Below are positions 1-64,000 of a stretch of DNA of 64,000 nucleotides, one piece after another (the first letter of the stretch is position 1; every line of letters starts with the position of its first letter). The DNA is from Parapedobacter luteus (GTDB lineage: Bacteria > Bacteroidota > Bacteroidia > Sphingobacteriales > Sphingobacteriaceae): positions 1 to 64,000 of the forward strand of contig NZ_FUYS01000003.1 of NCBI RefSeq assembly GCF_900168055.1, in the 5' to 3' direction. Below the pieces are notes generated by a model. The model made no database searches. It was not told where the DNA came from and saw nothing but the letters and a program-made list of their open reading frames with translations. A program made the position numbers and the translations under genes.

Positions 1-71
1 TGTCGGCTTCCCCCAATTAAGACTGCGTAATTTTACAAAATTCTCATCAAATTAACCTAAACCTAACTGCC

Positions 72-908
72 CTAACACGCCTGTTTATCGCCTTCAAAAG
101 CCGAAAGAGTAGCATATTCCGTTGGCGACATATTACCCAGGCTGTCGTGCGGTCTGTGATTGTTGTAGTCATCCATCCATTGCCAGGTAATTTCCCTCAC
201 TTCATCCAGGGTGTCAAACAGGTAACAGTCCAGCACATTATCGCGGTAGGTCCCGTTCAATCTTTCCACAAAACCGTTCTGCGTGGGCTTGCCGGGCTGA
301 ATGTAGATAAACTCAATGCCGTTGACCATACTCCATTCCGTTAAAAGCTGGGATATGAACTCCGGGCCGTTGTCCATCCTGATTTTCCCCGGCTTACCCC
401 TGCGTTTGATCAGGTGGTTCAATACCCAGACGACCCGGGAACTGCGCAGGGAATAGTCCACTTCGATATGCAGCGCTTCCCTGTTGAAATCATCCATTAC
501 GTTGAAAGAACGGAACCGTCGGCCATTGCTTAGTGCGTCGCTCATAAAGTCCATAGACCAGGTGTCGTTGGGCGATATGGGTTTAACAAGCGGCTGCTTT
601 ATCCTTTGCGGCAACCGCCGCTTTGCTTTCCTCCTGATGTTCAGTCCAATGAGCCTGTATACCCGGTGGACGCGCTTGTGGTTCCAGCAATGGCCCTCCC
701 GGCGTAATCTCCTGAACGCTTTCCAGAAACCTTCACGCGGGAAATCCTCCGCTTTCTGACGTAGGGCTGATTCCACATCGCTATCGTCACGTATACTGTT
801 ATAATAGTAACACGTCTTGCTCAATCCCAACACCCGGCACGCCCTGCTGATGCCTTTCCCTGACTCCATCAATTCCTGGGCAATCTGTTTTTTCTGGCAG
901 GGCTTCAA
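72..908 (-). CDS. IS3-family transposase OrfB (DDE integrase core)
   Basis: The catalytic half of the IS3 transposase, 278 residues. The HTH_21-type N-terminus ([13 protein letters not shown]) is followed by the rve integrase core. The DDE triad is visible as D in [11 protein letters not shown] in IRMDNGPEF and E in [13 protein letters not shown], with the integrase-3 tail [15 protein letters not shown]. The frame opens with TTG inside the orfA stop region, so it is probably made mainly as an OrfAB fusion by -1 frameshift at 911-917. Length and catalytic residues are complete, so the element may still be mobile. Confidence 0.93.
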
Positions 909-1171
909 AGCTTTTTTGCAATCACTTCCCTGGCCGCCTCTAAATCCAGGGCAAGCTCTGCATACATACGCTTAAGCTTACGGTTTTCTTCCTCAAGTTC
1001 TTTCACACGTTTCAGCTCGCTGCCGTCAAGCCCGCCGTATCGCTGCCGCCATTTGTAAAATGAGGCGGCACTAACACCATGTTCTCGCGTGAGTTCCTGA
1101 ACGCTTTTTCCTGCCTCGAACTCCTTAAGGATCCTGCTGATCTGCTCCGGTTTGAATCGTTTCCCTTTCAT
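905..1171 (-). CDS. IS3-family transposase OrfA (helix-turn-helix)
   Basis: An 88-residue DNA-binding subunit of the transposase. The N-terminal half is a helix-turn-helix (about residues 6-50, with RFKPEQI and the second helix [12 protein letters not shown]), followed by a leucine-zipper-like coiled coil ([17 protein letters not shown]) used for multimerisation in this family. It ends in AKKL just after the heptamer A AAA AAG. Its TGA overlaps the TTG that opens the orfB frame, so the full transposase is expected from -1 frameshifting. It is intact and probably functional. Confidence 0.93.
911..917 (-). other. -1 programmed frameshift heptamer A AAA AAG
   Basis: On the minus strand orfA reads GCA AAA AAG CTT TGA. 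The heptamer A AAA AAG is in the correct zero frame, and a one-base slip backwards moves the ribosome into the orfB frame (GCT TTG AAG CCC). This is the standard IS3-family signal for making the OrfAB transposase. Confidence 0.85.
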
Positions 1172-1238
1172 AATACACCGTTAAAGTTATCAATCATTTT
1201 TCTATTCTCTAACAGTCTTTTTTTCAGGGAAGCTTACA

Positions 1239-1674
1239 CAATTACGGTTACAAAGCAAAAATTTACGGAGATAACAATTACTATAAAAAACACAGGTGTA
1301 TTGAAACTGACCCACTTTCATCGCCACGTATTGGATATTGGCAGGTAGATTATTCTGACAAAGATAAATTTGCAGGAAAGAGTGTAGAAACATTTTTAAG
1401 GGACTACAATATGTATATTGAAATTGTCGAAATAAGAAAAGACGGTGTTAATATGAGTACTGCCGATTTTTCCGTTCCAGAAGAAGTTACTAAATGTTTA
1501 GAAGTTGAAGACGAATATCCATCACTTTTTGAAATGTACAAAAGTGATATAATCAAAAATTTGATTAATAAAAATTACTTAGGTAAGTGGGAATATAAAA
1601 ATAAAAAAGCCGACGAAATAAGAGAAAAAGAAGACAAACTTTGCTTTGACTTTTTGAATGAACTGTATAAATAA
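1239..1674 (+). pseudogene. 5'-truncated hypothetical gene cut by the IS
   Basis: The frame is open from the IS boundary to the TAA at 1672-1674 and encodes at least 144 residues. A start at 1411 would be internal: the codons before it read like normal protein (GYWQVDYSDKDKF, KSVETFLRDYNMYIEIVEI). The N-terminus is missing because of the IS. The protein is acidic and lysine-rich, AT-rich in base use, and has no family I recognise. A motif shared with another accessory gene (CCGTTATGTGCAAG) lies about 70 bases beyond its stop. Confidence 0.65.
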
Positions 1675-1741
1675 AAGCCCAGCCAACATTGTTCTTCGAT
1701 TGAACTTTAGTGCAAAATCCCGCCCATCGCCAATACGCGGC

Positions 1742-1755
1742 CCGTTATGTGCAAG
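1742..1755 (+). repeat. shared 14-base motif, copy 1 (CCGTTATGTGCAAG)
   Basis: The 14 bases CCGTTATGTGCAAG recur exactly at 9611-9624. Each copy lies just after the stop of one accessory gene and before the start of the next. It resembles a cassette boundary but does not fit the attC core boxes exactly. Confidence 0.6.
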
Positions 1756-1773
1756 GCTAAACGATAGACAGAA

Positions 1774-1995
1774 ATGAAACTAAAAGACATTTTTTCAGAC
1801 AATAAGACAAGAGTTTTCGTGGTGACTAATCAAGACGAAGGAGATGAACGTAATTGGATAATTGAGCCGACTGACTTTGACCTTTTGCCAGAAGAAGAAA
1901 TATATATTATTTTAAAAAGTCTGCCATCAGGAATCGGTTGCAAGCTCTTCGTCATTCCGAAAAATCTGAATAAGAGAAAGAAGCAGTTAAGTTAG
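1774..1995 (+). CDS. small hypothetical protein, 73 aa
   Basis: A short acidic protein with no family I recognise. It begins MKLKDIFSDNKT and ends in a lysine-rich tail (NKRKKQLS). It stands alone: the truncated gene before it ends 100 bases upstream, the shared 14-base motif lies 18 bases before its ATG, and the HipA-like/DUF3037 pair runs towards it from the other strand, ending 11 bases away. No signal peptide or membrane segment is visible. Its AT-rich coding sequence fits the surrounding accessory genes. Coding is likely but not certain. Confidence 0.5.
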   Translation: MKLKDIFSDNKTRVFVVTNQDEGDERNWIIEPTDFDLLPEEEIYIILKSLPSGIGCKLFVIPKNLNKRKKQLS

Positions 1996-2006
1996 TTACG
2001 TTTCGA

Positions 2007-2840
2007 TTATTCAACTATATCAAAATAGGGTAAGACCTGATGTTCAGCGACGTACTCCTCTATTTGTTGTACCTCATCAGTCGGCACCCATTGAATAGGC
2101 TTGTAATTTTTTAAGCTTTGCCAAATATCGTGATGGTCGTTCAGTTTTTTGGAAGGTTCATCGCCTACAAAGAAAAATTTAGCACCTTTCTCATGTCGTC
2201 TAATGGTGTCAACCAAAAAAAGGTGTGCTCGAACCTGAAGCTTAAGTGCATGAAGGGCTTTACCGAAATCACTCATTTCCCCTACCACCTTTACGTCATT
2301 CCTTCCGATAAATGACACTCTTGACGGAACAATTAGGCCTGCAACATCATTGTCAGTAAGCTCGACATCAAAGTTTACACGATCGCCGATTGACTTTACC
2401 AACCGTTGCTTTGCATGGGCAACGGGATCCCGCTCGCGCTCTTGCTGCCTAGGCAAAGTGAACACGAATTTTTCGAAAAGCTTATCGAATGTGTTCTCAT
2501 CAAGCGCAACATTCAGCGGTACAGGCTTGGAGAAAGCAAGCAAGTTGTTTGCATAAACGGAAAGATATTCTAAATAGCTCTCGCTTAAAAAGCGCTGGCC
2601 TTTATGCACCTTTAACAGATCAGACTGGCATGATGCGGCAAGTTGCTCGATAGCGCGTAAATTTGATTTAACGAGCTGATATCCGCCATCAGGTAGCAAA
2701 TCCTTAATAACGTTCAGCTTATCAACTGAATAGGAAAAATGACATTGAACACCATCAGCCATAAATAAGCCAATAGTAATGCGTTCATCCTGATTCGGAC
2801 GAATACTGCAATACAGGATGGAATAAAACGTCTTCATCAT
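2007..2840 (-). CDS. DUF3037 family protein, partner of HipA-like kinase
   Basis: A 277-residue DUF3037 protein; the family hallmark is the N-terminal strand region YSILYCSIRPNQDERITIGLFM. The biochemical role of DUF3037 is not established, but it is commonly encoded directly after a HipA-like kinase. Here its ATG overlaps the stop of that kinase (ATGA, 2837-2840), which implies translational coupling and joint function. It is soluble, with no signal peptide. Alternative start: the second Met, one codon later. By genetic layout it may be the antitoxin or accessory partner of the kinase, which is inference only. Confidence 0.8.
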   Translation of the reverse strand: MMKTFYSILYCSIRPNQDERITIGLFMADGVQCHFSYSVDKLNVIKDLLPDGGYQLVKSNLRAIEQLAASCQSDLLKVHKGQRFLSESYLEYLSVYANNLLAFSKPVPLNVALDENTFDKLFEKFVFTLPRQQERERDPVAHAKQRLVKSIGDRVNFDVELTDNDVAGLIVPSRVSFIGRNDVKVVGEMSDFGKALHALKLQVRAHLFLVDTIRRHEKGAKFFFVGDEPSKKLNDHHDIWQSLKNYKPIQWVPTDEVQQIEEYVAEHQVLPYFDIVE

Positions 2841-3664
2841 GCTCCTTTTGTTAGCGGCGCCACCAATTCTCTGAAGTTGGCCTCGGTATTATTCAACCAA
2901 GTGTCGTTTTCGATAACCGCATCGCGGATCTGCTGTTCCAATTGCTGTTTATTAGAACACCATTCATCAGGCATCCCTGCAACAATATCGGGCAACACAT
3001 TACCGCAATTTAATACAAAGGTAGGAAAGTTATCCAAAATAGCATTGGCCTCCTTGGCTATTTTCTTTGGATTATACAGCAAAACGTGCGCCAAATCAGC
3101 ATATAAGATACTGTCTTCCGCCGTGAGTTGAGCCAGCTCCTGCCCTAATCGGCAACCATCGAAAACGTCGGAATGGTCTATTGGGATAATCTGAAATACA
3201 TCGCCTAAAGATTGCACCAATAGGTTATAGTTGTTTGTGCTCCTATCGGTGTTAGCCAGCCATAAATCAAACAACGCAATCTTCAACAATGTATTCCTGC
3301 TCTGATACTTGCCTAGTTCGTGATAATTGCCCTTGAGGCCGACCAACATGTTGGATACGTCTACCGTTTCTTTCTGATAACGCAGGCCAAAGGTTGGCTT
3401 ATCGAAATGGTGAGGTTGCGTCCTGTTTGAAATTACTTCGTGATTAATATGTTCAGGCAGTATGGTCACTAACGCTCCTGGTAGGTGGGGAATACCCCAA
3501 GCATGAAGAAAACAGAGTGAACAATACTCATTAATCAATTTGCCATTAGAGTCGTACTTACAAATATACTCCTCAAAGTCATCTGCCATCACCACAACAG
3601 GCCTGCTTCCACCGGTTTCTATTGCTCGGTTAATGGGTGATATGGATATTCTGGATGGCAGCAA
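2837..3664 (-). CDS. HipA-like kinase family protein (HipA_2)
   Basis: A HipA-related serine/threonine kinase-like protein. It starts with the family's ISPINRAIETGGSRPVVV strand region. The catalytic-loop signature LANTDRSTNNYNLL has its Asp near residue 140, and the metal-binding region IPIDHSDVF follows near residue 163. It shares four bases with DUF3037 downstream. The frame extends upstream to a TTG at 3736, but that codon lies in the loop of a strong terminator (3719-3749), so a start at TTG 3664 (275 aa) is preferred. A TATCTTTA box about 20 bases before 3664 could be the -7 element. The exact start stays uncertain. Confidence 0.8.
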   Translation of the reverse strand: MLPSRISISPINRAIETGGSRPVVVMADDFEEYICKYDSNGKLINEYCSLCFLHAWGIPHLPGALVTILPEHINHEVISNRTQPHHFDKPTFGLRYQKETVDVSNMLVGLKGNYHELGKYQSRNTLLKIALFDLWLANTDRSTNNYNLLVQSLGDVFQIIPIDHSDVFDGCRLGQELAQLTAEDSILYADLAHVLLYNPKKIAKEANAILDNFPTFVLNCGNVLPDIVAGMPDEWCSNKQQLEQQIRDAVIENDTWLNNTEANFRELVAPLTKGA

Positions 3665-3718
3665 AAGGTAAAAGCAGTTAGTTGAGGTAAAGATATGAAT
3701 TTCAATGGAAAGAGAAAA

Positions 3719-3749
3719 CTGAGGACCAAAAGGCAAATTTGGTCCTCAG
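3719..3749 (-). terminator. rho-independent terminator upstream of the HipA-like gene
   Basis: A perfect 12-base stem (CTGAGGACCAAA / TTTGGTCCTCAG) with a 7-base loop is followed on the minus strand by TTTTCTCTTT. It ends transcription coming from the recombinase remnant and shows that the HipA-like gene must start downstream of it. Confidence 0.8.
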
Positions 3750-3755
3750 GAAAAA

Positions 3756-3959
3756 TCAGCGAATAAGACGCATTTCTGTCGGATTTTCTCTCACAAAAGT
3801 AGCTACGGTGTTTCGGTGAACACCGCGCTCCATGCAATCGTGCAAAATTTAATCTGCATAAGGTTTCGTCCTAGCCGAGACAATTCGGATACAATTAGTG
3901 TATCACCCTTTTGCATGCGATTTAGCAATCCACCAAACTTCCTGACTTCAATTTTTTTT
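3756..3959 (-). pseudogene. remnant of an Mpi-type serine recombinase (DNA invertase family)
   Basis: The minus strand encodes KIEVRKFGGLLNRMQKGDTL and then IVSELSRLGRNLMQI, the region around the conserved SRLGR helix of Mpi-like invertases. The frame then shifts: ILHDCMERGV continues in another frame after about four missing bases. The catalytic Ser at the N-terminus and the C-terminal DNA-binding part are both missing, so the gene is dead. It sits directly before the terminator at 3719-3749. It indicates that a site-specific recombinase was once active in this island. Confidence 0.7.
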
Positions 3960-4019
3960 GTGGCGCTACTGTATAGGCATACGGAGCAACCCGTCCGGAC
4001 GGGCCGTCAACGCCGTGGT

Positions 4020-4436
4020 TCAACGGCGGGAACCTGCCGAACGGATCCGCTTTTCTACCACGGCCTCCCGTTTGCGCCAGGCGGTCACTTGCGGGTCTTC
4101 ATATACCGGCAGCCCTTCATCATTCAGCAACCCCAGTGAATCAGCCAGCTTGCGGCTCAGCGCAGCCGAATCCTGGTCCCGCTCGCCGATGGCCTTCCGG
4201 TTGGCGGCCACCGCGGCCTCAGCCGCAGCAATGGCCCGGCGGATAACCTCCAATTCGGTCTTGTATTGCTTTTGCTTCCGCAGGATAACCATCATGCGGT
4301 TATAGGCATCAGCGTTCAGGCGCTTACCGCGGGTAAGTGTGCGGTACAGCTTCAGCGCCTCGGCATGCTTACCTGCTTTTTCCAGTTGCCGTGCCTCTTC
4401 CATCCGGGCGCTGGTGGCTATCTTCTTTTTTGCCAT
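4020..4436 (-). CDS. conserved hypothetical TPR-like protein, 138 aa
   Basis: A basic helical protein. Residues 10-70 look like tetratricopeptide-type helices (MEEARQLEKAGKHAEALKLY, then NADAYNRMMVILRKQKQYKT), followed by an Ala-rich coiled-coil stretch (VIRRAIAAAEAAVAANRKAI). Its GC content is clearly higher than that of the flanking remnants, so it may belong to the original chromosome. ATG at 4436 is the only good start. It stands alone, with the dead recombinase on one side and two remnants on the other. Helical repeats suggest protein binding; the function is unknown. Confidence 0.65.
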   Translation of the reverse strand: MAKKKIATSARMEEARQLEKAGKHAEALKLYRTLTRGKRLNADAYNRMMVILRKQKQYKTELEVIRRAIAAAEAAVAANRKAIGERDQDSAALSRKLADSLGLLNDEGLPVYEDPQVTAWRKREAVVEKRIRSAGSRR

Positions 4437-4560
4437 AATTAAACAGGGGGTGTGCTATCTTACCAACAGGTAAACGGCTGTTTGGTTTACGGGAGTGCCA
4501 CCCCCGGTTGCTCGGCAATAACGGTTTGCCAAGCGGATGAAAAAGAAAAAATATCCAAGA

Positions 4561-4683
4561 CAAAGAAGCTAATATGTACTGGTCGTCTATTTCTTTTAAC
4601 ATAATGAAGTACTTGGATTTACTGGCCGCTCCATTTTTAAAATAAAACGGATTGAAATAAATAAGGGTACCGGGCTGAAACAT
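4561..4683 (-). pseudogene. 3'-truncated hypothetical gene (N-terminal 41 codons)
   Basis: From ATG 4683 the frame encodes MFQPGTLIYFNPFYFKNG and continues to DDQYILASL, a start I associate with a Bacteroidota family of uncharacterised proteins of about 140 residues. After ILASL (4561) the frame becomes low-complexity and nonsense. I read it as a deletion remnant. It follows another remnant on the same strand by about 35 bases, so the two may have been one operon. Family recognition is from memory and unverified. Confidence 0.45.
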
Positions 4684-4717
4684 GGTGTAGGGTTGGTTAA
4701 TGGGCAAATGCAATGGT

Positions 4718-4983
4718 TTACTTCAGCGATTTGGATATATCGAGATATTCAATATGATCCGCATAACGTTGTTTTTTTTCTTCATCCAACAGGGTACTGA
4801 AATCGATTTGGTGGTCGGTGGTCATAATCTTTTTTGGCCAGAAGGCCTTCTAATACACCCGTTCTGCAAAATAGATAAGGGTATTACCTATTTTTTCGAT
4901 TTCATCTTGTGTAAAGATATGTGGCTGTCCCATTCGCTGCAATGTTGTCTTTTTATGATGCAAATCACGTAAAAAGGTTTGAT
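4718..4983 (-). pseudogene. decayed hypothetical gene with in-frame stop
   Basis: The minus strand reads NQTFLRDLHHKKTTLQRMGQ, then PHIFTQDEIEKIGNTLIYFA, a TAG, and in the same frame AFWPKKIMTTDHQIDFSTLL and ADHIEYLDISKSLK before TAA (4718-4720). The protein-like composition on both sides of the TAG suggests one gene with a nonsense mutation and no clear start. The family is not recognised. It lies directly upstream of the truncated MFQPGTLIYF gene. Confidence 0.45.
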
Positions 4984-5071
4984 TGTTAAAATCACTGCGC
5001 AATTATAGCGGTTGGGTGTGCAGTGTATCCGCACAGGTTTATGTATCTTCGTCTATCAATATTCATAAACT

Positions 5072-5536
5072 ATGGCAACCAATAAACAAGCCGCAATCCG
5101 TTATAAGGTACTGGATATGTGCCTAGCAAATACACATCGGAAATATACCTTTGATGACCTGCTGGAGGCCTGCAATGAACGGCTTGTTGAAATCAACCCC
5201 AGCCATGGCGGCATCAGTGTGCGTACGTTGCGCGATGATTTGAAATATATGCGGAGCGCCGAAGGCTGGGAGGCTCCGATTGAAACGTATCGAGCGGGAA
5301 AAACTACATATTGGATCAATGAATTGGTACCAACGTTGACACAAACATTCCTTCTTGAAAAAAGGAATTTACCCATCATCGGATTTGACACCAACCAATA
5401 CCTACGAGGCAGGGAGCATATCGGAAGTTTGTTTCATCATATCCTTTATAAACGGGTGGTGGCATTTACGTATCACCCGGCATTGAAACCAATCGTGACC
5501 TTGGGGGGGTCTGAAGTAAGTGGATTTCTTGATTAA
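5072..5536 (+). pseudogene. 3'-truncated WYL-domain transcriptional regulator
   Basis: The N-terminus (MATNKQAAIRYKVLDMCLAN, then SVRTLRDDLKYMR) is the winged-helix part of Bacteroidota WYL regulators, which usually run to about 300-340 residues. The linker region is short, and the WYL domain begins at IGFDTNQYLRGREHIGSLFH and HILYKRVVAFTYHPALKP. It then breaks off at residue 154, shortly after a run of seven G at 5504-5510. The rest of the WYL domain is absent. The end lies 45 bases before the repeated motif at 5582 that introduces the AraC gene, so a gene-cassette insertion or deletion may have removed the 3' part. Confidence 0.75.
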
Positions 5537-5581
5537 AGGCAACAATAAATTAATGTTGATTTGGACGCATGTATTTACTAG

Positions 5582-5597
5582 TTGGCGGTCATTGTAA
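5582..5597 (+). repeat. shared 16-base motif, copy 1 (TTGGCGGTCATTGTAA)
   Basis: TTGGCGGTCATTGTAA occurs again exactly at 9653-9668. In both places it precedes an AT-rich accessory gene by 20-40 bases, and here it also follows the broken WYL regulator. It may mark an insertion boundary. Confidence 0.55.
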
Positions 5598-5618
5598 CGA
5601 ACGACACCACAGAAACCA

Positions 5619-6353
5619 ATGAAGTACAAAAAAGTAAAACCTCACAAAGCACTAGAGCCCTTTATCCATTTCTATTGGGAGCTGAAAGGAAACGAGCTGG
5701 AGAGACAGTGGGAACGGGTTTTTCCGGATGGATGTGCCGGTATAGTAATGAATTTGGGAGATACTTGTTTGACTGACAACGGCTCGTTTTCAATGGAGTT
5801 TGGAAAAACTTATGTGGTTGGTGCAATGACTTCATTCAAAGACAGCTTTATTGATACCGATACACATTTAATAGGTGTGTGCCTAAAACCCGCAGCTTTT
5901 GCAAATTTCTATAGCTATGCCCCACAAAATGAGTTGACTAACGACACCGTTGAATTTGAAAAATCCAATTCGTTTGACGTGGATAAAACGTTTGACAATC
6001 CATTCAATTATTTTGACTGTTTCTTTTCAGATCGAATAAAAAGCAAAAGCAACCAGCTACAATCGGTTATCAACGATATACACGCAACAAACGGACAAAT
6101 CGGTATGTACGAGCTATCAAAACGAAATTTCACAACGGTGAGGCAGTTGGAGCGAAATTTTAAAAAGTTCATTGGACTATCCCCAAAAGAATATTCAAAC
6201 ATTATCCGTTTTCAGCATGCGTTGGAGTTAATCAAAAACCCAGATAGAAATCGGAGTTTATTGGGAATTGCCTTTGAATGTGGTTATTACGACCATTCCC
6301 ACCTTACCAATGAAATAAAACGGAACACAGGACTTTCCCCATCGCAGCTTTAA
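5619..6353 (+). CDS. AraC family regulator with DUF6597 N-terminal domain
   Basis: A 244-residue transcription factor. Residues 1-115 form the DUF6597-type sensor domain (HKALEPFIHFYWEL, VFPDGCAGIVMNLGD). The C-terminal AraC double helix-turn-helix spans about 150-244 (SKRNFTTVRQLERNFKKFIG, SPKEYSNIIRFQHALELI, FECGYYDHSHLTNEIKR). It is encoded 72 bases upstream of a dihydrofolate-reductase-like gene on the same strand, probably its target or partner. The ligand is unknown. The ATG at 5619 matches the family start MxYKxVKPHxxL. Base composition is AT-rich, like the other accessory genes here. Confidence 0.9.
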   Translation: MKYKKVKPHKALEPFIHFYWELKGNELERQWERVFPDGCAGIVMNLGDTCLTDNGSFSMEFGKTYVVGAMTSFKDSFIDTDTHLIGVCLKPAAFANFYSYAPQNELTNDTVEFEKSNSFDVDKTFDNPFNYFDCFFSDRIKSKSNQLQSVINDIHATNGQIGMYELSKRNFTTVRQLERNFKKFIGLSPKEYSNIIRFQHALELIKNPDRNRSLLGIAFECGYYDHSHLTNEIKRNTGLSPSQL

Positions 6354-6372
6354 TTTGTCGCATTTTTACAAA

Positions 6373-6404
6373 GTGCAAGTAGTTGTCCAGAGGTAACTTT
6401 GCAC
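6373..6404 (+). promoter_or_regulatory. candidate promoter/operator of the DHFR-like gene
   Basis: A Bacteroidota -7 element TAACTTTG lies at 6394-6401, 25 bases before the ATG at 6426. It is flanked by the inverted pair GTGCAA (6373-6378) and TTGCAC (6399-6404), a possible site for the AraC protein encoded upstream. No good -33 box was found at the right spacing. Confidence 0.4.
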
Positions 6405-6425
6405 AAACATTAAAATTTAAGACAA

Positions 6426-6959
6426 ATGCGAAAAATAGCGCTTTTCATTGCCACAAGTTTAGACGGCTACATTGCAAAACCCAATGACGACCTCAGTTTC
6501 CTGAAACTCGTTGAAAAAGAAGGTGAAGACTACGGGTATGCCGAATTTACAGACACAATTGACACATTAATCGTTGGCAGAAGAACCTATGACTATGTGC
6601 TTAAAGAAATCGGCCCATCTCATTACGACAACGGACAGCGGGATGTTTATGTCATAACAAGAACTGAAAGACCTCAAGTAGGCAGAACGTTTTTCTATAC
6701 CGGAGACATAGCCGAGTTAGTCAAAAGGTTAAAATCTGAAGAAGGAAAAAATATATATTGTGACGGTGGAGCTGAAGTAATAAATGAATTGTTGAAACAC
6801 GACTTAATTGACGAGCTTATAATTTCGGTCATCCCCGTTTTATTAGGCAATGGAACACGGCTTTTTAAAGACGGAAGACCTGAACAAACACTTGAATTTA
6901 TCACAGTCAAAACATTTGAAACAGGATTGACGCAACTGCATTATAAGCGGAAGGAATAA
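6426..6959 (+). CDS. dihydrofolate reductase / RibD C-terminal family protein
   Basis: A 177-residue NADPH-dependent reductase-like protein of the RibD-C/DHFR superfamily. The N-terminus MRKIALFIATSLDGYIAKPN is the family start; DTLIVGRRTYDYV and the nucleotide-binding turn IYCDGGAEVINELL are visible, followed by the ISVIPVLLGNGTRLF strand pair. The substrate is unknown; these stand-alone versions are not the folate enzyme itself. It follows the DUF6597-AraC gene, a pairing seen often in Bacteroidota, so it is probably under that regulator's control. Confidence 0.88.
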   Translation: MRKIALFIATSLDGYIAKPNDDLSFLKLVEKEGEDYGYAEFTDTIDTLIVGRRTYDYVLKEIGPSHYDNGQRDVYVITRTERPQVGRTFFYTGDIAELVKRLKSEEGKNIYCDGGAEVINELLKHDLIDELIISVIPVLLGNGTRLFKDGRPEQTLEFITVKTFETGLTQLHYKRKE

Positions 6960-7006
6960 ACAACAAACCGTTCAGCGGTAAAAATTCCTGCCTGCAAGGC
7001 GGGCTC

Positions 7007-7474
7007 TTACAAAACCCGCTCATAACGAATTGAATTGACCGTGAAGCAGGAGATTTCAAATGTGTCAGTAAGAGCCGCCCCAATACGCTCCTGCCTGACC
7101 AGTTCGTCAAAAATCCATAACATACCATGATAATCGATCGACTTCCTTTTAGCAAAATTACGCACCACCTTATCACTGCTTAATACCATAGCATCGAGAC
7201 GCTCAGCTAAATATAGCACAGTGCAATCCATCTCCGATAATGAGCGTGGAAAACCAAATCCACGCATTGCTTCACGATCCGATTGCTGAAGGATATGTAC
7301 GGTAAGTTTATCCATGGATCGGTATGCCGACAATAGTTGACGCTGCTCTTCATTAAGTTCATTGAATACATCAAGTGAGGTGTGTACCTCAATATCCAAT
7401 TCGAAAAACGGCACCACTAAGTCCAATAGGTGAAGATCGATAAAAATACAGGCGTCGGTGATAGCAAGCTTCAT
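7007..7474 (-). CDS. PIN-domain protein, probable toxin partner of XRE-ImmA
   Basis: A 155-residue PIN-like nuclease. The four acidic positions expected for the Mg-binding site are present: D7 in ITDACIFIDL, E39 in DVFNELNEE, D83 in LSEMDCTVLYLAERL and D101 in VLSSDKVVRNFAKR. It starts 8 bases after the stop of the XRE-ImmA gene, so the two form an operon. PIN proteins paired with regulator/metallopeptidase genes behave as ribonuclease toxins in some systems; here that is inference from layout. All catalytic residues are intact. Confidence 0.82.
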   Translation of the reverse strand: MKLAITDACIFIDLHLLDLVVPFFELDIEVHTSLDVFNELNEEQRQLLSAYRSMDKLTVHILQQSDREAMRGFGFPRSLSEMDCTVLYLAERLDAMVLSSDKVVRNFAKRKSIDYHGMLWIFDELVRQERIGAALTDTFEISCFTVNSIRYERVL

Positions 7475-7482
7475 TACCTATC

Positions 7483-8541
7483 TTACATAACCAACGATTG
7501 GCTCCTGAAGTCGGAGAGTTTCATATTCTTAAGTGCTGCTCCTTTGCTTATTGAAATCAACTCTTCGGCGATTGCCCGATAGAGCAATTGGTCAAACCGG
7601 GTTGCTTTTTCAACACCGACATAAACAGTTGGTTCTTCATTGCGCCACCCCATCTGTTTCATCATATTAAAAAATTGGTTTTTATAATTGTCATTGACAA
7701 TATTAAGCAAATTGGCCCGATAAACCAATGCTTGCATGGATATCCCATATTGACTTTTTATATGACCGAGCTCAGTAACTGAAAGCCGGTTTCGGTGAGC
7801 ACCTAGCTCTTCGCGGATAGTCTGTTCTGGCAGAAGCATTGCTCCTGCAAACTGGTGGCATAATTTCTCTCGCTGATTGTCGGTTAGTTGCGGATCGAAC
7901 TTCAACAGCAAATGACCAAGCTCATGCAGCAAGGTGAAACGTACGCGATCAAGTTTATCAGCAATATTCCTGTTATAAGCAATAACCGGGATATTACCAT
8001 TTACCTTGGTTTGCAAACCGTCAAATGAAATTTCAGCATCGATTTCGACAACCTTGATGTGCTTGTCTTCCAACAATTCAGGGATATTAAAAATCGGCCC
8101 CAATCCCAGGTTCCAAGCCTTTCGGAGCTCGAGTGCGGCTTCATCGATTTGCTTAAACTCACGTATTACGGGAAAATCCTTCAATGGATCTTTAAACTCG
8201 TATCTGATACCTAACAGTTCCTCCAGCTCCAAATACCGCGATAGGTATTCTCGGGTTTGTTCGATGATCTTCTGTTCCTCTTTGGCGGGCATGCGCTTAA
8301 GCTTACGGTATTCGATCGGACCAAGCTCTACCGCCATCGGTCTGAAAAAATAATCCGGACGCACATTAAGCGCATCGCTTATCAGCGATAGTTTTTCACT
8401 ATCCGGCACCACCTCTCCTTTCTCATACTTATGTAATGCCTGTTTGGTCACTTTGTTACCCAAGGCATCGGCAAGTCCCTGCAAAGAAAATCCGTTCAGT
8501 AGGCGGGCTGATTTAAATCGTTCTCCAAATAGTTGGTTCAT
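7483..8541 (-). CDS. XRE-type regulator fused to ImmA/IrrE metallopeptidase
   Basis: A 352-residue protein with an XRE helix-turn-helix at residues 8-62 (SLQGLADALGNKVTKQALHK, then KGEVVPDSEKLSLISDAL) and an ImmA/IrrE-type zinc peptidase domain. The HELGH motif lies at 206-210, and Glu 225 in EKLCHQFAGAMLLPE is the likely third ligand. The frame also has an ATG three codons upstream, but GAAGGAG sits at the right distance from ATG 8541. The promoter shows an inverted repeat overlapping the -33 and -7 boxes, fitting autorepression. Together with the PIN protein downstream it forms a toxin-antitoxin-like pair. Confidence 0.88.
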   Translation of the reverse strand: MNQLFGERFKSARLLNGFSLQGLADALGNKVTKQALHKYEKGEVVPDSEKLSLISDALNVRPDYFFRPMAVELGPIEYRKLKRMPAKEEQKIIEQTREYLSRYLELEELLGIRYEFKDPLKDFPVIREFKQIDEAALELRKAWNLGLGPIFNIPELLEDKHIKVVEIDAEISFDGLQTKVNGNIPVIAYNRNIADKLDRVRFTLLHELGHLLLKFDPQLTDNQREKLCHQFAGAMLLPEQTIREELGAHRNRLSVTELGHIKSQYGISMQALVYRANLLNIVNDNYKNQFFNMMKQMGWRNEEPTVYVGVEKATRFDQLLYRAIAEELISISKGAALKNMKLSDFRSQSLVM

Positions 8542-8586
8542 AGCTATCATACTCCTTCGGTTAGTTTGACAAACAAATCGCGAGAA

Positions 8587-8624
8587 GGTTTACAAAAGTA
8601 ATTATATTTTTAATTTTGTCAACC
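8587..8624 (-). promoter_or_regulatory. promoter and probable operator of the XRE-ImmA/PIN operon
   Basis: Minus strand: TTG (8620-8622), 19 bases, then TACTTTTG (8593-8600), a good Bacteroidota promoter. An 11-base inverted repeat with one mismatch, GGTTTACAAAA (8587-8597) and TTTTGTCAACC (8614-8624), exactly covers both boxes, so a bound XRE dimer would block RNA polymerase. Another GTTTGACAAAC lies just downstream in the leader (8568-8578). Confidence 0.75.
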
Positions 8625-8659
8625 AAAAATGTAAATCTGTCAGACTTTGTCACGAGAAC

Positions 8660-8722
8660 AATACGCGGCTGCGCGAATACATCGTCAAAGGCTTCACCAT
8701 GAACGACGAGCTGCTGAAGACG
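8660..8722 (+). pseudogene. RhuM-family virulence protein remnant, copy 1
   Basis: Reads NTRLREYIVKGFTMNDELLK, the conserved core of RhuM-like proteins (LREYIxKGFxxDDERLK), with no start and with unrelated sequence after it. The 39 bases 8664-8702 match 22578-22616 with three differences. Between the XRE-ImmA promoter and the acetyltransferase gene (8542-9050) nothing else is recognisable. Confidence 0.6.
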
Positions 8723-9050
8723 ACCCCAGATCAAACAAAGAATCTGTTGGCGTCTAAAATCGCTTGGTTGACCGCGGGTACTGACCCCATGAGATTTCGA
8801 ACGAATTTCGTTGCGGGGCATGTTGCTCCTAGTAATTGGTAAGCATTGCGAACTCCTCTTTCGGATTGGGCTTTTACTAATTAGTTATTATATTTAACCC
8901 GACCTGAGTGACCCGGGCCTAAAACGAGCTCAACTTCGGTTGGATATGAAAAACTGAACTGCCGAGATGATTATGGCTCAACCCAGCTTCACGTTGACTT
9001 CGATACGATGCTATGAGTCGTATAATTACATACATTTTAATTGTTCAAAT

Positions 9051-9557
9051 ATGGAATATACATTTAGAAAGGCGGAGATTACAGATTTGCAACCGGTTTG
9101 GGATATACTGCAGCAGGCTATTATCCGGAGAAAACAGGAAGGCAGTAACCAATGGCAGGATGGTTATCCCAATCCTGGTGTAATACAAAAAGATATTGAG
9201 CGGGGGGCTGGATTTGTTCTGATGGACAAAAGTACGATTATCGGTTACGTTGCAATACTGGTGAATGATGAACCCGAATATGCAAAGATCGAAGGTAAAT
9301 GGTTAACGGACGGCGAATTCGTTGTTGTTCACCGTATAGCTATTGCAGAAAACTATGTAGGAAAAGGTTTGGCCAAAAGGATTCTTGCATTCGTTGAAGA
9401 TTATGCGATTGACAACCATATTCGCAGTGTCAAGGCGGATACCAACTTCGATAATATGGCGATGATGAAGACGTTTGAAAAGTTGGGATATGTCTATTGC
9501 GGAGAAGTGTATTTCAGGGGGAGTCCAAGAAGGGCTTACGAGAAGATACTGGCGTGA
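9051..9557 (+). CDS. GNAT family N-acetyltransferase
   Basis: A 168-residue acetyltransferase of the GNAT fold. The N-terminal MEYTFRKAEITDLQPVWDIL leads to the acetyl-CoA-binding motif A (VVVHRIAIAENYVGKGLAKR), which carries the Q/RxxGxG/A-type loop VGKGLA, and to motif B (MMKTFEKLGYVYCG). The frame opens 84 bases further upstream, but the start at ATG 9051 fits the family N-terminus. The acceptor substrate is unknown. It is a single gene, with the repeated CCGTTATGTGCAAG element 53 bases after its stop. Confidence 0.9.
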   Translation: MEYTFRKAEITDLQPVWDILQQAIIRRKQEGSNQWQDGYPNPGVIQKDIERGAGFVLMDKSTIIGYVAILVNDEPEYAKIEGKWLTDGEFVVVHRIAIAENYVGKGLAKRILAFVEDYAIDNHIRSVKADTNFDNMAMMKTFEKLGYVYCGEVYFRGSPRRAYEKILA

Positions 9558-9610
9558 TCTTATGACGGCTACTTTAAATTTTAAGCTTTGGCGTCAGGCG
9601 GGCTGACGGA

Positions 9611-9624
9611 CCGTTATGTGCAAG
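9611..9624 (+). repeat. shared 14-base motif, copy 2 (CCGTTATGTGCAAG)
   Basis: Exact second copy of the motif at 1742-1755. Here a small hairpin (CGTCAG/CTGACG with a GCGGG loop, 9591-9607) stands just before it, as in a terminator or a folded recombination site. Confidence 0.6.
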
Positions 9625-9652
9625 CATAGCGGACGCCCCAACAAACGGACGA

Positions 9653-9668
9653 TTGGCGGTCATTGTAA
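9653..9668 (+). repeat. shared 16-base motif, copy 2 (TTGGCGGTCATTGTAA)
   Basis: Exact second copy of the motif at 5582-5597. It lies 28 bases after the shared 14-base motif and 39 bases before the start of the effector-binding-domain gene. Confidence 0.55.
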
Positions 9669-9707
9669 ACCGGCTGCATCAAACAAAATCAATAAACAGC
9701 ATGAATT

Positions 9708-10166
9708 ATGGCAGAAAAAAAAGACGCTTTTAAATTAGTCGGACTAAGACTAAATGGTAAGACAACTAATCAAAATAACCAATCCAGCAAAGATTGCGGC
9801 AATTTGTGGCAAAAATTTGAAGCTGATAAAGTTTTCGACCTTATTCCGGAAAAATTGTCTAATGAAGTGTTTGCTGTTTATTTTGATTATGAAAAGGATG
9901 AGACAGCCCCTTTTTCATACTTTATAGGTTGTAAAGTACCTGATCATGTTGCTACTCCCAACGGACTTGAAGTACTTGTAATCCCTAGTCAAACCTACAC
10001 AAAGTTTACAGCGAGGGGTAAAATGACGGCTTGTATCACTGACACTTGGAAAGGAATATGGAATTCAGACATTAAACGAAAATTTGCTTTTGATTTTGAG
10101 GTCTATGACGAAAGAAGCCAGAATTGGGACAATGCAGAAGTTGATATTTATATTTCAATAAAATAA
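9708..10166 (+). CDS. GyrI-like effector-binding-domain protein (Cass2 type)
   Basis: A 152-residue stand-alone GyrI-like/AraC effector-binding domain, without any DNA-binding part. Typical elements are FKLVGLRLNGKTTN, LWQKFEADKV, FAVYFDYEKDETAPFSYFIG, LEVLVIPSQTYTKFTARG and a C-terminal YDERSQNWDNAEVDIYI. This family includes the integron-cassette protein Cass2, which binds cationic small molecules. It is flanked by both shared motifs on the 5' side and converges on the split histidine kinase with 21 bases between. Its ligand is unknown; a role in drug binding is possible. Confidence 0.78.
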   Translation: MAEKKDAFKLVGLRLNGKTTNQNNQSSKDCGNLWQKFEADKVFDLIPEKLSNEVFAVYFDYEKDETAPFSYFIGCKVPDHVATPNGLEVLVIPSQTYTKFTARGKMTACITDTWKGIWNSDIKRKFAFDFEVYDERSQNWDNAEVDIYISIK

Positions 10167-10187
10167 TACGCCGGAGGTGTCCTTTTG

Positions 10188-12091
10188 CTATGGCAAGTGT
10201 TCTTCGATGTGGCAGCTCGGAACGTCTATTTCAAAATAGAATATCGAACCCCTGCCTTCCTCGCTTTCGACCAGAATATTGCTATTATGGTAGCGCAGGA
10301 TTTCTGAAACAAGGTAAAGTCCTATACCGAAGCCGGTTGTGTTTTTTATTTTTTCGTTATTTACACGATAGAAACGTTCAAACAATCTTTTTTGATCTGC
10401 AGCACTGATCCCTATACCTTCGTCACGTACGGATATGATAACTTTTCCGGCCATTTTTTCGGAGCCAATGGTTATGGTGCTTCCGGCTGGAGAGTACTTG
10501 ATCGCATTGCTGACCAGGTTCATCAGCACCTGTCCTATTTTTTCGCGATCGGCGTATAGGGTCGCGGGTTCACTGCCTGTCACTTGAAAAAGTGTTTTGT
10601 GCCTAACAATTTGGCATCATCCACAATTTCGCTCACCAATGCATCCAATTCGAAAACCTCCTTCCGGAGCTCGATTTTCCCTCCTTCGATTCTCGCCAAA
10701 CTGAGAAAGCCCTGAATCATCGAACCCATTTTTTTTGCCTGCGCCTCGATTCTTGACATCACACGCCAACTGAAATCATCACCAGCCTTTTTGGAATGGT
10801 TCATCAATATCTGCGCAAACCCGGTGATAGCGGTCAATGGCGTTTTCAGTTCGTGGCTGGCCATCGCTACGAAATCATTCTTTCGCCGTTCCTCCTGTTT
10901 TTTTCCGGTTATATCCCTGGTTATTTTGGATATGCCGATGATATTTCCCCCCGCATCCTTGATGGGTGATAGGGTGAGGGACACGTCCAAAAGGTTTCCT
11001 TTCTTCGTCAGGCGTTTTGTATCGAAATGCTCCACCTCCAAGCCGCTCCTTAGCCGTGAAAGAATATGCGCTTCCTCGTCCTGCCGGTCTTCGGGCACTA
11101 TTTTCAAAATTGTCTGGCAGACCATTTCTTTAGCGGTATAACCGAACATCCGCTGTGCCGAAGCGTTCCAGCTGGTGACGATTCCGTCCAAAGTTATGCT
11201 AATAATAGCGTCATTGGAAGTCCTGATAATGGCTGCCAACTGAGCACTTTTTTCTTCTGCCTGTTTAATGTCGGTAATATCCAGCATCGTGCCGGTGAAC
11301 CGCGTTGAATCCTTTTTGGCGTCCAGGTAAACAGCGCCCTGTACCCTTACCCAGCATAGCCTATGGTCGTCAAACCGGTGGATTCTAAATATTATATCGT
11401 AAAGGCCGTCGATGCCCGATTCGGTCGAGCGTTTTACCTCCTGGTCTACCTGTTGCCGGTCATCCGGATGGATGAGATCTGAGAGCTTTTCAAAAGAAAC
11501 CGGTTCTTCCGAAGGGAAGCCGCATATCCTTTTACCCTCCGCTGATAAGTAGATATTCGCTGTTTGGGTGTCCCAGTCCCACGTACCAAGATTGGTGGAC
11601 GTTATGGCCATCCTTAACCTCGCTTCGCTTTCTTCCAGTTGAAGCAGTAAGCTATTCCTTCTCTTCTCCTCTTCGACGATTGATGTGACGTCCTTGGTAA
11701 AGCATCTTGTGTGTACGAACTTACCGTCCGTCCTCAGGACATTGGAGCTGATCAATACGTGCCTGATCGATCCATCTTTGCATTTGAGCCTGGCCGAATA
11801 ATTATGGAGCGTTTCATTATTGGACAGGCGGGTCAGGATATCCTGTATAGTCTCCGGATCTGCATGAAAATTACTGATGGGCAATCCGACATACTCTTCC
11901 TTTGTGTAGCCAAGCACATCCAGCTCGGCTTGGTTAGCCCAAATAATGATACCTTCTCCATCCACCCAGTGAAGCGGTATGGAGGCATTTTCGAAAAAGT
12001 CGGCCAGTTCGTCATTTCTGAGTTTAAGCGCTGCGTTCTCCTTTTCCAGCCGGGCAAGCTTTTCATATAGTTCATTTATACCTTCCATCAT
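10188..12091 (-). pseudogene. PAS-domain sensor histidine kinase split by a one-base frameshift
   Basis: A multi-PAS histidine kinase. The first frame (12091-10580) holds an N-terminal coiled coil, three PAS/PAC regions (about residues 20-130, 155-280, 285-400) and the HisKA box ASHELKTPLTAITGF. It stops after TKHFFK. The second frame (to 10188) continues with VTGSEPATLYADREKIGQVL and holds the ATPase N, G1 and G2 boxes (NLVSNAIKYS, DEGIGIS, TTGFGIGLYLV). Reading QVTGSEP directly after KHFF needs one extra T in the T5 run at 10587-10591. It could be a true mutation, a sequencing error, or a rare -1 slip at C TTT TTC. No response regulator is adjacent. Confidence 0.85.
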
Positions 12092-12220
12092 CACGTCACA
12101 ATACTCCCTTTGATTATTTCAGAATTTTAGGCCAAGATAGCAATTCACAATTGTAGCTATTCCATCATTTAAGATTTTAAGTTGAACGTAAGGGAAATTA
12201 GAAACTGAAAAACTAAGTTT

Positions 12221-12769
12221 GTGAATATGAATTTTGACAATATAGAATATTTGCAACATGGCAACGACCGACAACGACAAGCATATTCGATCTTGACGAA
12301 CAATCGAGTTTTATCAAAACTTAAGCAGTTTGACCCCATTCTTGTGGGGACAATACCCATAAACATTGACATTGAAAATAGCGACCTTGATATTATTTGC
12401 TGTTTCGCGGACAAACAAGAGTTTCAAAAATCAGTCAAAGACAATTTTAGCAACGAAAGAAGTTTTACGATCAGGGAGCAGCCAAGTTTAGACACCCTGG
12501 CTATTGTTGCCAATTTCTTTTTGGACGGTTTTGAAATTGAGATTTTTGGACAACGTATTCCGACAAGACAACAATTTGCATACAGACATTTAATAGTTGA
12601 ACATAATTTGCTGAACAAACACGGAGAAAAATTCAGACAACAAATTATTGAACTCAAACGGCAAGGACGGAAGACGGAACCAGCATTTGCATTGGCACTT
12701 GGGCTGACAGGCGACCCTTACACCGAGCTACTAAAATTTGAAACGAATGACAAAAGCCCGAACTGCTAA
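12221..12769 (+). CDS. DUF4269 family protein (nucleotidyltransferase-like)
   Basis: A 182-residue DUF4269 protein. The motif VGTIPINIDIENSDLDIICC resembles the active-site strand of nucleotidyltransferase-fold proteins (GT..P..I...SDLDI). The rest is typical for the family: LAIVANFFLDGFEIEIFG, RHLIVEHNLLN, GRKTEPAFALALGLTGDPYT. No biochemical function is known. A second Met two codons in is an equally good start. It is a single AT-rich gene, divergent from the split histidine kinase. After the stop comes CTAACATTATGTTGGCAA, another boundary-like sequence. Confidence 0.88.
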   Translation: MNMNFDNIEYLQHGNDRQRQAYSILTNNRVLSKLKQFDPILVGTIPINIDIENSDLDIICCFADKQEFQKSVKDNFSNERSFTIREQPSLDTLAIVANFFLDGFEIEIFGQRIPTRQQFAYRHLIVEHNLLNKHGEKFRQQIIELKRQGRKTEPAFALALGLTGDPYTELLKFETNDKSPNC

Positions 12770-12795
12770 CATTATGTTGGCAATAGGCGACCATA

Positions 12796-12966
12796 TCAGG
12801 TTTTCTGTTGTAACTCCTGCTGTAACTCGTGCTGCGCTACATAATCTTTATTGACAAACTGCACCTGGAATTGTAACCCGCCACGCTCAAACCATTTGAA
12901 TTCTATTTTGGGATAGCCCTTCAGTTCATCGGCTATCAATTTCAACCCGTTGCCCCATTTAGTCGA
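12796..12966 (-). pseudogene. C-terminal remnant of an AlbA/Schlafen-type ATP-binding protein
   Basis: Reads STKWGNGLKLIADELKGYP, then KIEFKWFERGGLQFQVQF and ends in HELQQELQQKT before TGA at 12796-12798. WGNGLxxI...GGF/LxV is the C-terminal end of COG2865-type (AlbA_2 plus ATP-binding) proteins of roughly 400-500 residues. The N-terminal 90 percent is gone; the fragment starts three bases after the stop of the Panacea-domain gene, so that gene's arrival may have replaced it. Confidence 0.55.
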
Positions 12967-12969
12967 TTG

Positions 12970-13992
12970 TTAATCCAACAAACCAATACGCTCCCCCACT
13001 CCAAACGCATATCGCTGATAATCGATAAGTTGCCTGTCACCATGGTTATCCTTCCAAGCCTGCTCCTCATGGCTGAGATGCACTATCTCACCGGTACTTC
13101 TCCCCCTGAACACCCGGGCGACAAATTCGAGGATGTGCAGCTCCCCTTCCGTAAATTCGTGTTCATCGAAAGACATATTTGGGTAGTAAACCTCCAAGTA
13201 CTGGTCATCCTTGCCGTTCCGTTCGTCAACCAAAACCTTCCCGTCATCCTGTAGCCGCAGGTACAGCCGTCCATATTCGGCGGGTACAGGACCGTATGGG
13301 ATGGCACGGTATTGCAAACCGGTAATGGAATACCCGTGAGCCTTATATGCCAGGAAATCGGTATAGAAGAGCAGTTTATTGAGCTTGGTCTTATACAGGT
13401 TGCCGATATGCTGTTCAAAATAGGCTATCGTTTGTGCAATACGTGACAGGCTCAGCCGCCGATAGCCGTTATACGAATTGGGCGGATCTTCACGCAACAT
13501 GATTTGCGAAAGTTCGAGGTCATATAAGACATCGTTGCGCTGGTCGATTAATGACTGCGCCTTGGCGATAAACTTATTTACTTCGCGTTCGTCCAAAAAA
13601 TGACTGCTGGCAGCTACCTGCCGGATGAACTCCTCTGGCTCCCGTACGGACAGGATAAGCCGACCGTTGGCGACTGTGGGCATTTCTCCCGCTTCATACA
13701 GCCGATAGGTATTGGCCCCCAGCCCCAATATCTCCGACATCTTGGCGGCAGATACGCCATACTGCTCGCGGATCTGCCGGATTTCCTCCGGAAAAGGGAT
13801 ACCGTATTTCTCCCGGTATTGGTTGGTGGCCTGAACCGTGTTGAGCGTGTCCAATCGGCCATCGGTAAACCGCTCGCCGCTATCCTCACACAAATAATAA
13901 TGGTACACGATGTTAAACGTTTCCTTGCGGAACGTAAGGGTGTCCGCTTCGCGGACCAGTTTCATTGGTTTTCCTGTGATCGGGCTGTTCAT
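12970..13992 (-). CDS. MqsA-like HTH plus Panacea (DUF4065/SocA-like) antitoxin
   Basis: A 340-residue fusion. Residues 1-110 resemble MqsA: a small N-terminal domain (YHYYLCEDSGERFTD) that has lost the zinc CxxC pairs, then a helix-turn-helix (IRQIREQYGVSAAKMSEILG, NTYRLYEAGEMP). Residues about 195-335 carry the Panacea signature (KTKLNKLLFYTDFLAYKAHG, SITGLQYRAIPYGPVP, SHEEQAWKDN). Panacea proteins are antitoxins paired with many different toxins. The gene shares four bases (ATGA, 13989-13992) with the upstream MqsR-like gene, the usual tight coupling. Palindromes upstream are its likely autoregulatory sites. Confidence 0.87.
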   Translation of the reverse strand: MNSPITGKPMKLVREADTLTFRKETFNIVYHYYLCEDSGERFTDGRLDTLNTVQATNQYREKYGIPFPEEIRQIREQYGVSAAKMSEILGLGANTYRLYEAGEMPTVANGRLILSVREPEEFIRQVAASSHFLDEREVNKFIAKAQSLIDQRNDVLYDLELSQIMLREDPPNSYNGYRRLSLSRIAQTIAYFEQHIGNLYKTKLNKLLFYTDFLAYKAHGYSITGLQYRAIPYGPVPAEYGRLYLRLQDDGKVLVDERNGKDDQYLEVYYPNMSFDEHEFTEGELHILEFVARVFRGRSTGEIVHLSHEEQAWKDNHGDRQLIDYQRYAFGVGERIGLLD

Positions 13993-14348
13993 GTTTTCTC
14001 CTTTTTAAAAGGATAGTTGATGGGGTGCTCCGCCGGATGGAATGATATGCAAATGACCGGATTGCTTGTTGTCCCCATTGATATTTTTATATATAGTTCG
14101 TTGTTCTTATATCTTTTGCCGAATACCCACATGCTGGCTATGCCATATAGCCTATCATCCAGCGGGCCTTCGCTATAATCAGTAACCGTGAGCGACTCCA
14201 CGATTTCACCTCGCTTGACTGGCGTAATCTCCAAATCCAACAGCGTCTGCGCATTCTTTGGTCTGCTATCTCTGAAAATGATGCCAAATACGCTGCACTT
14301 GGCAAAGAACTCTTGCAGGAAATGGGAAACGTCGTCTTTTGTGGCCAC
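13989..14348 (-). CDS. probable toxin (MqsR/RelE-like) paired with Panacea antitoxin
   Basis: A 119-residue protein. It is placed as toxin by position: first gene of a two-gene operon, coupled through ATGA to the MqsA-Panacea antitoxin. The pattern SLTVTDYSEGP...MWVFGK..K..ELYIKISM..NPVICISFHPAE resembles the strand order of MqsR, including ELYIKI near VYLKI of MqsR and a final ISFH near VSFK; this is weak, by-eye similarity. If right, it would be a ribosome-dependent or free mRNA interferase. The start is GTG 14348; the only upstream alternative in frame is ATT. Confidence 0.65.
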   Translation of the reverse strand: MATKDDVSHFLQEFFAKCSVFGIIFRDSRPKNAQTLLDLEITPVKRGEIVESLTVTDYSEGPLDDRLYGIASMWVFGKRYKNNELYIKISMGTTSNPVICISFHPAEHPINYPFKKEKT

Positions 14349-14494
14349 GGCAATACGGAATTAAATGGATACATCAAACATTCCCCCCATCTCTTCGCAA
14401 GAAACAACTTATCCGTGACAAGTTTCCCACATGTTAAAAATCCCTAATCCTCACTGATACAAATCGAGGCGGTTTTCCATCGTTTATGTAAACA

Positions 14495-14580
14495 CAAACA
14501 TACAACTAATAAGTTGAATAAAAAAATATTTGTTTTCATTTTTGCACTTATTAGTTGATATCAATCATGGTTGATATCAA
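14495..14580 (-). promoter_or_regulatory. promoter with two kinds of palindrome, likely PanA operator
   Basis: Minus strand -7 box TATGTTTG at 14495-14502, with a weak TTTT at -33. Upstream lie CAACTAATAAGTTG (14503-14516), its inverted core ACTTATTAGT (14546-14555), and two perfect TTGATATCAA palindromes (14555-14564, 14571-14580) 16 bases apart. They fit dimer binding by the MqsA-like helix-turn-helix. The leader to the GTG start would be about 140 bases. Confidence 0.6.
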
Positions 14581-14845
14581 GAACATCTCACTTATTGTTT
14601 ACGCCACATAACGGCTTGCTCGTATACGTAACGCGCAGCCGTATTGGAGTTATCGAGTGGTACTATTTCGGCCCCTGCCATGAAGCCTTTTGACCCGGTC
14701 TCCGTACAGGCCCCCTACAAATATGACAGGAATGATCCCGAAGAAGGTTGCCCAAAACATGGGTTTGCATACGTTAGGTTTTTATCTGATTGTGAAGATT
14801 GCCGGCAGCAATAGGTGATAATGAACATAGTTGATCTTAATTTAG
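14581..14845. other. intergenic stretch without recognisable gene
   Basis: No convincing coding frame on either strand. On the minus strand CCGTTATGTG (14605-14614) repeats the first ten bases of the shared accessory motif. Ten bases alone is weak evidence. Confidence 0.4.
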
Positions 14846-15730
14846 TCAGGATCGGCGGGACAGCAGAAATACGGTCAAAATGATTGATGAAGCCCCCAAC
14901 CAATCCATAGCTAGGAACGAAACGTCTAGCCATAGCACAGCGATCAGCGTAGCGGAAAGCGGCTCAGCAGACGTCAGCACGCTGGCAGTCTGGCCGCCGA
15001 TGAGTTGTACGGCCTTCAGGTACATGTAAAACGGTATCAATGTTCCGAAAAACACCACAAATAAGCTATTGGCGTAGGTATACCCGTCCCAGATACCATC
15101 CACCTCCCACGGCGGTTTGATCAACGATATAGCCACACCACCCACGAACAACCCCCAACCGATAACCGTCGTTGCACTGTATCTGGCAAGTAGCTTCCCG
15201 GGCATTAAGGTGTAAAGCGCTAAACTCACGGCAGAAGCTATACCGAACGCAAAAGCCAGCGGTGAAATATTCAACGAGCCGATATCCCCGTGGGTGACCA
15301 AGAGAAACGTGCCTAAAATGGCCAATGAAATCGCAAAATAGCCCCTGAGGCTTAGCCGCGTGCGGAAACGTACTGCAAGGTAAATAGCGATCAATACCGG
15401 TGCCGAAAACTGCAAGATGGTTGCGGTAGCGGCATTGGAGTGCTTTATTGCGGCAAAATAGGTGTATTGTACAGTCAACATACCCACGACACCAAAAACC
15501 AGCAGACGCCGCCGGTCGCTCTTGTTGCGCCATATTGCCCAGATATGGACATCTTTCTGTATGAGCGCCAGGATTAATAACAGAATGCCGGCTCCGAGCA
15601 TCCGCACTGCCATCAGCCATTCCACGCTCATGGCGCGTTGCTGGAACAAAAACTGACCGGACGTGCCGGATACACCCCACAATATTGCCGCTGACAGTGC
15701 CATGAGCACTCCTTTTGCATGGTTATTCAT
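14846..15730 (-). CDS. EamA-family (DMT superfamily) transporter
   Basis: A 294-residue inner-membrane transporter with ten predicted helices in two EamA repeats. The first starts GVLMALSAAILWGVSGTSGQ and the second LAFAFGIASAVSLALYTLMP. The repeats end in TILQFSAPVLIAIYLAV and SVLTSAEPLSATLIAVLWL, the typical P-containing helix ends. Substrates of such carriers are metabolites or amino acids, mostly exported; none can be named here. The frame continues 22 codons upstream, but a TATTTTTG -7 box at 15751-15758 lies inside that extension, so ATG 15730 (MNNHAKG) is the start. Confidence 0.9.
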   Translation of the reverse strand: MNNHAKGVLMALSAAILWGVSGTSGQFLFQQRAMSVEWLMAVRMLGAGILLLILALIQKDVHIWAIWRNKSDRRRLLVFGVVGMLTVQYTYFAAIKHSNAATATILQFSAPVLIAIYLAVRFRTRLSLRGYFAISLAILGTFLLVTHGDIGSLNISPLAFAFGIASAVSLALYTLMPGKLLARYSATTVIGWGLFVGGVAISLIKPPWEVDGIWDGYTYANSLFVVFFGTLIPFYMYLKAVQLIGGQTASVLTSAEPLSATLIAVLWLDVSFLAMDWLGASSIILTVFLLSRRS

Positions 15731-16141
15731 TGCATCAACCCAGATTTCGCCAAAAATAGCTTGAAAAGGTGATATAATTATCATCAAAAAAAGCAATCAT
15801 GGATTAGCCATGGAGCTCTAGGTTGCCGTCCGCCAGATATTGATGAAATTGCAAAGCATCTATTGATTAATTTGCAATCTTCCCACTTCCGCTACGCACA
15901 AAAATCAAAAACCCGGCATTCATCAGTGCTACTTTGGGTTGATAATCAATATCATAAGCTTTTTAAACTTATTACCAGTTAATCACAGCATAACTACTTT
16001 ATAAAAAAAAGACCCAAGTGATAAAGTCTGCTGAAAACTCGACAAACCGATGTGCTACAAAGGAGGGGACAAACAAGAAGTCTCCTTGTTGAAAAACTAT
16101 ACTATTTTGTTTTTATAAAAATGCCTGGTTGAGTACACGTT
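15731..16141. other. intergenic stretch; only the EamA promoter seen
   Basis: Contains the -7 element TATTTTTG (minus strand, 15751-15758) of the EamA gene. The remaining 380 bases are AT-rich with no coding frame, repeat or RNA gene that I recognise. Confidence 0.4.
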
Positions 16142-17080
16142 TCAAGTGCTTTTTAACGCGAGCTCAGATTTTATTTTCGTGAGTTCACCTAATAGCCTTG
16201 TCTCCCGGACGGCGTCCTGCTGATGTATCTGTTCGGCTATCCTCACTATTTCAGCGTTTAACGTTTCTATTTCGGTTCTTTTATTGCGCCGTATGTCTTG
16301 TAAGGTCGATATCGTTTGTCCATCGGACAACCGGCTTATTTGAACTAAACCACGCTCTACGTCATCAGGCTGCATTGCTATTCCTTTTGCATGAGCAATA
16401 GTTGTGCATTCAGCGATGACTCTACGGGCAATTTTCAACGCTCCAGGATTTCTGTGGAAGATACCATTGTCAATTTCCAATAACGGGCAAACCGAATTGA
16501 ACACGCAATTGATGATCGCTTTTTTCCATACTATATGCTGAATATGTACTTCACGCTTAAATCCGAAATTTGGGGTATTTAGATGGGCGACGATATTGTT
16601 GAGTTGCTCTTTATCACCATGCTCTATTCCCACAGGGCAAGTTGCCACAGGCTTAAACCGCACGGCAACTTCATCGATCGACTGACTTGTCACAAAGAGA
16701 ACACAGCGGTACACGTACTGGTATCCATGCTCCAAAAACGGTTGCTCAATGCCCAAGCCGTTTTGTAGGAGTACTAGGGGTGAGTCGCCTATTTTTGACT
16801 TTAATGTGCCAGCCAGTTTTTCATTCCCAAAAGATTTGGTTGCAACAACAACAATACCGTCAATTTCGGTAAGGGAATTCAGTGTTGCAACCTCCACGTC
16901 CGCCTCGTGTAGAACGCCCTTCTCCATTTCGACAGCGAAACGGCGGATTGTTGTACGACCGTCATCTACGCTTCCTCTGATCATGGTAACTTTTCTGCCC
17001 GCTTGAGAAAGGAAAACGGCAAGTGCTTTGCCAATAGCCCCTGAACCTACGATAAATAGGTGTTTATGGTAGAAGTTCAT
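16142..17080 (-). CDS. ketopantoate reductase (PanE/ApbA) family protein
   Basis: A 312-residue NADPH-dependent 2-dehydropantoate 2-reductase-like enzyme. The N-terminal dinucleotide fold has FIVGSGAIGKALAVFLSQAG; the linker contains VVVATKSFGNE and LVLLQNGLGIE. The ApbA_C helix domain carries the catalytic Lys and Asn region IVWKKAIINCVFNSVCPLLE. True PanE makes pantoate for coenzyme A, but stand-alone family members can act on other 2-oxo acids. It is divergent from a MocR-type regulator, which suggests regulated, accessory use. ATG 17080 (MNFYHKHLF) gives the usual start two residues before the fold. Confidence 0.87.
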   Translation of the reverse strand: MNFYHKHLFIVGSGAIGKALAVFLSQAGRKVTMIRGSVDDGRTTIRRFAVEMEKGVLHEADVEVATLNSLTEIDGIVVVATKSFGNEKLAGTLKSKIGDSPLVLLQNGLGIEQPFLEHGYQYVYRCVLFVTSQSIDEVAVRFKPVATCPVGIEHGDKEQLNNIVAHLNTPNFGFKREVHIQHIVWKKAIINCVFNSVCPLLEIDNGIFHRNPGALKIARRVIAECTTIAHAKGIAMQPDDVERGLVQISRLSDGQTISTLQDIRRNKRTEIETLNAEIVRIAEQIHQQDAVRETRLLGELTKIKSELALKST

Positions 17081-17140
17081 TATTAACTGTTTTTTACATG
17101 TTTGCGATACTGTCAAACAAAATTCGGCAATATATTCTCA

Positions 17141-17179
17141 TGGTAGCAGATGCAGTTTTGTTATTTTTGTTGGTAGCAG
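17141..17179 (+). promoter_or_regulatory. MocR-type direct repeats around a promoter
   Basis: TGGTAGCAG occurs at 17141-17149 and 17171-17179, an exact direct repeat 30 bases apart, i.e. on one face of the helix. A -7 box TATTTTTG (17162-17169) lies between them. MocR proteins typically bind direct repeats, so this is the probable autoregulatory site of the gene starting at 17194. Confidence 0.65.
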
Positions 17180-17193
17180 TCTGAAAATACGGA

Positions 17194-18645
17194 ATGAAGA
17201 AAACACAAAACAAGTCGGAGTTCGCTTATATGCGTATCGCTAAAATTATTGAGCAACAAATCCTGAACGGGACGTTGCGTACCGGTGATAAGCTCCCTTC
17301 GCTACGGACTATATGCCGTGAATATGGTGTAAGCCAAAATACGGCATTAAGTGCGTATTATTATTTAGAGTGTAAAATGTTGATTGAGACCCGACCTCAG
17401 TCGGGATATTATGTGCGGTATTCAAAAACGAAAATTCCGGCGCTTCCCCAGCTTACCACTCCCGAGGCCGAAGCGAATTATGCCGACAGTGAATTGTTGG
17501 TACGTAAGATTTATGATAGCTTGGGGGAAGATGGTCATTTACCGCTTGCCCTGGGGACCCCGGCAAATGAGTTGTTGCCCATAGCAAAGCTCAACAAAGG
17601 TCTTATGATGGCAACAAGGGAGCTGAAAGGGAGCGGCGTTATGTACGACAAAACGGAGGGAAATGAGCGGTTACGCCGTCAGATTGCCCGATGGTCTTTT
17701 GCAATGGAGTGTAATTTGAAGCATGATGAGATCATCACCACGAGCGGCTGCCTGAACGCGCTGTCATATTGTTTGATGGCATTGACCAAAAAAGGAGATA
17801 CGGTAGCAATGGAAAGTCCTGTTTCGTTCGGCATGTTACAACTCGCTCAGGTATTAGGTGTCAAAGTATTGGAATTGCCGTCTGATCCTCAGCATGGTGT
17901 TGATTTGAACGCATTGGAAGATGCGTTAAGAGAAAATAAGATAAATGTATGTCTCTTTATCAGCAATTTCAGCAATCCGCTGGGCAGCTGCATGCCCGAT
18001 GAAAACAAGAAACAGACGGTGCGCCTCCTTGAAAAATATCATGTTCCGCTGATTGAGAATGATCTCAATGGTGACGTATATTTTGGCCAGCAACGTCCCA
18101 AATCCTGCAAGACCTACGATGAAAGCGGCCTGGTATTGTGGTGCGGTTCGGTATCAAAAACGCTCGCTCCCGGCTATCGGGTGGGATGGGTTGCTCCGGG
18201 AAAGTTCAAAGATGAGGTAAGGCGTATGAAACGCTACCACAATATTTCATCGACTTCCATCACTCAGGAAGTTATTGCCGGGTTTCTTGAAACAGGCCGG
18301 TATGAGAACCACCTTCGCAAACTAAGGCATACGCTCCACGGCAATCTACTCAAATTTTCACGGGCCATTTCGGATTATTTTCCTGACGGAACAATGGCCA
18401 GCAGACCGCAGGGCGGGTTCGTTATTTGGGTGGAACTACCTAAAGCCGTTGATACCATCGCATTATATGAGCAATGCCTGCGACATAAAATCAGTTTTGC
18501 ACCGGGCAGAATTTTCACCCTGCAAAATCAATACGAAAATTGCCTCCGATTAAATTACGGATTGTTATGGAACGAGCGATTGGAACGCGATCTAGAAATG
18601 CTTGGTAGCTTTGCGAAACGTTGGAATTTGTTTGATAGTTATTGA
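17194..18645 (+). CDS. MocR/PdxR-type GntR regulator with aminotransferase domain
   Basis: A 483-residue transcription factor. The GntR winged helix is at residues 10-78 (RIAKIIEQQILNGTLRTGDK, LRTICREYGVSQNTALSAYY), followed by a class-I aminotransferase-fold domain from about 110 to 475. The PLP-binding lysine is in WCGSVSKTLAPGYRVGWV; the Asn and Asp ligands sit in ISNFSNPLGSC and ENDLNG. Such proteins sense PLP or an amino-acid adduct rather than catalyse transamination. It is divergent from the PanE-like gene, and the direct repeats in between are the expected binding sites. Confidence 0.92.
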   Translation: MKKTQNKSEFAYMRIAKIIEQQILNGTLRTGDKLPSLRTICREYGVSQNTALSAYYYLECKMLIETRPQSGYYVRYSKTKIPALPQLTTPEAEANYADSELLVRKIYDSLGEDGHLPLALGTPANELLPIAKLNKGLMMATRELKGSGVMYDKTEGNERLRRQIARWSFAMECNLKHDEIITTSGCLNALSYCLMALTKKGDTVAMESPVSFGMLQLAQVLGVKVLELPSDPQHGVDLNALEDALRENKINVCLFISNFSNPLGSCMPDENKKQTVRLLEKYHVPLIENDLNGDVYFGQQRPKSCKTYDESGLVLWCGSVSKTLAPGYRVGWVAPGKFKDEVRRMKRYHNISSTSITQEVIAGFLETGRYENHLRKLRHTLHGNLLKFSRAISDYFPDGTMASRPQGGFVIWVELPKAVDTIALYEQCLRHKISFAPGRIFTLQNQYENCLRLNYGLLWNERLERDLEMLGSFAKRWNLFDSY

Positions 18646-18664
18646 GTATATCGTAAATATGCTT

Positions 18665-19189
18665 CTACTTTTCCTGGCCCGTTGCGGTCACTAACCTAAT
18701 ATGAGCCAAGTGATGCTTGCAATGCCATGCATACATGCCAACAACTTCGTCCAAAGGAACTGGCCGCCCTTGTTCAGGATGAATGTATGTCCTTTTTAGA
18801 TCTTCGTCTCCAAGGCTTTCAAGTATTCTACTCCATCGTTCGTGTAATCCTTTTAAAAGGTTTAGCGAGGGTTCCAAACGAATTCTACTGTCAGGCAATT
18901 CGGCCCATAACGCTTCATGATAAGGCTTGATAATCGGATTAGTTTCGGTAAGCGCCAACTTAAAACGTATAAAGGCATTCATATGGCTATCTGCACAATG
19001 GTGGACAACCTGTCTTACCGTCCAGCCGCCATCTCTGTAGGGAGTATCCAGCTGTGCATCCGTTAAAGATAAAACCTCCCGGGCAATTTCTTTCGGGAAT
19101 TCGGCTATAATCCTTATCCATCCCGAAAGCTCCTGTTTGCCGATAAGGTTAGGTCTCTCAAACTGTCCGATTGGGTATCTTACATCCAT
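18665..19189 (-). CDS. YfiT-like DinB-family protein (bacillithiol transferase-like)
   Basis: A 174-residue DinB/YfiT-fold protein. It starts MDVRYPIGQFERPNLIGKQE as in the YfiT group. The putative metal-binding histidines are in VRQVVHHCADSHMNAFIRFK and in WHCKHHLAHIRLVTATG. Family members are metal-dependent thiol transferases or hydrolases; Bacillus YfiT is annotated as a bacillithiol S-transferase. It converges with the MocR gene (19 bases apart) and stands alone. Complete at the usual length. Confidence 0.87.
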   Translation of the reverse strand: MDVRYPIGQFERPNLIGKQELSGWIRIIAEFPKEIAREVLSLTDAQLDTPYRDGGWTVRQVVHHCADSHMNAFIRFKLALTETNPIIKPYHEALWAELPDSRIRLEPSLNLLKGLHERWSRILESLGDEDLKRTYIHPEQGRPVPLDEVVGMYAWHCKHHLAHIRLVTATGQEK

Positions 19190-19305
19190 TGTTCGCTGTT
19201 TCTAAATATTTACTAAATAATTCCATCTGTGTGCATCTGTACTGATCGGCCAACTCTGCTCGCTTATTCGCCGTTCTTCGACCAAAAATACCTAAATCCG
19301 GGCAT

Positions 19306-20400
19306 TTAAAAGGTCAACTTCATCATGACATCGGCTCTTTTGTATTTTGTTTTATCTATCTCCGTTTCGTTGAAACCTAATTTCCGATATATATTCAGGG
19401 CATCCGCTAAACGTGTATGTGAGAAAAGTACCAGCTCTTTCACTCCAAGACGTTTGGATACGGATATCGCCTGAGTGCAGAGCATTTTGCCGATTCCACA
19501 CCCTCGGTGATTCTCATGTACGGTCATCTTGGTCAATTCCAAACGACCGTCATCCATTTTTTTCAAGGCAGCCGTACCGATAGGTTGCCCGCCTTTTAAG
19601 GCGAACAGGATTTTGCCACCATTTTTGAGTATAGCCTCTTCCGGATTGGACAATACGTATTCGTCAACCGGTTCTATATCGAAATACTGATTTAGCCACG
19701 CCATATTCAATGTCTTGAAAGCGTCTTTATAGACCGGGTGATAATCGGTGATTAGTGTTCCACTTTTGAAAAAAAAATCTACGAGGGCAAGATCGTCGAA
19801 GATATGAATACCGATATTCTGCATTTCTTCTAAGCCTCTATCGTAGACACCCGATATTGCAGACGGGATCATTGCAAGCTTGTAATCCCGTTCGCTGGCT
19901 TCGTACATGGTTGTGCGTGGACAATTCGGGAAATTACAACCGGCAACAAAAAGCGAAGTTATTCCGTTTGATTGCAGCACATCATGTAATGTCGTGTTGT
20001 AAAATGCACCCCACCTCGGTTTGTACAAGATGTAGTCATTATCACCACACCGGATGACCTTTCCCTTAAGAAGCTCGTCATGAGCGTACGGGCTATCGGT
20101 TTCAGGCAGTAATTCATCAATGATTTCCGCACCCTGACTATCGGGAGCTACTATATGTTTACCGGACGAAATAAGCGCTCTACGGCATAGTTCAGCATTA
20201 CTTCCGTCTGGATAATATAGGCGCATCATATGGAACACAGGTCTGCCGTATTTCCTGAATATACGTGTTAGAGAAGCAAGGTGGGGAATTATCTCTTCTG
20301 TTCCATGGACATAGGCTTGGCCTTGAGGACTTGCGAAATCGTACTGCATATCTATAATAAGCAATGCAGATTTTTCCTGCTCTAAGTTGTTATTCGTCAT
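19306..20400 (-). CDS. isochorismatase-like cysteine hydrolase fused to GNAT acetyltransferase
   Basis: A 364-residue two-domain protein. Residues 8-205 are an isochorismatase-like hydrolase with the catalytic triad D17 (LLIIDMQYDF), K127 (YILYKPRWGAF) and C155 (VAGCNFPNCPRTT). Residues about 225-364 are a GNAT domain (ELTKMTVHENHRGCGIGKML, with the RGCGIG acetyl-CoA loop, and ALNIYRKLGFNETEI). The linker carries DYHPVYKDAF. Both active sites look intact. The substrates are unknown; the fusion suggests two successive steps on one small molecule. ATG 20400 is preferred over a TTG two codons earlier. Confidence 0.88.
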   Translation of the reverse strand: MTNNNLEQEKSALLIIDMQYDFASPQGQAYVHGTEEIIPHLASLTRIFRKYGRPVFHMMRLYYPDGSNAELCRRALISSGKHIVAPDSQGAEIIDELLPETDSPYAHDELLKGKVIRCGDNDYILYKPRWGAFYNTTLHDVLQSNGITSLFVAGCNFPNCPRTTMYEASERDYKLAMIPSAISGVYDRGLEEMQNIGIHIFDDLALVDFFFKSGTLITDYHPVYKDAFKTLNMAWLNQYFDIEPVDEYVLSNPEEAILKNGGKILFALKGGQPIGTAALKKMDDGRLELTKMTVHENHRGCGIGKMLCTQAISVSKRLGVKELVLFSHTRLADALNIYRKLGFNETEIDKTKYKRADVMMKLTF

Positions 20401-20729
20401 ACACAAAAATCATAAAACTAAATTTATGATAACAGATACAAATTTTAATTTTTCAATAGGAGCAGTTTATCTCTTACGCGTTACGCCAAAAGCAACAGAA
20501 AATCCAACCCATGGGATATTAAAAGTTCTGCATGGGATAGCCCTGCAGATACGATGAGTCTATGCCTCTAGCTGATTTCATTGACTTTGACGTGTTGAAG
20601 TTGGACATTAATGATATGGTTATCCTACGCTTAGCTCAAAAAAAGGATGCAATATTTGCCCACCCCTGACATACAGTTGTCACCACCCCTGTTTAATTTT
20701 GCCGTATCATTAACTAAAAACTAAAATCT
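20401..20729 (+). promoter_or_regulatory. intergenic stretch with NmrA-gene promoter elements
   Basis: A -7 box TAATTTTG lies at 20694-20701, 29 bases before the ATG at 20730. Upstream are two direct copies of CACCCCTG (20661-20668, 20684-20691) around the inverted pair TGACA/TGTCA (20667-20682), a possible operator. The rest of the stretch shows nothing. Confidence 0.4.
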
Positions 20730-21584
20730 ATGAATATAATTGTAGGAGCAACAGGACAAGTAGGCTCAAATCTTATCAGCGAACTAAAAAACAACGGCTT
20801 TCCTGTAAGGGCTGTCGTGAGAAATCCCGACAAACTTTCTGACAAAACCATTGAAACCCGAACTGCGGATTTGTTTAATGAAGAACAACTTACAGAAGCG
20901 TTTAAAGGCGGAACGACTGTTTTTGTCTTGACTCCCGAAAACCCAACCTCAAACGATATCATTGAAGACACCAAACGAATAATTGAAAACTACAAAAAAG
21001 CTATTCAGGCAACAGGAATAAAAAAGGTTGTTGCCTTATCTTGTGTAGGCGCACACATTGAAAGCAATACAGGCAATGTTTTGATGTCGCGGATTTTGGA
21101 ACTGGCGTTAGCCGATTTGGAAATAGAAAAAGTATATATCAGACCGTCCTATTACTTTAGTAATTGGTTGGGATATTTGGAAACCATTGAACAATACGGG
21201 GTGTTGCCAACCTTTTTTCCCAAGGATTTGAAAATCGAAATGAATTCGCCTATTGACTTGGCAAAATTTATTGCCCAAATAATGACCGGCACATCATCGG
21301 AAATGAAAAGAATATATGAACTAACAGGGCAAAAATACAGTTCGCTTGACGTTGCCAATGCGTTTTCTAGATTGCTTAATAAAAATGTATCGGTGCAATC
21401 CATTCCGCAAGACAAGTGGAAAGAAACGCTTATATCTGTCGGCTTTACTGAAAACACGGCAAACAACCTATCCGATATGACACAAGCCGTTATTGACAAC
21501 AAAACCGTTCCCGAACGGCCAAACGACACGATAAAACTTCCTACGACATTAGAAAAATATCTTGACGTACAATTGAATAAATAG
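20730..21584 (+). CDS. NmrA-like NAD(P)-binding protein
   Basis: A 284-residue atypical short-chain dehydrogenase of the NmrA/QorB-like group. The nucleotide-binding start is MNIIVGATGQVGSNLISELK (GxxGxxG), followed by RAVVRNPDKLS and FVLTPENPTSNDIIEDT. VVALSCVGAH and VYIRPSYYFSNWLGYL are the usual middle motifs. Members act as redox-sensing regulators or NADPH-dependent quinone reductases. A hairpin with a T-rich tail follows the stop. The AT-rich composition differs from the nitrilase gene downstream. Confidence 0.87.
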   Translation: MNIIVGATGQVGSNLISELKNNGFPVRAVVRNPDKLSDKTIETRTADLFNEEQLTEAFKGGTTVFVLTPENPTSNDIIEDTKRIIENYKKAIQATGIKKVVALSCVGAHIESNTGNVLMSRILELALADLEIEKVYIRPSYYFSNWLGYLETIEQYGVLPTFFPKDLKIEMNSPIDLAKFIAQIMTGTSSEMKRIYELTGQKYSSLDVANAFSRLLNKNVSVQSIPQDKWKETLISVGFTENTANNLSDMTQAVIDNKTVPERPNDTIKLPTTLEKYLDVQLNK

Positions 21585-21613
21585 TACCGAACCGGCAACA
21601 TAGTAATTACTTA

Positions 21614-21645
21614 AGAAAAGGAGCGTTACTCCCAGCTCTTTTTCT
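21614..21645 (+). terminator. probable terminator after the NmrA-like gene
   Basis: AGAAAAGGAGC (21614-21624) pairs with GCTCTTTTTCT (21635-21645) with one mismatch, giving a GAGC/GCTC core and a T tract. The tract is interrupted by C, so efficiency may be moderate. Confidence 0.5.
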
Positions 21646-21692
21646 CTTAGTTTTGCCTCTTTAGGTGGTTATCTCGAATGCGGGGCCTCACT

Positions 21693-22475
21693 TCATTTTA
21701 TAGGCTTAAACCGGTTTGCCAACAATCCGGTGGCCTTTGCCAAGTTGATGTCACTGACGGTAATTCCCGGCTGGCCATATTGCTGATGAACCAGGCATGT
21801 GCCGTCCGGAGCGATGATGGCGGAACCGGACTCCTGGTAAGTGGTGGCATAATTCACGCTGGCAAAATAGATTGTATTTTCCAATGCGCGCATTTGCATG
21901 GCCTTTTCATAGTAGGGATTGTCCTTGTGGCCCCACTCCTGAAGTACGACGCCCTCCGTATTGCCGCCTGAGAAATGCGGGTGGAAAACCACCTTCGCGC
22001 CCTGGCGCGCTGCCCACCGTACGGTTTCCGGGTAACGGAACCCTTCGTGGCAGATGGCAATACCGAAGACCAGCCCATTCACTTCGAATAGCTGCCGCGT
22101 ATCGCCCGGTGTCCACCATTCATCCTCGGAGGGATCAAGTTGTACCTTCGCTTGATAACCCAAGATTTGGCCATCGGCATCGATGACCTGCGCCACGTTG
22201 TACAGCTTATCGCCGATGAACCAATCCATCGGCAAGATAATAGCAATACGGTGTCGGGCAGCGATGGACTGCGCTTCCGCCAATGCCTTTTCCAAGGCGT
22301 CGGGCGTTCTGTCGCTGCTTGGATAGCCCATGCCCGGATAGCCGGGCAGGAATGATTCGGGAAAGCAAACGATCGATGCACCTGTGGATTTGGCTGCCTC
22401 AGTAAGTTGGTCCAGCCATGCCTTTTTTTGTTCTTTATCCGGACAAATCGGCGGTGAAGCCAATGCGATTTTCAT
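21693..22475 (-). CDS. carbon-nitrogen hydrolase (nitrilase superfamily)
   Basis: A 260-residue nitrilase-superfamily amidase. The Glu-Lys-Cys triad is complete: E40 in IVCFPESFLPGYPGMG, K110 in GYQAKVQLDPSEDEWW and C142 in FGIAICHEGFRYPETVRW. PHFSGGNTEGVVLQEW and MRALENTIYFASVNY follow as expected. It hydrolyses a C-N bond of an unknown amide or nitrile. It stands alone and faces the NmrA-like gene from the opposite strand. The start at ATG 22475 (MKIALASPP) is typical for the family. Confidence 0.9.
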   Translation of the reverse strand: MKIALASPPICPDKEQKKAWLDQLTEAAKSTGASIVCFPESFLPGYPGMGYPSSDRTPDALEKALAEAQSIAARHRIAIILPMDWFIGDKLYNVAQVIDADGQILGYQAKVQLDPSEDEWWTPGDTRQLFEVNGLVFGIAICHEGFRYPETVRWAARQGAKVVFHPHFSGGNTEGVVLQEWGHKDNPYYEKAMQMRALENTIYFASVNYATTYQESGSAIIAPDGTCLVHQQYGQPGITVSDINLAKATGLLANRFKPIK

Positions 22476-22576
22476 GGTATAAAATTAGGAAAAGGACGCG
22501 ATAAAAACCATCACTTCGGGAAATATCCAAGATAGCCGGCAATCATCTGGGTAAAGACCCGCGATTGTGGGCAACG

Positions 22577-22616
22577 GCGCGGCTACGCGGATACATCGTT
22601 AAAGGCTTCACCATGA
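22577..22616 (+). pseudogene. RhuM-family virulence protein remnant, copy 2
   Basis: Reads ARLRGYIVKGFTM in one frame, the same RhuM core as at 8660. Bases 22578-22616 match 8664-8702 in 36 of 39 positions. Neither start nor downstream part is left. The rest of 22476-22777 shows no gene. Confidence 0.55.
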
Positions 22617-22777
22617 CAGCTCAATGCATGAAAACTGGGACGGATAGTACGCGATTCTTTATAGAGCAAATCGTTGAAGTAAGCCGGTACTTGTAATACA
22701 GTATAATGTTTCTAAACTATAAGTAGATGTCTATTGATCATTTCTATGCGCTATTTTTGACAGCAAAAAGGAATTAA

Positions 22778-23002
22778 ATGGCTAAGACTAAACTAACTAT
22801 TAATAACAACGGATCAGTGAGAATCGAAGGCGATTTTGAAATCGTGGACAGAAATGGTAAAGCCTATGGCTTACAAGGGAGAACGGTACTTTCTATTTGC
22901 CGTTGCGGGCTTTCAAAAAACAAGCCTTTTTGCGATGGATCACATAACGGGCACTTCGAGCATGAGGCCATAGCCTTCGATTTGCCTCCAAAAAAGGCCT
23001 AA
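22778..23002 (+). CDS. CDGSH-type iron-sulfur protein
   Basis: A 74-residue single-CDGSH protein that binds a 2Fe-2S cluster through three Cys and one His. The ligands are C41, C43, C52 and H56 in CRCGLSKNKPFCDGSH, an exact match to the family consensus. The N-terminal part (MAKTKLTINNNGSVRIEGDF) is the usual small beta domain. Such proteins serve in electron transfer or redox sensing; no partner can be named. It is monocistronic, converging on an AraC regulator gene. Confidence 0.93.
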   Translation: MAKTKLTINNNGSVRIEGDFEIVDRNGKAYGLQGRTVLSICRCGLSKNKPFCDGSHNGHFEHEAIAFDLPPKKA

Positions 23003-23027
23003 TTCACCACTATCTTAACGCCCCCTC

Positions 23028-23048
23028 CTCCGGCTACACCAGCCGGAG
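23028..23048. other. hairpin between converging genes
   Basis: CTCCGGCT, ACACC loop, AGCCGGAG: a perfect 8-base GC-rich stem between the CDGSH gene and the converging AraC gene. No T run follows on either strand, so it is not a classical intrinsic terminator. Confidence 0.5.
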
Positions 23049-23091
23049 CTGTGCCTCGCAAATGGATTGCAAATAAAAACACGCTCGAACG

Positions 23092-23907
23092 TCATACCCT
23101 GTTATACCTCGTTGGCGACGCCCCGAACCGACGTTTAAACGCATTCGAAAAGTGATGCAGGCTTTCAAAGCCCAGGTTCACGTAGATTTCGGAAGGCTTC
23201 TTTCCCTGTTGTTCAAGCTGACGGCGTGCCTCCTCCAGACGTCTTTCCTGCAGCCACTGCCTTGGGGGCACACCGAATGCTTTGTGAAAGTCGCGTTTAA
23301 AGCTGGAAATGCTCCGGCCTGTCAGCCGGGCGAATTTCTCCAGTGGAACATTAAATTGAAAATGCTGGAACATGAAACTTTCCAAATCAATTTTATACGG
23401 CTCGGAGAAGTCAAACAGAAAGTATTTCAGGTCTGGCAGGGTATCCAGCAAGAGCTCCACGGCTTCCCGGATTTTCAGTCTACCCAACCGGCGTGCTGCG
23501 GCTGCTTTGGGGTTATTGGCATAGGGTATGATCGATTTGAAGAAGCCCTTCAGAAACTCATTCTGGGGTATAAATATATTGGGGGGTCCTTTGTATTTCT
23601 GCGTGATTTCTACCTGATGCTCCAGCGCGTATTTTCTCAGCGTATCGCCGTTCAGCAGGATTAGTATCGTTTGGTACGCACCGTCTTCACCTGGTATTTT
23701 GGTGGCTTTGGCCAACTGGTTTTTCCGGATGAGCAGCATGTCTCCGGCCTGGGTCAGGATTTTCTCGCCGGAGGTTTCAAACATCAACTGTCCGGAAATC
23801 TGCAGTACCAGCAGGCTTTCGGGGATGAGGCCGTCCCGTATTCGCTCTTTTTCTGTATTGAGCGAATAGACCATGCGGCCGGGTACTATCTCGGTAGAAT
23901 ACTTCAT
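23092..23907 (-). CDS. AraC family regulator (cupin N-terminus)
   Basis: A 271-residue AraC/XylS regulator. Residues 1-110 form a cupin-like sensor domain (SLLVLQISGQLMFETSGEKI, AGDMLLIRKNQLAK). The C-terminal double helix-turn-helix spans about 170-271 (VPLEKFARLTGRSISSFKRD, FGVPPRQWLQERRLEEAR, YVNLGFESLHHFSNAFKRRF). It starts 20 bases after the stop of the dehydrogenase gene on the same strand, so the two form an operon. ATG 23907 is chosen because the upstream extension would overlap that gene. The inducer is unknown. Confidence 0.9.
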   Translation of the reverse strand: MKYSTEIVPGRMVYSLNTEKERIRDGLIPESLLVLQISGQLMFETSGEKILTQAGDMLLIRKNQLAKATKIPGEDGAYQTILILLNGDTLRKYALEHQVEITQKYKGPPNIFIPQNEFLKGFFKSIIPYANNPKAAAARRLGRLKIREAVELLLDTLPDLKYFLFDFSEPYKIDLESFMFQHFQFNVPLEKFARLTGRSISSFKRDFHKAFGVPPRQWLQERRLEEARRQLEQQGKKPSEIYVNLGFESLHHFSNAFKRRFGASPTRYNRV

Positions 23908-23927
23908 CAGGATAAAGATACGGGATA

Positions 23928-24824
23928 TTATCGTTCGGACAACCCGACCATCTTGGCACTCGCCCGCCATAGCAAGTCCTTTACTTCGTCGCGCTGGGCG
24001 AGCTGCGAAGGATCGGGAAATGTAACCTTTCCTCTAACCAATGAAGCATACACCCGCCCCTCTGGCAACCGGATTTCTCCAGACGCCAGGTTTGCTAATA
24101 CACCGCCGGCACGTTCGGGCGTACCGACGAAAAACGGAGGTTTGAACAGGCTCACCACGCGCGACAGCGGGCGGAGCACCAACGGCAGCAATATTCGCAT
24201 GAACCGGGAAGGCTTGCCGGTCAGCGAGGTGCCACCGGTTAGACCGGGGTTGTAGGCGATAACGCTGATACCTCTCCCCTCCTTCGTGTTGATTGCAGCA
24301 AAAGAACGGGCCGTCAACAGGTTGCACAGCTTGGATGCGGCATACGCGCGCATGCCCCATTCTTTCTTTTGGGGGTTGGCGAGCCCGTGTGGGTCTAGCG
24401 TCTTGGGCGCGAACGGGATGAGTGCGGGGTCATGCGTGTCGCTGGTGGTGAAGACGATGACGCCACTAGCGGTCATGTGGGGCCAGAGCAATCTTGCAAG
24501 CAGGTAATGTGACAGGTGATTGACGGCAAACATCAATTCAAAACCGTCTGCACTCTGCTGTTGGTTGTCTTTTGCTTGTACCGCTGCGTTGAGCACCAGC
24601 ACGTCAATCGTGGTGTCTCCGAGCTGCTTTTTCACGCTGGCCGCAAAGGATCGGACGCTTTCCAGCGACGTGAGATCCAACGGAAAGACTTCTGTCCCTT
24701 CCGGTACAATGCGTCCGCGTCCGCGCGCACCGACGATAATTCGTGTACCGGGCTGTTGCGCAAGCCGCTGAACGGCCTCCTTGCCAATACCGGATGTTGC
24801 GCCTGTCATAACAATTGTTTTCAT
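23928..24824 (-). CDS. short-chain dehydrogenase/reductase
   Basis: A 298-residue SDR. The cofactor motif TGATSGIG is at residues 7-14 (MKTIVMTGATSGIGKEAVQR); the NAG-equivalent is VLNAAV. The catalytic Tyr-Lys pair is in MRAYAASKLCNLLTA. A long C-terminal part (FVGTPERAGGVLANLASGEI, LVRGKVTFPDPSQ) places it near the retinol/protochlorophyllide-reductase-like SDRs. It is the first gene of an operon with the AraC regulator. The frame continues 55 codons upstream, but ATG 24824 gives the standard N-terminus. Confidence 0.9.
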   Translation of the reverse strand: MKTIVMTGATSGIGKEAVQRLAQQPGTRIIVGARGRGRIVPEGTEVFPLDLTSLESVRSFAASVKKQLGDTTIDVLVLNAAVQAKDNQQQSADGFELMFAVNHLSHYLLARLLWPHMTASGVIVFTTSDTHDPALIPFAPKTLDPHGLANPQKKEWGMRAYAASKLCNLLTARSFAAINTKEGRGISVIAYNPGLTGGTSLTGKPSRFMRILLPLVLRPLSRVVSLFKPPFFVGTPERAGGVLANLASGEIRLPEGRVYASLVRGKVTFPDPSQLAQRDEVKDLLWRASAKMVGLSER

Positions 24825-25235
24825 GATACAAAGATGTGGTAAAAAGCAATCGGCAATTTGCCTGTATGGCTCGATCTGTTTGCCTGTATGGCTCTTTTTT
24901 CGGCAACTGAAATAAATGCGACTTTTGACGAGATAACAATTTAGGAGCAAAAATACAGTCAGCGATTTTTCGCTACGATGACAAGACAACTTATGACATT
25001 GTACCTTAACGGGAGTTCTCCTTTTCCAGATAGATTTGAAATAATTGGCTTGTTAGCCAATGGAATGTGACCGGGGCTCGGCGACATGATACTATAGGTA
25101 GATAAAATCAAAAAAGCATCCAATGATAGTTTGGATTTCATTATATTCGTTCTTAATTTTATCGATACCAATCGTGCTGCCTTGGCCCGAACAGAATTAT
25201 TTGTTTGTCTCGAATAAATAAACCGAAAGATTGAT
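24825..25235. other. intergenic stretch, no gene supported
   Basis: Holds a TATTTTTG box on the minus strand (24948-24955) that may serve the dehydrogenase operon. Short protein-like pieces exist on the plus strand (for example DSLDFIIFVLNFIDTNRAAL), but no start, family or continuous frame supports a gene; it may be decayed sequence. Confidence 0.35.
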
Positions 25236-25877
25236 ATGGAACGCTCTTCAAAAGCAGAAAGCATCCTGGATCAAATCAATAGCAAAACTAAGCTGGGTGA
25301 CTTACGGAAAATTGCTAAGGATGTCAAAAAGGACCACAACCTGGCCATGGAACTATGGTCATCCGGGGAACTTTTGCCCAGGCTATTGGCGATCTTAATT
25401 ATGGACAACAAACTTCTTTCACAGGATTTGATTAATAAGCTGAGCAAGGACATGCAGGATCACCCACTCGATGAGCGCAATCAACTCATGGACTGGTTGA
25501 TGGCAAACCAGCTATCGAAAGACAAGAAAACGGTAACGCTGATGGAATCGTGGCGGAACAGCCCTTCTTCACTTCAGAGACGAATTTTTTGGTATTACCA
25601 GGCTCGCTTGCGTTGGCTGGGACAAACGCCTCCGCCTAATACTGAAGAATTGCTATCGACCATTGAAAAGCAAATAGAAAACGAAGAACCTGAAGTACAA
25701 TGGGCTATGAATTTCACGGCAGGCTGGATCGGGGTTTTTGATAAAAAACACCGGATACGATGTATTGGAATTGGAGAGAAAACGGGGCTTTATAAAGGTG
25801 AGATGGTGTCAAAAGGGTGTACGCCCGATTATTTACCTGAGTTCATTGCGATTGAAAGCAACAAAAGAAATTTATAA
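25236..25877 (+). CDS. DNA alkylation repair protein (AlkD-like HEAT repeat family)
   Basis: A 213-residue protein of the DNA_alkylation family, built of HEAT-like helix pairs. Landmarks are DLRKIAKDVKKDHNLAMELW, NQLMDWLMANQLSKDKK, ESWRNSPSSLQRRIFWYYQA and WAMNFTAGWIGVFDKKHRIR. The C-terminal GEKTGLYKGEMVSKGCTP followed by DYLPEFIAIESNKRN is the family end, so the gene is complete. AlkD-type members excise positively charged alkyl-purines. It is a single gene; it converges with the DHFR-like gene. Confidence 0.88.
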   Translation: MERSSKAESILDQINSKTKLGDLRKIAKDVKKDHNLAMELWSSGELLPRLLAILIMDNKLLSQDLINKLSKDMQDHPLDERNQLMDWLMANQLSKDKKTVTLMESWRNSPSSLQRRIFWYYQARLRWLGQTPPPNTEELLSTIEKQIENEEPEVQWAMNFTAGWIGVFDKKHRIRCIGIGEKTGLYKGEMVSKGCTPDYLPEFIAIESNKRNL

Positions 25878-26009
25878 TATATCGCTGTTTGTGGGAAAGC
25901 TACTCTCCAAAAAACTCAACGTGGAAGTAGATTTTGGAGATGCGCCGGAACATATAGGCAGGCAGATATCTGATAATCTATCTATCCATGCCCTACACCA
26001 CTACCTGCT

Positions 26010-26558
26010 TCATTTGCCGGGGCCGTAGTACAGCACGATGGCGCCGGAACCTAACGTTTTGGTCTTTGCGAGCTTCAGAGACTTCTTATCGCTTATATTT
26101 TTAAATAACGGTAAGCCTTTCCCTGCAATAATGGGATGTACACAGAGTTGGTACTGGTCAACTAAGTTGAGTTCGGTAGCGGCTACAATCAAACTTGGAC
26201 TGCCCACCAAAATATCTTTATCCGATTGTTGCATGAGTGCCAACACTTCTTCTTCGAAACTTCGCGTTGCGACCCGCGCACTTGCCCAATCCACTTTTTT
26301 CAGCGTCCGGGAAAAGACAATCTTGGGAATGCTGTCCATGATCACGGCGAATTCATCAATTGCTCGGTTACCGGTAGGATTTTTTGCGATAGGTGGCCAG
26401 TACTCCATCAGCTGGTAGGTTATCCTTCCGTATAGAACGGCACCGGCACTGCTCAGTAGTTCGCTGTAATGCTGATGCAATTCATCGTCTGCAATCCCGT
26501 ACGTGTGGTCGCAAAACCCGTCAAGCGTCATATTGATTCCTGCAATTAGTTTTCCCAT
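26010..26558 (-). CDS. dihydrofolate reductase / RibD C-terminal family protein
   Basis: A 182-residue RibD-C/DHFR-fold reductase. It starts MGKLIAGINMTLDGFCDHTY; GAVLYGRITYQLMEYW and the nucleotide-binding region DILVGSPSLIVAATELNLVD follow, then PIIAGKGLPLFKN. The substrate is unknown; the same fold occurs at 6426 but the two are not close copies. ATG 26558 is preferred over a start 13 codons upstream because it gives the conserved N-terminus. It is divergent from the DUF1624 operon. Confidence 0.87.
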   Translation of the reverse strand: MGKLIAGINMTLDGFCDHTYGIADDELHQHYSELLSSAGAVLYGRITYQLMEYWPPIAKNPTGNRAIDEFAVIMDSIPKIVFSRTLKKVDWASARVATRSFEEEVLALMQQSDKDILVGSPSLIVAATELNLVDQYQLCVHPIIAGKGLPLFKNISDKKSLKLAKTKTLGSGAIVLYYGPGK

Positions 26559-26697
26559 GCTGTGTTGTTTTAATGGTCGTTTATGCAAAGATACCACGGC
26601 TATCTGGCAATGAGGCTGGGAAAAGGAGACAAGCTAAGGGGGTGGAAGAGACAGCGGTGTGTTCGACGGCAACGGACCTGACGCCATCTTGACCATA

Positions 26698-26742
26698 AAT
26701 TTACCTTTTATTTTTATTTTGATGGTAAATTAAATATTTTTG
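26698..26742 (+). promoter_or_regulatory. promoter with inverted repeat upstream of the DUF1624 operon
   Basis: TTTT (26712-26715), 19 bases, TATTTTTG (26735-26742) form a promoter 20 bases before the ATG at 26763. A perfect inverted repeat AATTTACC (26698-26705) / GGTAAATT (26724-26731) surrounds the -33 box, as a repressor site would. Confidence 0.55.
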
Positions 26743-26762
26743 TGAAATAAGCATCAAGCAGT

Positions 26763-27905
26763 ATGCAAACAACGCCGTTGCAATTTTCCCGGATTGCTTC
26801 CATTGACATTGTGAGGGGCTTGGTCATGGTGATCATGGCCCTTGATCATGTCCGTGAGCTGATCCACGTGGATTCGCTGACGCAGGATCCGACGAACCTG
26901 GGCACAACAACGCCCGCCATTTTCTTCACCCGGTGGATCACGCACCTCTGCGCACCGATTTTTGTATTTCTTGCCGGCACGTCGGCATTCCTATCGGCCG
27001 CAAGGAGCGGGGATACCCAGGCAAGCCGCCGTTTCCTGATTTCACGGGGCGTCTGGCTGCTGATCCTCGAATTTACGGTTGTCAATTTCGGGATATGGTT
27101 TGACATCCGCTTCGGCGTACTGCTGTTTCAGGTCATCGCGGCCATCGGCATCGGGCTCGTCGTGCTGGGGCTCGCCATCCGCGTACCGGCAGGGGTGCTG
27201 GGCGTGGCTGGCCTTGCCATTGCCTGCCTCCATAACCTCCTTCCGCCGAACGTTCCCTTGTTTTCGGTAAACGCCATCCCGTTGGGAACGGATACCACGC
27301 TGCTGATCGGCTACCCGCCGGTTCCTTGGCTGGCGATCATGCTGATGGGCTATGGGTTCGGAACGTTGCTGCAGAAAACGGAAGACCGGGCAGGGCTGCT
27401 GTTGAAACTGGGGGCCATCTGCCTGCTGGCCTTCACCGCACTGCGGTCTGTCAATGGCTACGGCGACCCGGCGCCCTGGAGCACACAGCAAGATGCATTG
27501 TTCAGCGTGATGTCGTTTTTGAACGTGTCTAAGTACCCACCCTCGTTACAGTTTGACCTGTTGATGCTCGGCATCATGTTTCTGCTGCTCAGCGCGGCAG
27601 AACGTATGAAGGGCCTTATCCCCAGGATAGTCATGGTTTACGGGAAAGTACCGCTGTTCTATTACCTGTTGCACTGGTACGTGATCCACCTGGCGTTGTT
27701 TGCCGTGCTTTTTATCCAGGGATTCAGCACCGCTGACTTCTTGTTCGGTTTCCGGTTCGGCCGGCCCGAGGCGCCGAGCGGGTTGCCGCTGGCCGGGGTG
27801 TACCTGGTGTGGATGGGGGTCGTGTGCGTAATGTACCCCCTATGCCGGTGGTACAGCCGCTACAAGGAGGAACACCGGCAGAACCTATGGCTCCGGTATA
27901 TTTGA
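26763..27905 (+). CDS. DUF1624 membrane protein (heparan-alpha-glucosaminide acetyltransferase-like)
   Basis: A 380-residue integral membrane protein of the DUF1624/acyltransferase-3-like group. It starts with the hallmark RIASIDIVRGLVMVIMALDH followed by the paired helix FFTRWITHLCAPIFVFLAGT. About ten membrane helices follow (VWLLILEFTVVNFGIWF, FQVIAAIGIGLVVLGLAI, VPLFYYLLHWYVIHLALFAV). Family members may move acyl groups across the membrane; the substrate here is unknown. It leads an apparent operon with the CGNR protein and a ThuA-domain protein, and has a well-formed promoter. Confidence 0.88.
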   Translation: MQTTPLQFSRIASIDIVRGLVMVIMALDHVRELIHVDSLTQDPTNLGTTTPAIFFTRWITHLCAPIFVFLAGTSAFLSAARSGDTQASRRFLISRGVWLLILEFTVVNFGIWFDIRFGVLLFQVIAAIGIGLVVLGLAIRVPAGVLGVAGLAIACLHNLLPPNVPLFSVNAIPLGTDTTLLIGYPPVPWLAIMLMGYGFGTLLQKTEDRAGLLLKLGAICLLAFTALRSVNGYGDPAPWSTQQDALFSVMSFLNVSKYPPSLQFDLLMLGIMFLLLSAAERMKGLIPRIVMVYGKVPLFYYLLHWYVIHLALFAVLFIQGFSTADFLFGFRFGRPEAPSGLPLAGVYLVWMGVVCVMYPLCRWYSRYKEEHRQNLWLRYI

Positions 27906-27976
27906 TAACCTTGGAACAACGAATGATGAGATGAGGAATTACCGGTGCGGCCGGATAAACCTTGAATAAGCATACC

Positions 27977-28618
27977 ATGGCAAGAAAGAGAACGATAGCG
28001 ACACTGACGATTGACAGCTCTGTCCTGTGCTGCAACTTCGTGAATACGGTCAGCTACTGGACCAGGGCAGATCGGCACGACTATCTGGGAAGTTACGGCG
28101 ACTTCCTGGATTGGTGCAGGAAACTGGAAGTATCCAGTCCGGAACGGCTGGACGTATTGAACCGGCTGGCCCTTGAACAACCGGGTGAAGCGGAGCGGGC
28201 CTTACACCAAATCAAGGAAATCCGGGGCTTATTGCATGGATTCATATCGGCGGTCGCCCGGCAAGACGAGGAGGAGCAAGCAAACCTCCTGCCTGCCGTG
28301 AACCGGCTGCTGGCCGAGGGCTCGTCCAAGCAGCGCCTGCTGTACACCGGCGACCGGTTTGTGCTGGATCAATCGGAAGCCCCCGACGACTTACTCGCCC
28401 CGGTCTGGAAAACCATCCGTTCGCTGGCCGACCTGCTCACGCAACATGGGCTGGAACGGATAAAGGAGTGCCCCAGGTGCGGATGGGTGTTTCTGGATGA
28501 AACAAAGAACGGGCGCCGCAGGTGGTGCAACCCTCAATACTGCGGCGCCACGGACAAGATGATGCGCTACAACGAGCGAAAAAGGAATTCGCTGCAACAG
28601 AATAAGACATCACAATGA
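27977..28618 (+). CDS. ABATE-domain / CGNR zinc-finger regulator
   Basis: A 213-residue putative stress regulator. The N-terminal ABATE domain (TLTIDSSVLCCNFVNTVSYW) is followed by a C-terminal zinc finger with Cys pairs in KECPRCGWVFLDETKNGRRR and WCNPQYCGATDKM; the family's CGNR signature is CGAT here. The finger is thought to bind DNA. The gene starts 71 bases after DUF1624 and ends 14 bases before the ThuA gene. ATG 27977 is preferred over a TTG five codons earlier. Confidence 0.87.
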   Translation: MARKRTIATLTIDSSVLCCNFVNTVSYWTRADRHDYLGSYGDFLDWCRKLEVSSPERLDVLNRLALEQPGEAERALHQIKEIRGLLHGFISAVARQDEEEQANLLPAVNRLLAEGSSKQRLLYTGDRFVLDQSEAPDDLLAPVWKTIRSLADLLTQHGLERIKECPRCGWVFLDETKNGRRRWCNPQYCGATDKMMRYNERKRNSLQQNKTSQ

Positions 28619-28632
28619 AAAGGATTTAACCG

Positions 28633-30117
28633 ATGAAACACGATGTGTCCAAACGGATAGTAGCGACAATTGCCCACACGCCCATAGGCAACCTGTCGCG
28701 TTGCCTTATCACGGCACTATCCGCCGTCTTTTCCGTTTCGATGACTTCCGGACAGCAGCTTCCCAAGGCATTGTTGCTGACCGGTAACGGGAACATGCCC
28801 GAACTCCAGGAGAATTATCCTCCCTGGGTCCATGAGTTCCAGAATGACCAGGTGATTGAAATCCTCGACGGTATCGTAGACATCGACAGCACAGCCGAAC
28901 TCAGCGACCTGAATGCGGAAAACTTAACGCAGTATGACGTATTGATAAGCAATTCTTTATTTTTGGCACCGGATGCGGATGGGCTGGATGCAATCCGCGA
29001 CTTTGTCGCAAACGGCAAATCATTCCTCACCCTTCATTGCGGCATCCTCAGTTTCCTCAATTGGGAAAAGTATGAGGAGTTCATCGGGGGAATCTTCATC
29101 GGAGGGCCATCGGCCGAACCGAAAACATTCCGCGTACATACGGCGAACCATGAATTCTGGGGATATCCGTATTCCTTCAGGGCATCCCGCCCGCATCCGA
29201 TATCCCTGTCTGTCGGCGATTTCGACATCACGGATGAGCTGTATTTTTTTCAGCCCAGCACTCCTGACATCGACGTGATTGCCAGAGCTGAGAACCACCC
29301 GGTAATGTGGTGGCGCCCGTTTAAGCGTGGCAAGATCATGAGCCTCACCCTCGGTCATGATGCCACCGCCAAAAGTAATCCCGGCTATCAGGAATTGCTG
29401 AAAAACGGTGTGCGATGGCTCACCGGCTACCCATTGATATACCAGATGGCAATACCGCCCATTTCAAACAGGACGCTGCAGTACGAGCGCTTCCTGACCT
29501 CTCCTACGGCATCAATCCTGGCGGGGGGCGGCGTTTCCGTTCATAGGATCGAAAACCCTTCTACCCTATTCAAACTTGGGAAGCGCAACGGAGAACACCT
29601 GGATCTGGCACTGGATGGCGACACCGGTACCGCCCGTTTCACCGTTGCTATACAAAACGAAAAAGGGTTGGTCACTGAAAAGGAAATGGTGTTGCAGGTT
29701 GTCGAGGACGGCACCGGGAATATCGCCGCTTACTACGGCAATTCCATTGATGGCTCCGCGGCCGAGAATGAAAGCGGCCTGCTCGGCCTGCGCAACATCA
29801 TAGACGGTGACCTCACTACCCGGTGGTCCAGTAAACCCGGTGCGGAAGCTTCACTGACACTGGATCTGCGGAAAACTTACCCGCTGACCAAAATCAATAT
29901 CCTTTGGGAGGCCTCCTATGCGGCAGCATATAACATCATGCTGTCTGCCGATGGCAAAAACTGGTATAGTGGCCATCAAACCACCATTGGTTCGGGAGCA
30001 TTGGAAACGATCGTGATGCCCCGCCCCATGCAGGCACGGTTTATCAGGCTGGACATGAAACAGCGGGCGACAGGGAAAGTCGGCTACTCCATATATGAAT
30101 TGGAGGTTTTTCAATGA
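28633..30117 (+). CDS. secreted ThuA-domain protein with C-terminal F5/8-type domain
   Basis: A 494-residue exported protein. A long N-terminal region ends in a signal-peptide-like segment (LITALSAVFSVSMTSGQ). A ThuA-like (trehalose-utilisation type) domain of about 45-270 holds ALLLTGNGNMPELQ, SFLTLHCGILSF and VMWWRPFKRGKIMSLTLGHD. A linker region and a discoidin/F5-8C carbohydrate-binding module of about 370-494 follow (IIDGDLTTRWSSKPGAEASL, ARFIRLDMKQRATG). It is probably periplasmic or surface-bound and acts on or binds a glycan. Its position last in the DUF1624-CGNR operon is unusual for a glycan protein. Confidence 0.83.
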   Translation: MKHDVSKRIVATIAHTPIGNLSRCLITALSAVFSVSMTSGQQLPKALLLTGNGNMPELQENYPPWVHEFQNDQVIEILDGIVDIDSTAELSDLNAENLTQYDVLISNSLFLAPDADGLDAIRDFVANGKSFLTLHCGILSFLNWEKYEEFIGGIFIGGPSAEPKTFRVHTANHEFWGYPYSFRASRPHPISLSVGDFDITDELYFFQPSTPDIDVIARAENHPVMWWRPFKRGKIMSLTLGHDATAKSNPGYQELLKNGVRWLTGYPLIYQMAIPPISNRTLQYERFLTSPTASILAGGGVSVHRIENPSTLFKLGKRNGEHLDLALDGDTGTARFTVAIQNEKGLVTEKEMVLQVVEDGTGNIAAYYGNSIDGSAAENESGLLGLRNIIDGDLTTRWSSKPGAEASLTLDLRKTYPLTKINILWEASYAAAYNIMLSADGKNWYSGHQTTIGSGALETIVMPRPMQARFIRLDMKQRATGKVGYSIYELEVFQ

Positions 30118-30183
30118 TGCTTAGAACGGCACAAATGTGCGGAGCACGCGCTTTTGCGCCGGGATATGACGCCGCAATAACCG

Positions 30184-30768
30184 TCAGCTTTTCAAAAACG
30201 AAAGGCAAACATTGACAATATCATCGAACATTTTTTTGCTGCCATCAAACTTCATGGTTACGCGGAATCCGTTTAATGAATTGAAGACAAACCGTGCCAT
30301 TGAACGTGCGGGATACTTTGTTGTAAAGACGCCCCGGTCCTGCCCCTTCTTTATCGCCTTGCAGAGCGCTTCCTCCGTGTCATGCATGATTGAATTGGCT
30401 ATTGCCCCTACCTCGCTGTCAACGGGGGCCAACTCAACCGCGGAATTGACCATAAAGCACCCCTTTGACCGGCTTGTGCCGACAGCCTCGACTTTTACGG
30501 TCTCGAAAATGTATTTGACGTAAGCTTCTATGTCTTCGGCTGTATCCAATCCTTTTATAACGGGGTCTATGCGTTCTTTGCGATAGCGCTGCAACGCCTT
30601 TATAAAAAGCGAATGCTTGTCGCCGAAGGTGTCATACAAACTTGAGCGGCTAATGCCCAGATTGTCCACCAAATCCTGGGCGGAGGTAGCGTTGTAGCCT
30701 TTCTGCCAAAAGACATGCATCGCTTTTTCTAAAATGACATCCTGATCAAATACTTTCGTTCGTGCCAT
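30184..30768 (-). CDS. TetR/AcrR family repressor
   Basis: A 194-residue TetR regulator. The helix-turn-helix is at residues 10-52 (ILEKAMHVFWQKGYNATSAQ, DLVDNLGISRSSLYDTFGDK); the C-terminal ligand domain contains TSRSKGCFMVNSAVEL, typical of the YxaF/CefT-like TetR_C group. ATG 30768 is chosen. Its own promoter carries a GGAACG-type palindrome between the -33 and -7 boxes, and the neighbouring dehydrogenase gene carries two more, so it very likely represses both. The inducer is unknown, possibly the dehydrogenase substrate. Confidence 0.92.
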   Translation of the reverse strand: MARTKVFDQDVILEKAMHVFWQKGYNATSAQDLVDNLGISRSSLYDTFGDKHSLFIKALQRYRKERIDPVIKGLDTAEDIEAYVKYIFETVKVEAVGTSRSKGCFMVNSAVELAPVDSEVGAIANSIMHDTEEALCKAIKKGQDRGVFTTKYPARSMARFVFNSLNGFRVTMKFDGSKKMFDDIVNVCLSFLKS

Positions 30769-30774
30769 AAAAAA

Positions 30775-30837
30775 ATCTTTGTGAGGCAATTAATTGCCTC
30801 ACAAAGATATAATTACGGAACGTTCATTCCAAATATA
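30775..30837 (-). promoter_or_regulatory. tetR promoter with operator and a 34-base perfect palindrome
   Basis: Minus strand TTTG (30830-30833), 20 bases, TATCTTTG (30802-30809). The site GGAACGTTCATTCC (30817-30830) lies between the boxes and matches the operators at 31640 and 31670. Overlapping the -7 box and reaching to within six bases of the ATG is a perfect 34-base palindrome (30775-30808; half ATCTTTGTGAGGCAATT). Confidence 0.8.
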
Positions 30838-30848
30838 GGCAAAAAAAT

Positions 30849-31601
30849 TTATATCCGGAATGTGTTTACGGAAGCTGCGCCGTCAACTGTAAATTCACCA
30901 CCTGAAATAAAAGAAGCGTCATCGGATGCAAGGAAGGCAACCAATTTGGCAACTTCTTCGGGCGTTCCGTAACGCTTGAAGGGAAACTTGCTTTTAATAA
31001 GCGCGTGAATCTCATCATCCGCAAATTGCCCCTTGTGAATCGCGGGGGTTTCCGTCATCGCAGGGGCAACGGTATTCACCCTGATTTTCCGGTCTGCCAG
31101 CTCTACGGAAGCAGACTTGCTATACGCCGTAAGTGCAGCTTTGGTAGCGGAATATATGGCTGTGCCATATGCAAAAGTAAATGCACTGACCGAAGTCATG
31201 TGAATAATGGACCCTCCGTCTTTCATGACGGGAATAAACTTCTCGGTTGTGAAAACGGCTCCTTTGAAATTGATGCCGACGAGTTCGTCAAAGATGGGTG
31301 CCGAAATCTGCCCTATCGGCTCTTGCAAAGCGACACCGGCGTTTACGAATAGCACATCAACCTTACCGAAACGGGTGGCTACTTGCTCGACCAGTTTTTC
31401 CGTATCGGTTATACTTGCGGCATCGGCGCGGATACCGATGGTTTGGCTGCCCAACTCCTGCACCGCTTGGTCAATGGCGGCCTGATTGCGGCCGGTAATC
31501 ACCACCTTTGCGCCTTGTGCGACGAGTTCTTTTGCGGCCGCGTAGCCAATTCCTGAACTGCCGCCTGTTACAACTGCGACTTTGTCTTTTAGTTTGCTCA
31601 T
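30849..31601 (-). CDS. short-chain dehydrogenase/reductase under TetR control
   Basis: A 250-residue classical SDR. The cofactor site is VAVVTGGSSGIGYAAAKELV at the N-terminus, then FVNAGVAL. The catalytic Ser is in IIHMTSVSAF and the Tyr-Lys in YSATKAALTAYS. The C-terminal KRYGTPEEVAKLVAFLASDD and FTVDGA complete the family pattern. The substrate is unknown. Its promoter has two GGAACG-type operators, shared with the adjacent tetR gene, so it is the likely target. ATG 31601 gives the standard start (MSKLKDKVAVVTGG). Confidence 0.93.
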   Translation of the reverse strand: MSKLKDKVAVVTGGSSGIGYAAAKELVAQGAKVVITGRNQAAIDQAVQELGSQTIGIRADAASITDTEKLVEQVATRFGKVDVLFVNAGVALQEPIGQISAPIFDELVGINFKGAVFTTEKFIPVMKDGGSIIHMTSVSAFTFAYGTAIYSATKAALTAYSKSASVELADRKIRVNTVAPAMTETPAIHKGQFADDEIHALIKSKFPFKRYGTPEEVAKLVAFLASDDASFISGGEFTVDGAASVNTFRI

Positions 31602-31639
31602 TTTTGCTTTTTTTGAATTAATAAATGCTCCTTCATTCT

Positions 31640-31686
31640 GGAACGAACGTTCCGCAAATCTACATATTTGGAACAATCGTTCCAAA
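31640..31686 (-). promoter_or_regulatory. promoter of the SDR gene with two TetR operators
   Basis: Minus strand TTTG (31683-31686), 20 bases, TAGATTTG (31655-31662). The operator GGAACAATCGTTCC (31670-31683) fills the spacer and GGAACGAACGTTCC (31640-31653) covers the transcription start. The consensus GGAACGNNCGTTCC is the same as at the tetR promoter. Confidence 0.85.
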
Positions 31687-31751
31687 TAAAAATAAAACAA
31701 CACGCTTCGAAACGCAGCATTCAGTTTCCTGTACCGTTAGGCGATCGCAAA

Positions 31752-32091
31752 TCAGGACAACGAATCCAGGAATTTTAAGATATCAGCGCCTATTTCTGCC
31801 GCATGTGTTTCCAGCGCAAAGTGGCCGGTATCATAAAATTTTACAATGGCGTCAGGAATGTCACGTTTGTAAGCTTCTGCGCCGGGTGGCAGAAAAAACG
31901 GATCCTTATTTCCCCAGACGGCCGTGTCTTGGCCGGCGACGGGCTTCGATTGGACCGTGCTGCAAATACAGCACGGGGTATCGCCCGGCTGCTTTTCCAT
32001 ACCCGGAGGGGTGTAGATAAAACGCCGGGCGAGATGTGCTGGTGCTTTGCGATGGAAACAAAGCATGATGTACATACCCATGCGAGGTCAT
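31752..32091 (-). pseudogene. esterase fragment joined to an alpha/beta hydrolase C-terminus
   Basis: Two pieces are joined. The first (32091 to about 31960) reads TSHGYVHHALFPSQSTST and GKAAGRYPVLYLQHG, an internal piece of a secreted Esterase-D-like/feruloyl-esterase-like protein, with shifted frames around TPPG. The second, in another frame, reads GQDTAVWGNKDPFFLPPGAE and GHFALETHAAEIGADILKFL, the C-terminal end of an alpha/beta hydrolase. Neither has its N-terminus or nucleophile. The position, ten bases after susD, is where the enzyme genes of such a locus normally stand. Confidence 0.65.
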
Positions 32092-32101
32092 AAAACCGGC
32101 T

Positions 32102-33901
32102 TTAATAGCCGGGGTTCTGTGTGATTTTGGGATTTTGATCAATGACGTTCTGTGGAATCGGGCTCATATATTGTTTCGGCTCAAACCGGACCGTGTATTT
32201 TCGCTCAACTTCGACATTGTATACCCAGGTGCCCGAATTGTTTGAGGGCACCGTATTACGGATAACCATATTGTGCCGGGGTTTCCCCATCGTCTCCGGA
32301 CCCTGTGCCAACCGTTTATTGTCGAAATACCGTTTGTCCTCGAAGCACAACTCCACCCGCCGCTCGCGGTGGATAACCTCACGCATCTGCGTTTGGGAAA
32401 GCCCAGGTTGCAATGCCGAAAGGTCTGACCGCTGCCTGACTTGATTGATAGCGTCATATACCGATTGGTCCGGACCGAAGGCTTCATTTTGTGCCTCGGC
32501 ATAATTGAGGAGCACCTCGGCGTATCGGTAAAAAACATAGTTTTGCCCGCTCATATCATCGCCAGGGGGCGCATCGGGGTTGAGCTTTTTCTTCTGGTAA
32601 TACCCGGAGTCTCCGATATCCGTGTTGCCGGCCAGGTCGATCTGATTTGACCGATCGGGGTTGGGATGGGTCAAATCGATACGGGTATAGATGATGTCTT
32701 CCTCTGGCATCCAGTCGAGCTTGTATGGTGCACCATCGTATACAATAAAGTCATAGAATCGCTTTTCCCTGTTGACGTACGGATTTTGCGGATCGTATCC
32801 TGAACCAGGTGCCGAAATCGGCAGCCCGTTGGCCATGCTGAATTGATCAACCAGCTCCTGGGTAGGGTTGTAATTGCCCCAGGTCATGTATTCGCCAAGT
32901 ACGTAGGTGGGGCCACCCCGGCGTTCGTAGTTTGAACCCAACCCCGGAACGTTCGCGACGACCTGCCGATCCCAGATCACTTCTTCATTATACTCATTGG
33001 CTTCCCGCCACAGGTTTGGCAAATCGCCGAACAGCCCATAAGGCCCGGCGGCACCGAACCGTTCAATAAACTGCCGATTGGTAGCGGCGGCTACCGCCCA
33101 CCTGGTCGGATCGTGGTTGCCGAAATGAACGACCCGGCCAGGATCGGGCAAATACGGCGCCGCCGTATTGAACAATGGGCTTGCTGCAAAAAGTTCTATC
33201 CATCCTTTCAGGGCCAATGCCGCCCCGAGTGTCGCCCTTCCCGCATCCGGATCGCTTTTTCCATATTTGACCGCAAGGAAACCGTTGTTCACGACCTGTT
33301 CCAGCTCGTTTGTGATAAACAAGAATGTCTCTTCAAAGGTCGCTCGTGGCCGCTGGAGTTCTTCCTGGCTCATCGTATTCCTATCCAGCGGCTCGGTAAT
33401 GATCGGTAAGCCGCCAACATGCATGAAATATTCGCTGTAGAAAAATGCCCGTAAAAACCGGGCTTCGTCGATCCGTTGATTCGCATAGTCTTCCGAAAAA
33501 TTTGCTCGGTTCTCGGTCACTTTTTGGATGAACGTATTGAGCTTCCGTATTTTGGTGAAAAATGAGGCCCAGGTATAACCATAGGTAGGCCCATGGGTGC
33601 CCCCCCATTCGTTTGTCGTACTTTCTCCGGGCACCAGGCAGATGCCTTGCCGCCAGTTGGAAGCGGTGTAATAATGGCTGATGTTGTAATCATCAGAATA
33701 ATAATCGAGGTTTTCGGCAAAATTCCACTTCAACGGTATCTCGCTGTAGCAATCGTTAAGAAAAATATCGGCATTCCCTTCCGATGCCCATTGGGTTTCG
33801 TCTGTTAAATTGGCTTTGTTTTCGTTCTCAAGAAAATCCTGCTGACTGCATCCATAAAACACAACCATCAACATACTCCAGATTAAATTCCTAGTTTTCA
33901 T
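32102..33901 (-). CDS. SusD/RagB family outer-membrane lipoprotein
   Basis: A 599-residue glycan-binding lipoprotein. The signal peptide ends in the lipobox VFYGC (Cys 18). The SusD N-terminal TPR-like part contains NDCYSEIPLKWNFAEN and RIDEARFLRAFFYSEYF; the C-terminal RagB part has NYVFYRYAEVLLNYAEAQNE, REVIHRERRVELCFEDKRYF and the usual end MSPIPQNVIDQNPKITQNPG. It forms a surface pair with the SusC-like transporter 19 bases upstream. The nutrient is unknown; no intact enzyme gene follows. Confidence 0.95.
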   Translation of the reverse strand: MKTRNLIWSMLMVVFYGCSQQDFLENENKANLTDETQWASEGNADIFLNDCYSEIPLKWNFAENLDYYSDDYNISHYYTASNWRQGICLVPGESTTNEWGGTHGPTYGYTWASFFTKIRKLNTFIQKVTENRANFSEDYANQRIDEARFLRAFFYSEYFMHVGGLPIITEPLDRNTMSQEELQRPRATFEETFLFITNELEQVVNNGFLAVKYGKSDPDAGRATLGAALALKGWIELFAASPLFNTAAPYLPDPGRVVHFGNHDPTRWAVAAATNRQFIERFGAAGPYGLFGDLPNLWREANEYNEEVIWDRQVVANVPGLGSNYERRGGPTYVLGEYMTWGNYNPTQELVDQFSMANGLPISAPGSGYDPQNPYVNREKRFYDFIVYDGAPYKLDWMPEEDIIYTRIDLTHPNPDRSNQIDLAGNTDIGDSGYYQKKKLNPDAPPGDDMSGQNYVFYRYAEVLLNYAEAQNEAFGPDQSVYDAINQVRQRSDLSALQPGLSQTQMREVIHRERRVELCFEDKRYFDNKRLAQGPETMGKPRHNMVIRNTVPSNNSGTWVYNVEVERKYTVRFEPKQYMSPIPQNVIDQNPKITQNPGY

Positions 33902-33920
33902 AATTTCCTTATGCTATAAG

Positions 33921-36900
33921 TTAGAAGGTCAGCTCCAATCCGAACGTGGTTGATTTGATGACAGGATACGCGGTTTCACGGTCATCGTAGCCCAGTTCGG
34001 GGTCAATATGCTTGATTTTACTGAATGTCAACAGATTATTGGACACCAGATACACGCGCAGGCCCCCTCCGCCCAACCACTGCCTTGCCCGATCAGGCAA
34101 TGTGTAGCCCAACGTCAAGGTCTTTAACCGCAGGTAACTGGAATTTACCAACCAGAAGTCCGAATCTTGGACATTATTGGATTGAGGCGACGGTGTGGCA
34201 CGCGGATACTTTGCTGCTTGATTGTCGGGTGTCCAACGGTTGTTGAAATATTCATATCCGGTATTGCTGCCGTTATTTTCAAAAGGTACGGTCATAAACT
34301 GGCGTAAATTGACACTGGAGTTGGCCGATCCCTGAAAAAACAACGACAGGTCAACACCCTTCCAATTGACGGAAGGCATAAGCCCAAATGTCCATTGGGG
34401 ATATACGGGGTAGCCGATCACGGTGAGATCGTGGTTATCAATTACGCCATCGGGCACCCCGTCAGGGCCGCTGAGATCGGCATAACGGATGTCGCCGGGG
34501 CGCAATACGCCGAACTGGCGGACATTGTAGCCATCTGCCTCGTCAATGATCCCATCGCCGTTGATGTCGTCCTGTGTACTGAACAGTCCCAATGATTTGT
34601 AACCGTAGGGGGTTCCAAACGGACGGCCGACCCGGGTCCTATTGGGATTATCACGTTCGGCGTCGGTCTGAAAGACTTCAATCATGCGATTCCGGGCGAA
34701 ACTGGCATTCCCCGAAAGCGACCAACCAAAGGAAGCCGAAGGCTGCCTACGGATACCGGCATTGATTTCGAACCCTCTATTGGCCATTTCGCCCTTATTT
34801 TCTTCGGACAGGCTTAAGCCATATTCTACCGGCAGCGTAACCTGCGGGGCCAGCAGCATGCCGGTTCGTTGTTCGGTAAAATAGTCGAACTCGACATTGA
34901 CGGTCCCATTCCACAGCAACGCATCAAAACCAATGTTGGACTTCGTCGAGACTTCCCAGGTAATATTGGGGTTTGCTTCGCGGATGGCACTCGACCCCTG
35001 TACCAATGAACCGCTACCGAACGCGTAGGCATTGCCGCGCAAGCTGTATCCGGTGAGGTACTGGAATGCCTCTCCGGCAAGCATACCGGCCTTGCCCCAA
35101 GACCCGCGCAACTTGAATTCGCTCAGCCATCCCTTCAAGGGTTCGAAGAATTGTTCTTCGGAAATCCGCCAGGCGCCCGAAAATGACGGGAAGTACCCCC
35201 ATCTTCTGCCCGGCGCGAAATAATAATGGCCGTCGTATCTTCCGGCTGCTTCAACAATATACCGCTGCTTGTACGAGTAACCTACCCGATAAACGTATCC
35301 GATCTCACTGCCGGTGGCGGACAAACCGTCGTTCTCGAAATCCATCCGGTTGGAACTGCCCAAGCCGAGCTCATCGATTTGGAGGCTGAAATTATTCCGC
35401 CGGGCGGTAAACCAGTTTTCGGTATAATTCCGTGCCTCGGCTACCAACAAGCCGGTAAGTTGATGATCGCCAAACGCCCTATCGTAGTTGATAAACCCTT
35501 GGTAGGTGTAATTGGTACGCCGTCTGTTTTCCAACCCCAACCAGGTATAAGGCCTTCCGGTACCTTCTTGCAGGGAGACGGCTTCGGTATACGTGTACGG
35601 CGACGTATTTAAGTTGATTACGTGGTATTTGAAAGGTACATGAAAGGATTTGACATTCGTCTGGCTGGGATCGTAACTGAATACCCCTTTTACGCTCAGC
35701 CCATCGACAATCTGCTGTTCGACGAAAAACGAACCCAGCAGCGTATTCAGATCCCTGCGGTCATATCCATCCGATCGCAATACGCCCACCGGCGTGTTGG
35801 CAGACGACTCCCCCCAATAATCTGTTCCTGGATAGGTGAGACTTTGCGTTGGCAAATATTTGTAGAACGAACGAAATAGCTGGCCGGAGGTTTGTGCGTC
35901 TGCATCCAAATCATTGGTGCGTTCTACTGATCCGTGGATACCCAAGCCCACTTTTGTCGTTGGCGTCACGTTGGATTCGAGATTGACATTGTAATTGTAT
36001 CGGCGATAACTTACCTTGTCAAATAACCCTTGCTGATCAAAATACCCTAACCCGGCCCGGTACGTAACATGCTCCGTGCCGCCACTTAAGTCGAGATTAT
36101 GGCTTTGTACAGGTGTGTTCTTATTGAACAGCTCCAGGAAATTGGAGTTGGGGTATTGCCAGGGATTCTCCTGATGCAAAGCATGATAGTTATTTACAAA
36201 ATCGGGGTCAAAAGGTGGGCTTGTGCCATTTGGCGTTTGGCTGTAATAGGCTTCATTCTGCAAAGCCATGTAATCCCGGGCGTCCAACATATCGGGCAAA
36301 TAGGTCGGATTTTGGAATCCGTACGACGTACCTAAATGAATGGTGGGCTTTCCTGTGCGCCCTTTTTTTGTTGTAATCATGATGACGCCGTTTGCACCAC
36401 CTATCCCGAAGGGGGCCACGGCAGCGGCATCTTTCAGAATCGTGACGGACTCGATAGCCGCAGGGTCTATCTGCCTGATGTTGTCGCGCCTGACGCCGTC
36501 TACGACGATCAGTGGTTGATTCGCACCGGTGGTAACGATACCCCGGATATGGATGTCCGGATCGTCCGAACCGGGCTGGCCACCGTTGGGGCGCATACTG
36601 ACACCCGGCAGGCGCCCGGCAATGGAATGCGAAACATTCGGAGCCGGTATCTGGGCAATATCGTCTCCTTGAATCGAACTTACGGCGCCGGTCACCGTAG
36701 CACGCTTTTGGGTGCCGTAGCCTACCACGACCACTTCTTCCAGCTGGTCGACGGCCGCTTCCAGGCTGATGGCCAATTCTCCGGCCGGGGGAACGGATAC
36801 CTGCTTGGGAATAAATCCGACGGAGCTAATTTCGAGCGTCGCACCATTGGGAACGTTCGGCAAGACAAAACGGCCTTCAGCGTCTGTAGAAGTACCCAGT

Positions 36901-37061
36901 TGGGTATCCAATACCTTGACCGCGGCACCCTCTATAGGTGCATGGGTCTGGGAATCGGTGACCACACCAACGACATGGCGTTGTTGTGCCATCGTTGGCA
37001 TTACAGAGACCAATATTGCATTGAGGATAAAAAACCTTAAGCGTTTCATTTTTTTGATCAT
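33921..37061 (-). CDS. SusC/RagA family TonB-linked outer-membrane transporter
   Basis: A 1046-residue TonB-dependent transporter. A signal peptide (residues 1-25, ending PTMAQQ) is followed by a carboxypeptidase-regulatory-like domain (VVGVVTDSQTHAPIEGAAVK), the TonB-box-like VDQLEEVVVVGYGTQKR, the plug (VSHSIAGRLPGVSMRPNGG, PLIVVDGVRRDNIRQIDP) and the 22-strand barrel ending ATGFGLELTF-like (KSTTFGLELTF). The usual DAAAxAIYGxRGANG plug motif is DAAAVAPFGIGGANG here. It leads a two-gene unit with susD. The regulator encoded behind it on the same strand probably controls it. A second Met lies four codons in. Confidence 0.95.
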   Translation of the reverse strand: MIKKMKRLRFFILNAILVSVMPTMAQQRHVVGVVTDSQTHAPIEGAAVKVLDTQLGTSTDAEGRFVLPNVPNGATLEISSVGFIPKQVSVPPAGELAISLEAAVDQLEEVVVVGYGTQKRATVTGAVSSIQGDDIAQIPAPNVSHSIAGRLPGVSMRPNGGQPGSDDPDIHIRGIVTTGANQPLIVVDGVRRDNIRQIDPAAIESVTILKDAAAVAPFGIGGANGVIMITTKKGRTGKPTIHLGTSYGFQNPTYLPDMLDARDYMALQNEAYYSQTPNGTSPPFDPDFVNNYHALHQENPWQYPNSNFLELFNKNTPVQSHNLDLSGGTEHVTYRAGLGYFDQQGLFDKVSYRRYNYNVNLESNVTPTTKVGLGIHGSVERTNDLDADAQTSGQLFRSFYKYLPTQSLTYPGTDYWGESSANTPVGVLRSDGYDRRDLNTLLGSFFVEQQIVDGLSVKGVFSYDPSQTNVKSFHVPFKYHVINLNTSPYTYTEAVSLQEGTGRPYTWLGLENRRRTNYTYQGFINYDRAFGDHQLTGLLVAEARNYTENWFTARRNNFSLQIDELGLGSSNRMDFENDGLSATGSEIGYVYRVGYSYKQRYIVEAAGRYDGHYYFAPGRRWGYFPSFSGAWRISEEQFFEPLKGWLSEFKLRGSWGKAGMLAGEAFQYLTGYSLRGNAYAFGSGSLVQGSSAIREANPNITWEVSTKSNIGFDALLWNGTVNVEFDYFTEQRTGMLLAPQVTLPVEYGLSLSEENKGEMANRGFEINAGIRRQPSASFGWSLSGNASFARNRMIEVFQTDAERDNPNRTRVGRPFGTPYGYKSLGLFSTQDDINGDGIIDEADGYNVRQFGVLRPGDIRYADLSGPDGVPDGVIDNHDLTVIGYPVYPQWTFGLMPSVNWKGVDLSLFFQGSANSSVNLRQFMTVPFENNGSNTGYEYFNNRWTPDNQAAKYPRATPSPQSNNVQDSDFWLVNSSYLRLKTLTLGYTLPDRARQWLGGGGLRVYLVSNNLLTFSKIKHIDPELGYDDRETAYPVIKSTTFGLELTF

Positions 37062-37389
37062 ATCATTACTAGATTTATGGATTGTTAGTTTAATAATTGC
37101 TGTGCGGGTCGGCTATGTTATGGTGGTTCGACCGTACGGATTCCCTTCGGAATCCGACAGCATATCGCGGTACGCAAACCAGGTGAAGGTCCTTTACTCC
37201 AAAACATCGTGCAATAACTTTATTGGTTTATAATATGCTCGTTTGCAACGAATGTACATGGATCCTCATCAATATCCGTATGCATGTAACATAGGAATAA
37301 GCTTATGAAACAAATGCCCAGTGCCGGCCACGGCGATCCGGCTAATTTTGCGGACAAAAAATGGAGAGCAGGTCGTTGTGTCCGTCAAT
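37062..37389. other. intergenic stretch before susC, small leader hairpin
   Basis: The only structure seen is a perfect 8-base hairpin, CGGATTCC, CTTC loop, GGAATCCG (37137-37156), 76 bases before the susC ATG. No clear TAnnTTTG box was found, which fits a promoter that needs activation by the hybrid regulator. Confidence 0.4.
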
Positions 37390-40300
37390 CTATTTTCCGG
37401 TTTTCTGGGCGGCGTAAGCCGTGGGCGAAACACCGTACATTTGCTTGAAGGATAATGAGAAGTTGCTTAAATCTGAATAGCCGACGGCATAGGCTACCTC
37501 GGAAACTGACAAGCCTTTTTTTTCAATCAATCGGGCGGCTTGCTTCAGCCGGATATTTCGGACCAGATCGCGCGTGGTCATGTTGGTCAGTTGCTTCAGC
37601 TTCCGATGAAGATGTACCCTGCTGATGCCGATTTCAGCAGAAATCATCTCCACACTGAGCAACGGATTATTGAGATTATGTTCGATCAGCTGGTGTATTT
37701 TTTCCAGTAGTTTTTCATCGGCGCTCTTTATGGACAACGCCGGGATATACTCCTCCTGGAAGCGCTGCTCGCGTTCGCTTTTGCGGATAAGCTCTCGGTT
37801 TTTTATGATTGACGTTATTGCTTTTAGCAAGAGCTCCGTATTGAACGGCTTGGTCATGTAGGCGTCCGCCCCTCGTTCAAGACCGTCCAAGTTGTCCGCC
37901 TCTTGGGCCTTGGCGGTAAGCAGGATGATTGGTATATGGCTGATATTCGGATTGTTCCTTATTTTTTCGCATAACGAGAACCCGTCCAGCTCCGGCATCA
38001 TGACGTCGCTTATGACCAGATCTGGCGGCTCCGACAGAATGTGCTTGTAGGCCGACAGGCCATCGGAATAAGCAGACACAGCAAAGGCATGCGAAAGCGA
38101 CTTGGTGAGGTACGCCACGATATCCGAATCGTCATCCACGACCAGCACACGTTTTGGCTTCCCGTTCTTCAAACGGGGCGGCGCGGGCGCCACCGGCGCT
38201 ATATACGGTTCTGTTAGTTTTCTTGATACTTGGGCAAGCCCATCGTTGAGCACCTCCCCCGATTTGGCCAAGGGCATCGTGATGACAAACCTGCAACCGC
38301 CTTCTTTTAGGTTTTCTGCCCGGATAGTTCCGCCGTGCAGCGCTATCAACTGTTTGGCCAGATACAATCCAATACCGGTACCGCTATTGTTATGATCGCG
38401 ATGGGTGTCTGATTGGTAAAAACAGTCAAAAATTCGATCAATATCTTGCTCATTAATCTGCGGACCGGAATCCGCCACCGAGAGGGTCAGCAGCTCTCCG
38501 GATCGGTCATGCCCGGTCCGGCAGAGCTCAACGGCTATCCAACCACCGGAGGGCGTAAACCGGCAAGCATTGGAAAGCACATTGACCAGCACCTTATCAA
38601 AATTTCGCGGATCGATACGGGCAAAACAGGCTTGGTCCGGCAGTTTTATCGAGAAGTGAATCGCTTTGGCCGAAAACTCTTCCTCAAACAACGCGCATAC
38701 TTCCTGGGTGTACCGGACCATGTCTATCTGCGTACATTTCAACGTCATCAAACCCTTTTCGATTTTTTGAACGTCCAGCATCTGGTTGACCAAATCCAGC
38801 ATGCGGCGCACATTCCGGTCCATAATCCGGTAAAGATACCCGCCTTCCGGATGGCTGTCCATGTGTTTTAACCGTTTCAACGGACTGGCGATCAGGGTCA
38901 ATGGTGTACGGATTTCATGTGCGATATTGACAAACAGCTGCAGTTTCGCTTCGTTGATTTCTTCTTTCCGCCGGTGGGCCCGCATTTGGTGGCGAATACG
39001 TCTCCGGCTCTTCACCGCCGTGAGGATACCATATCCCAGCAACAAGGCAAGGACGATGTAACATGCCTTAGCGGATGCCGACAAGTACCAGACGGGGTGT
39101 ATGACAAGGGTGACCGCTTTGATGTCCGAACTCGCGTTTGCAGCGGTTGCCCGCACAAGCAGGCGGTGTGTGCCTGACATGAGGTTGTCAAACGTGATTC
39201 GATTGCTGGAAGGTGGTAACGATATCCATGCATTGCCATTCATCGAATACTGGAAAACAACCCGTTCGGAATCGCTGAAATCCATCGTCGAAAACTCGAT
39301 AGTAAACGAATTGTCATGATGCGCCAGGTGAAACGCAGACGCCTGGTTGATAGCCGTGTCAATGATATTGAATCGACCTGATTTCATTCCTTTTCGCACT
39401 GCTTTGCCATGAATGTACAGATCGACTACCTGTACGGCCAGCACCTTGCGCTGAATATGGATCTCATCTGGATTAAAATAACTGATGCCATGCAGCCCGC
39501 CGAAAAATAGTTTTCCATCGCTGCTTTTCAACGATACGCCCCGCATAAACTCATCGCCTTGCAGGCCATCGCCAGCATGAAAATTCAGAAACTGCTTTCG
39601 GCGTACATCCAACTTGCTTATGCCCCGATTGGTGCTCAGCCAGATGTCGCCGTGCCGGTCGCCTTCGACAGACCAGACGATATTGCTCGGGAGGCCATCC
39701 TCCACACCAAACTCCGAAACCTCCAGGGAGGGTATTTTCAATCGCTTTAACCCTTTAGACGTGCCCAACCAAAGGTTTCCTTGGTCATCGTCGTACAACG
39801 CATAGATGACAACGTCGCCGAAGAGTCGGTTTCTCCCGAATACCGACACAAAACTTTCGGTTTCCAAATCCAGACACCCCAGCCCATCATAGGTACCAAA
39901 ATACAATTTGTTGTCACGAGATACCGATACGCAGTTTATCCAGTCATTGGGTATACAGTTGCTTTGGGGTTTGAACTTTGTTTTCTCTTCCGTGGCATAG
40001 CGCTTCACTTCGTAAGAATGGAGATCCAGCCGGAATAATCCGGACCCCATCGTCGCAAGCCAGAGCCGTTGGTAGGCATCCTCAGCGATGCGGAAAACCC
40101 GCTGTACATTCGCGTTCTTTTTGTCTTTTAGTATCACAGGATAACTAAACCGTCCGGATTCACGGTCAAACCTGGCCAACCCTTCAAGGTAAGACCCCAC
40201 CCAAAGATGCCCCTTGGAATCTTCGAAAATGGCCATGATTGTACCGGGAGCCTGACCTTCGTTTGCGTAGTGCTTGCTGGATGTGAGGCCGGGACCGACC

Positions 40301-41436
40301 CGGTACAAACCGTCGTTGTCGCTACCCACCCAAAGTTCGCCCCGCCGGTCTTCCCATATAGCCATGACGCTGTTGCTACCAATGAGGTTTTTGTTTATCG
40401 ATTTGTAACCGATATAACCGAAACGGTGTTTATGAGCCGGCATCATGAAGACCCCTTTCTGGTACAGCCCCATCCAGATATTACCATCGCGGTCTTCCAG
40501 AATCGATTTCATTTTCGATTTTGCGTGGTTGAATGTAGCGATGGGAAGATCTAAGTCTACCAACTCCCCTACCGCCGGGTCAACATATTTCACGCCCCGT
40601 CCATCGGTAGCCACGTATATCGTGTTTGCTGCACTGACGATTAAATCCGAAATGGGCAGATCTGCATCATCACAGCTTGGCGTCCGGCAAAAGGTGTCGG
40701 CCGACGCATCGTATTTGAACAGGCCATTGTTGAGACTGCCCACCCACAGGCCTCCGTGTTCATCCTCCACGATGCTCGAGATGACATTGTTCTGTACTTC
40801 TTTTGACGCAAAGTAGTTTTTGGAGGTGTTGCCCTCCAACAGGAAAAGCCCTTGATCCTCGGTGGATACCCAAAGCCGCTCCTTGGTATCTTCAACGATC
40901 TTAATGATCATGTCACTGGGAATCCCCACGGCAACCTGGCTGCAATACCACCGCCCCTGGTCAAACAAAACTTCAAACAACCCGTATCCGGACGTCCCCA
41001 CCAGCAACTGCCCGTTTTTACGCTGGCATATGGTCATCACGTGAGCATCAATGGTGATGCCTCCTTGCAGGATGAACGGAATGGTATGAAACTCCTTAGT
41101 CGCCGGATCGTGATATTGCAGCCCGTTTATGTAGCCGATATACATTTTGCCATAAGCATCTTCGGAAATGACACGTACGATGTTATTCAGCATCGAATTC
41201 GCTTCCTGCGGGTTCTGCTTATATATCGTAAAATTGGTTCCATCGAACTTATTCAACCCATCTTCGGTTGCAATCCAGATGTAACCGCTTCGATCCTGGT
41301 GGATATCTATCACCATGCTACTCGACAGCTCGGAACCGACGGTAAAAAGTTTTCCGGTTTGCCCCCTCACGTCTGAGGCGGAAAAATTGAGAGCAACGAG
41401 CTGAATGCCTATCCAAGCGTAACGCACAGCAACCAA
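37390..41436 (-). CDS. hybrid two-component system protein (sensor, kinase, receiver, AraC)
   Basis: A 1348-residue one-protein signalling system (HTCS). An N-terminal signal segment leads to a periplasmic sensor made of two-bladed-propeller-type repeats (reg_prop motifs such as GYIWIATEDGLNKFD, GGLWVGSLNNGLFKYD, about residues 25-680), a Y_Y_Y domain (to about 770) and one membrane helix (ACYIVLALLLGYGILTAV). Then come HisKA (VNIAHEIRTPLTLIASPLKR), the ATPase domain (NVLSNACRFTPSGG, GTGIGLYLAKQL), a receiver (VLVVDDDSD, DLVISDVMMPELDG) and an AraC domain ending GVSPTAYAAQKTGK. It presumably activates susCD in response to a glycan fragment. Confidence 0.95.
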   Translation of the reverse strand: MVAVRYAWIGIQLVALNFSASDVRGQTGKLFTVGSELSSSMVIDIHQDRSGYIWIATEDGLNKFDGTNFTIYKQNPQEANSMLNNIVRVISEDAYGKMYIGYINGLQYHDPATKEFHTIPFILQGGITIDAHVMTICQRKNGQLLVGTSGYGLFEVLFDQGRWYCSQVAVGIPSDMIIKIVEDTKERLWVSTEDQGLFLLEGNTSKNYFASKEVQNNVISSIVEDEHGGLWVGSLNNGLFKYDASADTFCRTPSCDDADLPISDLIVSAANTIYVATDGRGVKYVDPAVGELVDLDLPIATFNHAKSKMKSILEDRDGNIWMGLYQKGVFMMPAHKHRFGYIGYKSINKNLIGSNSVMAIWEDRRGELWVGSDNDGLYRVGPGLTSSKHYANEGQAPGTIMAIFEDSKGHLWVGSYLEGLARFDRESGRFSYPVILKDKKNANVQRVFRIAEDAYQRLWLATMGSGLFRLDLHSYEVKRYATEEKTKFKPQSNCIPNDWINCVSVSRDNKLYFGTYDGLGCLDLETESFVSVFGRNRLFGDVVIYALYDDDQGNLWLGTSKGLKRLKIPSLEVSEFGVEDGLPSNIVWSVEGDRHGDIWLSTNRGISKLDVRRKQFLNFHAGDGLQGDEFMRGVSLKSSDGKLFFGGLHGISYFNPDEIHIQRKVLAVQVVDLYIHGKAVRKGMKSGRFNIIDTAINQASAFHLAHHDNSFTIEFSTMDFSDSERVVFQYSMNGNAWISLPPSSNRITFDNLMSGTHRLLVRATAANASSDIKAVTLVIHPVWYLSASAKACYIVLALLLGYGILTAVKSRRRIRHQMRAHRRKEEINEAKLQLFVNIAHEIRTPLTLIASPLKRLKHMDSHPEGGYLYRIMDRNVRRMLDLVNQMLDVQKIEKGLMTLKCTQIDMVRYTQEVCALFEEEFSAKAIHFSIKLPDQACFARIDPRNFDKVLVNVLSNACRFTPSGGWIAVELCRTGHDRSGELLTLSVADSGPQINEQDIDRIFDCFYQSDTHRDHNNSGTGIGLYLAKQLIALHGGTIRAENLKEGGCRFVITMPLAKSGEVLNDGLAQVSRKLTEPYIAPVAPAPPRLKNGKPKRVLVVDDDSDIVAYLTKSLSHAFAVSAYSDGLSAYKHILSEPPDLVISDVMMPELDGFSLCEKIRNNPNISHIPIILLTAKAQEADNLDGLERGADAYMTKPFNTELLLKAITSIIKNRELIRKSEREQRFQEEYIPALSIKSADEKLLEKIHQLIEHNLNNPLLSVEMISAEIGISRVHLHRKLKQLTNMTTRDLVRNIRLKQAARLIEKKGLSVSEVAYAVGYSDLSNFSLSFKQMYGVSPTAYAAQKTGK

Positions 41437-41624
41437 GATTTGAGTACGTGTTTATAAAATTGGTATTGGACGCCCTAAACAGTGGACGTGAAACAAATAT
41501 AATATTCTGTTTACCAAAGACCAACCGAATGCCTCAAAAAAGTTGATGGGACATTATCGCGGCGCAAGCCTCGCGGCAATCATTGATTTAAATCATGGGG
41601 AGGCATTGCAGGAGGCATCCGGTT

Positions 41625-42065
41625 TTATTCGATTTGTTTATGGGTACTTACGGCTATCCTGTTCCAGGCATTTATGGTTACAATAACCATAATAATCTGC
41701 GCAATTTGACTTTCCGTGAAAATCTCGGATGCTTTCCGGTAGGTCTCCTCTTTTAATCCGTGCTGATGAATGAGCGTAATTTCTTCAGTCATTTCCAGCA
41801 CTACTTGTTCTTCCTCGGTAAAAAATTTGGTAGCCTCCCTCCAGGCACTCAGTAAGAGAATGCGCTGCGTATTTTCGCCGTTTTTGATGGCATCTTTAGC
41901 ATGCATAGCTATACAGTAAGCACAATGGTTAAGCTGAGAGGCACGGATTTTTATGAGTTCTTTTAAGGTTTTGGATATGTCAGCGTTTGCAAGATAGCTT
42001 TCCAATCCCATCATTGCTTTGAATGCCAAGGGTTCTGTTGTGTGGATGTCAATACGATTTTCCAT
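41625..42065 (-). CDS. carboxymuconolactone decarboxylase family protein (AhpD-like)
   Basis: A 146-residue AhpD-like protein. The redox-active motif is CAYCIAMHAKDAIKNGENTQ, with Cys-x-x-Cys and the nearby His. The flanking helices ISKTLKELIKIRASQLNHCA and ITLIHQHGLKEETYRKASEI are typical. Such proteins act as alkylhydroperoxidase-type disulfide reductants. The gene lies 66 bases after a Crp-like regulator on the same strand, a common pairing in Bacteroidota, so the regulator may control it. Confidence 0.9.
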   Translation of the reverse strand: MENRIDIHTTEPLAFKAMMGLESYLANADISKTLKELIKIRASQLNHCAYCIAMHAKDAIKNGENTQRILLLSAWREATKFFTEEEQVVLEMTEEITLIHQHGLKEETYRKASEIFTESQIAQIIMVIVTINAWNRIAVSTHKQIE

Positions 42066-42131
42066 TGTTCTGATTTTTTGATTTAACCGTACAAATGTTG
42101 AAAACCGGGAACAGAAAAAACTTAAACGGGT

Positions 42132-42716
42132 TTAAGAAAACTTCTTTTTACGAATTTCGCTTAAATATTCGGGCGTAAAACCCAAATAAGACGCAACAAG
42201 ATACTGCGGCACTCGTTGAAGAAATTCGGGCTGGTTTTTTCGGAAATGGTGATATAATTCCTCTCTGGAATGCTCATAGATGAACTTGATGCGCATTTGC
42301 GCAGCAGCGTAGGCCTTCTGGTAGATGCAACGGAAATACCGCTCCATAACCGGATGTTCCTGGAGCAAGTTATCATATCCTGCCTGCTGAATAACCAATA
42401 CGTCTGTTTGCTGCACCGCTTGAATATAGAACGGCGTCGGCTCTTTATTCAGGTAGGAGAAAGTTTCGGTCATCCACCAATTTTCAATGGCAAACTCGGT
42501 GGTTTGCTCTACACCTTTATCGTTGATGAAAAACTTTCTCAGTATGCCATTCAAAACAAAATAATTTGCTCTACAAACCTGACCTTCAACCAATAAATTT
42601 TCCTTTTTTTTCAGAATGCGATGCTGAAAATATGTTGAAATACGTTGGAACTCATCATCACTGATCTGCGCAAACTTATTGATGTGGGTTTTCAATGGAT
42701 CGAACATTACCTGCAT
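42132..42716 (-). CDS. Crp/Fnr family regulator
   Basis: A 194-residue Crp/Fnr-type regulator. The cyclic-nucleotide-binding fold covers residues 20-120 (FQHRILKKKENLLVEGQVCR, NYFVLNGILRKFF, TTEFAIENWWMTE); a short helix-turn-helix ends the protein (VPQYLVASYLGFTPEYLSEI). There is no CxxC cluster, so it is not a true oxygen-sensing FNR. It probably acts on the AhpD-like gene 66 bases downstream. A second Met (42707) is an equally good start. Confidence 0.9.
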   Translation of the reverse strand: MQVMFDPLKTHINKFAQISDDEFQRISTYFQHRILKKKENLLVEGQVCRANYFVLNGILRKFFINDKGVEQTTEFAIENWWMTETFSYLNKEPTPFYIQAVQQTDVLVIQQAGYDNLLQEHPVMERYFRCIYQKAYAAAQMRIKFIYEHSREELYHHFRKNQPEFLQRVPQYLVASYLGFTPEYLSEIRKKKFS

Positions 42717-42918
42717 AAATTAGCTACCGACATGTTACAAAGTTAATTAATATATTTTGCAAACATGCGCTGACGGCCCCCGCGGAGACCTCATCATACG
42801 CAGCGAGATTATTCCAAACCGATAGCGCCTAATCCCGTTAATATGAGAAGACGTAACGGCTACAGCCTGTTGCACGCTTCCGGCGGTGGGCTGCATCTGT
42901 AGACAAACAAACGAAGCT

Positions 42919-44688
42919 ATGAATGTAAGTGACTTTTTGATCGACCGACTCCAGGCATGGGGTATTAATCGAATCTTCGGCTACCCGGGCGACGGCATAA
43001 ACGGACTGCTGGGCGCACTTAATCGCAACGGCGACCTTGCGTTTATCCAAACGCGCCATGAGGAAATGTCGGCCTTCATGGCTTGCGCCCACGCCAAATT
43101 CACCCGAACGGTGGGTGTTTGCCTGGCCACCTCCGGCCCGGGGGCCATCCACCTGCTCAACGGGTTGTATGATGCCAAACTGGACCACCAGCCTGTTGTT
43201 GCTATCGTCGGCCAGCAACGGCGTACCGCGCTGGGAGGCAACTACCAGCAGGAGGTGGACCTCATGTCGTTATTTAAAGACGTTGCGGGCGATTACGTGC
43301 AGATGCTCACCCACCCGGCCCAGGTGAGGCTGGTGATTGACCGTGCGATACGGATTGCCGTTGCCAAACGGACCGTGACGGCGGTGATCATTCCCAGCGA
43401 CCTGCAAGAGGAGCCCGCCATCAAGGAACCACCCCGCGAACACGGCTATATGGCTACCGGCACCGGTTTCCCCCATGCACGCCTGGTACCGCGACAGGCA
43501 GATCTGATGAAAGCTGCCGGCATCCTCAACGCCGGCAAGCGGGTAGCAATACTGGTCGGCGCCGGGGCCATGGGAGCGGCCACGGAAATCGAAGCTTTGG
43601 CCGAAAAATTAGGGGCAGGGGTAGCGAAAGCACTATTGGGAAAATCGGCCCTGCCGGATGACCTGCCTTACGTGACCGGGTCTATCGGCATGCTCGGCAC
43701 CAAACCGAGCTGGGAGCTGATGGACAACTGCGACACGTTGCTCATGATCGGCAGCGGGTTTCCCTATGCCGAGTACCTGCCCGAACCGGGCAAGGCGCGC
43801 GGTGTACAGATCGATGTGGATGGAAGTATGCTCAGCCTGCGCTACCCGATGGACGTGAACCTCCTGGGCGATAGCCAGGACACCCTCCAGGAACTGTTGC
43901 CACTGATCGCATATAAGGAAGACCGCAGCTGGTTTGAGCAGGTTACGGCCAACGTGGCGGCCTGGTGGGAAACCGTCGAAAAGCGATCGGAGCAGGAGGC
44001 GGATCCCATCAATCCACAGCAGGTCATCCAAAGGCTATCGCCGAAATTGCCGGACTACGCGGTCATCACGGCCGACTCGGGTACAGCGGCCTTCTGGTAT
44101 GCCCGCAACCTCCGGATACGGAAAGGCATGCTGGCCTCATTATCGGGCAATCTGGCTACGATGTGCCCTGCCATACCTTATGCGATAGCCGCAAAATTTG
44201 CCTTTCCGGACCGCATGGCCGTGGCCATCTCGGGAGACGGTGCCATGCAGATGCTGGGCATGAATGAGCTCATCACCATCGCCAAGTACTGGCAATCGTG
44301 GCAAGACCCGCGGCTGCTGGTCATCGTGCTGAATAACCGAGATCTGAATATGGTTACCTGGGAACAGCGCATGCTTTCGGGCGAACCTAAGTTTGAAGCC
44401 TCCCAGGACATCCCGGATGTCAACTATGCGGCGTTTGCGAACCTGATAGGCCTTAAAGGCATCCGGGTGGAGCAGCCGGAACACATCGACGCCGCGCTCG
44501 ATGAACTCATCAACGCCAGCATTCCCGCGGTACTGGATGTGGTGGTAGACCCCAATGTGCCCATCATTCCGTCACACATCGACTTCAAAACCTGGCGCCG
44601 ATTTACCCAGGCGCTGATGAAAGGCGACCCCGAGCAGTCGGGCATCATCCGCCAAATCATCAAAGAGGCGATGCAGGGAGGGATTTGA
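42919..44688 (+). CDS. thiamine-pyrophosphate enzyme, pyruvate oxidase (PoxB)-like
   Basis: A 589-residue TPP enzyme of the acetolactate synthase/pyruvate oxidase family. The N-terminal domain has GINRIFGYPGDGINGLLGAL and the catalytic Glu in IQTRHEEMSAFMACAHAKFT. The central domain (VAILVGAGAMGAATEIEALA) would bind FAD or be degenerate. The C-terminal TPP-binding motif is GDGAMQMLGMNELI...VIVLNN. A quinone-linked pyruvate oxidase would feed electrons into respiration, fitting the oxidase cluster next to it. The exact substrate is not certain. ATG 42919 gives the usual start MNVSDFLIDRLQAWG. Confidence 0.87.
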   Translation: MNVSDFLIDRLQAWGINRIFGYPGDGINGLLGALNRNGDLAFIQTRHEEMSAFMACAHAKFTRTVGVCLATSGPGAIHLLNGLYDAKLDHQPVVAIVGQQRRTALGGNYQQEVDLMSLFKDVAGDYVQMLTHPAQVRLVIDRAIRIAVAKRTVTAVIIPSDLQEEPAIKEPPREHGYMATGTGFPHARLVPRQADLMKAAGILNAGKRVAILVGAGAMGAATEIEALAEKLGAGVAKALLGKSALPDDLPYVTGSIGMLGTKPSWELMDNCDTLLMIGSGFPYAEYLPEPGKARGVQIDVDGSMLSLRYPMDVNLLGDSQDTLQELLPLIAYKEDRSWFEQVTANVAAWWETVEKRSEQEADPINPQQVIQRLSPKLPDYAVITADSGTAAFWYARNLRIRKGMLASLSGNLATMCPAIPYAIAAKFAFPDRMAVAISGDGAMQMLGMNELITIAKYWQSWQDPRLLVIVLNNRDLNMVTWEQRMLSGEPKFEASQDIPDVNYAAFANLIGLKGIRVEQPEHIDAALDELINASIPAVLDVVVDPNVPIIPSHIDFKTWRRFTQALMKGDPEQSGIIRQIIKEAMQGGI

Positions 44689-44787
44689 AATCGGCGGATG
44701 ATGCTTGATGCCTGACGAATGCCACAGGATTCCGTTTCGCATATCGTTACGAATGGGCATCCGTGGCCGGCTGCACGATTTATCAAC

Positions 44788-45486
44788 TCATTGCGCACCC
44801 GCACAGGTAACCGCCCCATCCGGGTAAATCAACGGGCTGAGGTACGGAATATCCAACCCGGCTCCGCGCAGCAGAAACCATCCGCCCATCAACAAACTTA
44901 TCATGGGGAGCCAAAATGCGGCATTGAATCGCATCCGCCGCTTCACCGCACTTCCGATGAGGGAGACCGCCAGCATGGTAGGCCATGTGCCGAGCCCAAA
45001 GGACAGCATGAACACCCCACTGCCCTGTAACGTGTCGGCGCTTAACGAGGCTGCCAGTGCCATATACACCATGCCACATGGCAAGAGGCCGTTGAGCATG
45101 CCGACCATGAAGTGGCCGCCCGGCCGCTGCAGCCAATAACCTATCCATTTGACCACCGGGTGGACAAACGTTTGCTGCCAGTGCACAACCTGCCGCAGCC
45201 GCCTGCCCCAAAGCGAAAAAAGAGCCATGCAGACAAGCAGAATGCCTGTGGCAATGCTAATGCTCTGCTGCCATCCGGCTACTTCGATTGAATGGCCGAC
45301 AACGCCCATCATGAGTCCCAGGAGCGCATAGGTCATTGTCCGGCCCGACTGATACATCAGCGTGTTGGACAGGCGTTTCCACCTCGATCGCGGCCCCGGC
45401 ACGGCCAACACCAGCGGCCCGCACATCACCGCACAGTGGAGACTGCCCAGTAGCCCCATAAAAAATGCCAATACGTGATAACTCAT
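44788..45486 (-). CDS. TauE/SafE-like membrane protein of the cbb3 cluster
   Basis: A 232-residue membrane protein of the sulfite exporter TauE/SafE family, with about six helices. The N-terminal GLLGSLHCAVMCGPLVLAVP is the HCxxMCGP motif of the variant found in ccoGHIS clusters, which is thought to move copper or help assemble the oxidase. It is the last gene of the run ccoNO-Q-P-G-fixH, 18 bases after fixH. The exact transported species is not known. Confidence 0.87.
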   Translation of the reverse strand: MSYHVLAFFMGLLGSLHCAVMCGPLVLAVPGPRSRWKRLSNTLMYQSGRTMTYALLGLMMGVVGHSIEVAGWQQSISIATGILLVCMALFSLWGRRLRQVVHWQQTFVHPVVKWIGYWLQRPGGHFMVGMLNGLLPCGMVYMALAASLSADTLQGSGVFMLSFGLGTWPTMLAVSLIGSAVKRRMRFNAAFWLPMISLLMGGWFLLRGAGLDIPYLSPLIYPDGAVTCAGAQ

Positions 45487-45504
45487 TTTTTTGTTATTGC
45501 CGAT

Positions 45505-45708
45505 TTAGGGCTGCTTAACGGCTTGCAGCGTATCTGCTAAGCCCTGCAACGAATCGGCACGGCGGAGCTCGTCATAGTTCAACCCCCGCTCGTAATAATC
45601 CGGTGCAACCAGCGAATCGGTATCTTTACTTACCATGTAAACCCCGAAAGAAACAATCAGCGCCATGAATAACGCCAGCGAAATCACTATCTTTAATCCC
45701 CAGTTCAT
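45505..45708 (-). CDS. fixH: FixH/CcoH family protein, short form
   Basis: A 67-residue FixH-like protein with one N-terminal membrane helix (LKIVISLALFMALIVSFGVY), then VAPDYYERGLNYDELRRADS, the conserved FixH start. It helps assemble the cbb3 oxidase together with CcoG, CcoI and CcoS. FixH proteins are usually about 140-170 residues; here the periplasmic beta domain is missing, and the protein ends in QAVKQP. The stop is in frame with no obvious frameshift remnant after it. It lies 59 bases after ccoG. Confidence 0.82.
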   Translation of the reverse strand: MNWGLKIVISLALFMALIVSFGVYMVSKDTDSLVAPDYYERGLNYDELRRADSLQGLADTLQAVKQP

Positions 45709-45767
45709 TTTTGTTTTATGCTTTATTTTCTGGCCTGCTGCTTACCGCTCGCAGCCCGCGGCCCCAC

Positions 45768-47144
45768 TTATCCTCCCGGCGGCGCTACAAAGGTCGTTTT
45801 CATCGTTTCCACCACCTTCCCCGCTACCACGACGTTCACTTTTACATTGGTTTTGTACGACTGTATCGCTCGTTGCGGACCGATTAAGAAAAAGCTCAAT
45901 TGCGCCGTGCCTCCGCCCTTCAGTTCGTCGATTTTATTGACGACATGCACGGTGAAGTTTTCTTCCGCGGCCACCAGTCTGAAAGGCATATCCTGATGGG
46001 TTTTGTTGATCAGCGCTACGCTATACAGGTTGCTCACCGTGCCGTCCGGACGGATTTGGTAAGTGCTGCCCTTTGCCCGCAGCAACGTGCCGTCGACCTG
46101 CGACCGGCTGAACACCAGCCATCCAAAAACTGCCATCAAAACCGCCAGTACCACCGTATAAGCTACCGCCCGGGTATTGCCCTTTTTTTTTCGCTCACCA
46201 CCAATCTCCGCGGTGGAATAAAAGCCAATGAGCTTCGTGGGCCGATCTAACTTCTCCATGACCGCATCGCACGCGTCGATGCAGGCGGTACAGCTCACGC
46301 ATTCCATCTGCAGACCATTACGGATGTCTATGCCGGTAGGGCATACATGCACGCACAGCCTGCAATCCACGCAGTCGCCCACCGCTTGTTGCGCATGCTT
46401 TTTGCGGTGACCTCGGGGCTCACCCCGCCGGTGGTCATAGGCAACGGTGATGCTCTGGTCATCCAGCAGCACCCCCTGCAACCGCCCATAAGGGCATATC
46501 GTCGTACAAACAATTTCACGCACGTAGGCAAAGACACCGTAAAAAACCAAGGTAAAAACCATGAGCGAGACAAATCCCGCAAGGTGTTGGCTTACGGGAT
46601 CGCGCATGATTTTCCAAAGTTCGTCTACCCCGATGATGTAGGCCAGAAAGGTATTAGCAATCAAAAATGATACAACCAGGAAAACGGCGTGCTTGGCTAT
46701 TTTTTTGGATTGCCTGGCCCATGTCTTCGGCGCGTGGTCCAGCTTCTTTTGCTGTTGCCAATCTCCTTCTATCCAGTACTCAATGCGGCGGAACACAAGC
46801 TCCATAAAAATCGTTTGCGGACACGCCCACCCACACCATACACGCCCATAGACCACCGTAAACAACACGATGCACACCATGGCGATAAGCATCCCAAAAA
46901 CGAAAATATGCAAATCTTGCGGCCAGAAGACGTTGCCGAACAGGACAAATTTGCGTTCGACAATATTGAACATCAAGAACGGCTCGCCCGCTATTTTGAC
47001 AAACGGCGCGCCTATCAGCACCAGTAACAGCGTGTACCCCAGCAACTGCCGATAGTTGAATAACCGGCCGCCGGGCTTCTTGGCATAAATCCATTCCCGC
47101 CTGGGTTTCGTCCCGTCTACCGCCTTCCCTGCGATGATATCCAT
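45768..47144 (-). CDS. ccoG: cytochrome c oxidase accessory protein CcoG (FixG/RdxA)
   Basis: A 458-residue polyferredoxin-like membrane protein. About five helices come first (LLGYTLLLVLIGAPFVKIAG, FVFGMLIAMVCIVLFTVVYG), with the membrane motif WCGWACPQTIFMELVFRRIE. Two 4Fe-4S motifs follow, CVDCRLCVHVCPTGID and CVSCTACIDACDAVM, and a C-terminal periplasmic immunoglobulin-like domain (MPFRLVAAEENFTVHVVNKI). CcoG reduces copper for insertion into the oxidase. It follows ccoP by ten bases. Confidence 0.95.
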   Translation of the reverse strand: MDIIAGKAVDGTKPRREWIYAKKPGGRLFNYRQLLGYTLLLVLIGAPFVKIAGEPFLMFNIVERKFVLFGNVFWPQDLHIFVFGMLIAMVCIVLFTVVYGRVWCGWACPQTIFMELVFRRIEYWIEGDWQQQKKLDHAPKTWARQSKKIAKHAVFLVVSFLIANTFLAYIIGVDELWKIMRDPVSQHLAGFVSLMVFTLVFYGVFAYVREIVCTTICPYGRLQGVLLDDQSITVAYDHRRGEPRGHRKKHAQQAVGDCVDCRLCVHVCPTGIDIRNGLQMECVSCTACIDACDAVMEKLDRPTKLIGFYSTAEIGGERKKKGNTRAVAYTVVLAVLMAVFGWLVFSRSQVDGTLLRAKGSTYQIRPDGTVSNLYSVALINKTHQDMPFRLVAAEENFTVHVVNKIDELKGGGTAQLSFFLIGPQRAIQSYKTNVKVNVVVAGKVVETMKTTFVAPPGG

Positions 47145-47154
47145 GAATGTTGAT

Positions 47155-48072
47155 TTATATTACCGATCTGTCGCCGTCGCCAACACGCGCCGTTTCCACT
47201 CCGTTGGTATCGTGTGCCGGTGTGTACTCCACTTTTTCTCCCTGTGGTTCTTTTGCGTTTGGTGGATTCGTGCCCCGCAGGCTAAGGATGTAGTTGCTTA
47301 CTTCGGCAATCTGTGCTGGCGTCAGGCTCTGCTCCCACGGTACCATGCCTTTGTCGAGCACGCCATATTTTATGGTTTTAAACACATCTTGTATGCTACC
47401 GCCATGCAACCAGTAATCATCCGTGAGGTTGGGACCGATGCCCCCCTCCCCTGCATTGCCATGGCATGCCGCACAGTTTTGTGTATAAATAACCTGCCCG
47501 GAGGCTATGGTTTCAGGCCGTGCGTCCACCGTCACTGAATTTTCGTCGATGTTGTTGGCAGCCTGCGCCAGCCATTCCTGCCGCGCTTCTTCCGCTTTAG
47601 CCATTTCACGTTCGTACTCTTGGTCCTGGTTTGGCCCCCAGCCGAATACATGGTACACACACAGGTATACGACGGCAAACACGACGGACGCATAAAACAA
47701 ACCGTTGAACCAAGCGGGCACGGGATTGTCCAGTTCTTTGATGCCGTCATAGGCATGATCGATGATTAGATCTTTTTCCTCCGCCAGCGGCCGCAGCCCC
47801 ATGAGCTTATTCCACCAAGCGGCGCGCCGGGCCCTGCGGCTGGCTTTTGCCCGCGCTGTTGCTGCCTGCTCATCTTCTATCACGTGTGGCATAGTGAGCC
47901 GAAGCATGACCCGCATGGCCCGCAGCACCACCACGGCGGCGACAAGCACCACCGACATGACCACAATAAGCGCGATGATGAGGATATCGTTGTTGACATT
48001 CCCGCTGCCGAATAAACCGGGCGCCGTAGCAGCTTTGTCAACCGCATGTAACTGTAAAAATATTAATTGCAT
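47155..48072 (-). CDS. ccoP: cbb3-type cytochrome c oxidase subunit CcoP
   Basis: A 305-residue subunit carrying heme c. Two hydrophobic stretches (ILIIALIVVMSVVLVAAVVV and LFYASVVFAVVYLCVYHVFG) flank a cytosolic loop with the CcoP_N pattern IDHAYDGIKELDNPVPAWFN. The C-terminal cytochrome domain has one heme site, CAACHGNAGEGGIGPNLTDD, with a Met ligand in KGMVPWEQ. Proteobacterial CcoP has two hemes; the single-heme form is typical for Bacteroidota. It passes electrons to CcoO/CcoN. It follows ccoQ by 12 bases. Confidence 0.95.
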   Translation of the reverse strand: MQLIFLQLHAVDKAATAPGLFGSGNVNNDILIIALIVVMSVVLVAAVVVLRAMRVMLRLTMPHVIEDEQAATARAKASRRARRAAWWNKLMGLRPLAEEKDLIIDHAYDGIKELDNPVPAWFNGLFYASVVFAVVYLCVYHVFGWGPNQDQEYEREMAKAEEARQEWLAQAANNIDENSVTVDARPETIASGQVIYTQNCAACHGNAGEGGIGPNLTDDYWLHGGSIQDVFKTIKYGVLDKGMVPWEQSLTPAQIAEVSNYILSLRGTNPPNAKEPQGEKVEYTPAHDTNGVETARVGDGDRSVI

Positions 48073-48084
48073 GGCTTATGTTGT

Positions 48085-48270
48085 TTAGTGTAATATACTG
48101 TTTTCCTGCTCCTCCACGTCATTCATCGGGATTTCCTTCATGTAATCGACATAGTCCTTCCGCATGCGAACCAGCATGATGGCTACCACAATGAAGAAGA
48201 TGAGAAAAATCCACAGCGAGGCAATGAGATACCACTCATTGCCGCTCAAGTCTGTTATTTGCTTAAACAT
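48085..48270 (-). CDS. ccoQ: CcoQ/FixQ-like small oxidase subunit
   Basis: A 61-residue protein with one membrane helix (WYLIASLWIFLIFFIVVAIM) and a charged C-terminal tail (RMRKDYVDYMKEIPMNDVEE). Size, topology and position between ccoNO and ccoP identify it as CcoQ, which stabilises the cbb3 complex. It starts 20 bases after the ccoNO stop. Confidence 0.87.
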   Translation of the reverse strand: MFKQITDLSGNEWYLIASLWIFLIFFIVVAIMLVRMRKDYVDYMKEIPMNDVEEQENSILH

Positions 48271-48290
48271 TGCCTATTGTCTTTAATGCG

Positions 48291-50426
48291 TTAATCTTCT
48301 GTTTTTGCCACGGCGGTCTGTTCCGTAGCCTTGATATCCGTCCCGAGCCGTTGCAGATAAGCAATCAGGGCAATGATTTCCCGATCAGGCCGTACGGTCA
48401 CACCTTGGTCGCCCAAATCTGCCGCGATGGTTTCGGCCTGCTGACTGAGGTGGGCATTTGCGGCGTCGATATCCGCATCGGTGTAGGGCACGCCCAATAT
48501 CCGCATGGCATTCAACTTGGCCTTGGTAGTGGTGGTATCCAGTGGCTGCTCAATCAGCCAGGGATAAGGCGGCATGATGCTGCCGGGCGAGGTGATGGTG
48601 GGATCAAGCATGTGATCGAAATGCCATTTATTGGGGTATTTCTTGCCTATGCGGTGCAAATCGGGCCCGGTCCGTTTGGAGCCCCATAGAAATGGGTGAT
48701 CGTAGACAAACTCGCCGGCTTTGCTATAGTCGCCATAGCGGGCGGTCTCCGACCGGAACGGCCGGATAGTCTGCGAATGGCAGTTGACACACCCTTCGCG
48801 GATGTATAAATCGCGGCCCTGTAACTCCAGGGCCGTATAGGGTTTTACGCTGGCAATCGTCGGCACGTTCGATGAAATCATGAATGTAGGCATCATCTGT
48901 ACCAGCCCCCCAATCAAGATGGTGATCAAAGCCACGACCATGAACAGAACGGGCTTGCGTTCCAACCGGCGATGCCTGGAGCGTTCGTTGACCATTACCG
49001 GTGTCAGTTCGGGCGCTTCGGCCGGCTCATTGGCCAGCAGCCTTCCCTTCTTCATCGTTTTTGCCAGGTTGTAGGTCATCAGGATAGCCCCGGCGAGGTA
49101 CAGTGTCCCCCCTACGGCGCGGAGCATGTGCATCGGGATAATCTGAAGGGTTGTAGCAAGGAAGTTTGGATATTTCAGTACACCCTCCGGCGTAAACTCT
49201 TTCCACATCAAGCCTTGCACCACGGCTGCCCAATACATCGGAATCGCATAAAACAGGATGCCTAATGTGCCTATCCAAAAGTGCACCGACGCGAGCTTAG
49301 TGGAATACAGCTCAGTTTTATAGATGCGGGGGATTAACCAGTAGAGAATGGCGAAGGTCATAAAACCATTCCAACCCAATGCGCCAACATGTACGTGCGC
49401 GACAATCCAATCGGTAAAGTGTGCAATGGCATTGACTTGCTTCAACGAGAGCATCGGTCCTTCAAACGTGGCCATACCGTATGCAGTAAGCGCCACCACC
49501 ATAAACTTCAACGTCGGCTCCGTACGTACTTTGTCCCAGGCTCCCCGCAACGTGAGCAACCCGTTGATCATACCGCCCCAACTGGGAGCGATGAGCATGA
49601 TCGAAAATACCACGCCGAGCGACTGCACCCAGCCGGGCAACGACGTATACAGCAGGTGGTGCGGCCCCGCCCAGATGTAAATAAAAATCAACGACCAAAA
49701 GTGCAGGATGCTCAGCTTATAGGAGTAAATCGGCCGGTTGGCCATCTTGGGCAGGAAATAGTACATCATACCGAGGTAAGGCGTGGTCAAGAAAAATGCA
49801 ACGGCATTGTGCCCGTACCACCATTGCACCAGCGCGTCCTGCACGCCGGCATACAAGTAATAACTCTTCCACATGGAGATGGGAAGCTGCACCGAATTGA
49901 CGATATGCAGCACGGCCACGGTAACAAACGTGGCAATGTAAAACCAGATAGCCACATACATGTGCCGCTCGCGACGCTTAATGATGGTGCCGAACATATT
50001 GATTCCGAATACGACCCAGATGATGGTGATGCCTATGTCTATCGGCAATTCCAGCTCTGCATATTCGTGGGATGTGGTGATGCCCAGCGGCAATGTAATA
50101 GCGGCTGCAAGAATAATTAGCTGCCAGCCCCAAAAGTGGATACGGCTCAGAACGTCACTGAACATCCGCGCCTTCAGCAACCGCTGTAACGAATAATACA
50201 CCCCCATGAAGATGGCATTGCCCACGAATGCAAAAATTACGGCATTGGTGTGCAGCGGACGCACCCTACCGAAGGTTGTGTATTGGAGTTCGAAGTTCAT
50301 AAAGGGCCATATCAGTTGGACGGCCACCAATAAGCCAACGGACATCCCGACAATGCCCCATACGATGGTGGCGATGCCGAAATCCCTAACAATTTTGTTG
50401 TCGTAATTAAATTTAGTTAGCTGCAT
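48291..50426 (-). CDS. ccoNO: fused cbb3 oxidase subunits I and II (CcoN-CcoO)
   Basis: A 711-residue fusion. Residues 1-470 are CcoN with twelve helices and the heme b/CuB histidines in QWWYGHNAVAFFLTTPYLGM, WAGPHHLLYTSLPGW and FTDWIVAHVHVGALGWNGFM. Residues from about 510 are CcoO with one anchor helix and the heme c site GCVNCHSQTIRPFRSETARY. Such fusions are normal in Bacteroidota. It reduces O2 at the cytoplasmic membrane with high affinity. ATG 50426 (MQLTKFNYDNKIV) is preferred to a start 28 codons earlier. Confidence 0.95.
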   Translation of the reverse strand: MQLTKFNYDNKIVRDFGIATIVWGIVGMSVGLLVAVQLIWPFMNFELQYTTFGRVRPLHTNAVIFAFVGNAIFMGVYYSLQRLLKARMFSDVLSRIHFWGWQLIILAAAITLPLGITTSHEYAELELPIDIGITIIWVVFGINMFGTIIKRRERHMYVAIWFYIATFVTVAVLHIVNSVQLPISMWKSYYLYAGVQDALVQWWYGHNAVAFFLTTPYLGMMYYFLPKMANRPIYSYKLSILHFWSLIFIYIWAGPHHLLYTSLPGWVQSLGVVFSIMLIAPSWGGMINGLLTLRGAWDKVRTEPTLKFMVVALTAYGMATFEGPMLSLKQVNAIAHFTDWIVAHVHVGALGWNGFMTFAILYWLIPRIYKTELYSTKLASVHFWIGTLGILFYAIPMYWAAVVQGLMWKEFTPEGVLKYPNFLATTLQIIPMHMLRAVGGTLYLAGAILMTYNLAKTMKKGRLLANEPAEAPELTPVMVNERSRHRRLERKPVLFMVVALITILIGGLVQMMPTFMISSNVPTIASVKPYTALELQGRDLYIREGCVNCHSQTIRPFRSETARYGDYSKAGEFVYDHPFLWGSKRTGPDLHRIGKKYPNKWHFDHMLDPTITSPGSIMPPYPWLIEQPLDTTTTKAKLNAMRILGVPYTDADIDAANAHLSQQAETIAADLGDQGVTVRPDREIIALIAYLQRLGTDIKATEQTAVAKTED

Positions 50427-50672
50427 TGCTGTAATTGTTTTTTCATCTTTAACTTGTTCCTTATCGGTGATGAAACTTGCATGAGCCGTCTCGATCCATT
50501 TGTTGAGCACGATCTCATGCAGGTTCCGGCGGTAAAATTACTGTCATCAAAGTGTCAGGCGAATGACGCCGATTGGGTTTAAAAGTAATGGTAGTCACTA
50601 TTTGCTGATTCGGTGGTTTGCATATCAAAGCAACTTTAGCTAAGTTTGACAGCATTAACCCGACAATTGCTT

Positions 50673-50957
50673 ATGGACTTTGAAGCGTTCAACTCATCGC
50701 TGGAGCACGAAGTGCCCCCCATCAGCCTAACGGTACAGCTTGAAGCCCTATGGTATGACGGCAAAGGCCAATGGGAAAAGGCCCACGATTTGATCAATGA
50801 TTTGACCGACAACCAATCTGCCCATGTACACGCCTACCTGCACCGCAAAGAAGGCGACCTCTGGAATGCCGACTACTGGTACCGCCGTGCAGGCCAGCAA
50901 CGGCCGGCAACGACATTGGAGGAGGAATGGCGGGCATTGGTCAAACGGCTGCTTTGA
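50673..50957 (+). CDS. conserved hypothetical protein, 94 aa
   Basis: A small soluble protein lying alone and opposite to the oxidase genes, between ccoNO and ccoS. Conserved features are ALWYDGKGQWEKAHDLINDL and VHAYLHRKEGDLWNADYWYR, a TPR-like helix pair found in short uncharacterised proteins of many bacteria. No function is known. ATG 50673 (MDFEAFNSSL) is preferred to a start nine codons earlier. Confidence 0.8.
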   Translation: MDFEAFNSSLEHEVPPISLTVQLEALWYDGKGQWEKAHDLINDLTDNQSAHVHAYLHRKEGDLWNADYWYRRAGQQRPATTLEEEWRALVKRLL

Positions 50958-51002
50958 CCTGTAGTGGGTTTTGCCTTCGCCCGGCATCTTATCGGCCTGG
51001 CT

Positions 51003-51197
51003 TCATTCAGGTGTCCGTACGTCCAACGTTTCTTCTTCGCCTTCGGGCACTTGCGGCGGCTCATCGTCAAACAGTATACGTATGGAGGGCGTATACGTAT
51101 CTTCATGCTGCCCCGTTTTATTGGCCCAGAAGAAAGCCGCTAAAAAGATAAGTGCAATAAATACACTGCAGCCGATGAGAAAGAATATCGCACTCAT
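51003..51197 (-). CDS. ccoS: cbb3 oxidase assembly protein CcoS
   Basis: A 64-residue protein with one helix (IFFLIGCSVFIALIFLAAFF) followed by the CcoS pattern WANKTGQHEDTYTPSIRILF. CcoS is needed to put heme b and copper into the oxidase. Its ATG overlaps the stop of ccoI by four bases (51194-51197). Confidence 0.93.
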   Translation of the reverse strand: MSAIFFLIGCSVFIALIFLAAFFWANKTGQHEDTYTPSIRILFDDEPPQVPEGEEETLDVRTPE

Positions 51198-53608
51198 GAT
51201 CGGATGTTGTTTAACTGGTTTTTGGCCGCATAGGCATGTGCAACCACGGTGGTGAAGCCAATGATGGTGACGGTGCTCAGCGGCATCAATACGGCGGCAA
51301 ACAGTGGCGACATGGTACCCATCACGGCAAAGCTCAATCCAATGACATTGTAAGTCAGCGAAATACCAAAACTCATATGGATAACCTTCACGGCATCCTT
51401 AGCGAACCGCAGAAAGCGCGGCAAGAGGACAAAAGACCGCCCATCAAGAATGGCATCGCATCCAGGTGAAAAATTATTGATATCGTCGCTTACTGCAATG
51501 CCCAGGTCTGCTTGCCGCAATGCACCGGCATCATTGAGCCCATCGCCAAACATGCACACCTTGCTGCCGGTATGTTGCAGCTTATTGATGTATTCCAATT
51601 TTTGGGCTGGCAGCTTACCGAACAGCAGATCGGCATCGGGCGGAAAGATTTCGCGAAGACGCTCCCTTTCCTTGGCATTGTCGCCGGAAACCAGGTGCAA
51701 GTCATAGGGCTTGGCCAATTCGCCCATAACTTCCCGAAGGCCCTCCCGCCAGGGCTGCTCGACGATAAAAAACCCTTTTACCTCGTTGTTGATAGCGATG
51801 TAGATGCGGCTACCAGTTGGCGAAGCGCCCGCTGCATCCCGTGCGCCCGTGAAAGCGGCGCTCCCGATCCGTACCCGGTTTGAATGGACCTCGGCTTCGA
51901 TGCCTTTCCCACCGGTTTCCTGGTAATTGCCGATAGGCATAAGCTCCATCGGCCCCGCCCACTTGACCAGTTCGCGGCTCAGCGGGTGATTGGAATTTTG
52001 GCACACGGACACCACCATAGCCAGCTCGCCGGCCTGCAGCTGGCCTTCAAAGCGCATCCGGGCGGCACTGGGGGAAGATATCGTACCCGTCTTGTCAAAA
52101 ACGAGGCAATCCACTGCCGCCAATTGCTCGACAGCCGCTGTATTTTTTACATAAAAGCCATGCCTATCAAAAACACGCAATGCTACCGAGAGCGTAAAGG
52201 GCGTGCTCAAGGCCAGGGCACAGGGGCAAGCGATGATTAATACCGCCGTGAAGGCGCCCCACGCCTTGGCCGGGTCATCACGGAGAAACCAATAAGCCAT
52301 AGCGGTGATGGCTATCGCCAGGAGCACCAAGGTAAAATATTGACTGACCACGTTGCTGAAGGTACGAAATCGCTTCTTATATTGCTTAAATGCATCGTTG
52401 TTCCAAAGCTTGGTCAGGTAGCTCTGCGATACCGGTTTGACAACTTCCAGCTCAATCGCTTCGCCCAACTGCCGCCCCCCCGCATAGATGATCTCGCCAA
52501 GTACCTTCTCCACCGGCTCCGACTCGCCGGTAACGAAACTGAAGTCTATGGCGGCTTGCCCTTTTAAGAGAATTGCATCGGCCGGGATAACCTCGTTGCT
52601 GCGGATGAGGAGCCGATCTCCGACGCTGATTTCGGCTAAAGGCACGGGCTTAGCGTTTGCGGCGCCGAGGCGTGTCACCGCGACCGGAAAATAGGAGCGG
52701 TAATCCCGTTCGAAAGACAGGTGATGGTAGGTTCGCTGTTGTACCCACCGGCCAACGAGCAGAAAAAAGACCAATCCGCAGAGTGTATCGGCAAAACCCG
52801 GCCCTGTAGCCGAAAGTATTTCCCACGCGGTGCGGACAAACAACACCAAGATGCCCAGCGCCAGGGGCACGTCAAGGTTAAGTTGCCGGTGCCGCAGGCT
52901 GTGCCAGGCGGATTGGAAATAGTCCCGTCCGCTGTAAAGCAATACGGGAAGCGCAAACCCAAGGTTCATCCACCCGAAAAACATGGAATACTTGGCCTCG
53001 AATGCCGCCATGCCGAAGTATTCGGGGAAGCTCAGCATCATCGAATTGCCAAAACAGAATCCGGCTACGGCAATCTTGGCTATCAAACCCTTTTGGGAAA
53101 ATTTACGACCTGCCTTGACCACATCCTGCAAGGTAATCTTGGGTTCGTAACCAACGTTGGCCAGCAACTCCACCAGCTCCCGCAACGATAGGTCCGGATG
53201 TTTGAATGTAACATTTACCTGCTTTTTCAGGAAATCACTTTGTGATGCCACAACGGCAGGATGGAGCTTGTAGAGGTGCTCGAGCAGCCATATGCATGAA
53301 CTGCAATGGATGGACGGGATATAAAATGTGACCATGGTGATTTCATCATTCTTGAAATCAATGAGCTTATCTGCAATGGTTGGTTCATCCAGGTACTCGT
53401 ACCGCTCGGACCGCTCACGCAGCTTTTTGCCGGGATGGGTGTTGTACCGGTAATATTGCTGCATATTGTTGCTGCTCAAGATGCGGTATACGCTCTGGCA
53501 GCCTACGCAGCAGAACACGTGTCCATCTGCCTCATATACGGTACCGGCTAAGGTATCACCACAGTGGTAGCATTTCGTACTGTTCGATGTCTTTGTCCCT
53601 ATCTTCAT
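51194..53608 (-). CDS. ccoI: copper-translocating P1B-type ATPase CcoI
   Basis: An 804-residue heavy-metal P-type ATPase. The N-terminus has a Cys-rich treble-clef-like part (CYHCGDTLAG, FCCVGCQSVY) and an HMA domain (FYIPSIHCSSCIWLLEHLYK). The membrane copper site is ACPCALALSTPF; the phosphorylation site is VFDKTGTISSPS; MFGDGLNDAGAL is the hinge. It is the FixI type that supplies Cu to the cbb3 oxidase. It follows hemN by 13 bases and overlaps ccoS. Confidence 0.95.
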   Translation of the reverse strand: MKIGTKTSNSTKCYHCGDTLAGTVYEADGHVFCCVGCQSVYRILSSNNMQQYYRYNTHPGKKLRERSERYEYLDEPTIADKLIDFKNDEITMVTFYIPSIHCSSCIWLLEHLYKLHPAVVASQSDFLKKQVNVTFKHPDLSLRELVELLANVGYEPKITLQDVVKAGRKFSQKGLIAKIAVAGFCFGNSMMLSFPEYFGMAAFEAKYSMFFGWMNLGFALPVLLYSGRDYFQSAWHSLRHRQLNLDVPLALGILVLFVRTAWEILSATGPGFADTLCGLVFFLLVGRWVQQRTYHHLSFERDYRSYFPVAVTRLGAANAKPVPLAEISVGDRLLIRSNEVIPADAILLKGQAAIDFSFVTGESEPVEKVLGEIIYAGGRQLGEAIELEVVKPVSQSYLTKLWNNDAFKQYKKRFRTFSNVVSQYFTLVLLAIAITAMAYWFLRDDPAKAWGAFTAVLIIACPCALALSTPFTLSVALRVFDRHGFYVKNTAAVEQLAAVDCLVFDKTGTISSPSAARMRFEGQLQAGELAMVVSVCQNSNHPLSRELVKWAGPMELMPIGNYQETGGKGIEAEVHSNRVRIGSAAFTGARDAAGASPTGSRIYIAINNEVKGFFIVEQPWREGLREVMGELAKPYDLHLVSGDNAKERERLREIFPPDADLLFGKLPAQKLEYINKLQHTGSKVCMFGDGLNDAGALRQADLGIAVSDDINNFSPGCDAILDGRSFVLLPRFLRFAKDAVKVIHMSFGISLTYNVIGLSFAVMGTMSPLFAAVLMPLSTVTIIGFTTVVAHAYAAKNQLNNIRS

Positions 53609-53621
53609 GCCTCAGCGATTA

Positions 53622-54986
53622 TCATACGGCCTTACTGAACAAAGGCTGGCTAACATGTTTCTTATGCAACCGTTCGTCGAAGGCCATGCAGATGTTACGC
53701 AAAAAGGAAAAGCCTTTCTTGGTAACCTTCACGCGAGTGCCATCCCAAGAGACAAGGCCATCGCCAAATAGCGGTGCAAGCCGGCGGAGTACGATTGCCG
53801 ATTGCGCCGCCGGCCCATCCAATACCGCTGTACCGCGGCACATGATATCCAGGATATGCTTCCTGATCTGCATATCTCCGGCTGATAGCACGTGGCCTTT
53901 GAAAACCGGTAGCACCCCGGCGTTTACCCGCGCTTTGTATGCTTCTACAGTTTTTACGTTTTGGGCAAACGCCGTCCATGAATCGCTGATGGACGATACG
54001 CCAAGCCCGATAAGCAACGGCGTGTACCGATCGGTATATCCCATAAAGTTGCGGTGCAAAGCTCCGCCATCAGCGGCCCGGCAAAGCGCATCATCGGGCA
54101 GCGCAAAATGATCCATGCCTACGTCGCGGTAACCCGCCTGTTTGATGATTGATTGGCCGAGGAGGTAGAGGTCAAGCTTGTCCTTTCCCTTGGGTAAATC
54201 GTCTTCTGTATAGCGCCGCTGCCCGGGCCGCATCCAGGGAACATGCGCGTAGCTGTAAAACGAAATGCGATCGGGCCGCATGGCCAGCGCTTTCTCAACC
54301 GTGTCCCCTACGCTTTCCAAGGTTTGCAGCGGCAGCCCATAAATCAGATCGAAGTTGATGGAAGTGTAGCCGATTTGGCGGGCATCTATCATCACCCGCC
54401 ATACGTCGGCTTCGGTCTGCTTTCGGTTGATAAGTAACTGCACCCCATGATCAAAATCTTGTATTCCCAAGCTCAGCCGCCTAAAACCGGCACCAAATAA
54501 TGTCTGAAGGTGTTCATGGGTGGTATTTGCGGGATGTGCTTCAAAGGAAAACGATGCTCCGGGAAGCACTTGGTTGCCATCCAACAGGCCATCGACCAAC
54601 CTGCGGAGCTGAGACGGGCTGAAAAATGTAGGTGTGCCGCCGCCCAGGTGCAATTCGCCGATAGGCAGGCTGCTTTCGCCGAGGTGACGCCGGTAAATCG
54701 CCCACTCGGCTAATACGGCATCGATGTAGGGCGCTTCCACGCCATGGTTTTTGGTGATGCGCGTGTTGCAACCGCAATAGGTGCACAAACTTTCGCAAAA
54801 CGGGAGATGAATATAAAGGCTAATCCCCTGCGATGACGACTGTGCCCATTGCAAACGAATATGCTGAATCCATTTTTCCGGACTCCAGGTCTCCTCATCC
54901 CAGCAAGGCACCGTGGGGTAACTGGTATAGCGCGGTGCAGCTACGTCATAACGCTGGACCAACGCCAGCATTTTATTTCTTGCCAT
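53622..54986 (-). CDS. hemN: oxygen-independent coproporphyrinogen III oxidase HemN
   Basis: A 454-residue radical SAM enzyme that makes protoporphyrinogen IX without oxygen, needed for heme under microaerobic growth. The cluster ligands are C64, C68 and C71 in LPFCESLCTYCGCN; further landmarks are RYTSYPTVPCW, LGGGTPTFFSPSQL, FSFEAHPANTT and SLGIQDFDHGVQ. The C-terminal HemN_C domain starts near FMGYTDRYTPLLIGLG. The start is chosen at ATG 54986; it overlaps the end of the preceding gene by 14 bases. A start two codons earlier is possible. Confidence 0.95.
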   Translation of the reverse strand: MARNKMLALVQRYDVAAPRYTSYPTVPCWDEETWSPEKWIQHIRLQWAQSSSQGISLYIHLPFCESLCTYCGCNTRITKNHGVEAPYIDAVLAEWAIYRRHLGESSLPIGELHLGGGTPTFFSPSQLRRLVDGLLDGNQVLPGASFSFEAHPANTTHEHLQTLFGAGFRRLSLGIQDFDHGVQLLINRKQTEADVWRVMIDARQIGYTSINFDLIYGLPLQTLESVGDTVEKALAMRPDRISFYSYAHVPWMRPGQRRYTEDDLPKGKDKLDLYLLGQSIIKQAGYRDVGMDHFALPDDALCRAADGGALHRNFMGYTDRYTPLLIGLGVSSISDSWTAFAQNVKTVEAYKARVNAGVLPVFKGHVLSAGDMQIRKHILDIMCRGTAVLDGPAAQSAIVLRRLAPLFGDGLVSWDGTRVKVTKKGFSFLRNICMAFDERLHKKHVSQPLFSKAV

Positions 54987-55467
54987 TTCCATATAAGTAG
55001 GATGTAACGGTATCATCCATTGTGCACACCTTCTGGCAGCAGCAGGCCTTGCCGACGCATTTCCCGGCGTCCCAGGCATTCAGATTGCGGATAGTCTGCT
55101 TGGCGATGCTTTCAACGGATTGGTCTTCATCAGGCGCATTGGCTACTTTTAATCCCATGCGGGTAGCCTCGCGCAGGTCGATATGCGTGGTGATTTTGGA
55201 TCGGGTAATGATTTTCTTCACGCCTGCATTCTTGAGCTCCCAAAGCATATCACGATCCAATATATCATACGTGGAAACAATGACAACCTCTTTTCCCTGT
55301 GCATAGGACACCGTCTTGGCATTCAATTCGTTGGAGATCAACGTCAGGTCGTGGCGCTTGCCGTTGGCAAGTGCCAAATGCTCCTTTTCCTGAGGCTTTA
55401 TACTATAAGCAATTGCTTTCATCCGTCTGTCCGTGTCCGTGGGAAAATGATTTTCTAATGCGTTCAT
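54973..55467 (-). CDS. small D-lactate-dehydrogenase-N-like protein with Cys cluster
   Basis: A 164-residue protein that resembles only the N-terminal catalytic-domain part of D-lactate dehydrogenases (MKAIAYSIKPQEKEHLALAN, VIVSTYDILDRDMLWELKNA, THIDLREATRMGLKVANAPD, IAKQTIRNLNAW). The NAD-binding domain is absent. Instead the tail carries five cysteines in GKCVGKACCCQKVCTMDD. It overlaps hemN by 14 bases and heads the hemN-ccoI-ccoS operon. Two FNR-like boxes lie upstream. A metal or redox role in oxidase assembly is possible but unproven. An alternative start is Met 16 (55422). Confidence 0.75.
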   Translation of the reverse strand: MNALENHFPTDTDRRMKAIAYSIKPQEKEHLALANGKRHDLTLISNELNAKTVSYAQGKEVVIVSTYDILDRDMLWELKNAGVKKIITRSKITTHIDLREATRMGLKVANAPDEDQSVESIAKQTIRNLNAWDAGKCVGKACCCQKVCTMDDTVTSYLYGNGKK

Positions 55468-55474
55468 TGTTCCA

Positions 55475-55539
55475 CAAAATTACGGGCACGGCCTATGGCG
55501 GATGATGTGACCTATCAAGCTAAAAAATGATATCGATCA
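55475..55539 (-). promoter_or_regulatory. promoter with two FNR-like boxes upstream of hemN operon
   Basis: Minus strand -7 box TAATTTTG (55475-55482) without a good -33. Upstream are TTGAT-AGGT-CACAT (55505-55518) and TGAT-CGAT-ATCA (55528-55539), matching one or both halves of TTGATNNNNATCAA. Their centres fall about 40 and 62 bases before the expected start of transcription, classical activator positions. Confidence 0.55.
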
Positions 55540-55571
55540 CATTTTCGAAAAAAAGGAAGACAAACGGGGGG

Positions 55572-56636
55572 CTATTGCTTGATATTCCTTAATTTGTGAA
55601 TGGATAAAATGCGGATGGCATTCCCTTCTTTGGCAATCAATTTTTCGTCTTTAAAATCGGCCAGCATCCGGCTGATGGTTTCGTTTGCCGTGCCGGCCAA
55701 TGATGCCAGATCATCCCGTGATATGCGAATGAGGCATTCATCTTCATGGATACCGGACACCGTCTTTTCAGCTACATTGATCAGCGCATTGGCGACCCGC
55801 TTACGTACGGAATCGTAAGCAAATGCAAGCAGCTGGTCTTCTTTGCCGCGTATGGTTCCCGACAACCATTTGATGAATTTGGTGGCAATCCCCGGTTTCC
55901 GGTAGAGCAATTCAAAGAACTGCTCTTTATCAATCAATGCCAACTCGGTTTCTTCCAGTGTTTCGGCATTGTCGTTGTAGTGCTGTTGCAGCAAAAGCGA
56001 TTCATAGCCGAAAAACGAGTCGGGCACATGAATATCCGTTGACAGTTCGCGGCCGTCCAGGTAATACAAGAAGTTGCGCACCTTCCCCTTTTTTACGTAA
56101 TATACGTATAACGGCATATCACGCTCCTGGTAGATAAACTGCTTTTTCCGATAGGTCTTTACCCGGGCTCCCTGCACCAGTTCTTTCAGGAGCGTCTCTT
56201 GCTCTTCATCGCTTAAGTACAGGTTTTTCCGGATGCCGCCGTCCGTTCCCAATTGCTTGCGCTTTTTGAGCCGGGTTTCAATGGCGTTCAGCAGTTCGAT
56301 ATCATCGAAGGGCTTGGTCAGGTAATCGTCGGCCCCCATCTCCATGGCCTTGCGCATATCCGCGCGTTCGGCCTTCGCCGTCAGGAAAATAAACGGTATT
56401 GTGGCGGCCTCAGGATGTTTTGAAAGCATATACAACACACCAAAGCCGTCCAGCTCGGGCATCATGATGTCACACAGAATGATATCCGGCAAATGTTTCA
56501 AGGCCATGTCTACCCCCGTTTTGCCCTCGGGCGCCGTATATACGTGATAGCCGGTAAGCTCGAGGATTTCTTTGGTCCCTTCGCGGATATCATCGTTGTC
56601 TTCGATGATCAATACGTTGATTTGCTTAGTTGTCAT
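55572..56636 (-). CDS. response regulator with Crp/FNR output domain (REC-cNMP-HTH)
   Basis: A 354-residue regulator. The N-terminal receiver (residues 5-125) has the acidic pocket IIEDNDD and phospho-acceptor D56 in DIILCDIMMPELDG. A cyclic-nucleotide-binding-like fold follows at about 160-270 (YVYYVKKGKVRNFLYYLDGR, HVPDSFFGYESLLL), then a Crp helix-turn-helix (ISRDDLASLAGTANETISRM). It overlaps the kinase gene by 11 bases, so the two are a cognate pair. It looks like FixJ and FixK combined in one chain, and is the best candidate to bind the FNR-like boxes next to it. Confidence 0.93.
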   Translation of the reverse strand: MTTKQINVLIIEDNDDIREGTKEILELTGYHVYTAPEGKTGVDMALKHLPDIILCDIMMPELDGFGVLYMLSKHPEAATIPFIFLTAKAERADMRKAMEMGADDYLTKPFDDIELLNAIETRLKKRKQLGTDGGIRKNLYLSDEEQETLLKELVQGARVKTYRKKQFIYQERDMPLYVYYVKKGKVRNFLYYLDGRELSTDIHVPDSFFGYESLLLQQHYNDNAETLEETELALIDKEQFFELLYRKPGIATKFIKWLSGTIRGKEDQLLAFAYDSVRKRVANALINVAEKTVSGIHEDECLIRISRDDLASLAGTANETISRMLADFKDEKLIAKEGNAIRILSIHKLRNIKQ

Positions 56637-57837
56637 TTGGTTCCTGCGGTATGGTGTTATTGAAGGTAAGCGTAAAAACGGTACCTTTATGCTGGGCACT
56701 TTGGCATGCCACCTGGCCGCCCATCAAAGATACGTATCTTTTCACAATATTGAGCCCCAAGCCCGTGCCGGGGATGTTGCCGGTATTATGGGCACGGAAG
56801 AACGGTTCGAATAAATTTTTCTGATCTTCCTCGGGTATGCCTATCCCGTCATCCTTGATGACAATGGTGCAGGTATCATCGTTGACCTCGGTATTGAACT
56901 CAATGAATGTATTTTCACCGGAATATTTTATTGCGTTGGAGATCAGATTGATAATACAGTTTTTCAACAAGTTGGCGTCGAGCTCGACTTTTCCGGTGGA
57001 GCCCGTATGCTGATATACAATATGCTGGTTGGCTTTGCAAATCATCTGCATTTCTTCGGTGATTTCTTCTCCAAGCTGCACCAGGTTTATTTCCTGTTTG
57101 CTTGCCGATACCTTGCCGGCCTCCAGCCGCTCGAGCGATAGAAAATCATTCAGGATACTGGTGAGCAACTGTACGGAATTTTTAATGCGGCCAGTATGCT
57201 TAAGCACGTTGGCTTTGTCGGGCTTTTCAATATATTTTTCGATCAGTGAGGCCGACAGCTGCACGGCACTCAGCGGCGTACGAAACTCATGCGAGGCCAT
57301 CGAAACAAATCTGGATTTCAGCTGGTTAAGCTCCTTTTCTTTCTCCAAGGATTGGCTCACTTCGGACTTGGCTTTCTCCAGCTCAGACACCAGCTTGATG
57401 AGGTCTTTCGTACGGTTGCTTACGGTCGCCTCCAATTCTTCCATATGATGCAGGAGTTTTTCCTCAGCTTCCTTTTCTTTGGATAAGTCATGCACAAAGC
57501 CGGTAAAGGCGGTCTTGTTTTCGTAATGCACCTCGCTGACGGCGAGACGGAACGGAAAGGTGCTGCCGTCTTTGCGCCTCCCCCTCACTTCGCGGCCGAT
57601 ACCAATGATCTTCCTCTGTCCGGTACGACGATAGTTTTCGATATACCCATCATGGTTGCTGCGGTCGGGTTCCGGCATCAGCATGGATATATTCCGTCCG
57701 ACAACCTCAGACGCGTCATATCCGAAAAGCTGCAATGCCGCCGGGTTGATGGATTCGACAATGCCATTCCAATCAATGGTGATGATCCCATCGATTGCAT
57801 TGTCGATAATCGCTTTGAGTAACTTGGCGGTATCCAT
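56626..57837 (-). CDS. FixL-like PAS sensor histidine kinase (probable heme oxygen sensor)
   Basis: A 403-residue soluble kinase. The PAS domain (residues 3-120) closely resembles the heme PAS of FixL: GRNISMLMPEPDRSNHDGYI, IIGIGREVRGRRKDGSTFPF. His 62 corresponds to the heme-binding His 200 of Bradyrhizobium FixL and Arg 82 to Arg 220, with the same 20-residue spacing. A coiled coil leads to HisKA (H183 in ASHEFRTPLSAVQ) and the ATPase domain (NLISNAIKYSGEN, GTGLGLNIVKR). No membrane segment is seen. Its ATG overlaps the ettA stop (TGATG), and it overlaps the response regulator gene. Oxygen sensing is inference from the residues and the context. Confidence 0.9.
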   Translation of the reverse strand: MDTAKLLKAIIDNAIDGIITIDWNGIVESINPAALQLFGYDASEVVGRNISMLMPEPDRSNHDGYIENYRRTGQRKIIGIGREVRGRRKDGSTFPFRLAVSEVHYENKTAFTGFVHDLSKEKEAEEKLLHHMEELEATVSNRTKDLIKLVSELEKAKSEVSQSLEKEKELNQLKSRFVSMASHEFRTPLSAVQLSASLIEKYIEKPDKANVLKHTGRIKNSVQLLTSILNDFLSLERLEAGKVSASKQEINLVQLGEEITEEMQMICKANQHIVYQHTGSTGKVELDANLLKNCIINLISNAIKYSGENTFIEFNTEVNDDTCTIVIKDDGIGIPEEDQKNLFEPFFRAHNTGNIPGTGLGLNIVKRYVSLMGGQVACQSAQHKGTVFTLTFNNTIPQEPNDN

Positions 57838-59522
57838 CAGCCCTTGACCAGTTTTTTGTACTTGATGCGTTGTGGACCAATGTCTCCTAAGCGTTTTTTG
57901 CGATTTTCTTCGTATTCGGTATAATTCCCTTCGAAGAAGTACACCTGCGAATTTCCTTCGAAAGCAAGGATATGGGTACAGATGCGATCGAGGAACCAAC
58001 GGTCGTGCGAGATGACGACGGCGCATCCACCAAAATTTTCCAGCCCTTCTTCCAGTGCCCGTAATGTATTGACGTCGATATCATTTGTGGGCTCGTCGAG
58101 CAGCAGTACGTTAGCCCCCTTTTTTAAGGTAATGGCCAGGTGCACCCGGTTGCGCTCGCCCCCCGAAAGTACCCCCACCTTCTTTTGCTGGTCAGCACCG
58201 TTGAAATTAAATTTTGAGACATAAGCCCTGGAATTGACAAGACGGTTGCCCAGCTGAATATTTTCATGGCCGCCAGTAATGTTTTCCCATACGGTCTTTT
58301 CCGGATTGAGATCGTCATGCAACTGGTCGACATAGCCCAATGCTACCGTCTCCCCTACCCGGAATGTGCCGCTATCCGGCAGCTCCTGCCCGGTGATAAG
58401 CCGGAATAATGTTGTTTTCCCTGCGCCGTTGGGACCGATAATGCCGACGATACCTGCCGGCGGCAACGAAAAACTGAGGTTTTCAAACAGTATTTTATCG
58501 CCGTATGCTTTGCTCACCTGCTGCGCTTCAATAACCACATTGCCCAACCGCGGCCCCGGCGGGATGAAGAGCTCCAGCTTCTCTTCCCGCTCCTTGGTTT
58601 CTTCAGACGCCAGCTTCTCGTAGTTATGCAGGCGGGCCTTCGACTTCGCATGGCGGGCCTTAGGGGCCATCCGCACCCATTCCAGCTCGCGCTCCAGCGT
58701 TTTCTGCCGTTTGCTCTCGGTTTTTTCCTCTTGGGCAAGCCGCTTAGCTTTTTGATCGAGCCAGGACGAATAGTTTCCTTTCCAGGGGATGCCTTCGCCA
58801 CGATCAAGCTCCAATATCCAACCCGCCACATTATCCAGGAAATACCGATCGTGCGTGACCGCGATAACGGTGCCCCTGTATTGCTGCAGGTGTTGCTCAA
58901 GCCAGTCGATAGACTCCGCATCCAGGTGGTTGGTGGGCTCATCCAACAGGAGCACATCCGGCTCTTGCAGCAACAAACGACATAATGCCACCCGGCGGCG
59001 CTCACCTCCTGACAATGTGTCTACTCGCCGATCAGGCTCGGGGCAACGCAGCGCATCCATAGCCCGCTCCAATTTGCTATCGATCTCCCAGGCACCCGTA
59101 GCATCGATTTTGTCCTGTAATTCGCCTTGCCTAGCCAGCAACCTATCCATTTCGTCCGGATTTTCATACACTTCCGGCAGACCAAATTTTTCGTTGATTT
59201 CTTCGTATTCCTTTAAGACCGCCGAAATTTCGGCGACCCCTTCTTCGACTACTTCGCGGACCGTTTTTTGAGGATCAAGCTCAGGCTCCTGAGCCAGATA
59301 CCCCACCGTATACCCTGGAGAAAAAACAACCTCCCCCTGGTAGGATTTGTCCAATCCGGCGATAATCCGCAGCAATGAGGACTTTCCCGAACCGTTAAGG
59401 CCAATGACACCTATCTTAGCTCCGTAAAAAAAGGAGAGGTAGATATTTTTCAGGACTTGTTTCTGAGGCGGGTACACTTTATTTACCCCCGCCATTGAAA
59501 ATATAATCTTCTCGTCAGACAT
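57837..59522 (-). CDS. ettA: energy-dependent translational throttle protein EttA (ABC-F)
   Basis: A 561-residue ABC-F protein without membrane domains. It has two ATPase cassettes: Walker A GLNGSGKSS (41-49) and GPNGAGKTT, signatures LSGGERRRVALCRLL and LSGGERNRVHLA, and Walker B LLLDEPTNHLD and LLLDEPTNDID. The linker (KRLAQEEKTESKRQKTLERE) and arm fit EttA, which gates the ribosomal E site in response to ADP/ATP ratio. Length is as usual. It has its own promoter and is translationally coupled to the sensor kinase gene, linking translation control and the oxygen circuit in one transcript. Confidence 0.93.
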   Translation of the reverse strand: MSDEKIIFSMAGVNKVYPPQKQVLKNIYLSFFYGAKIGVIGLNGSGKSSLLRIIAGLDKSYQGEVVFSPGYTVGYLAQEPELDPQKTVREVVEEGVAEISAVLKEYEEINEKFGLPEVYENPDEMDRLLARQGELQDKIDATGAWEIDSKLERAMDALRCPEPDRRVDTLSGGERRRVALCRLLLQEPDVLLLDEPTNHLDAESIDWLEQHLQQYRGTVIAVTHDRYFLDNVAGWILELDRGEGIPWKGNYSSWLDQKAKRLAQEEKTESKRQKTLERELEWVRMAPKARHAKSKARLHNYEKLASEETKEREEKLELFIPPGPRLGNVVIEAQQVSKAYGDKILFENLSFSLPPAGIVGIIGPNGAGKTTLFRLITGQELPDSGTFRVGETVALGYVDQLHDDLNPEKTVWENITGGHENIQLGNRLVNSRAYVSKFNFNGADQQKKVGVLSGGERNRVHLAITLKKGANVLLLDEPTNDIDVNTLRALEEGLENFGGCAVVISHDRWFLDRICTHILAFEGNSQVYFFEGNYTEYEENRKKRLGDIGPQRIKYKKLVKG

Positions 59523-59562
59523 GTTATGATTATTTCAAGCGTTGTAAAACTAATAGGAAGTG

Positions 59563-59592
59563 CAAACTTAGATAACTTGCCCTTCATATGCA
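59563..59592 (-). promoter_or_regulatory. promoter of ettA-kinase-regulator operon
   Basis: Minus strand -7 element TAAGTTTG (59563-59570), 41 bases before the ettA ATG. The -33 region 19 bases upstream reads TTGC, a partial match to TTTG. Confidence 0.6.
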
Positions 59593-59672
59593 ACAGCGGT
59601 AAGCTATCGTTTTCGCGTACGTCAACGAAAAACATACTTACCGAAAACATAGTCAGATTGATGTAATAATCC

Positions 59673-59780
59673 TTTTATGGAAACTGACAAAATGCTATAT
59701 TTGTCTCAATGGCTTAATTGTTGATAAATGTTACACAAATAGTAAGGGCATAAGCGATAATTTTTTTCTACATTTATCGC
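59673..59780 (+). promoter_or_regulatory. clpC promoter and leader inverted repeat
   Basis: TTTT (59673-59676), 19 bases, TATATTTG (59696-59703) form a promoter about 110 bases before the clpC ATG. In the leader GCGATAA (59754-59760) and TTATCGC (59774-59780) make a perfect 7-base inverted repeat around a T-rich loop, a possible stress-regulator site or RNA hairpin. Confidence 0.55.
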
Positions 59781-59815
59781 ATCCTTAGCATAAAAAAAAG
59801 AAAGGTAAAACATTC

Positions 59816-62368
59816 ATGGAAGCAAAATTTTCGCCTCGCGTAAAGGATGTGATTTCATACAGCAGGGAAGAAGCCATCAGGTTGAAACATGATTATATCG
59901 GTACGGAGCACTTGTTGCTTGGGCTGATCCGTGAAGGAGACGGCATGGCTATCAAGATATTGAAACATGCAGGGATCGACACCACCGAGCTACGCAAATC
60001 CATTGAGGACGCTGTCAAGGGATCATCAATGTCCCGCGCTCCGATTGGCAATATGCCGCTTACCAAACAAGCGGAAAAGGTACTGAAGATCACTTATCTT
60101 GAAGCAAAAATCTTCAAAAGCGACATTATCGGTACCGAACACCTGTTATTATCCATCCTACGCGATGAAGACAACATCGCCTCGCAAATCTTGCAGCAAT
60201 ACGACATCAATTACGATGTCTTCAAAGCTGATGTAGAACAGCACAAAGCAGGCATCACGGATCAAGCATCCGGATCGACGGCCGGCGACGATGATTTTAA
60301 AGATGAAGATCATTTTAGCCAGCCCAAAAAGGTATCGGACATTAAGTCAAAGACCCCGGTATTGGACAACTTCGGCCGCGATTTGACACGGGCTGCCGAA
60401 GAAGGCCGCTTGGATCCGATTGTAGGCCGTGAGAAGGAAATCGAACGCGTCTCACAGATCTTATCGCGGCGCAAAAAGAACAACCCAATACTCATCGGCG
60501 AACCCGGCGTGGGCAAATCAGCCATTGCAGAGGGGCTGGCCCTGCGTATTATCCAACGCAAGGTGTCCCGGGTATTGTTTAACAAACGCGTGGTCACGTT
60601 GGATCTGGCCTCGTTGGTAGCCGGAACAAAGTACCGTGGCCAGTTTGAGGAACGCATGAAGGCTGTGATGAATGAGCTGGAAAAATCGCCGGACGTCATC
60701 CTCTTTATCGATGAGATCCACACCATCGTGGGTGCCGGCGGTGCATCAGGTTCGCTAGACGCCTCAAATATGTTCAAACCGGCACTGGCCCGTGGTGAAA
60801 TCCAATGCATTGGTGCGACCACGCTGGATGAATACCGGCAATACATTGAGAAAGATGGCGCCCTGGATCGCAGGTTTCAAAAGGTCATGATTGAGCCGGC
60901 CACGCACGACGAAACGGTGGAGATACTGAATCGTATTAAAGAAAAATACGAAGAGCATCACAACGTTAACTACACGCCGGAAGCCATAGAAGCGTGTGTT
61001 ACCTTGACCACTCGCTACATTACCGACCGTTTTCTGCCGGATAAAGCCATCGACGCACTGGACGAGGCCGGATCAAGGGTACACCTTACCAATATCCATG
61101 TGCCGCAAAGCATCATTGACATAGAGCAGAAAATTGAGGAAATAAAAGTCGAGAAGAACAAGGTCGTGCGGAGCCAAAAATATGAGGAGGCTGCAAAACT
61201 GCGAGACACGGAGAAAAAACTGCTCGAGGAACTTGAGCATGAAAAAGCTGCCTGGGAAGCAGAAACCAAGACCAAACGGTACACCGTGACGGAGGACAAT
61301 GTAGCGGAGGTGGTATCAATGATGACCGGCATCCCGGTACAACGGGTAGGGCAATCGGATAGCCAAAAGCTGCTGAACATGGCCGAATCCATGAAGGGGC
61401 GCATCATTGGACAGGACGAAGCGGTGAAAAAATTAGTAAAGGCGATCCAACGTACACGTGCTGGATTAAAGGATCCCAAAAAGCCGATTGGTTCGTTTAT
61501 CTTCCTGGGCCCTACAGGTGTAGGTAAAACAGAGCTGGCCAAAGAGCTTGCCCGCTTCATGTTTGACAGTGAGGATTCGCTCATTCAGATTGACATGAGT
61601 GAGTACATGGAGAAATTTGCGATCTCCCGCTTGGTAGGTGCGCCTCCGGGATATGTAGGCTATGAGGAAGGTGGACAACTGACGGAAAAGGTACGCCGCA
61701 AACCCTACGCTGTGGTATTGCTTGACGAAATCGAGAAAGCACACCCCGATGTATTCAATTTGCTACTGCAGGTGCTGGATGAAGGACAATTGACCGACAG
61801 CCTTGGCCGTCGCGTGGATTTCCGCAATACGATTCTGATCATGACATCCAACATTGGGGCACGCCAGCTGAAGGACTTCGGACAAGGCGTAGGCTTTACG
61901 ACCTCGGCGAAGGCTGAACAGGCCGAATCGCATTCGCGCAGTGTCATCGAAAATGCATTAAAGCGTGCCTTTGCGCCGGAATTCCTCAACCGTATCGACG
62001 ATGTGATTGTATTCAACTCGTTGGATAAAGAGCACATTTTCAAAATCATCGACATCGAGTTGAAATCGCTTTTCGTTCGCATCGAGGCCTTAGGCTACCG
62101 CATCAAACTGACAGACGGAGCCAAGGAGTTTATTGCCGAAAAAGGTTTCGACAGCAACTTCGGTGCCCGTCCGCTCAAACGGGCCATCCAGAAATACCTG
62201 GAAGACCCCATCGCGGAAGAAATCCTCAAAGGTGTGGTAGCTGAGGGCAATACGCTTGAAGTTGACTACGACAAAGACAAACAGGAAATCGTCGTGAACG
62301 TGCAAGCAGCCGACAGCGGTTCATCCAGACCTTCGGATTTCGCCGAAGAGAAGAAAGAAGATGAGTAA
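59816..62368 (+). CDS. clpC: ATP-dependent Clp protease ATPase subunit ClpC
   Basis: An 850-residue Hsp100 unfoldase that feeds proteins to ClpP. Two Clp-N repeats fill residues 5-145 (YIGTEHLLLGLIREGDG, IIGTEHLLLSILRDEDN). The first AAA domain has Walker A GEPGVGKSA (228-236) and FIDEIHTIVGAGGASGSLDA. A UVR/coiled-coil middle region (KYEEAAKLRDTEKKLLEELE) marks ClpC rather than ClpA or ClpB. The second AAA domain has GPTGVGKTE and the C-terminal ClpB-D2-small part (FGARPLKRAIQKYLEDPIAE). Complete, with its own promoter and terminator. Confidence 0.96.
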   Translation: MEAKFSPRVKDVISYSREEAIRLKHDYIGTEHLLLGLIREGDGMAIKILKHAGIDTTELRKSIEDAVKGSSMSRAPIGNMPLTKQAEKVLKITYLEAKIFKSDIIGTEHLLLSILRDEDNIASQILQQYDINYDVFKADVEQHKAGITDQASGSTAGDDDFKDEDHFSQPKKVSDIKSKTPVLDNFGRDLTRAAEEGRLDPIVGREKEIERVSQILSRRKKNNPILIGEPGVGKSAIAEGLALRIIQRKVSRVLFNKRVVTLDLASLVAGTKYRGQFEERMKAVMNELEKSPDVILFIDEIHTIVGAGGASGSLDASNMFKPALARGEIQCIGATTLDEYRQYIEKDGALDRRFQKVMIEPATHDETVEILNRIKEKYEEHHNVNYTPEAIEACVTLTTRYITDRFLPDKAIDALDEAGSRVHLTNIHVPQSIIDIEQKIEEIKVEKNKVVRSQKYEEAAKLRDTEKKLLEELEHEKAAWEAETKTKRYTVTEDNVAEVVSMMTGIPVQRVGQSDSQKLLNMAESMKGRIIGQDEAVKKLVKAIQRTRAGLKDPKKPIGSFIFLGPTGVGKTELAKELARFMFDSEDSLIQIDMSEYMEKFAISRLVGAPPGYVGYEEGGQLTEKVRRKPYAVVLLDEIEKAHPDVFNLLLQVLDEGQLTDSLGRRVDFRNTILIMTSNIGARQLKDFGQGVGFTTSAKAEQAESHSRSVIENALKRAFAPEFLNRIDDVIVFNSLDKEHIFKIIDIELKSLFVRIEALGYRIKLTDGAKEFIAEKGFDSNFGARPLKRAIQKYLEDPIAEEILKGVVAEGNTLEVDYDKDKQEIVVNVQAADSGSSRPSDFAEEKKEDE

Positions 62369-62393
62369 TAAGCATCCCGCTTATTTCAAATAC

Positions 62394-62425
62394 AAAGCGC
62401 CGTTTATAAAAATAAGCGGCGCTTT
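62394..62425 (+). terminator. rho-independent terminator of clpC
   Basis: AAAGCGCCG (62394-62402) pairs with CGGCGCTTT (62417-62425), a 9-base GC-rich stem running into a run of seven T, 25 bases after the clpC stop. Confidence 0.85.
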
Positions 62426-62546
62426 TTTTGTAACATCCTTAGTGTAGTCAATCTTGGAGCAATTATTGCGTTAAACTTTTCAACGTCATTTGCCGTCATA
62501 CATACAGGAACAAAAAACAAAAATTATTTACCCAAAGCTAACGCAT

Positions 62547-62978
62547 ATGAAGCATTACCTTACCTTAGCCGTTGGATTTTTAGTCGTCCTCGGCATATCA
62601 TCTTGCAAAAAAGAATATTACGACGTCGTAAATCCCAACCCCAATAGCACGTATGTCTACGCTATCGGTACGAACGCATGGCAATGGGAATCAGGCGTCA
62701 GTCATCAGGTCTTCCATACCAAATCCCTTCCGGAACTAACAGAATACTATTTACTGGAAGGAAATGTCAGTGTGGCAATAAGTTTCGACGGTGAAAGCAG
62801 CTACGATATTTTGCCAACCACGTTCAATGGTATCGCTTATTCTGTAAACTACACAGTGGGTTCCATTACGATATACGCTGAAGATCCGTTAGCAGAGCCG
62901 GGTATAGAAATTGACTTACCCAGTCCCGCGGTAGTTAAGGTTGTACTCTCCGAGTCCGATTTCATACGCGAATTGTAA
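62547..62978 (+). CDS. small hypothetical lipoprotein
   Basis: A 143-residue lipoprotein. The signal peptide MKHYLTLAVGFLVVLGISSC ends in a lipobox with Cys 20. After it come KKEYYDVVNPNPNSTYVYAI and a beta-rich domain (SVAISFDGESSYDILPTTFN, SITIYAEDPLAEPGIEIDLP). It resembles short collagen-like-repeat-flanking or uncharacterised envelope proteins of Sphingobacteriaceae, but I cannot name a family. The frame opens earlier, yet ATG 62547 gives the correct signal peptide. It is framed by terminators on both sides, so it is monocistronic. Confidence 0.78.
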   Translation: MKHYLTLAVGFLVVLGISSCKKEYYDVVNPNPNSTYVYAIGTNAWQWESGVSHQVFHTKSLPELTEYYLLEGNVSVAISFDGESSYDILPTTFNGIAYSVNYTVGSITIYAEDPLAEPGIEIDLPSPAVVKVVLSESDFIREL

Positions 62979-62989
62979 CGGCGACAACT

Positions 62990-63027
62990 CCCATAAAAAA
63001 AGCGGCTTTTGCCGCTTTTTTTATGGG
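62990..63027. terminator. bidirectional terminator between the lipoprotein gene and fabI
   Basis: A perfect 17-base stem (62990-63006 with 63011-63027) and a TTTT loop; the core is AGCGGC/GCCGCT with T7 on either strand. It serves both converging genes. Confidence 0.92.
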
Positions 63028-63046
63028 TTATACAGTCATCCTGCCG

Positions 63047-63865
63047 TTACTTCTCCCCCATTCCCTCGATCACCGCTTCGCTCACGCCCGTAAACGAAAA
63101 GCCTCCATCGTGGAAGAGGTTTTGCATGGTCACCATCTTCGTCAGATCTGAAAATAACGTAACCGTGTAATCTGCGCATTGGTCGGCCGTGGCGTTGCCC
63201 AATGGCGACATCTTATCGGCATACGAGATAAAATCCCCGAACCCCTTCACCCCTGAGCCGGCCGTCGTCTGCGTAGGTGACTGGCTGATGGTATTCACCC
63301 GCACCTTTTTGCGAACACCGTACTGGTATCCGAAATTACGGGTGATGCTCTCCAGTAGCGCTTTGGCATCGGCCATATCGTTGTAATCTGGGAACACACG
63401 CTGCGCCGCAATGTACGTAAGCGCCACCACGGATCCCCATTCATTGAGGGCATCCTTCTTCATGGCTGTAGCCAGCACGCGGTGCAGGCTGATTGCTGAT
63501 ATGTCAAACGCTTTGTGCATGAAATCGTAATTGTTTTCGGTGTAATGGATTCCCTTACGTACGTTGATGCTCATCCCTACTGAGTGCAGGATAAAATCCA
63601 CGCCCCCGCCGAAGTGCTCCAATGTCTGGTCAAACAGGTTTTCAATGTCCTCACTGCTGGTCACATCAGCAGGAATAACGGGTGCTCCATTGCACTCCTC
63701 TGCCAACTGCTTGATGGTGCCCATCCGTAACGCAACCGGTGCGTTTGTCAACACAATCTCTGCGCCTTCCTGCACACAGCGTTGAGCAGTCTTCCAAGCG
63801 ATAGATTTCTCGTCCAACGCGCCAAAAATAATTCCTTTCTTTCCTTTCAGTAGGTTATGGGACAT
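63047..63865 (-). CDS. fabI: enoyl-[acyl-carrier-protein] reductase FabI
   Basis: A 272-residue NADH-dependent reductase of the last step in fatty acid elongation. It starts MSHNLLKGKKGIIFGALDEK (the FabI variant of the GxxxGxG cofactor site); FILHSVGMSINVRKGIHYTE follows. The catalytic pair is Tyr-x6-Lys in FPDYNDMADAKALLES; NTISQSPTQTTAGSGVKGF is the substrate-loop region. It is the target family of triclosan and diazaborines. It is a single gene with a bidirectional terminator; recN lies upstream on the same strand. Confidence 0.95.
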   Translation of the reverse strand: MSHNLLKGKKGIIFGALDEKSIAWKTAQRCVQEGAEIVLTNAPVALRMGTIKQLAEECNGAPVIPADVTSSEDIENLFDQTLEHFGGGVDFILHSVGMSINVRKGIHYTENNYDFMHKAFDISAISLHRVLATAMKKDALNEWGSVVALTYIAAQRVFPDYNDMADAKALLESITRNFGYQYGVRKKVRVNTISQSPTQTTAGSGVKGFGDFISYADKMSPLGNATADQCADYTVTLFSDLTKMVTMQNLFHDGGFSFTGVSEAVIEGMGEK

Positions 63866-63922
63866 AGTTCCTTGTTTTATAAAGTCAACGAAATATAAAG
63901 TGGGTAAAAATAATGCTTTTTT

Positions 63923-64000
63923 TTAATTCGCCAACAACTCCGCCGCGTGTTGTAAGGCCGCTTCGCCCGGATTGGCCCCGCTCAGCATCTGCGCGATTTC
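63923..64000 (-). CDS. recN: DNA repair protein RecN, C-terminal end (partial)
   Basis: The last 25 codons of a gene that runs off the window. EIAQMLSGANPGEAALQHAA is the RecN C-terminus (EIAxMLSG), following the D-loop part of its SMC-like ATPase head, which is outside. RecN acts in double-strand break repair. The stop TAA is at 63923-63925, 57 bases before the fabI start. Confidence 0.8.
   Translation of the reverse strand, partial: EIAQMLSGANPGEAALQHAAELLAN

What the first reader, a model, noticed from the sequence alone, without database searches (positions are those of the whole stretch)
12970..14580. MqsA-Panacea antitoxin with an MqsR-like toxin and a double-palindrome operator
The antitoxin joins an MqsA-like DNA-binding half, which has lost its zinc cysteines, to a Panacea domain. 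The toxin candidate is coupled by ATGA and resembles MqsR only in strand pattern. Two perfect TTGATATCAA palindromes and two copies of a CAACTAATAAGTTG-type repeat stand upstream. Panacea antitoxins take many toxins, so the identity of this toxin could be new.
Basis: partly seen in the sequence, partly recalled or inferred. Interest (0 to 1): 0.6.

Follow-up and report, generated by a model that had tools for sequence, protein, structure and literature searches.

The report
MqsR-like toxin with Panacea antitoxin
This is a two-gene bacterial self-poisoning switch (a probable RNA-cutting toxin and its antidote) of a kind already shown to work in other bacteria; here the antidote has lost its zinc site, and a conserved pair of DNA sites probably lets it shut off its own genes.

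Summary
The two genes are real and functionally constrained. The 340-residue antitoxin has an MqsA-like N-terminal domain that lacks three of the four zinc cysteines, an HTH and a Panacea domain. The 119-residue upstream gene is a distant MqsR relative, supported by sequence as well as strand pattern. The pair recurs across Bacteroidota and on plasmids and phages: 41 of 45 non-redundant loci with an intact toxin have a large antitoxin directly behind it. NCBI already labels homologues 'MqsR family toxin' plus 'SocA-domain antitoxin', and the MqsR plus ZBD-HTH-Panacea architecture was validated experimentally (Bacillus fungorum, PMC10440598). So the toxin is not a new kind.

New detail: (1) the operator is the CAACT-N4-AGTTG box, found 31 times upstream of 44 loci against 0.8 expected. 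A two-box array spaced 41-42 bp recurs in 12 of 48 regions, and the proximal box abuts the -7 promoter element. (2) The TTGATATCAA palindromes are present but absent from two congeners. (3) Zinc-site loss is lineage-wide, with four-cysteine relatives surviving. (4) MqsR's catalytic Tyr is invariant, but Lys96 is replaced by an invariant His.

Best reading: an autorepressed MqsR-like RNase toxin-antitoxin module with Panacea as probable sensor. Toxicity, neutralisation and repressor binding are untested here.

The parts
13989..14348 (-). MqsR-like toxin gene, 119 aa, GTG start; stop overlaps antitoxin start (ATGA)
   Evidence: orthologues in Bacteroidota; dN/dS 0.10-0.12 among three Parapedobacter; 28 of 39 family members hit PF15723 MqsR_toxin at E<=1, next best family 3 of 39
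12970..13992 (-). Antitoxin gene, 340 aa: zinc-less MqsA-like N-domain, HTH, linker, Panacea
   Evidence: AF2 model pLDDT 92, best solved match E. coli MqsA 3gn5; dN/dS 0.05-0.09
13795..13992 (-). Pseudo zinc-binding domain (residues about 1-66), inferred toxin-neutralising domain
   Evidence: SPITG...CEDSG replaces CPxC...CxxC; four-Cys relatives L058, L063, L064 and L111; neutralising role by analogy to B. fungorum PanA (PMC10440598)
13603..13794 (-). HTH DNA-binding domain (residues about 67-130)
   Evidence: PF01381 and TIGR03830 matches; helices in the AF2 model
13051..13383 (-). Panacea domain (residues 204-314), probable sensor
   Evidence: PF13274 E 7e-19; only copy found in the genome; sensor role is the hypothesis of PMC10440598
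14503..14516 (-). Proximal operator box CAACTTATTAGTTG, directly upstream of the -7 element
   Evidence: conserved box: 31 hits vs 0.78 expected in 44 upstream regions; only perfect match in the window
14544..14557 (-). Distal operator box CAACTAATAAGTGC, 41 bp from the proximal box
   Evidence: 41-42 bp pair spacing in 12 of 48 regions, about 0.002 expected per spacing
14495..14502 (-). Bacteroidota-type -7 promoter element TATGTTTG (TAnnTTTG)
   Evidence: same position relative to the box in P. indicus and P. koreensis
14555..14564 (.). Palindrome TTGATATCAA copy 1, overlaps the distal box
   Evidence: absent from congeners
14571..14580 (.). Palindrome TTGATATCAA copy 2, 16 bp from copy 1
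   Evidence: 21 genomic sites; absent from congeners

Best explanation
A type II toxin-antitoxin operon of the Panacea (PanAT) kind. The first gene encodes a distant MqsR-like protein that most likely cuts mRNA with Tyr86, and probably His104, and so stops translation (inferred). The second gene encodes an antitoxin whose MqsA-like N-domain, folded without zinc, most likely binds and blocks the toxin (inferred from B. fungorum PanA). Its HTH dimer represses the operon by binding two CAACT-N4-AGTTG boxes 41 bp apart, the proximal one against the -7 promoter element (boxes shown; binding inferred). The Panacea domain most likely senses a trigger, possibly phage infection, and frees or activates the toxin (hypothesis).
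For: Conserved gene pair: of 45 non-redundant loci with an intact toxin, 41 have a >300-aa antitoxin ORF directly downstream, typically within 12 bp (sequences). Toxin-MqsR homology: 28 of 39 members hit PF15723 at E<=1, best 8e-5, next family 3 of 39; L061 E 5.7e-4 over nearly the whole model; Marinitoga phage toxin E 2.8e-4; hhalign vs canonical MqsR probability 90.5; the widened family profile ranks 8 of 10 canonical MqsR above all of 2000 shuffles. AF2 toxin model H-H-H-E-E-E-E, pLDDT 86. Antitoxin: E. coli MqsA is the only PDB fold match with E below 0.001 and top sequence match. Operator statistics; E. coli MqsA binds AACCT-N3-AGGTT, two copies in its own promoter (PMC4894380). Purifying selection on both genes. 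Same architecture validated: ZBD neutralises MqsR, predicted catalytic Tyr required (PMC10440598). Toxin remnants without antitoxin are broken (G007), while some loci keep the antitoxin beside a broken toxin (L021; L042, L066).
Against: The window toxin itself scores only 12.4 bits against PF15723 (cut-off 26.2). Foldseek of the toxin model returned no MqsR or RelE among the matches shown from the PDB or viral libraries. Of MqsR's toxicity residues K56, Q68, Y81, K96, only Y81 is kept. Kurata et al. report one PanA-associated MqsR that was toxic but not rescued by its PanA in E. coli. No toxicity, RNase or DNA-binding data exist for this pair.
Confidence: 0.78

Rival explanations
1. The 119-aa protein is a toxin of a different fold or target (not an mRNA interferase), and the Panacea domain rather than the N-domain neutralises it.
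For: Panacea neutralises toxins directly when it stands alone (PMC10440598); no Foldseek match to MqsR; three of four MqsR catalytic residues not conserved.
Against: MqsR_toxin is the only recurrent Pfam match across the family and the profile comparison is significant. The antitoxin carries an MqsA-type N-domain, the known MqsR neutraliser. Related toxins pair with a non-Panacea HTH antitoxin (L043, L044, L071), so Panacea is dispensable in the wider group.
Confidence: 0.13
2. Same toxin-antitoxin biochemistry, but its maintained role is selfish stabilisation of mobile elements (addiction), not stress or phage sensing; Panacea serves only stability or dimerisation.
For: Copies lie on plasmids, phage contigs and beside a tyrosine integrase (L111, L112). 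The window locus lies in a variable region: a near-identical relative is collinear up to 12807 and then lacks the pair.
Against: The chromosomal window copy has no integrase nearby and is under purifying selection. Some neighbours are defence or restriction genes (CBASS in L104, DNA methylase in L105, methyltransferase-like ORF in L111). MqsRAC shows an MqsR system acting in phage defence (PMC9519451).
Confidence: 0.3
3. The pair is not a toxin-antitoxin system but a transcription regulator with a small non-toxic partner.
For: No toxicity data; the HTH protein and the operator boxes would suit a plain autoregulator.
Against: Toxin-first overlapping operon, homology of both parts to a validated toxin-antitoxin system, and spread across phyla, plasmids and phages; broken toxins occur beside intact antitoxins.
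Confidence: 0.05

Closest known systems
Bacillus fungorum MqsR(D2):PanA (Ernits et al. 2023, PMC10440598)
   Same: MqsR toxin with an antitoxin of N-terminal MqsA-like domain, HTH and C-terminal Panacea; experimentally validated, N-domain neutralises
   Different: There the N-domain is described as a Zn2+-binding domain; here three of four zinc cysteines are lost. Sequences not compared directly here (accession only in its supplement)
E. coli MqsR/MqsA
   Same: Toxin-first operon, MqsA fold of the antitoxin, two palindromic operator boxes in the promoter, catalytic Tyr81 equivalent (Y86) kept
   Different: No Panacea in E. coli MqsA; zinc site intact there; K56, Q68 and K96 not conserved here (K96 position is an invariant His); box is CAACT-N4-AGTTG rather than AACCT-N3-AGGTT
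MqsR family toxin plus SocA-domain antitoxin as annotated in Bacteroides finegoldii and Tenacibaculum plasmids
   Same: Direct homologues: 53% toxin identity over 112 residues, 39% antitoxin identity, same order
   Different: Plasmid-borne; no functional data in the records
MqsRAC phage-defence system (PMC9519451)
   Same: MqsR toxin with an antitoxin that needs an added partner and acts in phage defence
   Different: The addition is a SecB-like chaperone, not Panacea
Pseudo-ZBD of CapRel/toxSAS antitoxins (PMC10440598)
   Same: Precedent for a zinc-less domain of this type that neutralises a toxin
   Different: Different toxin (toxSAS)
SocAB (Caulobacter, type VI)
   Same: Panacea-domain antitoxin
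   Different: SocA is a proteolytic adaptor; SocB targets the sliding clamp; NCBIfam SocA model scores 12.5 against cut-off 190

Membership tests
PanAT (Panacea-containing toxin-antitoxin) | Panacea domain (PF13274) above cut-off | tested here: met
   69.3 bits, cut-off 25.7
PanAT (Panacea-containing toxin-antitoxin) | Conserved two-gene operon with a small partner gene | tested here: met
   41 of 45 intact-toxin loci
PanAT (Panacea-containing toxin-antitoxin) | Partner toxic, rescued by the antitoxin | not testable with these tools
   needs expression assays
MqsR toxin family (PF15723) | Profile match above curated cut-off | tested here: not met
   12.4 bits, cut-off 26.2 for the window protein; best member E 8e-5
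MqsR toxin family (PF15723) | Homology to canonical MqsR by profile comparison | tested here: met
   hhalign probability 90.5, E 1.4e-6; shuffle-controlled HMM search
MqsR toxin family (PF15723) | Toxicity residues K56, Q68, Y81, K96 | tested here: not met
   Y81 -> Y86 invariant; K96 -> H104 invariant; K56 and Q68 positions (about E60, V75) not conserved as Lys/Gln
MqsR toxin family (PF15723) | RelE/MqsR fold | tested here: inconclusive
   AF2 element order H-H-H-E-E-E-E fits my reading of MqsR; Foldseek gave no MqsR hit among those shown
MqsR toxin family (PF15723) | RNase activity | not testable with these tools
   needs biochemistry
MqsA antitoxin family | Four zinc cysteines | tested here: not met
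   one of four remains; relatives L058, L063, L064, L111 keep all four
MqsA antitoxin family | MqsA fold and HTH | tested here: met
   TIGR03830 E 1e-15 (below its cut-off); PDB sequence match; Foldseek 3gn5 probability 1.00
MqsA antitoxin family | Autorepression through palindromes in its own promoter | tested here: inconclusive
   boxes conserved; binding not testable here
SocA (type VI antitoxin) | SocA equivalog model match | tested here: not met
   12.5 bits, cut-off 190

The most novel reading that the evidence does not exclude
A Bacteroidota-wide branch of MqsR toxins has re-equipped its active site (invariant Tyr86, His104, Lys88, Arg29, Lys31; Lys96 and Gln68 lost), so its RNA-cutting chemistry or cleavage specificity differs from E. 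coli MqsR. It co-evolved with a metal-free MqsA-like domain, making release of the toxin independent of zinc or redox state and dependent on the Panacea sensor.
Probability: 0.3. Interest if true: 0.45.

Novelty: new member of a known kind. Interest (0 to 1): 0.3.

Why it matters
The role of Panacea in antitoxins that already carry a neutralising domain is an open question. This family is a good test bed: it is large, keeps the same domain order, spans zinc-binding and zinc-less forms, and has a defined two-box operator. It lets one ask what Panacea adds (sensor or not) and whether a toxin-binding MqsA domain can work without zinc. Otherwise it is an ordinary addition to the Panacea network.

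Tried and rejected
Foldseek of the toxin model against PDB and viral structures: no usable match. PDB sequence search with the toxin profile: only a chance hit to a kinase. PADLOC: none. NCBIfam: nothing for the toxin. Canonical MqsR (PF15723) in the own genome: none, but the controls were silent too. Rfam around the operon: none. TTGATATCAA as the operator: rejected as main site because absent from two congeners, although two copies so close are not chance. A regulon beyond the operon: only two other perfect boxes in the genome, no more than the backwards control; one, read directly, shows no promoter-like context; the other was not examined. Clean empty site in a near relative: not obtained, since the right flank differs too. 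Brown et al. 2011 on MqsA-DNA: not held.

Full report
Observation. Both genes are under purifying selection among three congeners: dN/dS 0.10-0.12 for the toxin, 0.05-0.09 for the antitoxin.

Antitoxin. Residues 204-314 are a Panacea domain (PF13274, 69.3 bits, cut-off 25.7), the only copy found in this genome. Residues 15-117 match the MqsA family model just below its cut-off (57.6 against 61.8 bits, E 1e-15). A family profile picks E. coli MqsA from the PDB by sequence, and the AlphaFold2 model (pLDDT 92) has MqsA 3gn5 as its only Foldseek match with E below 0.001. The zinc motif is degenerate: SPITG...CEDSG instead of CPxC...CxxC. This is lineage-wide: almost all of the antitoxins of the survey read SPxTG or close to it with one cysteine left. 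Relatives L058, L063, L064 and L111 keep all four cysteines and L040 three, so the loss is most simply a derived state (inference).

Toxin. The window protein alone gives only a weak MqsR_toxin hit (12.4 bits), but the family does better: 28 of 39 members hit PF15723 at E<=1, best 8e-5, with the next family at 3 of 39. Plasmid and phage members score as well as E 3e-4, profile-profile comparison with canonical Prevotella MqsR gives probability 90.5, and a widened family profile ranks 8 of 10 canonical MqsR above all of 2000 shuffles. The AlphaFold2 model (pLDDT 86) has three helices followed by four strands, the order I read for E. coli MqsR. Foldseek nevertheless showed neither MqsR nor RelE among its listed matches, so the fold is supported by sequence and element order only. 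Invariant residues include R29, K31, N32, P62, Y86, K88 and S102-F103-H104. Of the E. coli residues needed for toxicity (K56, Q68, Y81, K96; PMC2791442), Y81 corresponds to Y86 and the K96 position is the invariant His104; the other two are not kept. By the strict rule the protein is therefore MqsR-like and not filed as an MqsR.

Co-occurrence. A toxin relative occurs in 19 of 401 genomes of the order and 27 of 396 of the phylum. Of 45 non-redundant loci with an intact toxin, 41 have an ORF of more than 300 aa directly behind it; one more is cut by a contig end; three (L043, L044, L071) have divergent toxins with a 165-184-aa HTH antitoxin without Panacea. Toxin remnants occur: L021 (internal stop), L024 (N-terminus lost), and L042 and L066, each beside an intact or partly read antitoxin. 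In G007 a toxin in pieces has no antitoxin next to it. Plasmid and phage copies exist, and NCBI names two of the plasmid pairs 'MqsR family toxin' with a SocA-domain or DUF4065 antitoxin.

Operator. A box CAACT-N4-AGTTG recurs upstream: 31 sites within one mismatch over 44 upstream regions of 200 bp, 0.78 expected from dinucleotide shuffles; 25 loci have at least one, 0.75 expected (spacers of 3 to 5 were allowed and all but one site had 4). In 12 of 48 regions there are two boxes 41 or 42 bp apart, about four DNA turns, where about 0.002 pairs per spacing are expected. Relatedness inflates such counts, but the set spans several families. In the window the proximal box (14503-14516) directly precedes the -7 element TATGTTTG (14495-14502) and the distal box is at 14544-14557. 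P. indicus and P. koreensis carry both boxes, and by direct count a third about 42 bp further up. E. coli MqsA binds AACCT-N3-AGGTT, two copies in its own promoter (PMC4894380), so the design is the same with a different half-site. The TTGATATCAA palindromes are real and improbable as a pair, but absent from the congeners; one overlaps the distal box.

Mechanism. Most likely: the operon is repressed by antitoxin dimers on the two boxes; the zinc-less N-domain holds the MqsR-like RNase inactive; Panacea receives a signal. The first step rests on the boxes shown here and on E. coli MqsA. The second rests on truncation data for B. fungorum PanA, where the N-domain neutralises and Panacea does not (PMC10440598). 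The third is the hypothesis of those authors. A phage-defence role is plausible: MqsRAC defends E. coli against T2 (PMC9519451), and neighbours in relatives include CBASS, DNA methylase and integrase genes. It is not shown.

Novelty. The architecture, the toxin kind and the promiscuity of Panacea are published (PMC8832971; PMC10440598), and zinc-less domains of this type have a precedent in the CapRel pseudo-ZBD. What this adds is a well-sampled Bacteroidota branch with lineage-wide zinc loss, a changed active-site signature and a defined two-box operator. I file it as a new member of a known kind.

Noticed in passing
window 14349-14494 (-): In this species, P. indicus, P. koreensis and L031 the toxin has a long 5' leader with a conserved stretch ACTTGTCACGGATAAGTTGTTT (altered in P. 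koreensis) and a six-codon mini-ORF (MFDV[SF]I, stop) just before the toxin start; several more distant relatives have short leaders.
   Followed up: partly
window 12808 and G001:C13:85876 (L133): A near-identical relative (96-97% DNA identity) is collinear to 12807, then carries an ATPase-like gene instead of the toxin-antitoxin pair: a variable locus.
   Followed up: partly
L043, L044, L071: Related small toxins (motif FSNHxPxxPMxxPF) paired with a 165-184-aa HTH antitoxin that has no Panacea domain and no recognised MqsA domain; a possible further branch without a Pfam name.
   Followed up: partly
G007:C132 about 4660-4860 (L005, L006): Frame-broken toxin remnant without antitoxin in another genome of the same genus, near a transposase-like ORF.
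   Followed up: no
model of window 12970-13992 against PDB 7yk3_B: Second Foldseek match of the antitoxin is the Mycobacterium tuberculosis DarTG complex chain B (probability 0.99, E 0.036); a possible fold link between Panacea-type and DarG antitoxin domains.
   Followed up: no
L111 (IMG/VR contig, 205-6345): A four-cysteine version of the pair sits between tyrosine-integrase/excisionase-like genes and a DNA methyltransferase-like ORF, suggesting an integrative element with a defence cargo.
   Followed up: no
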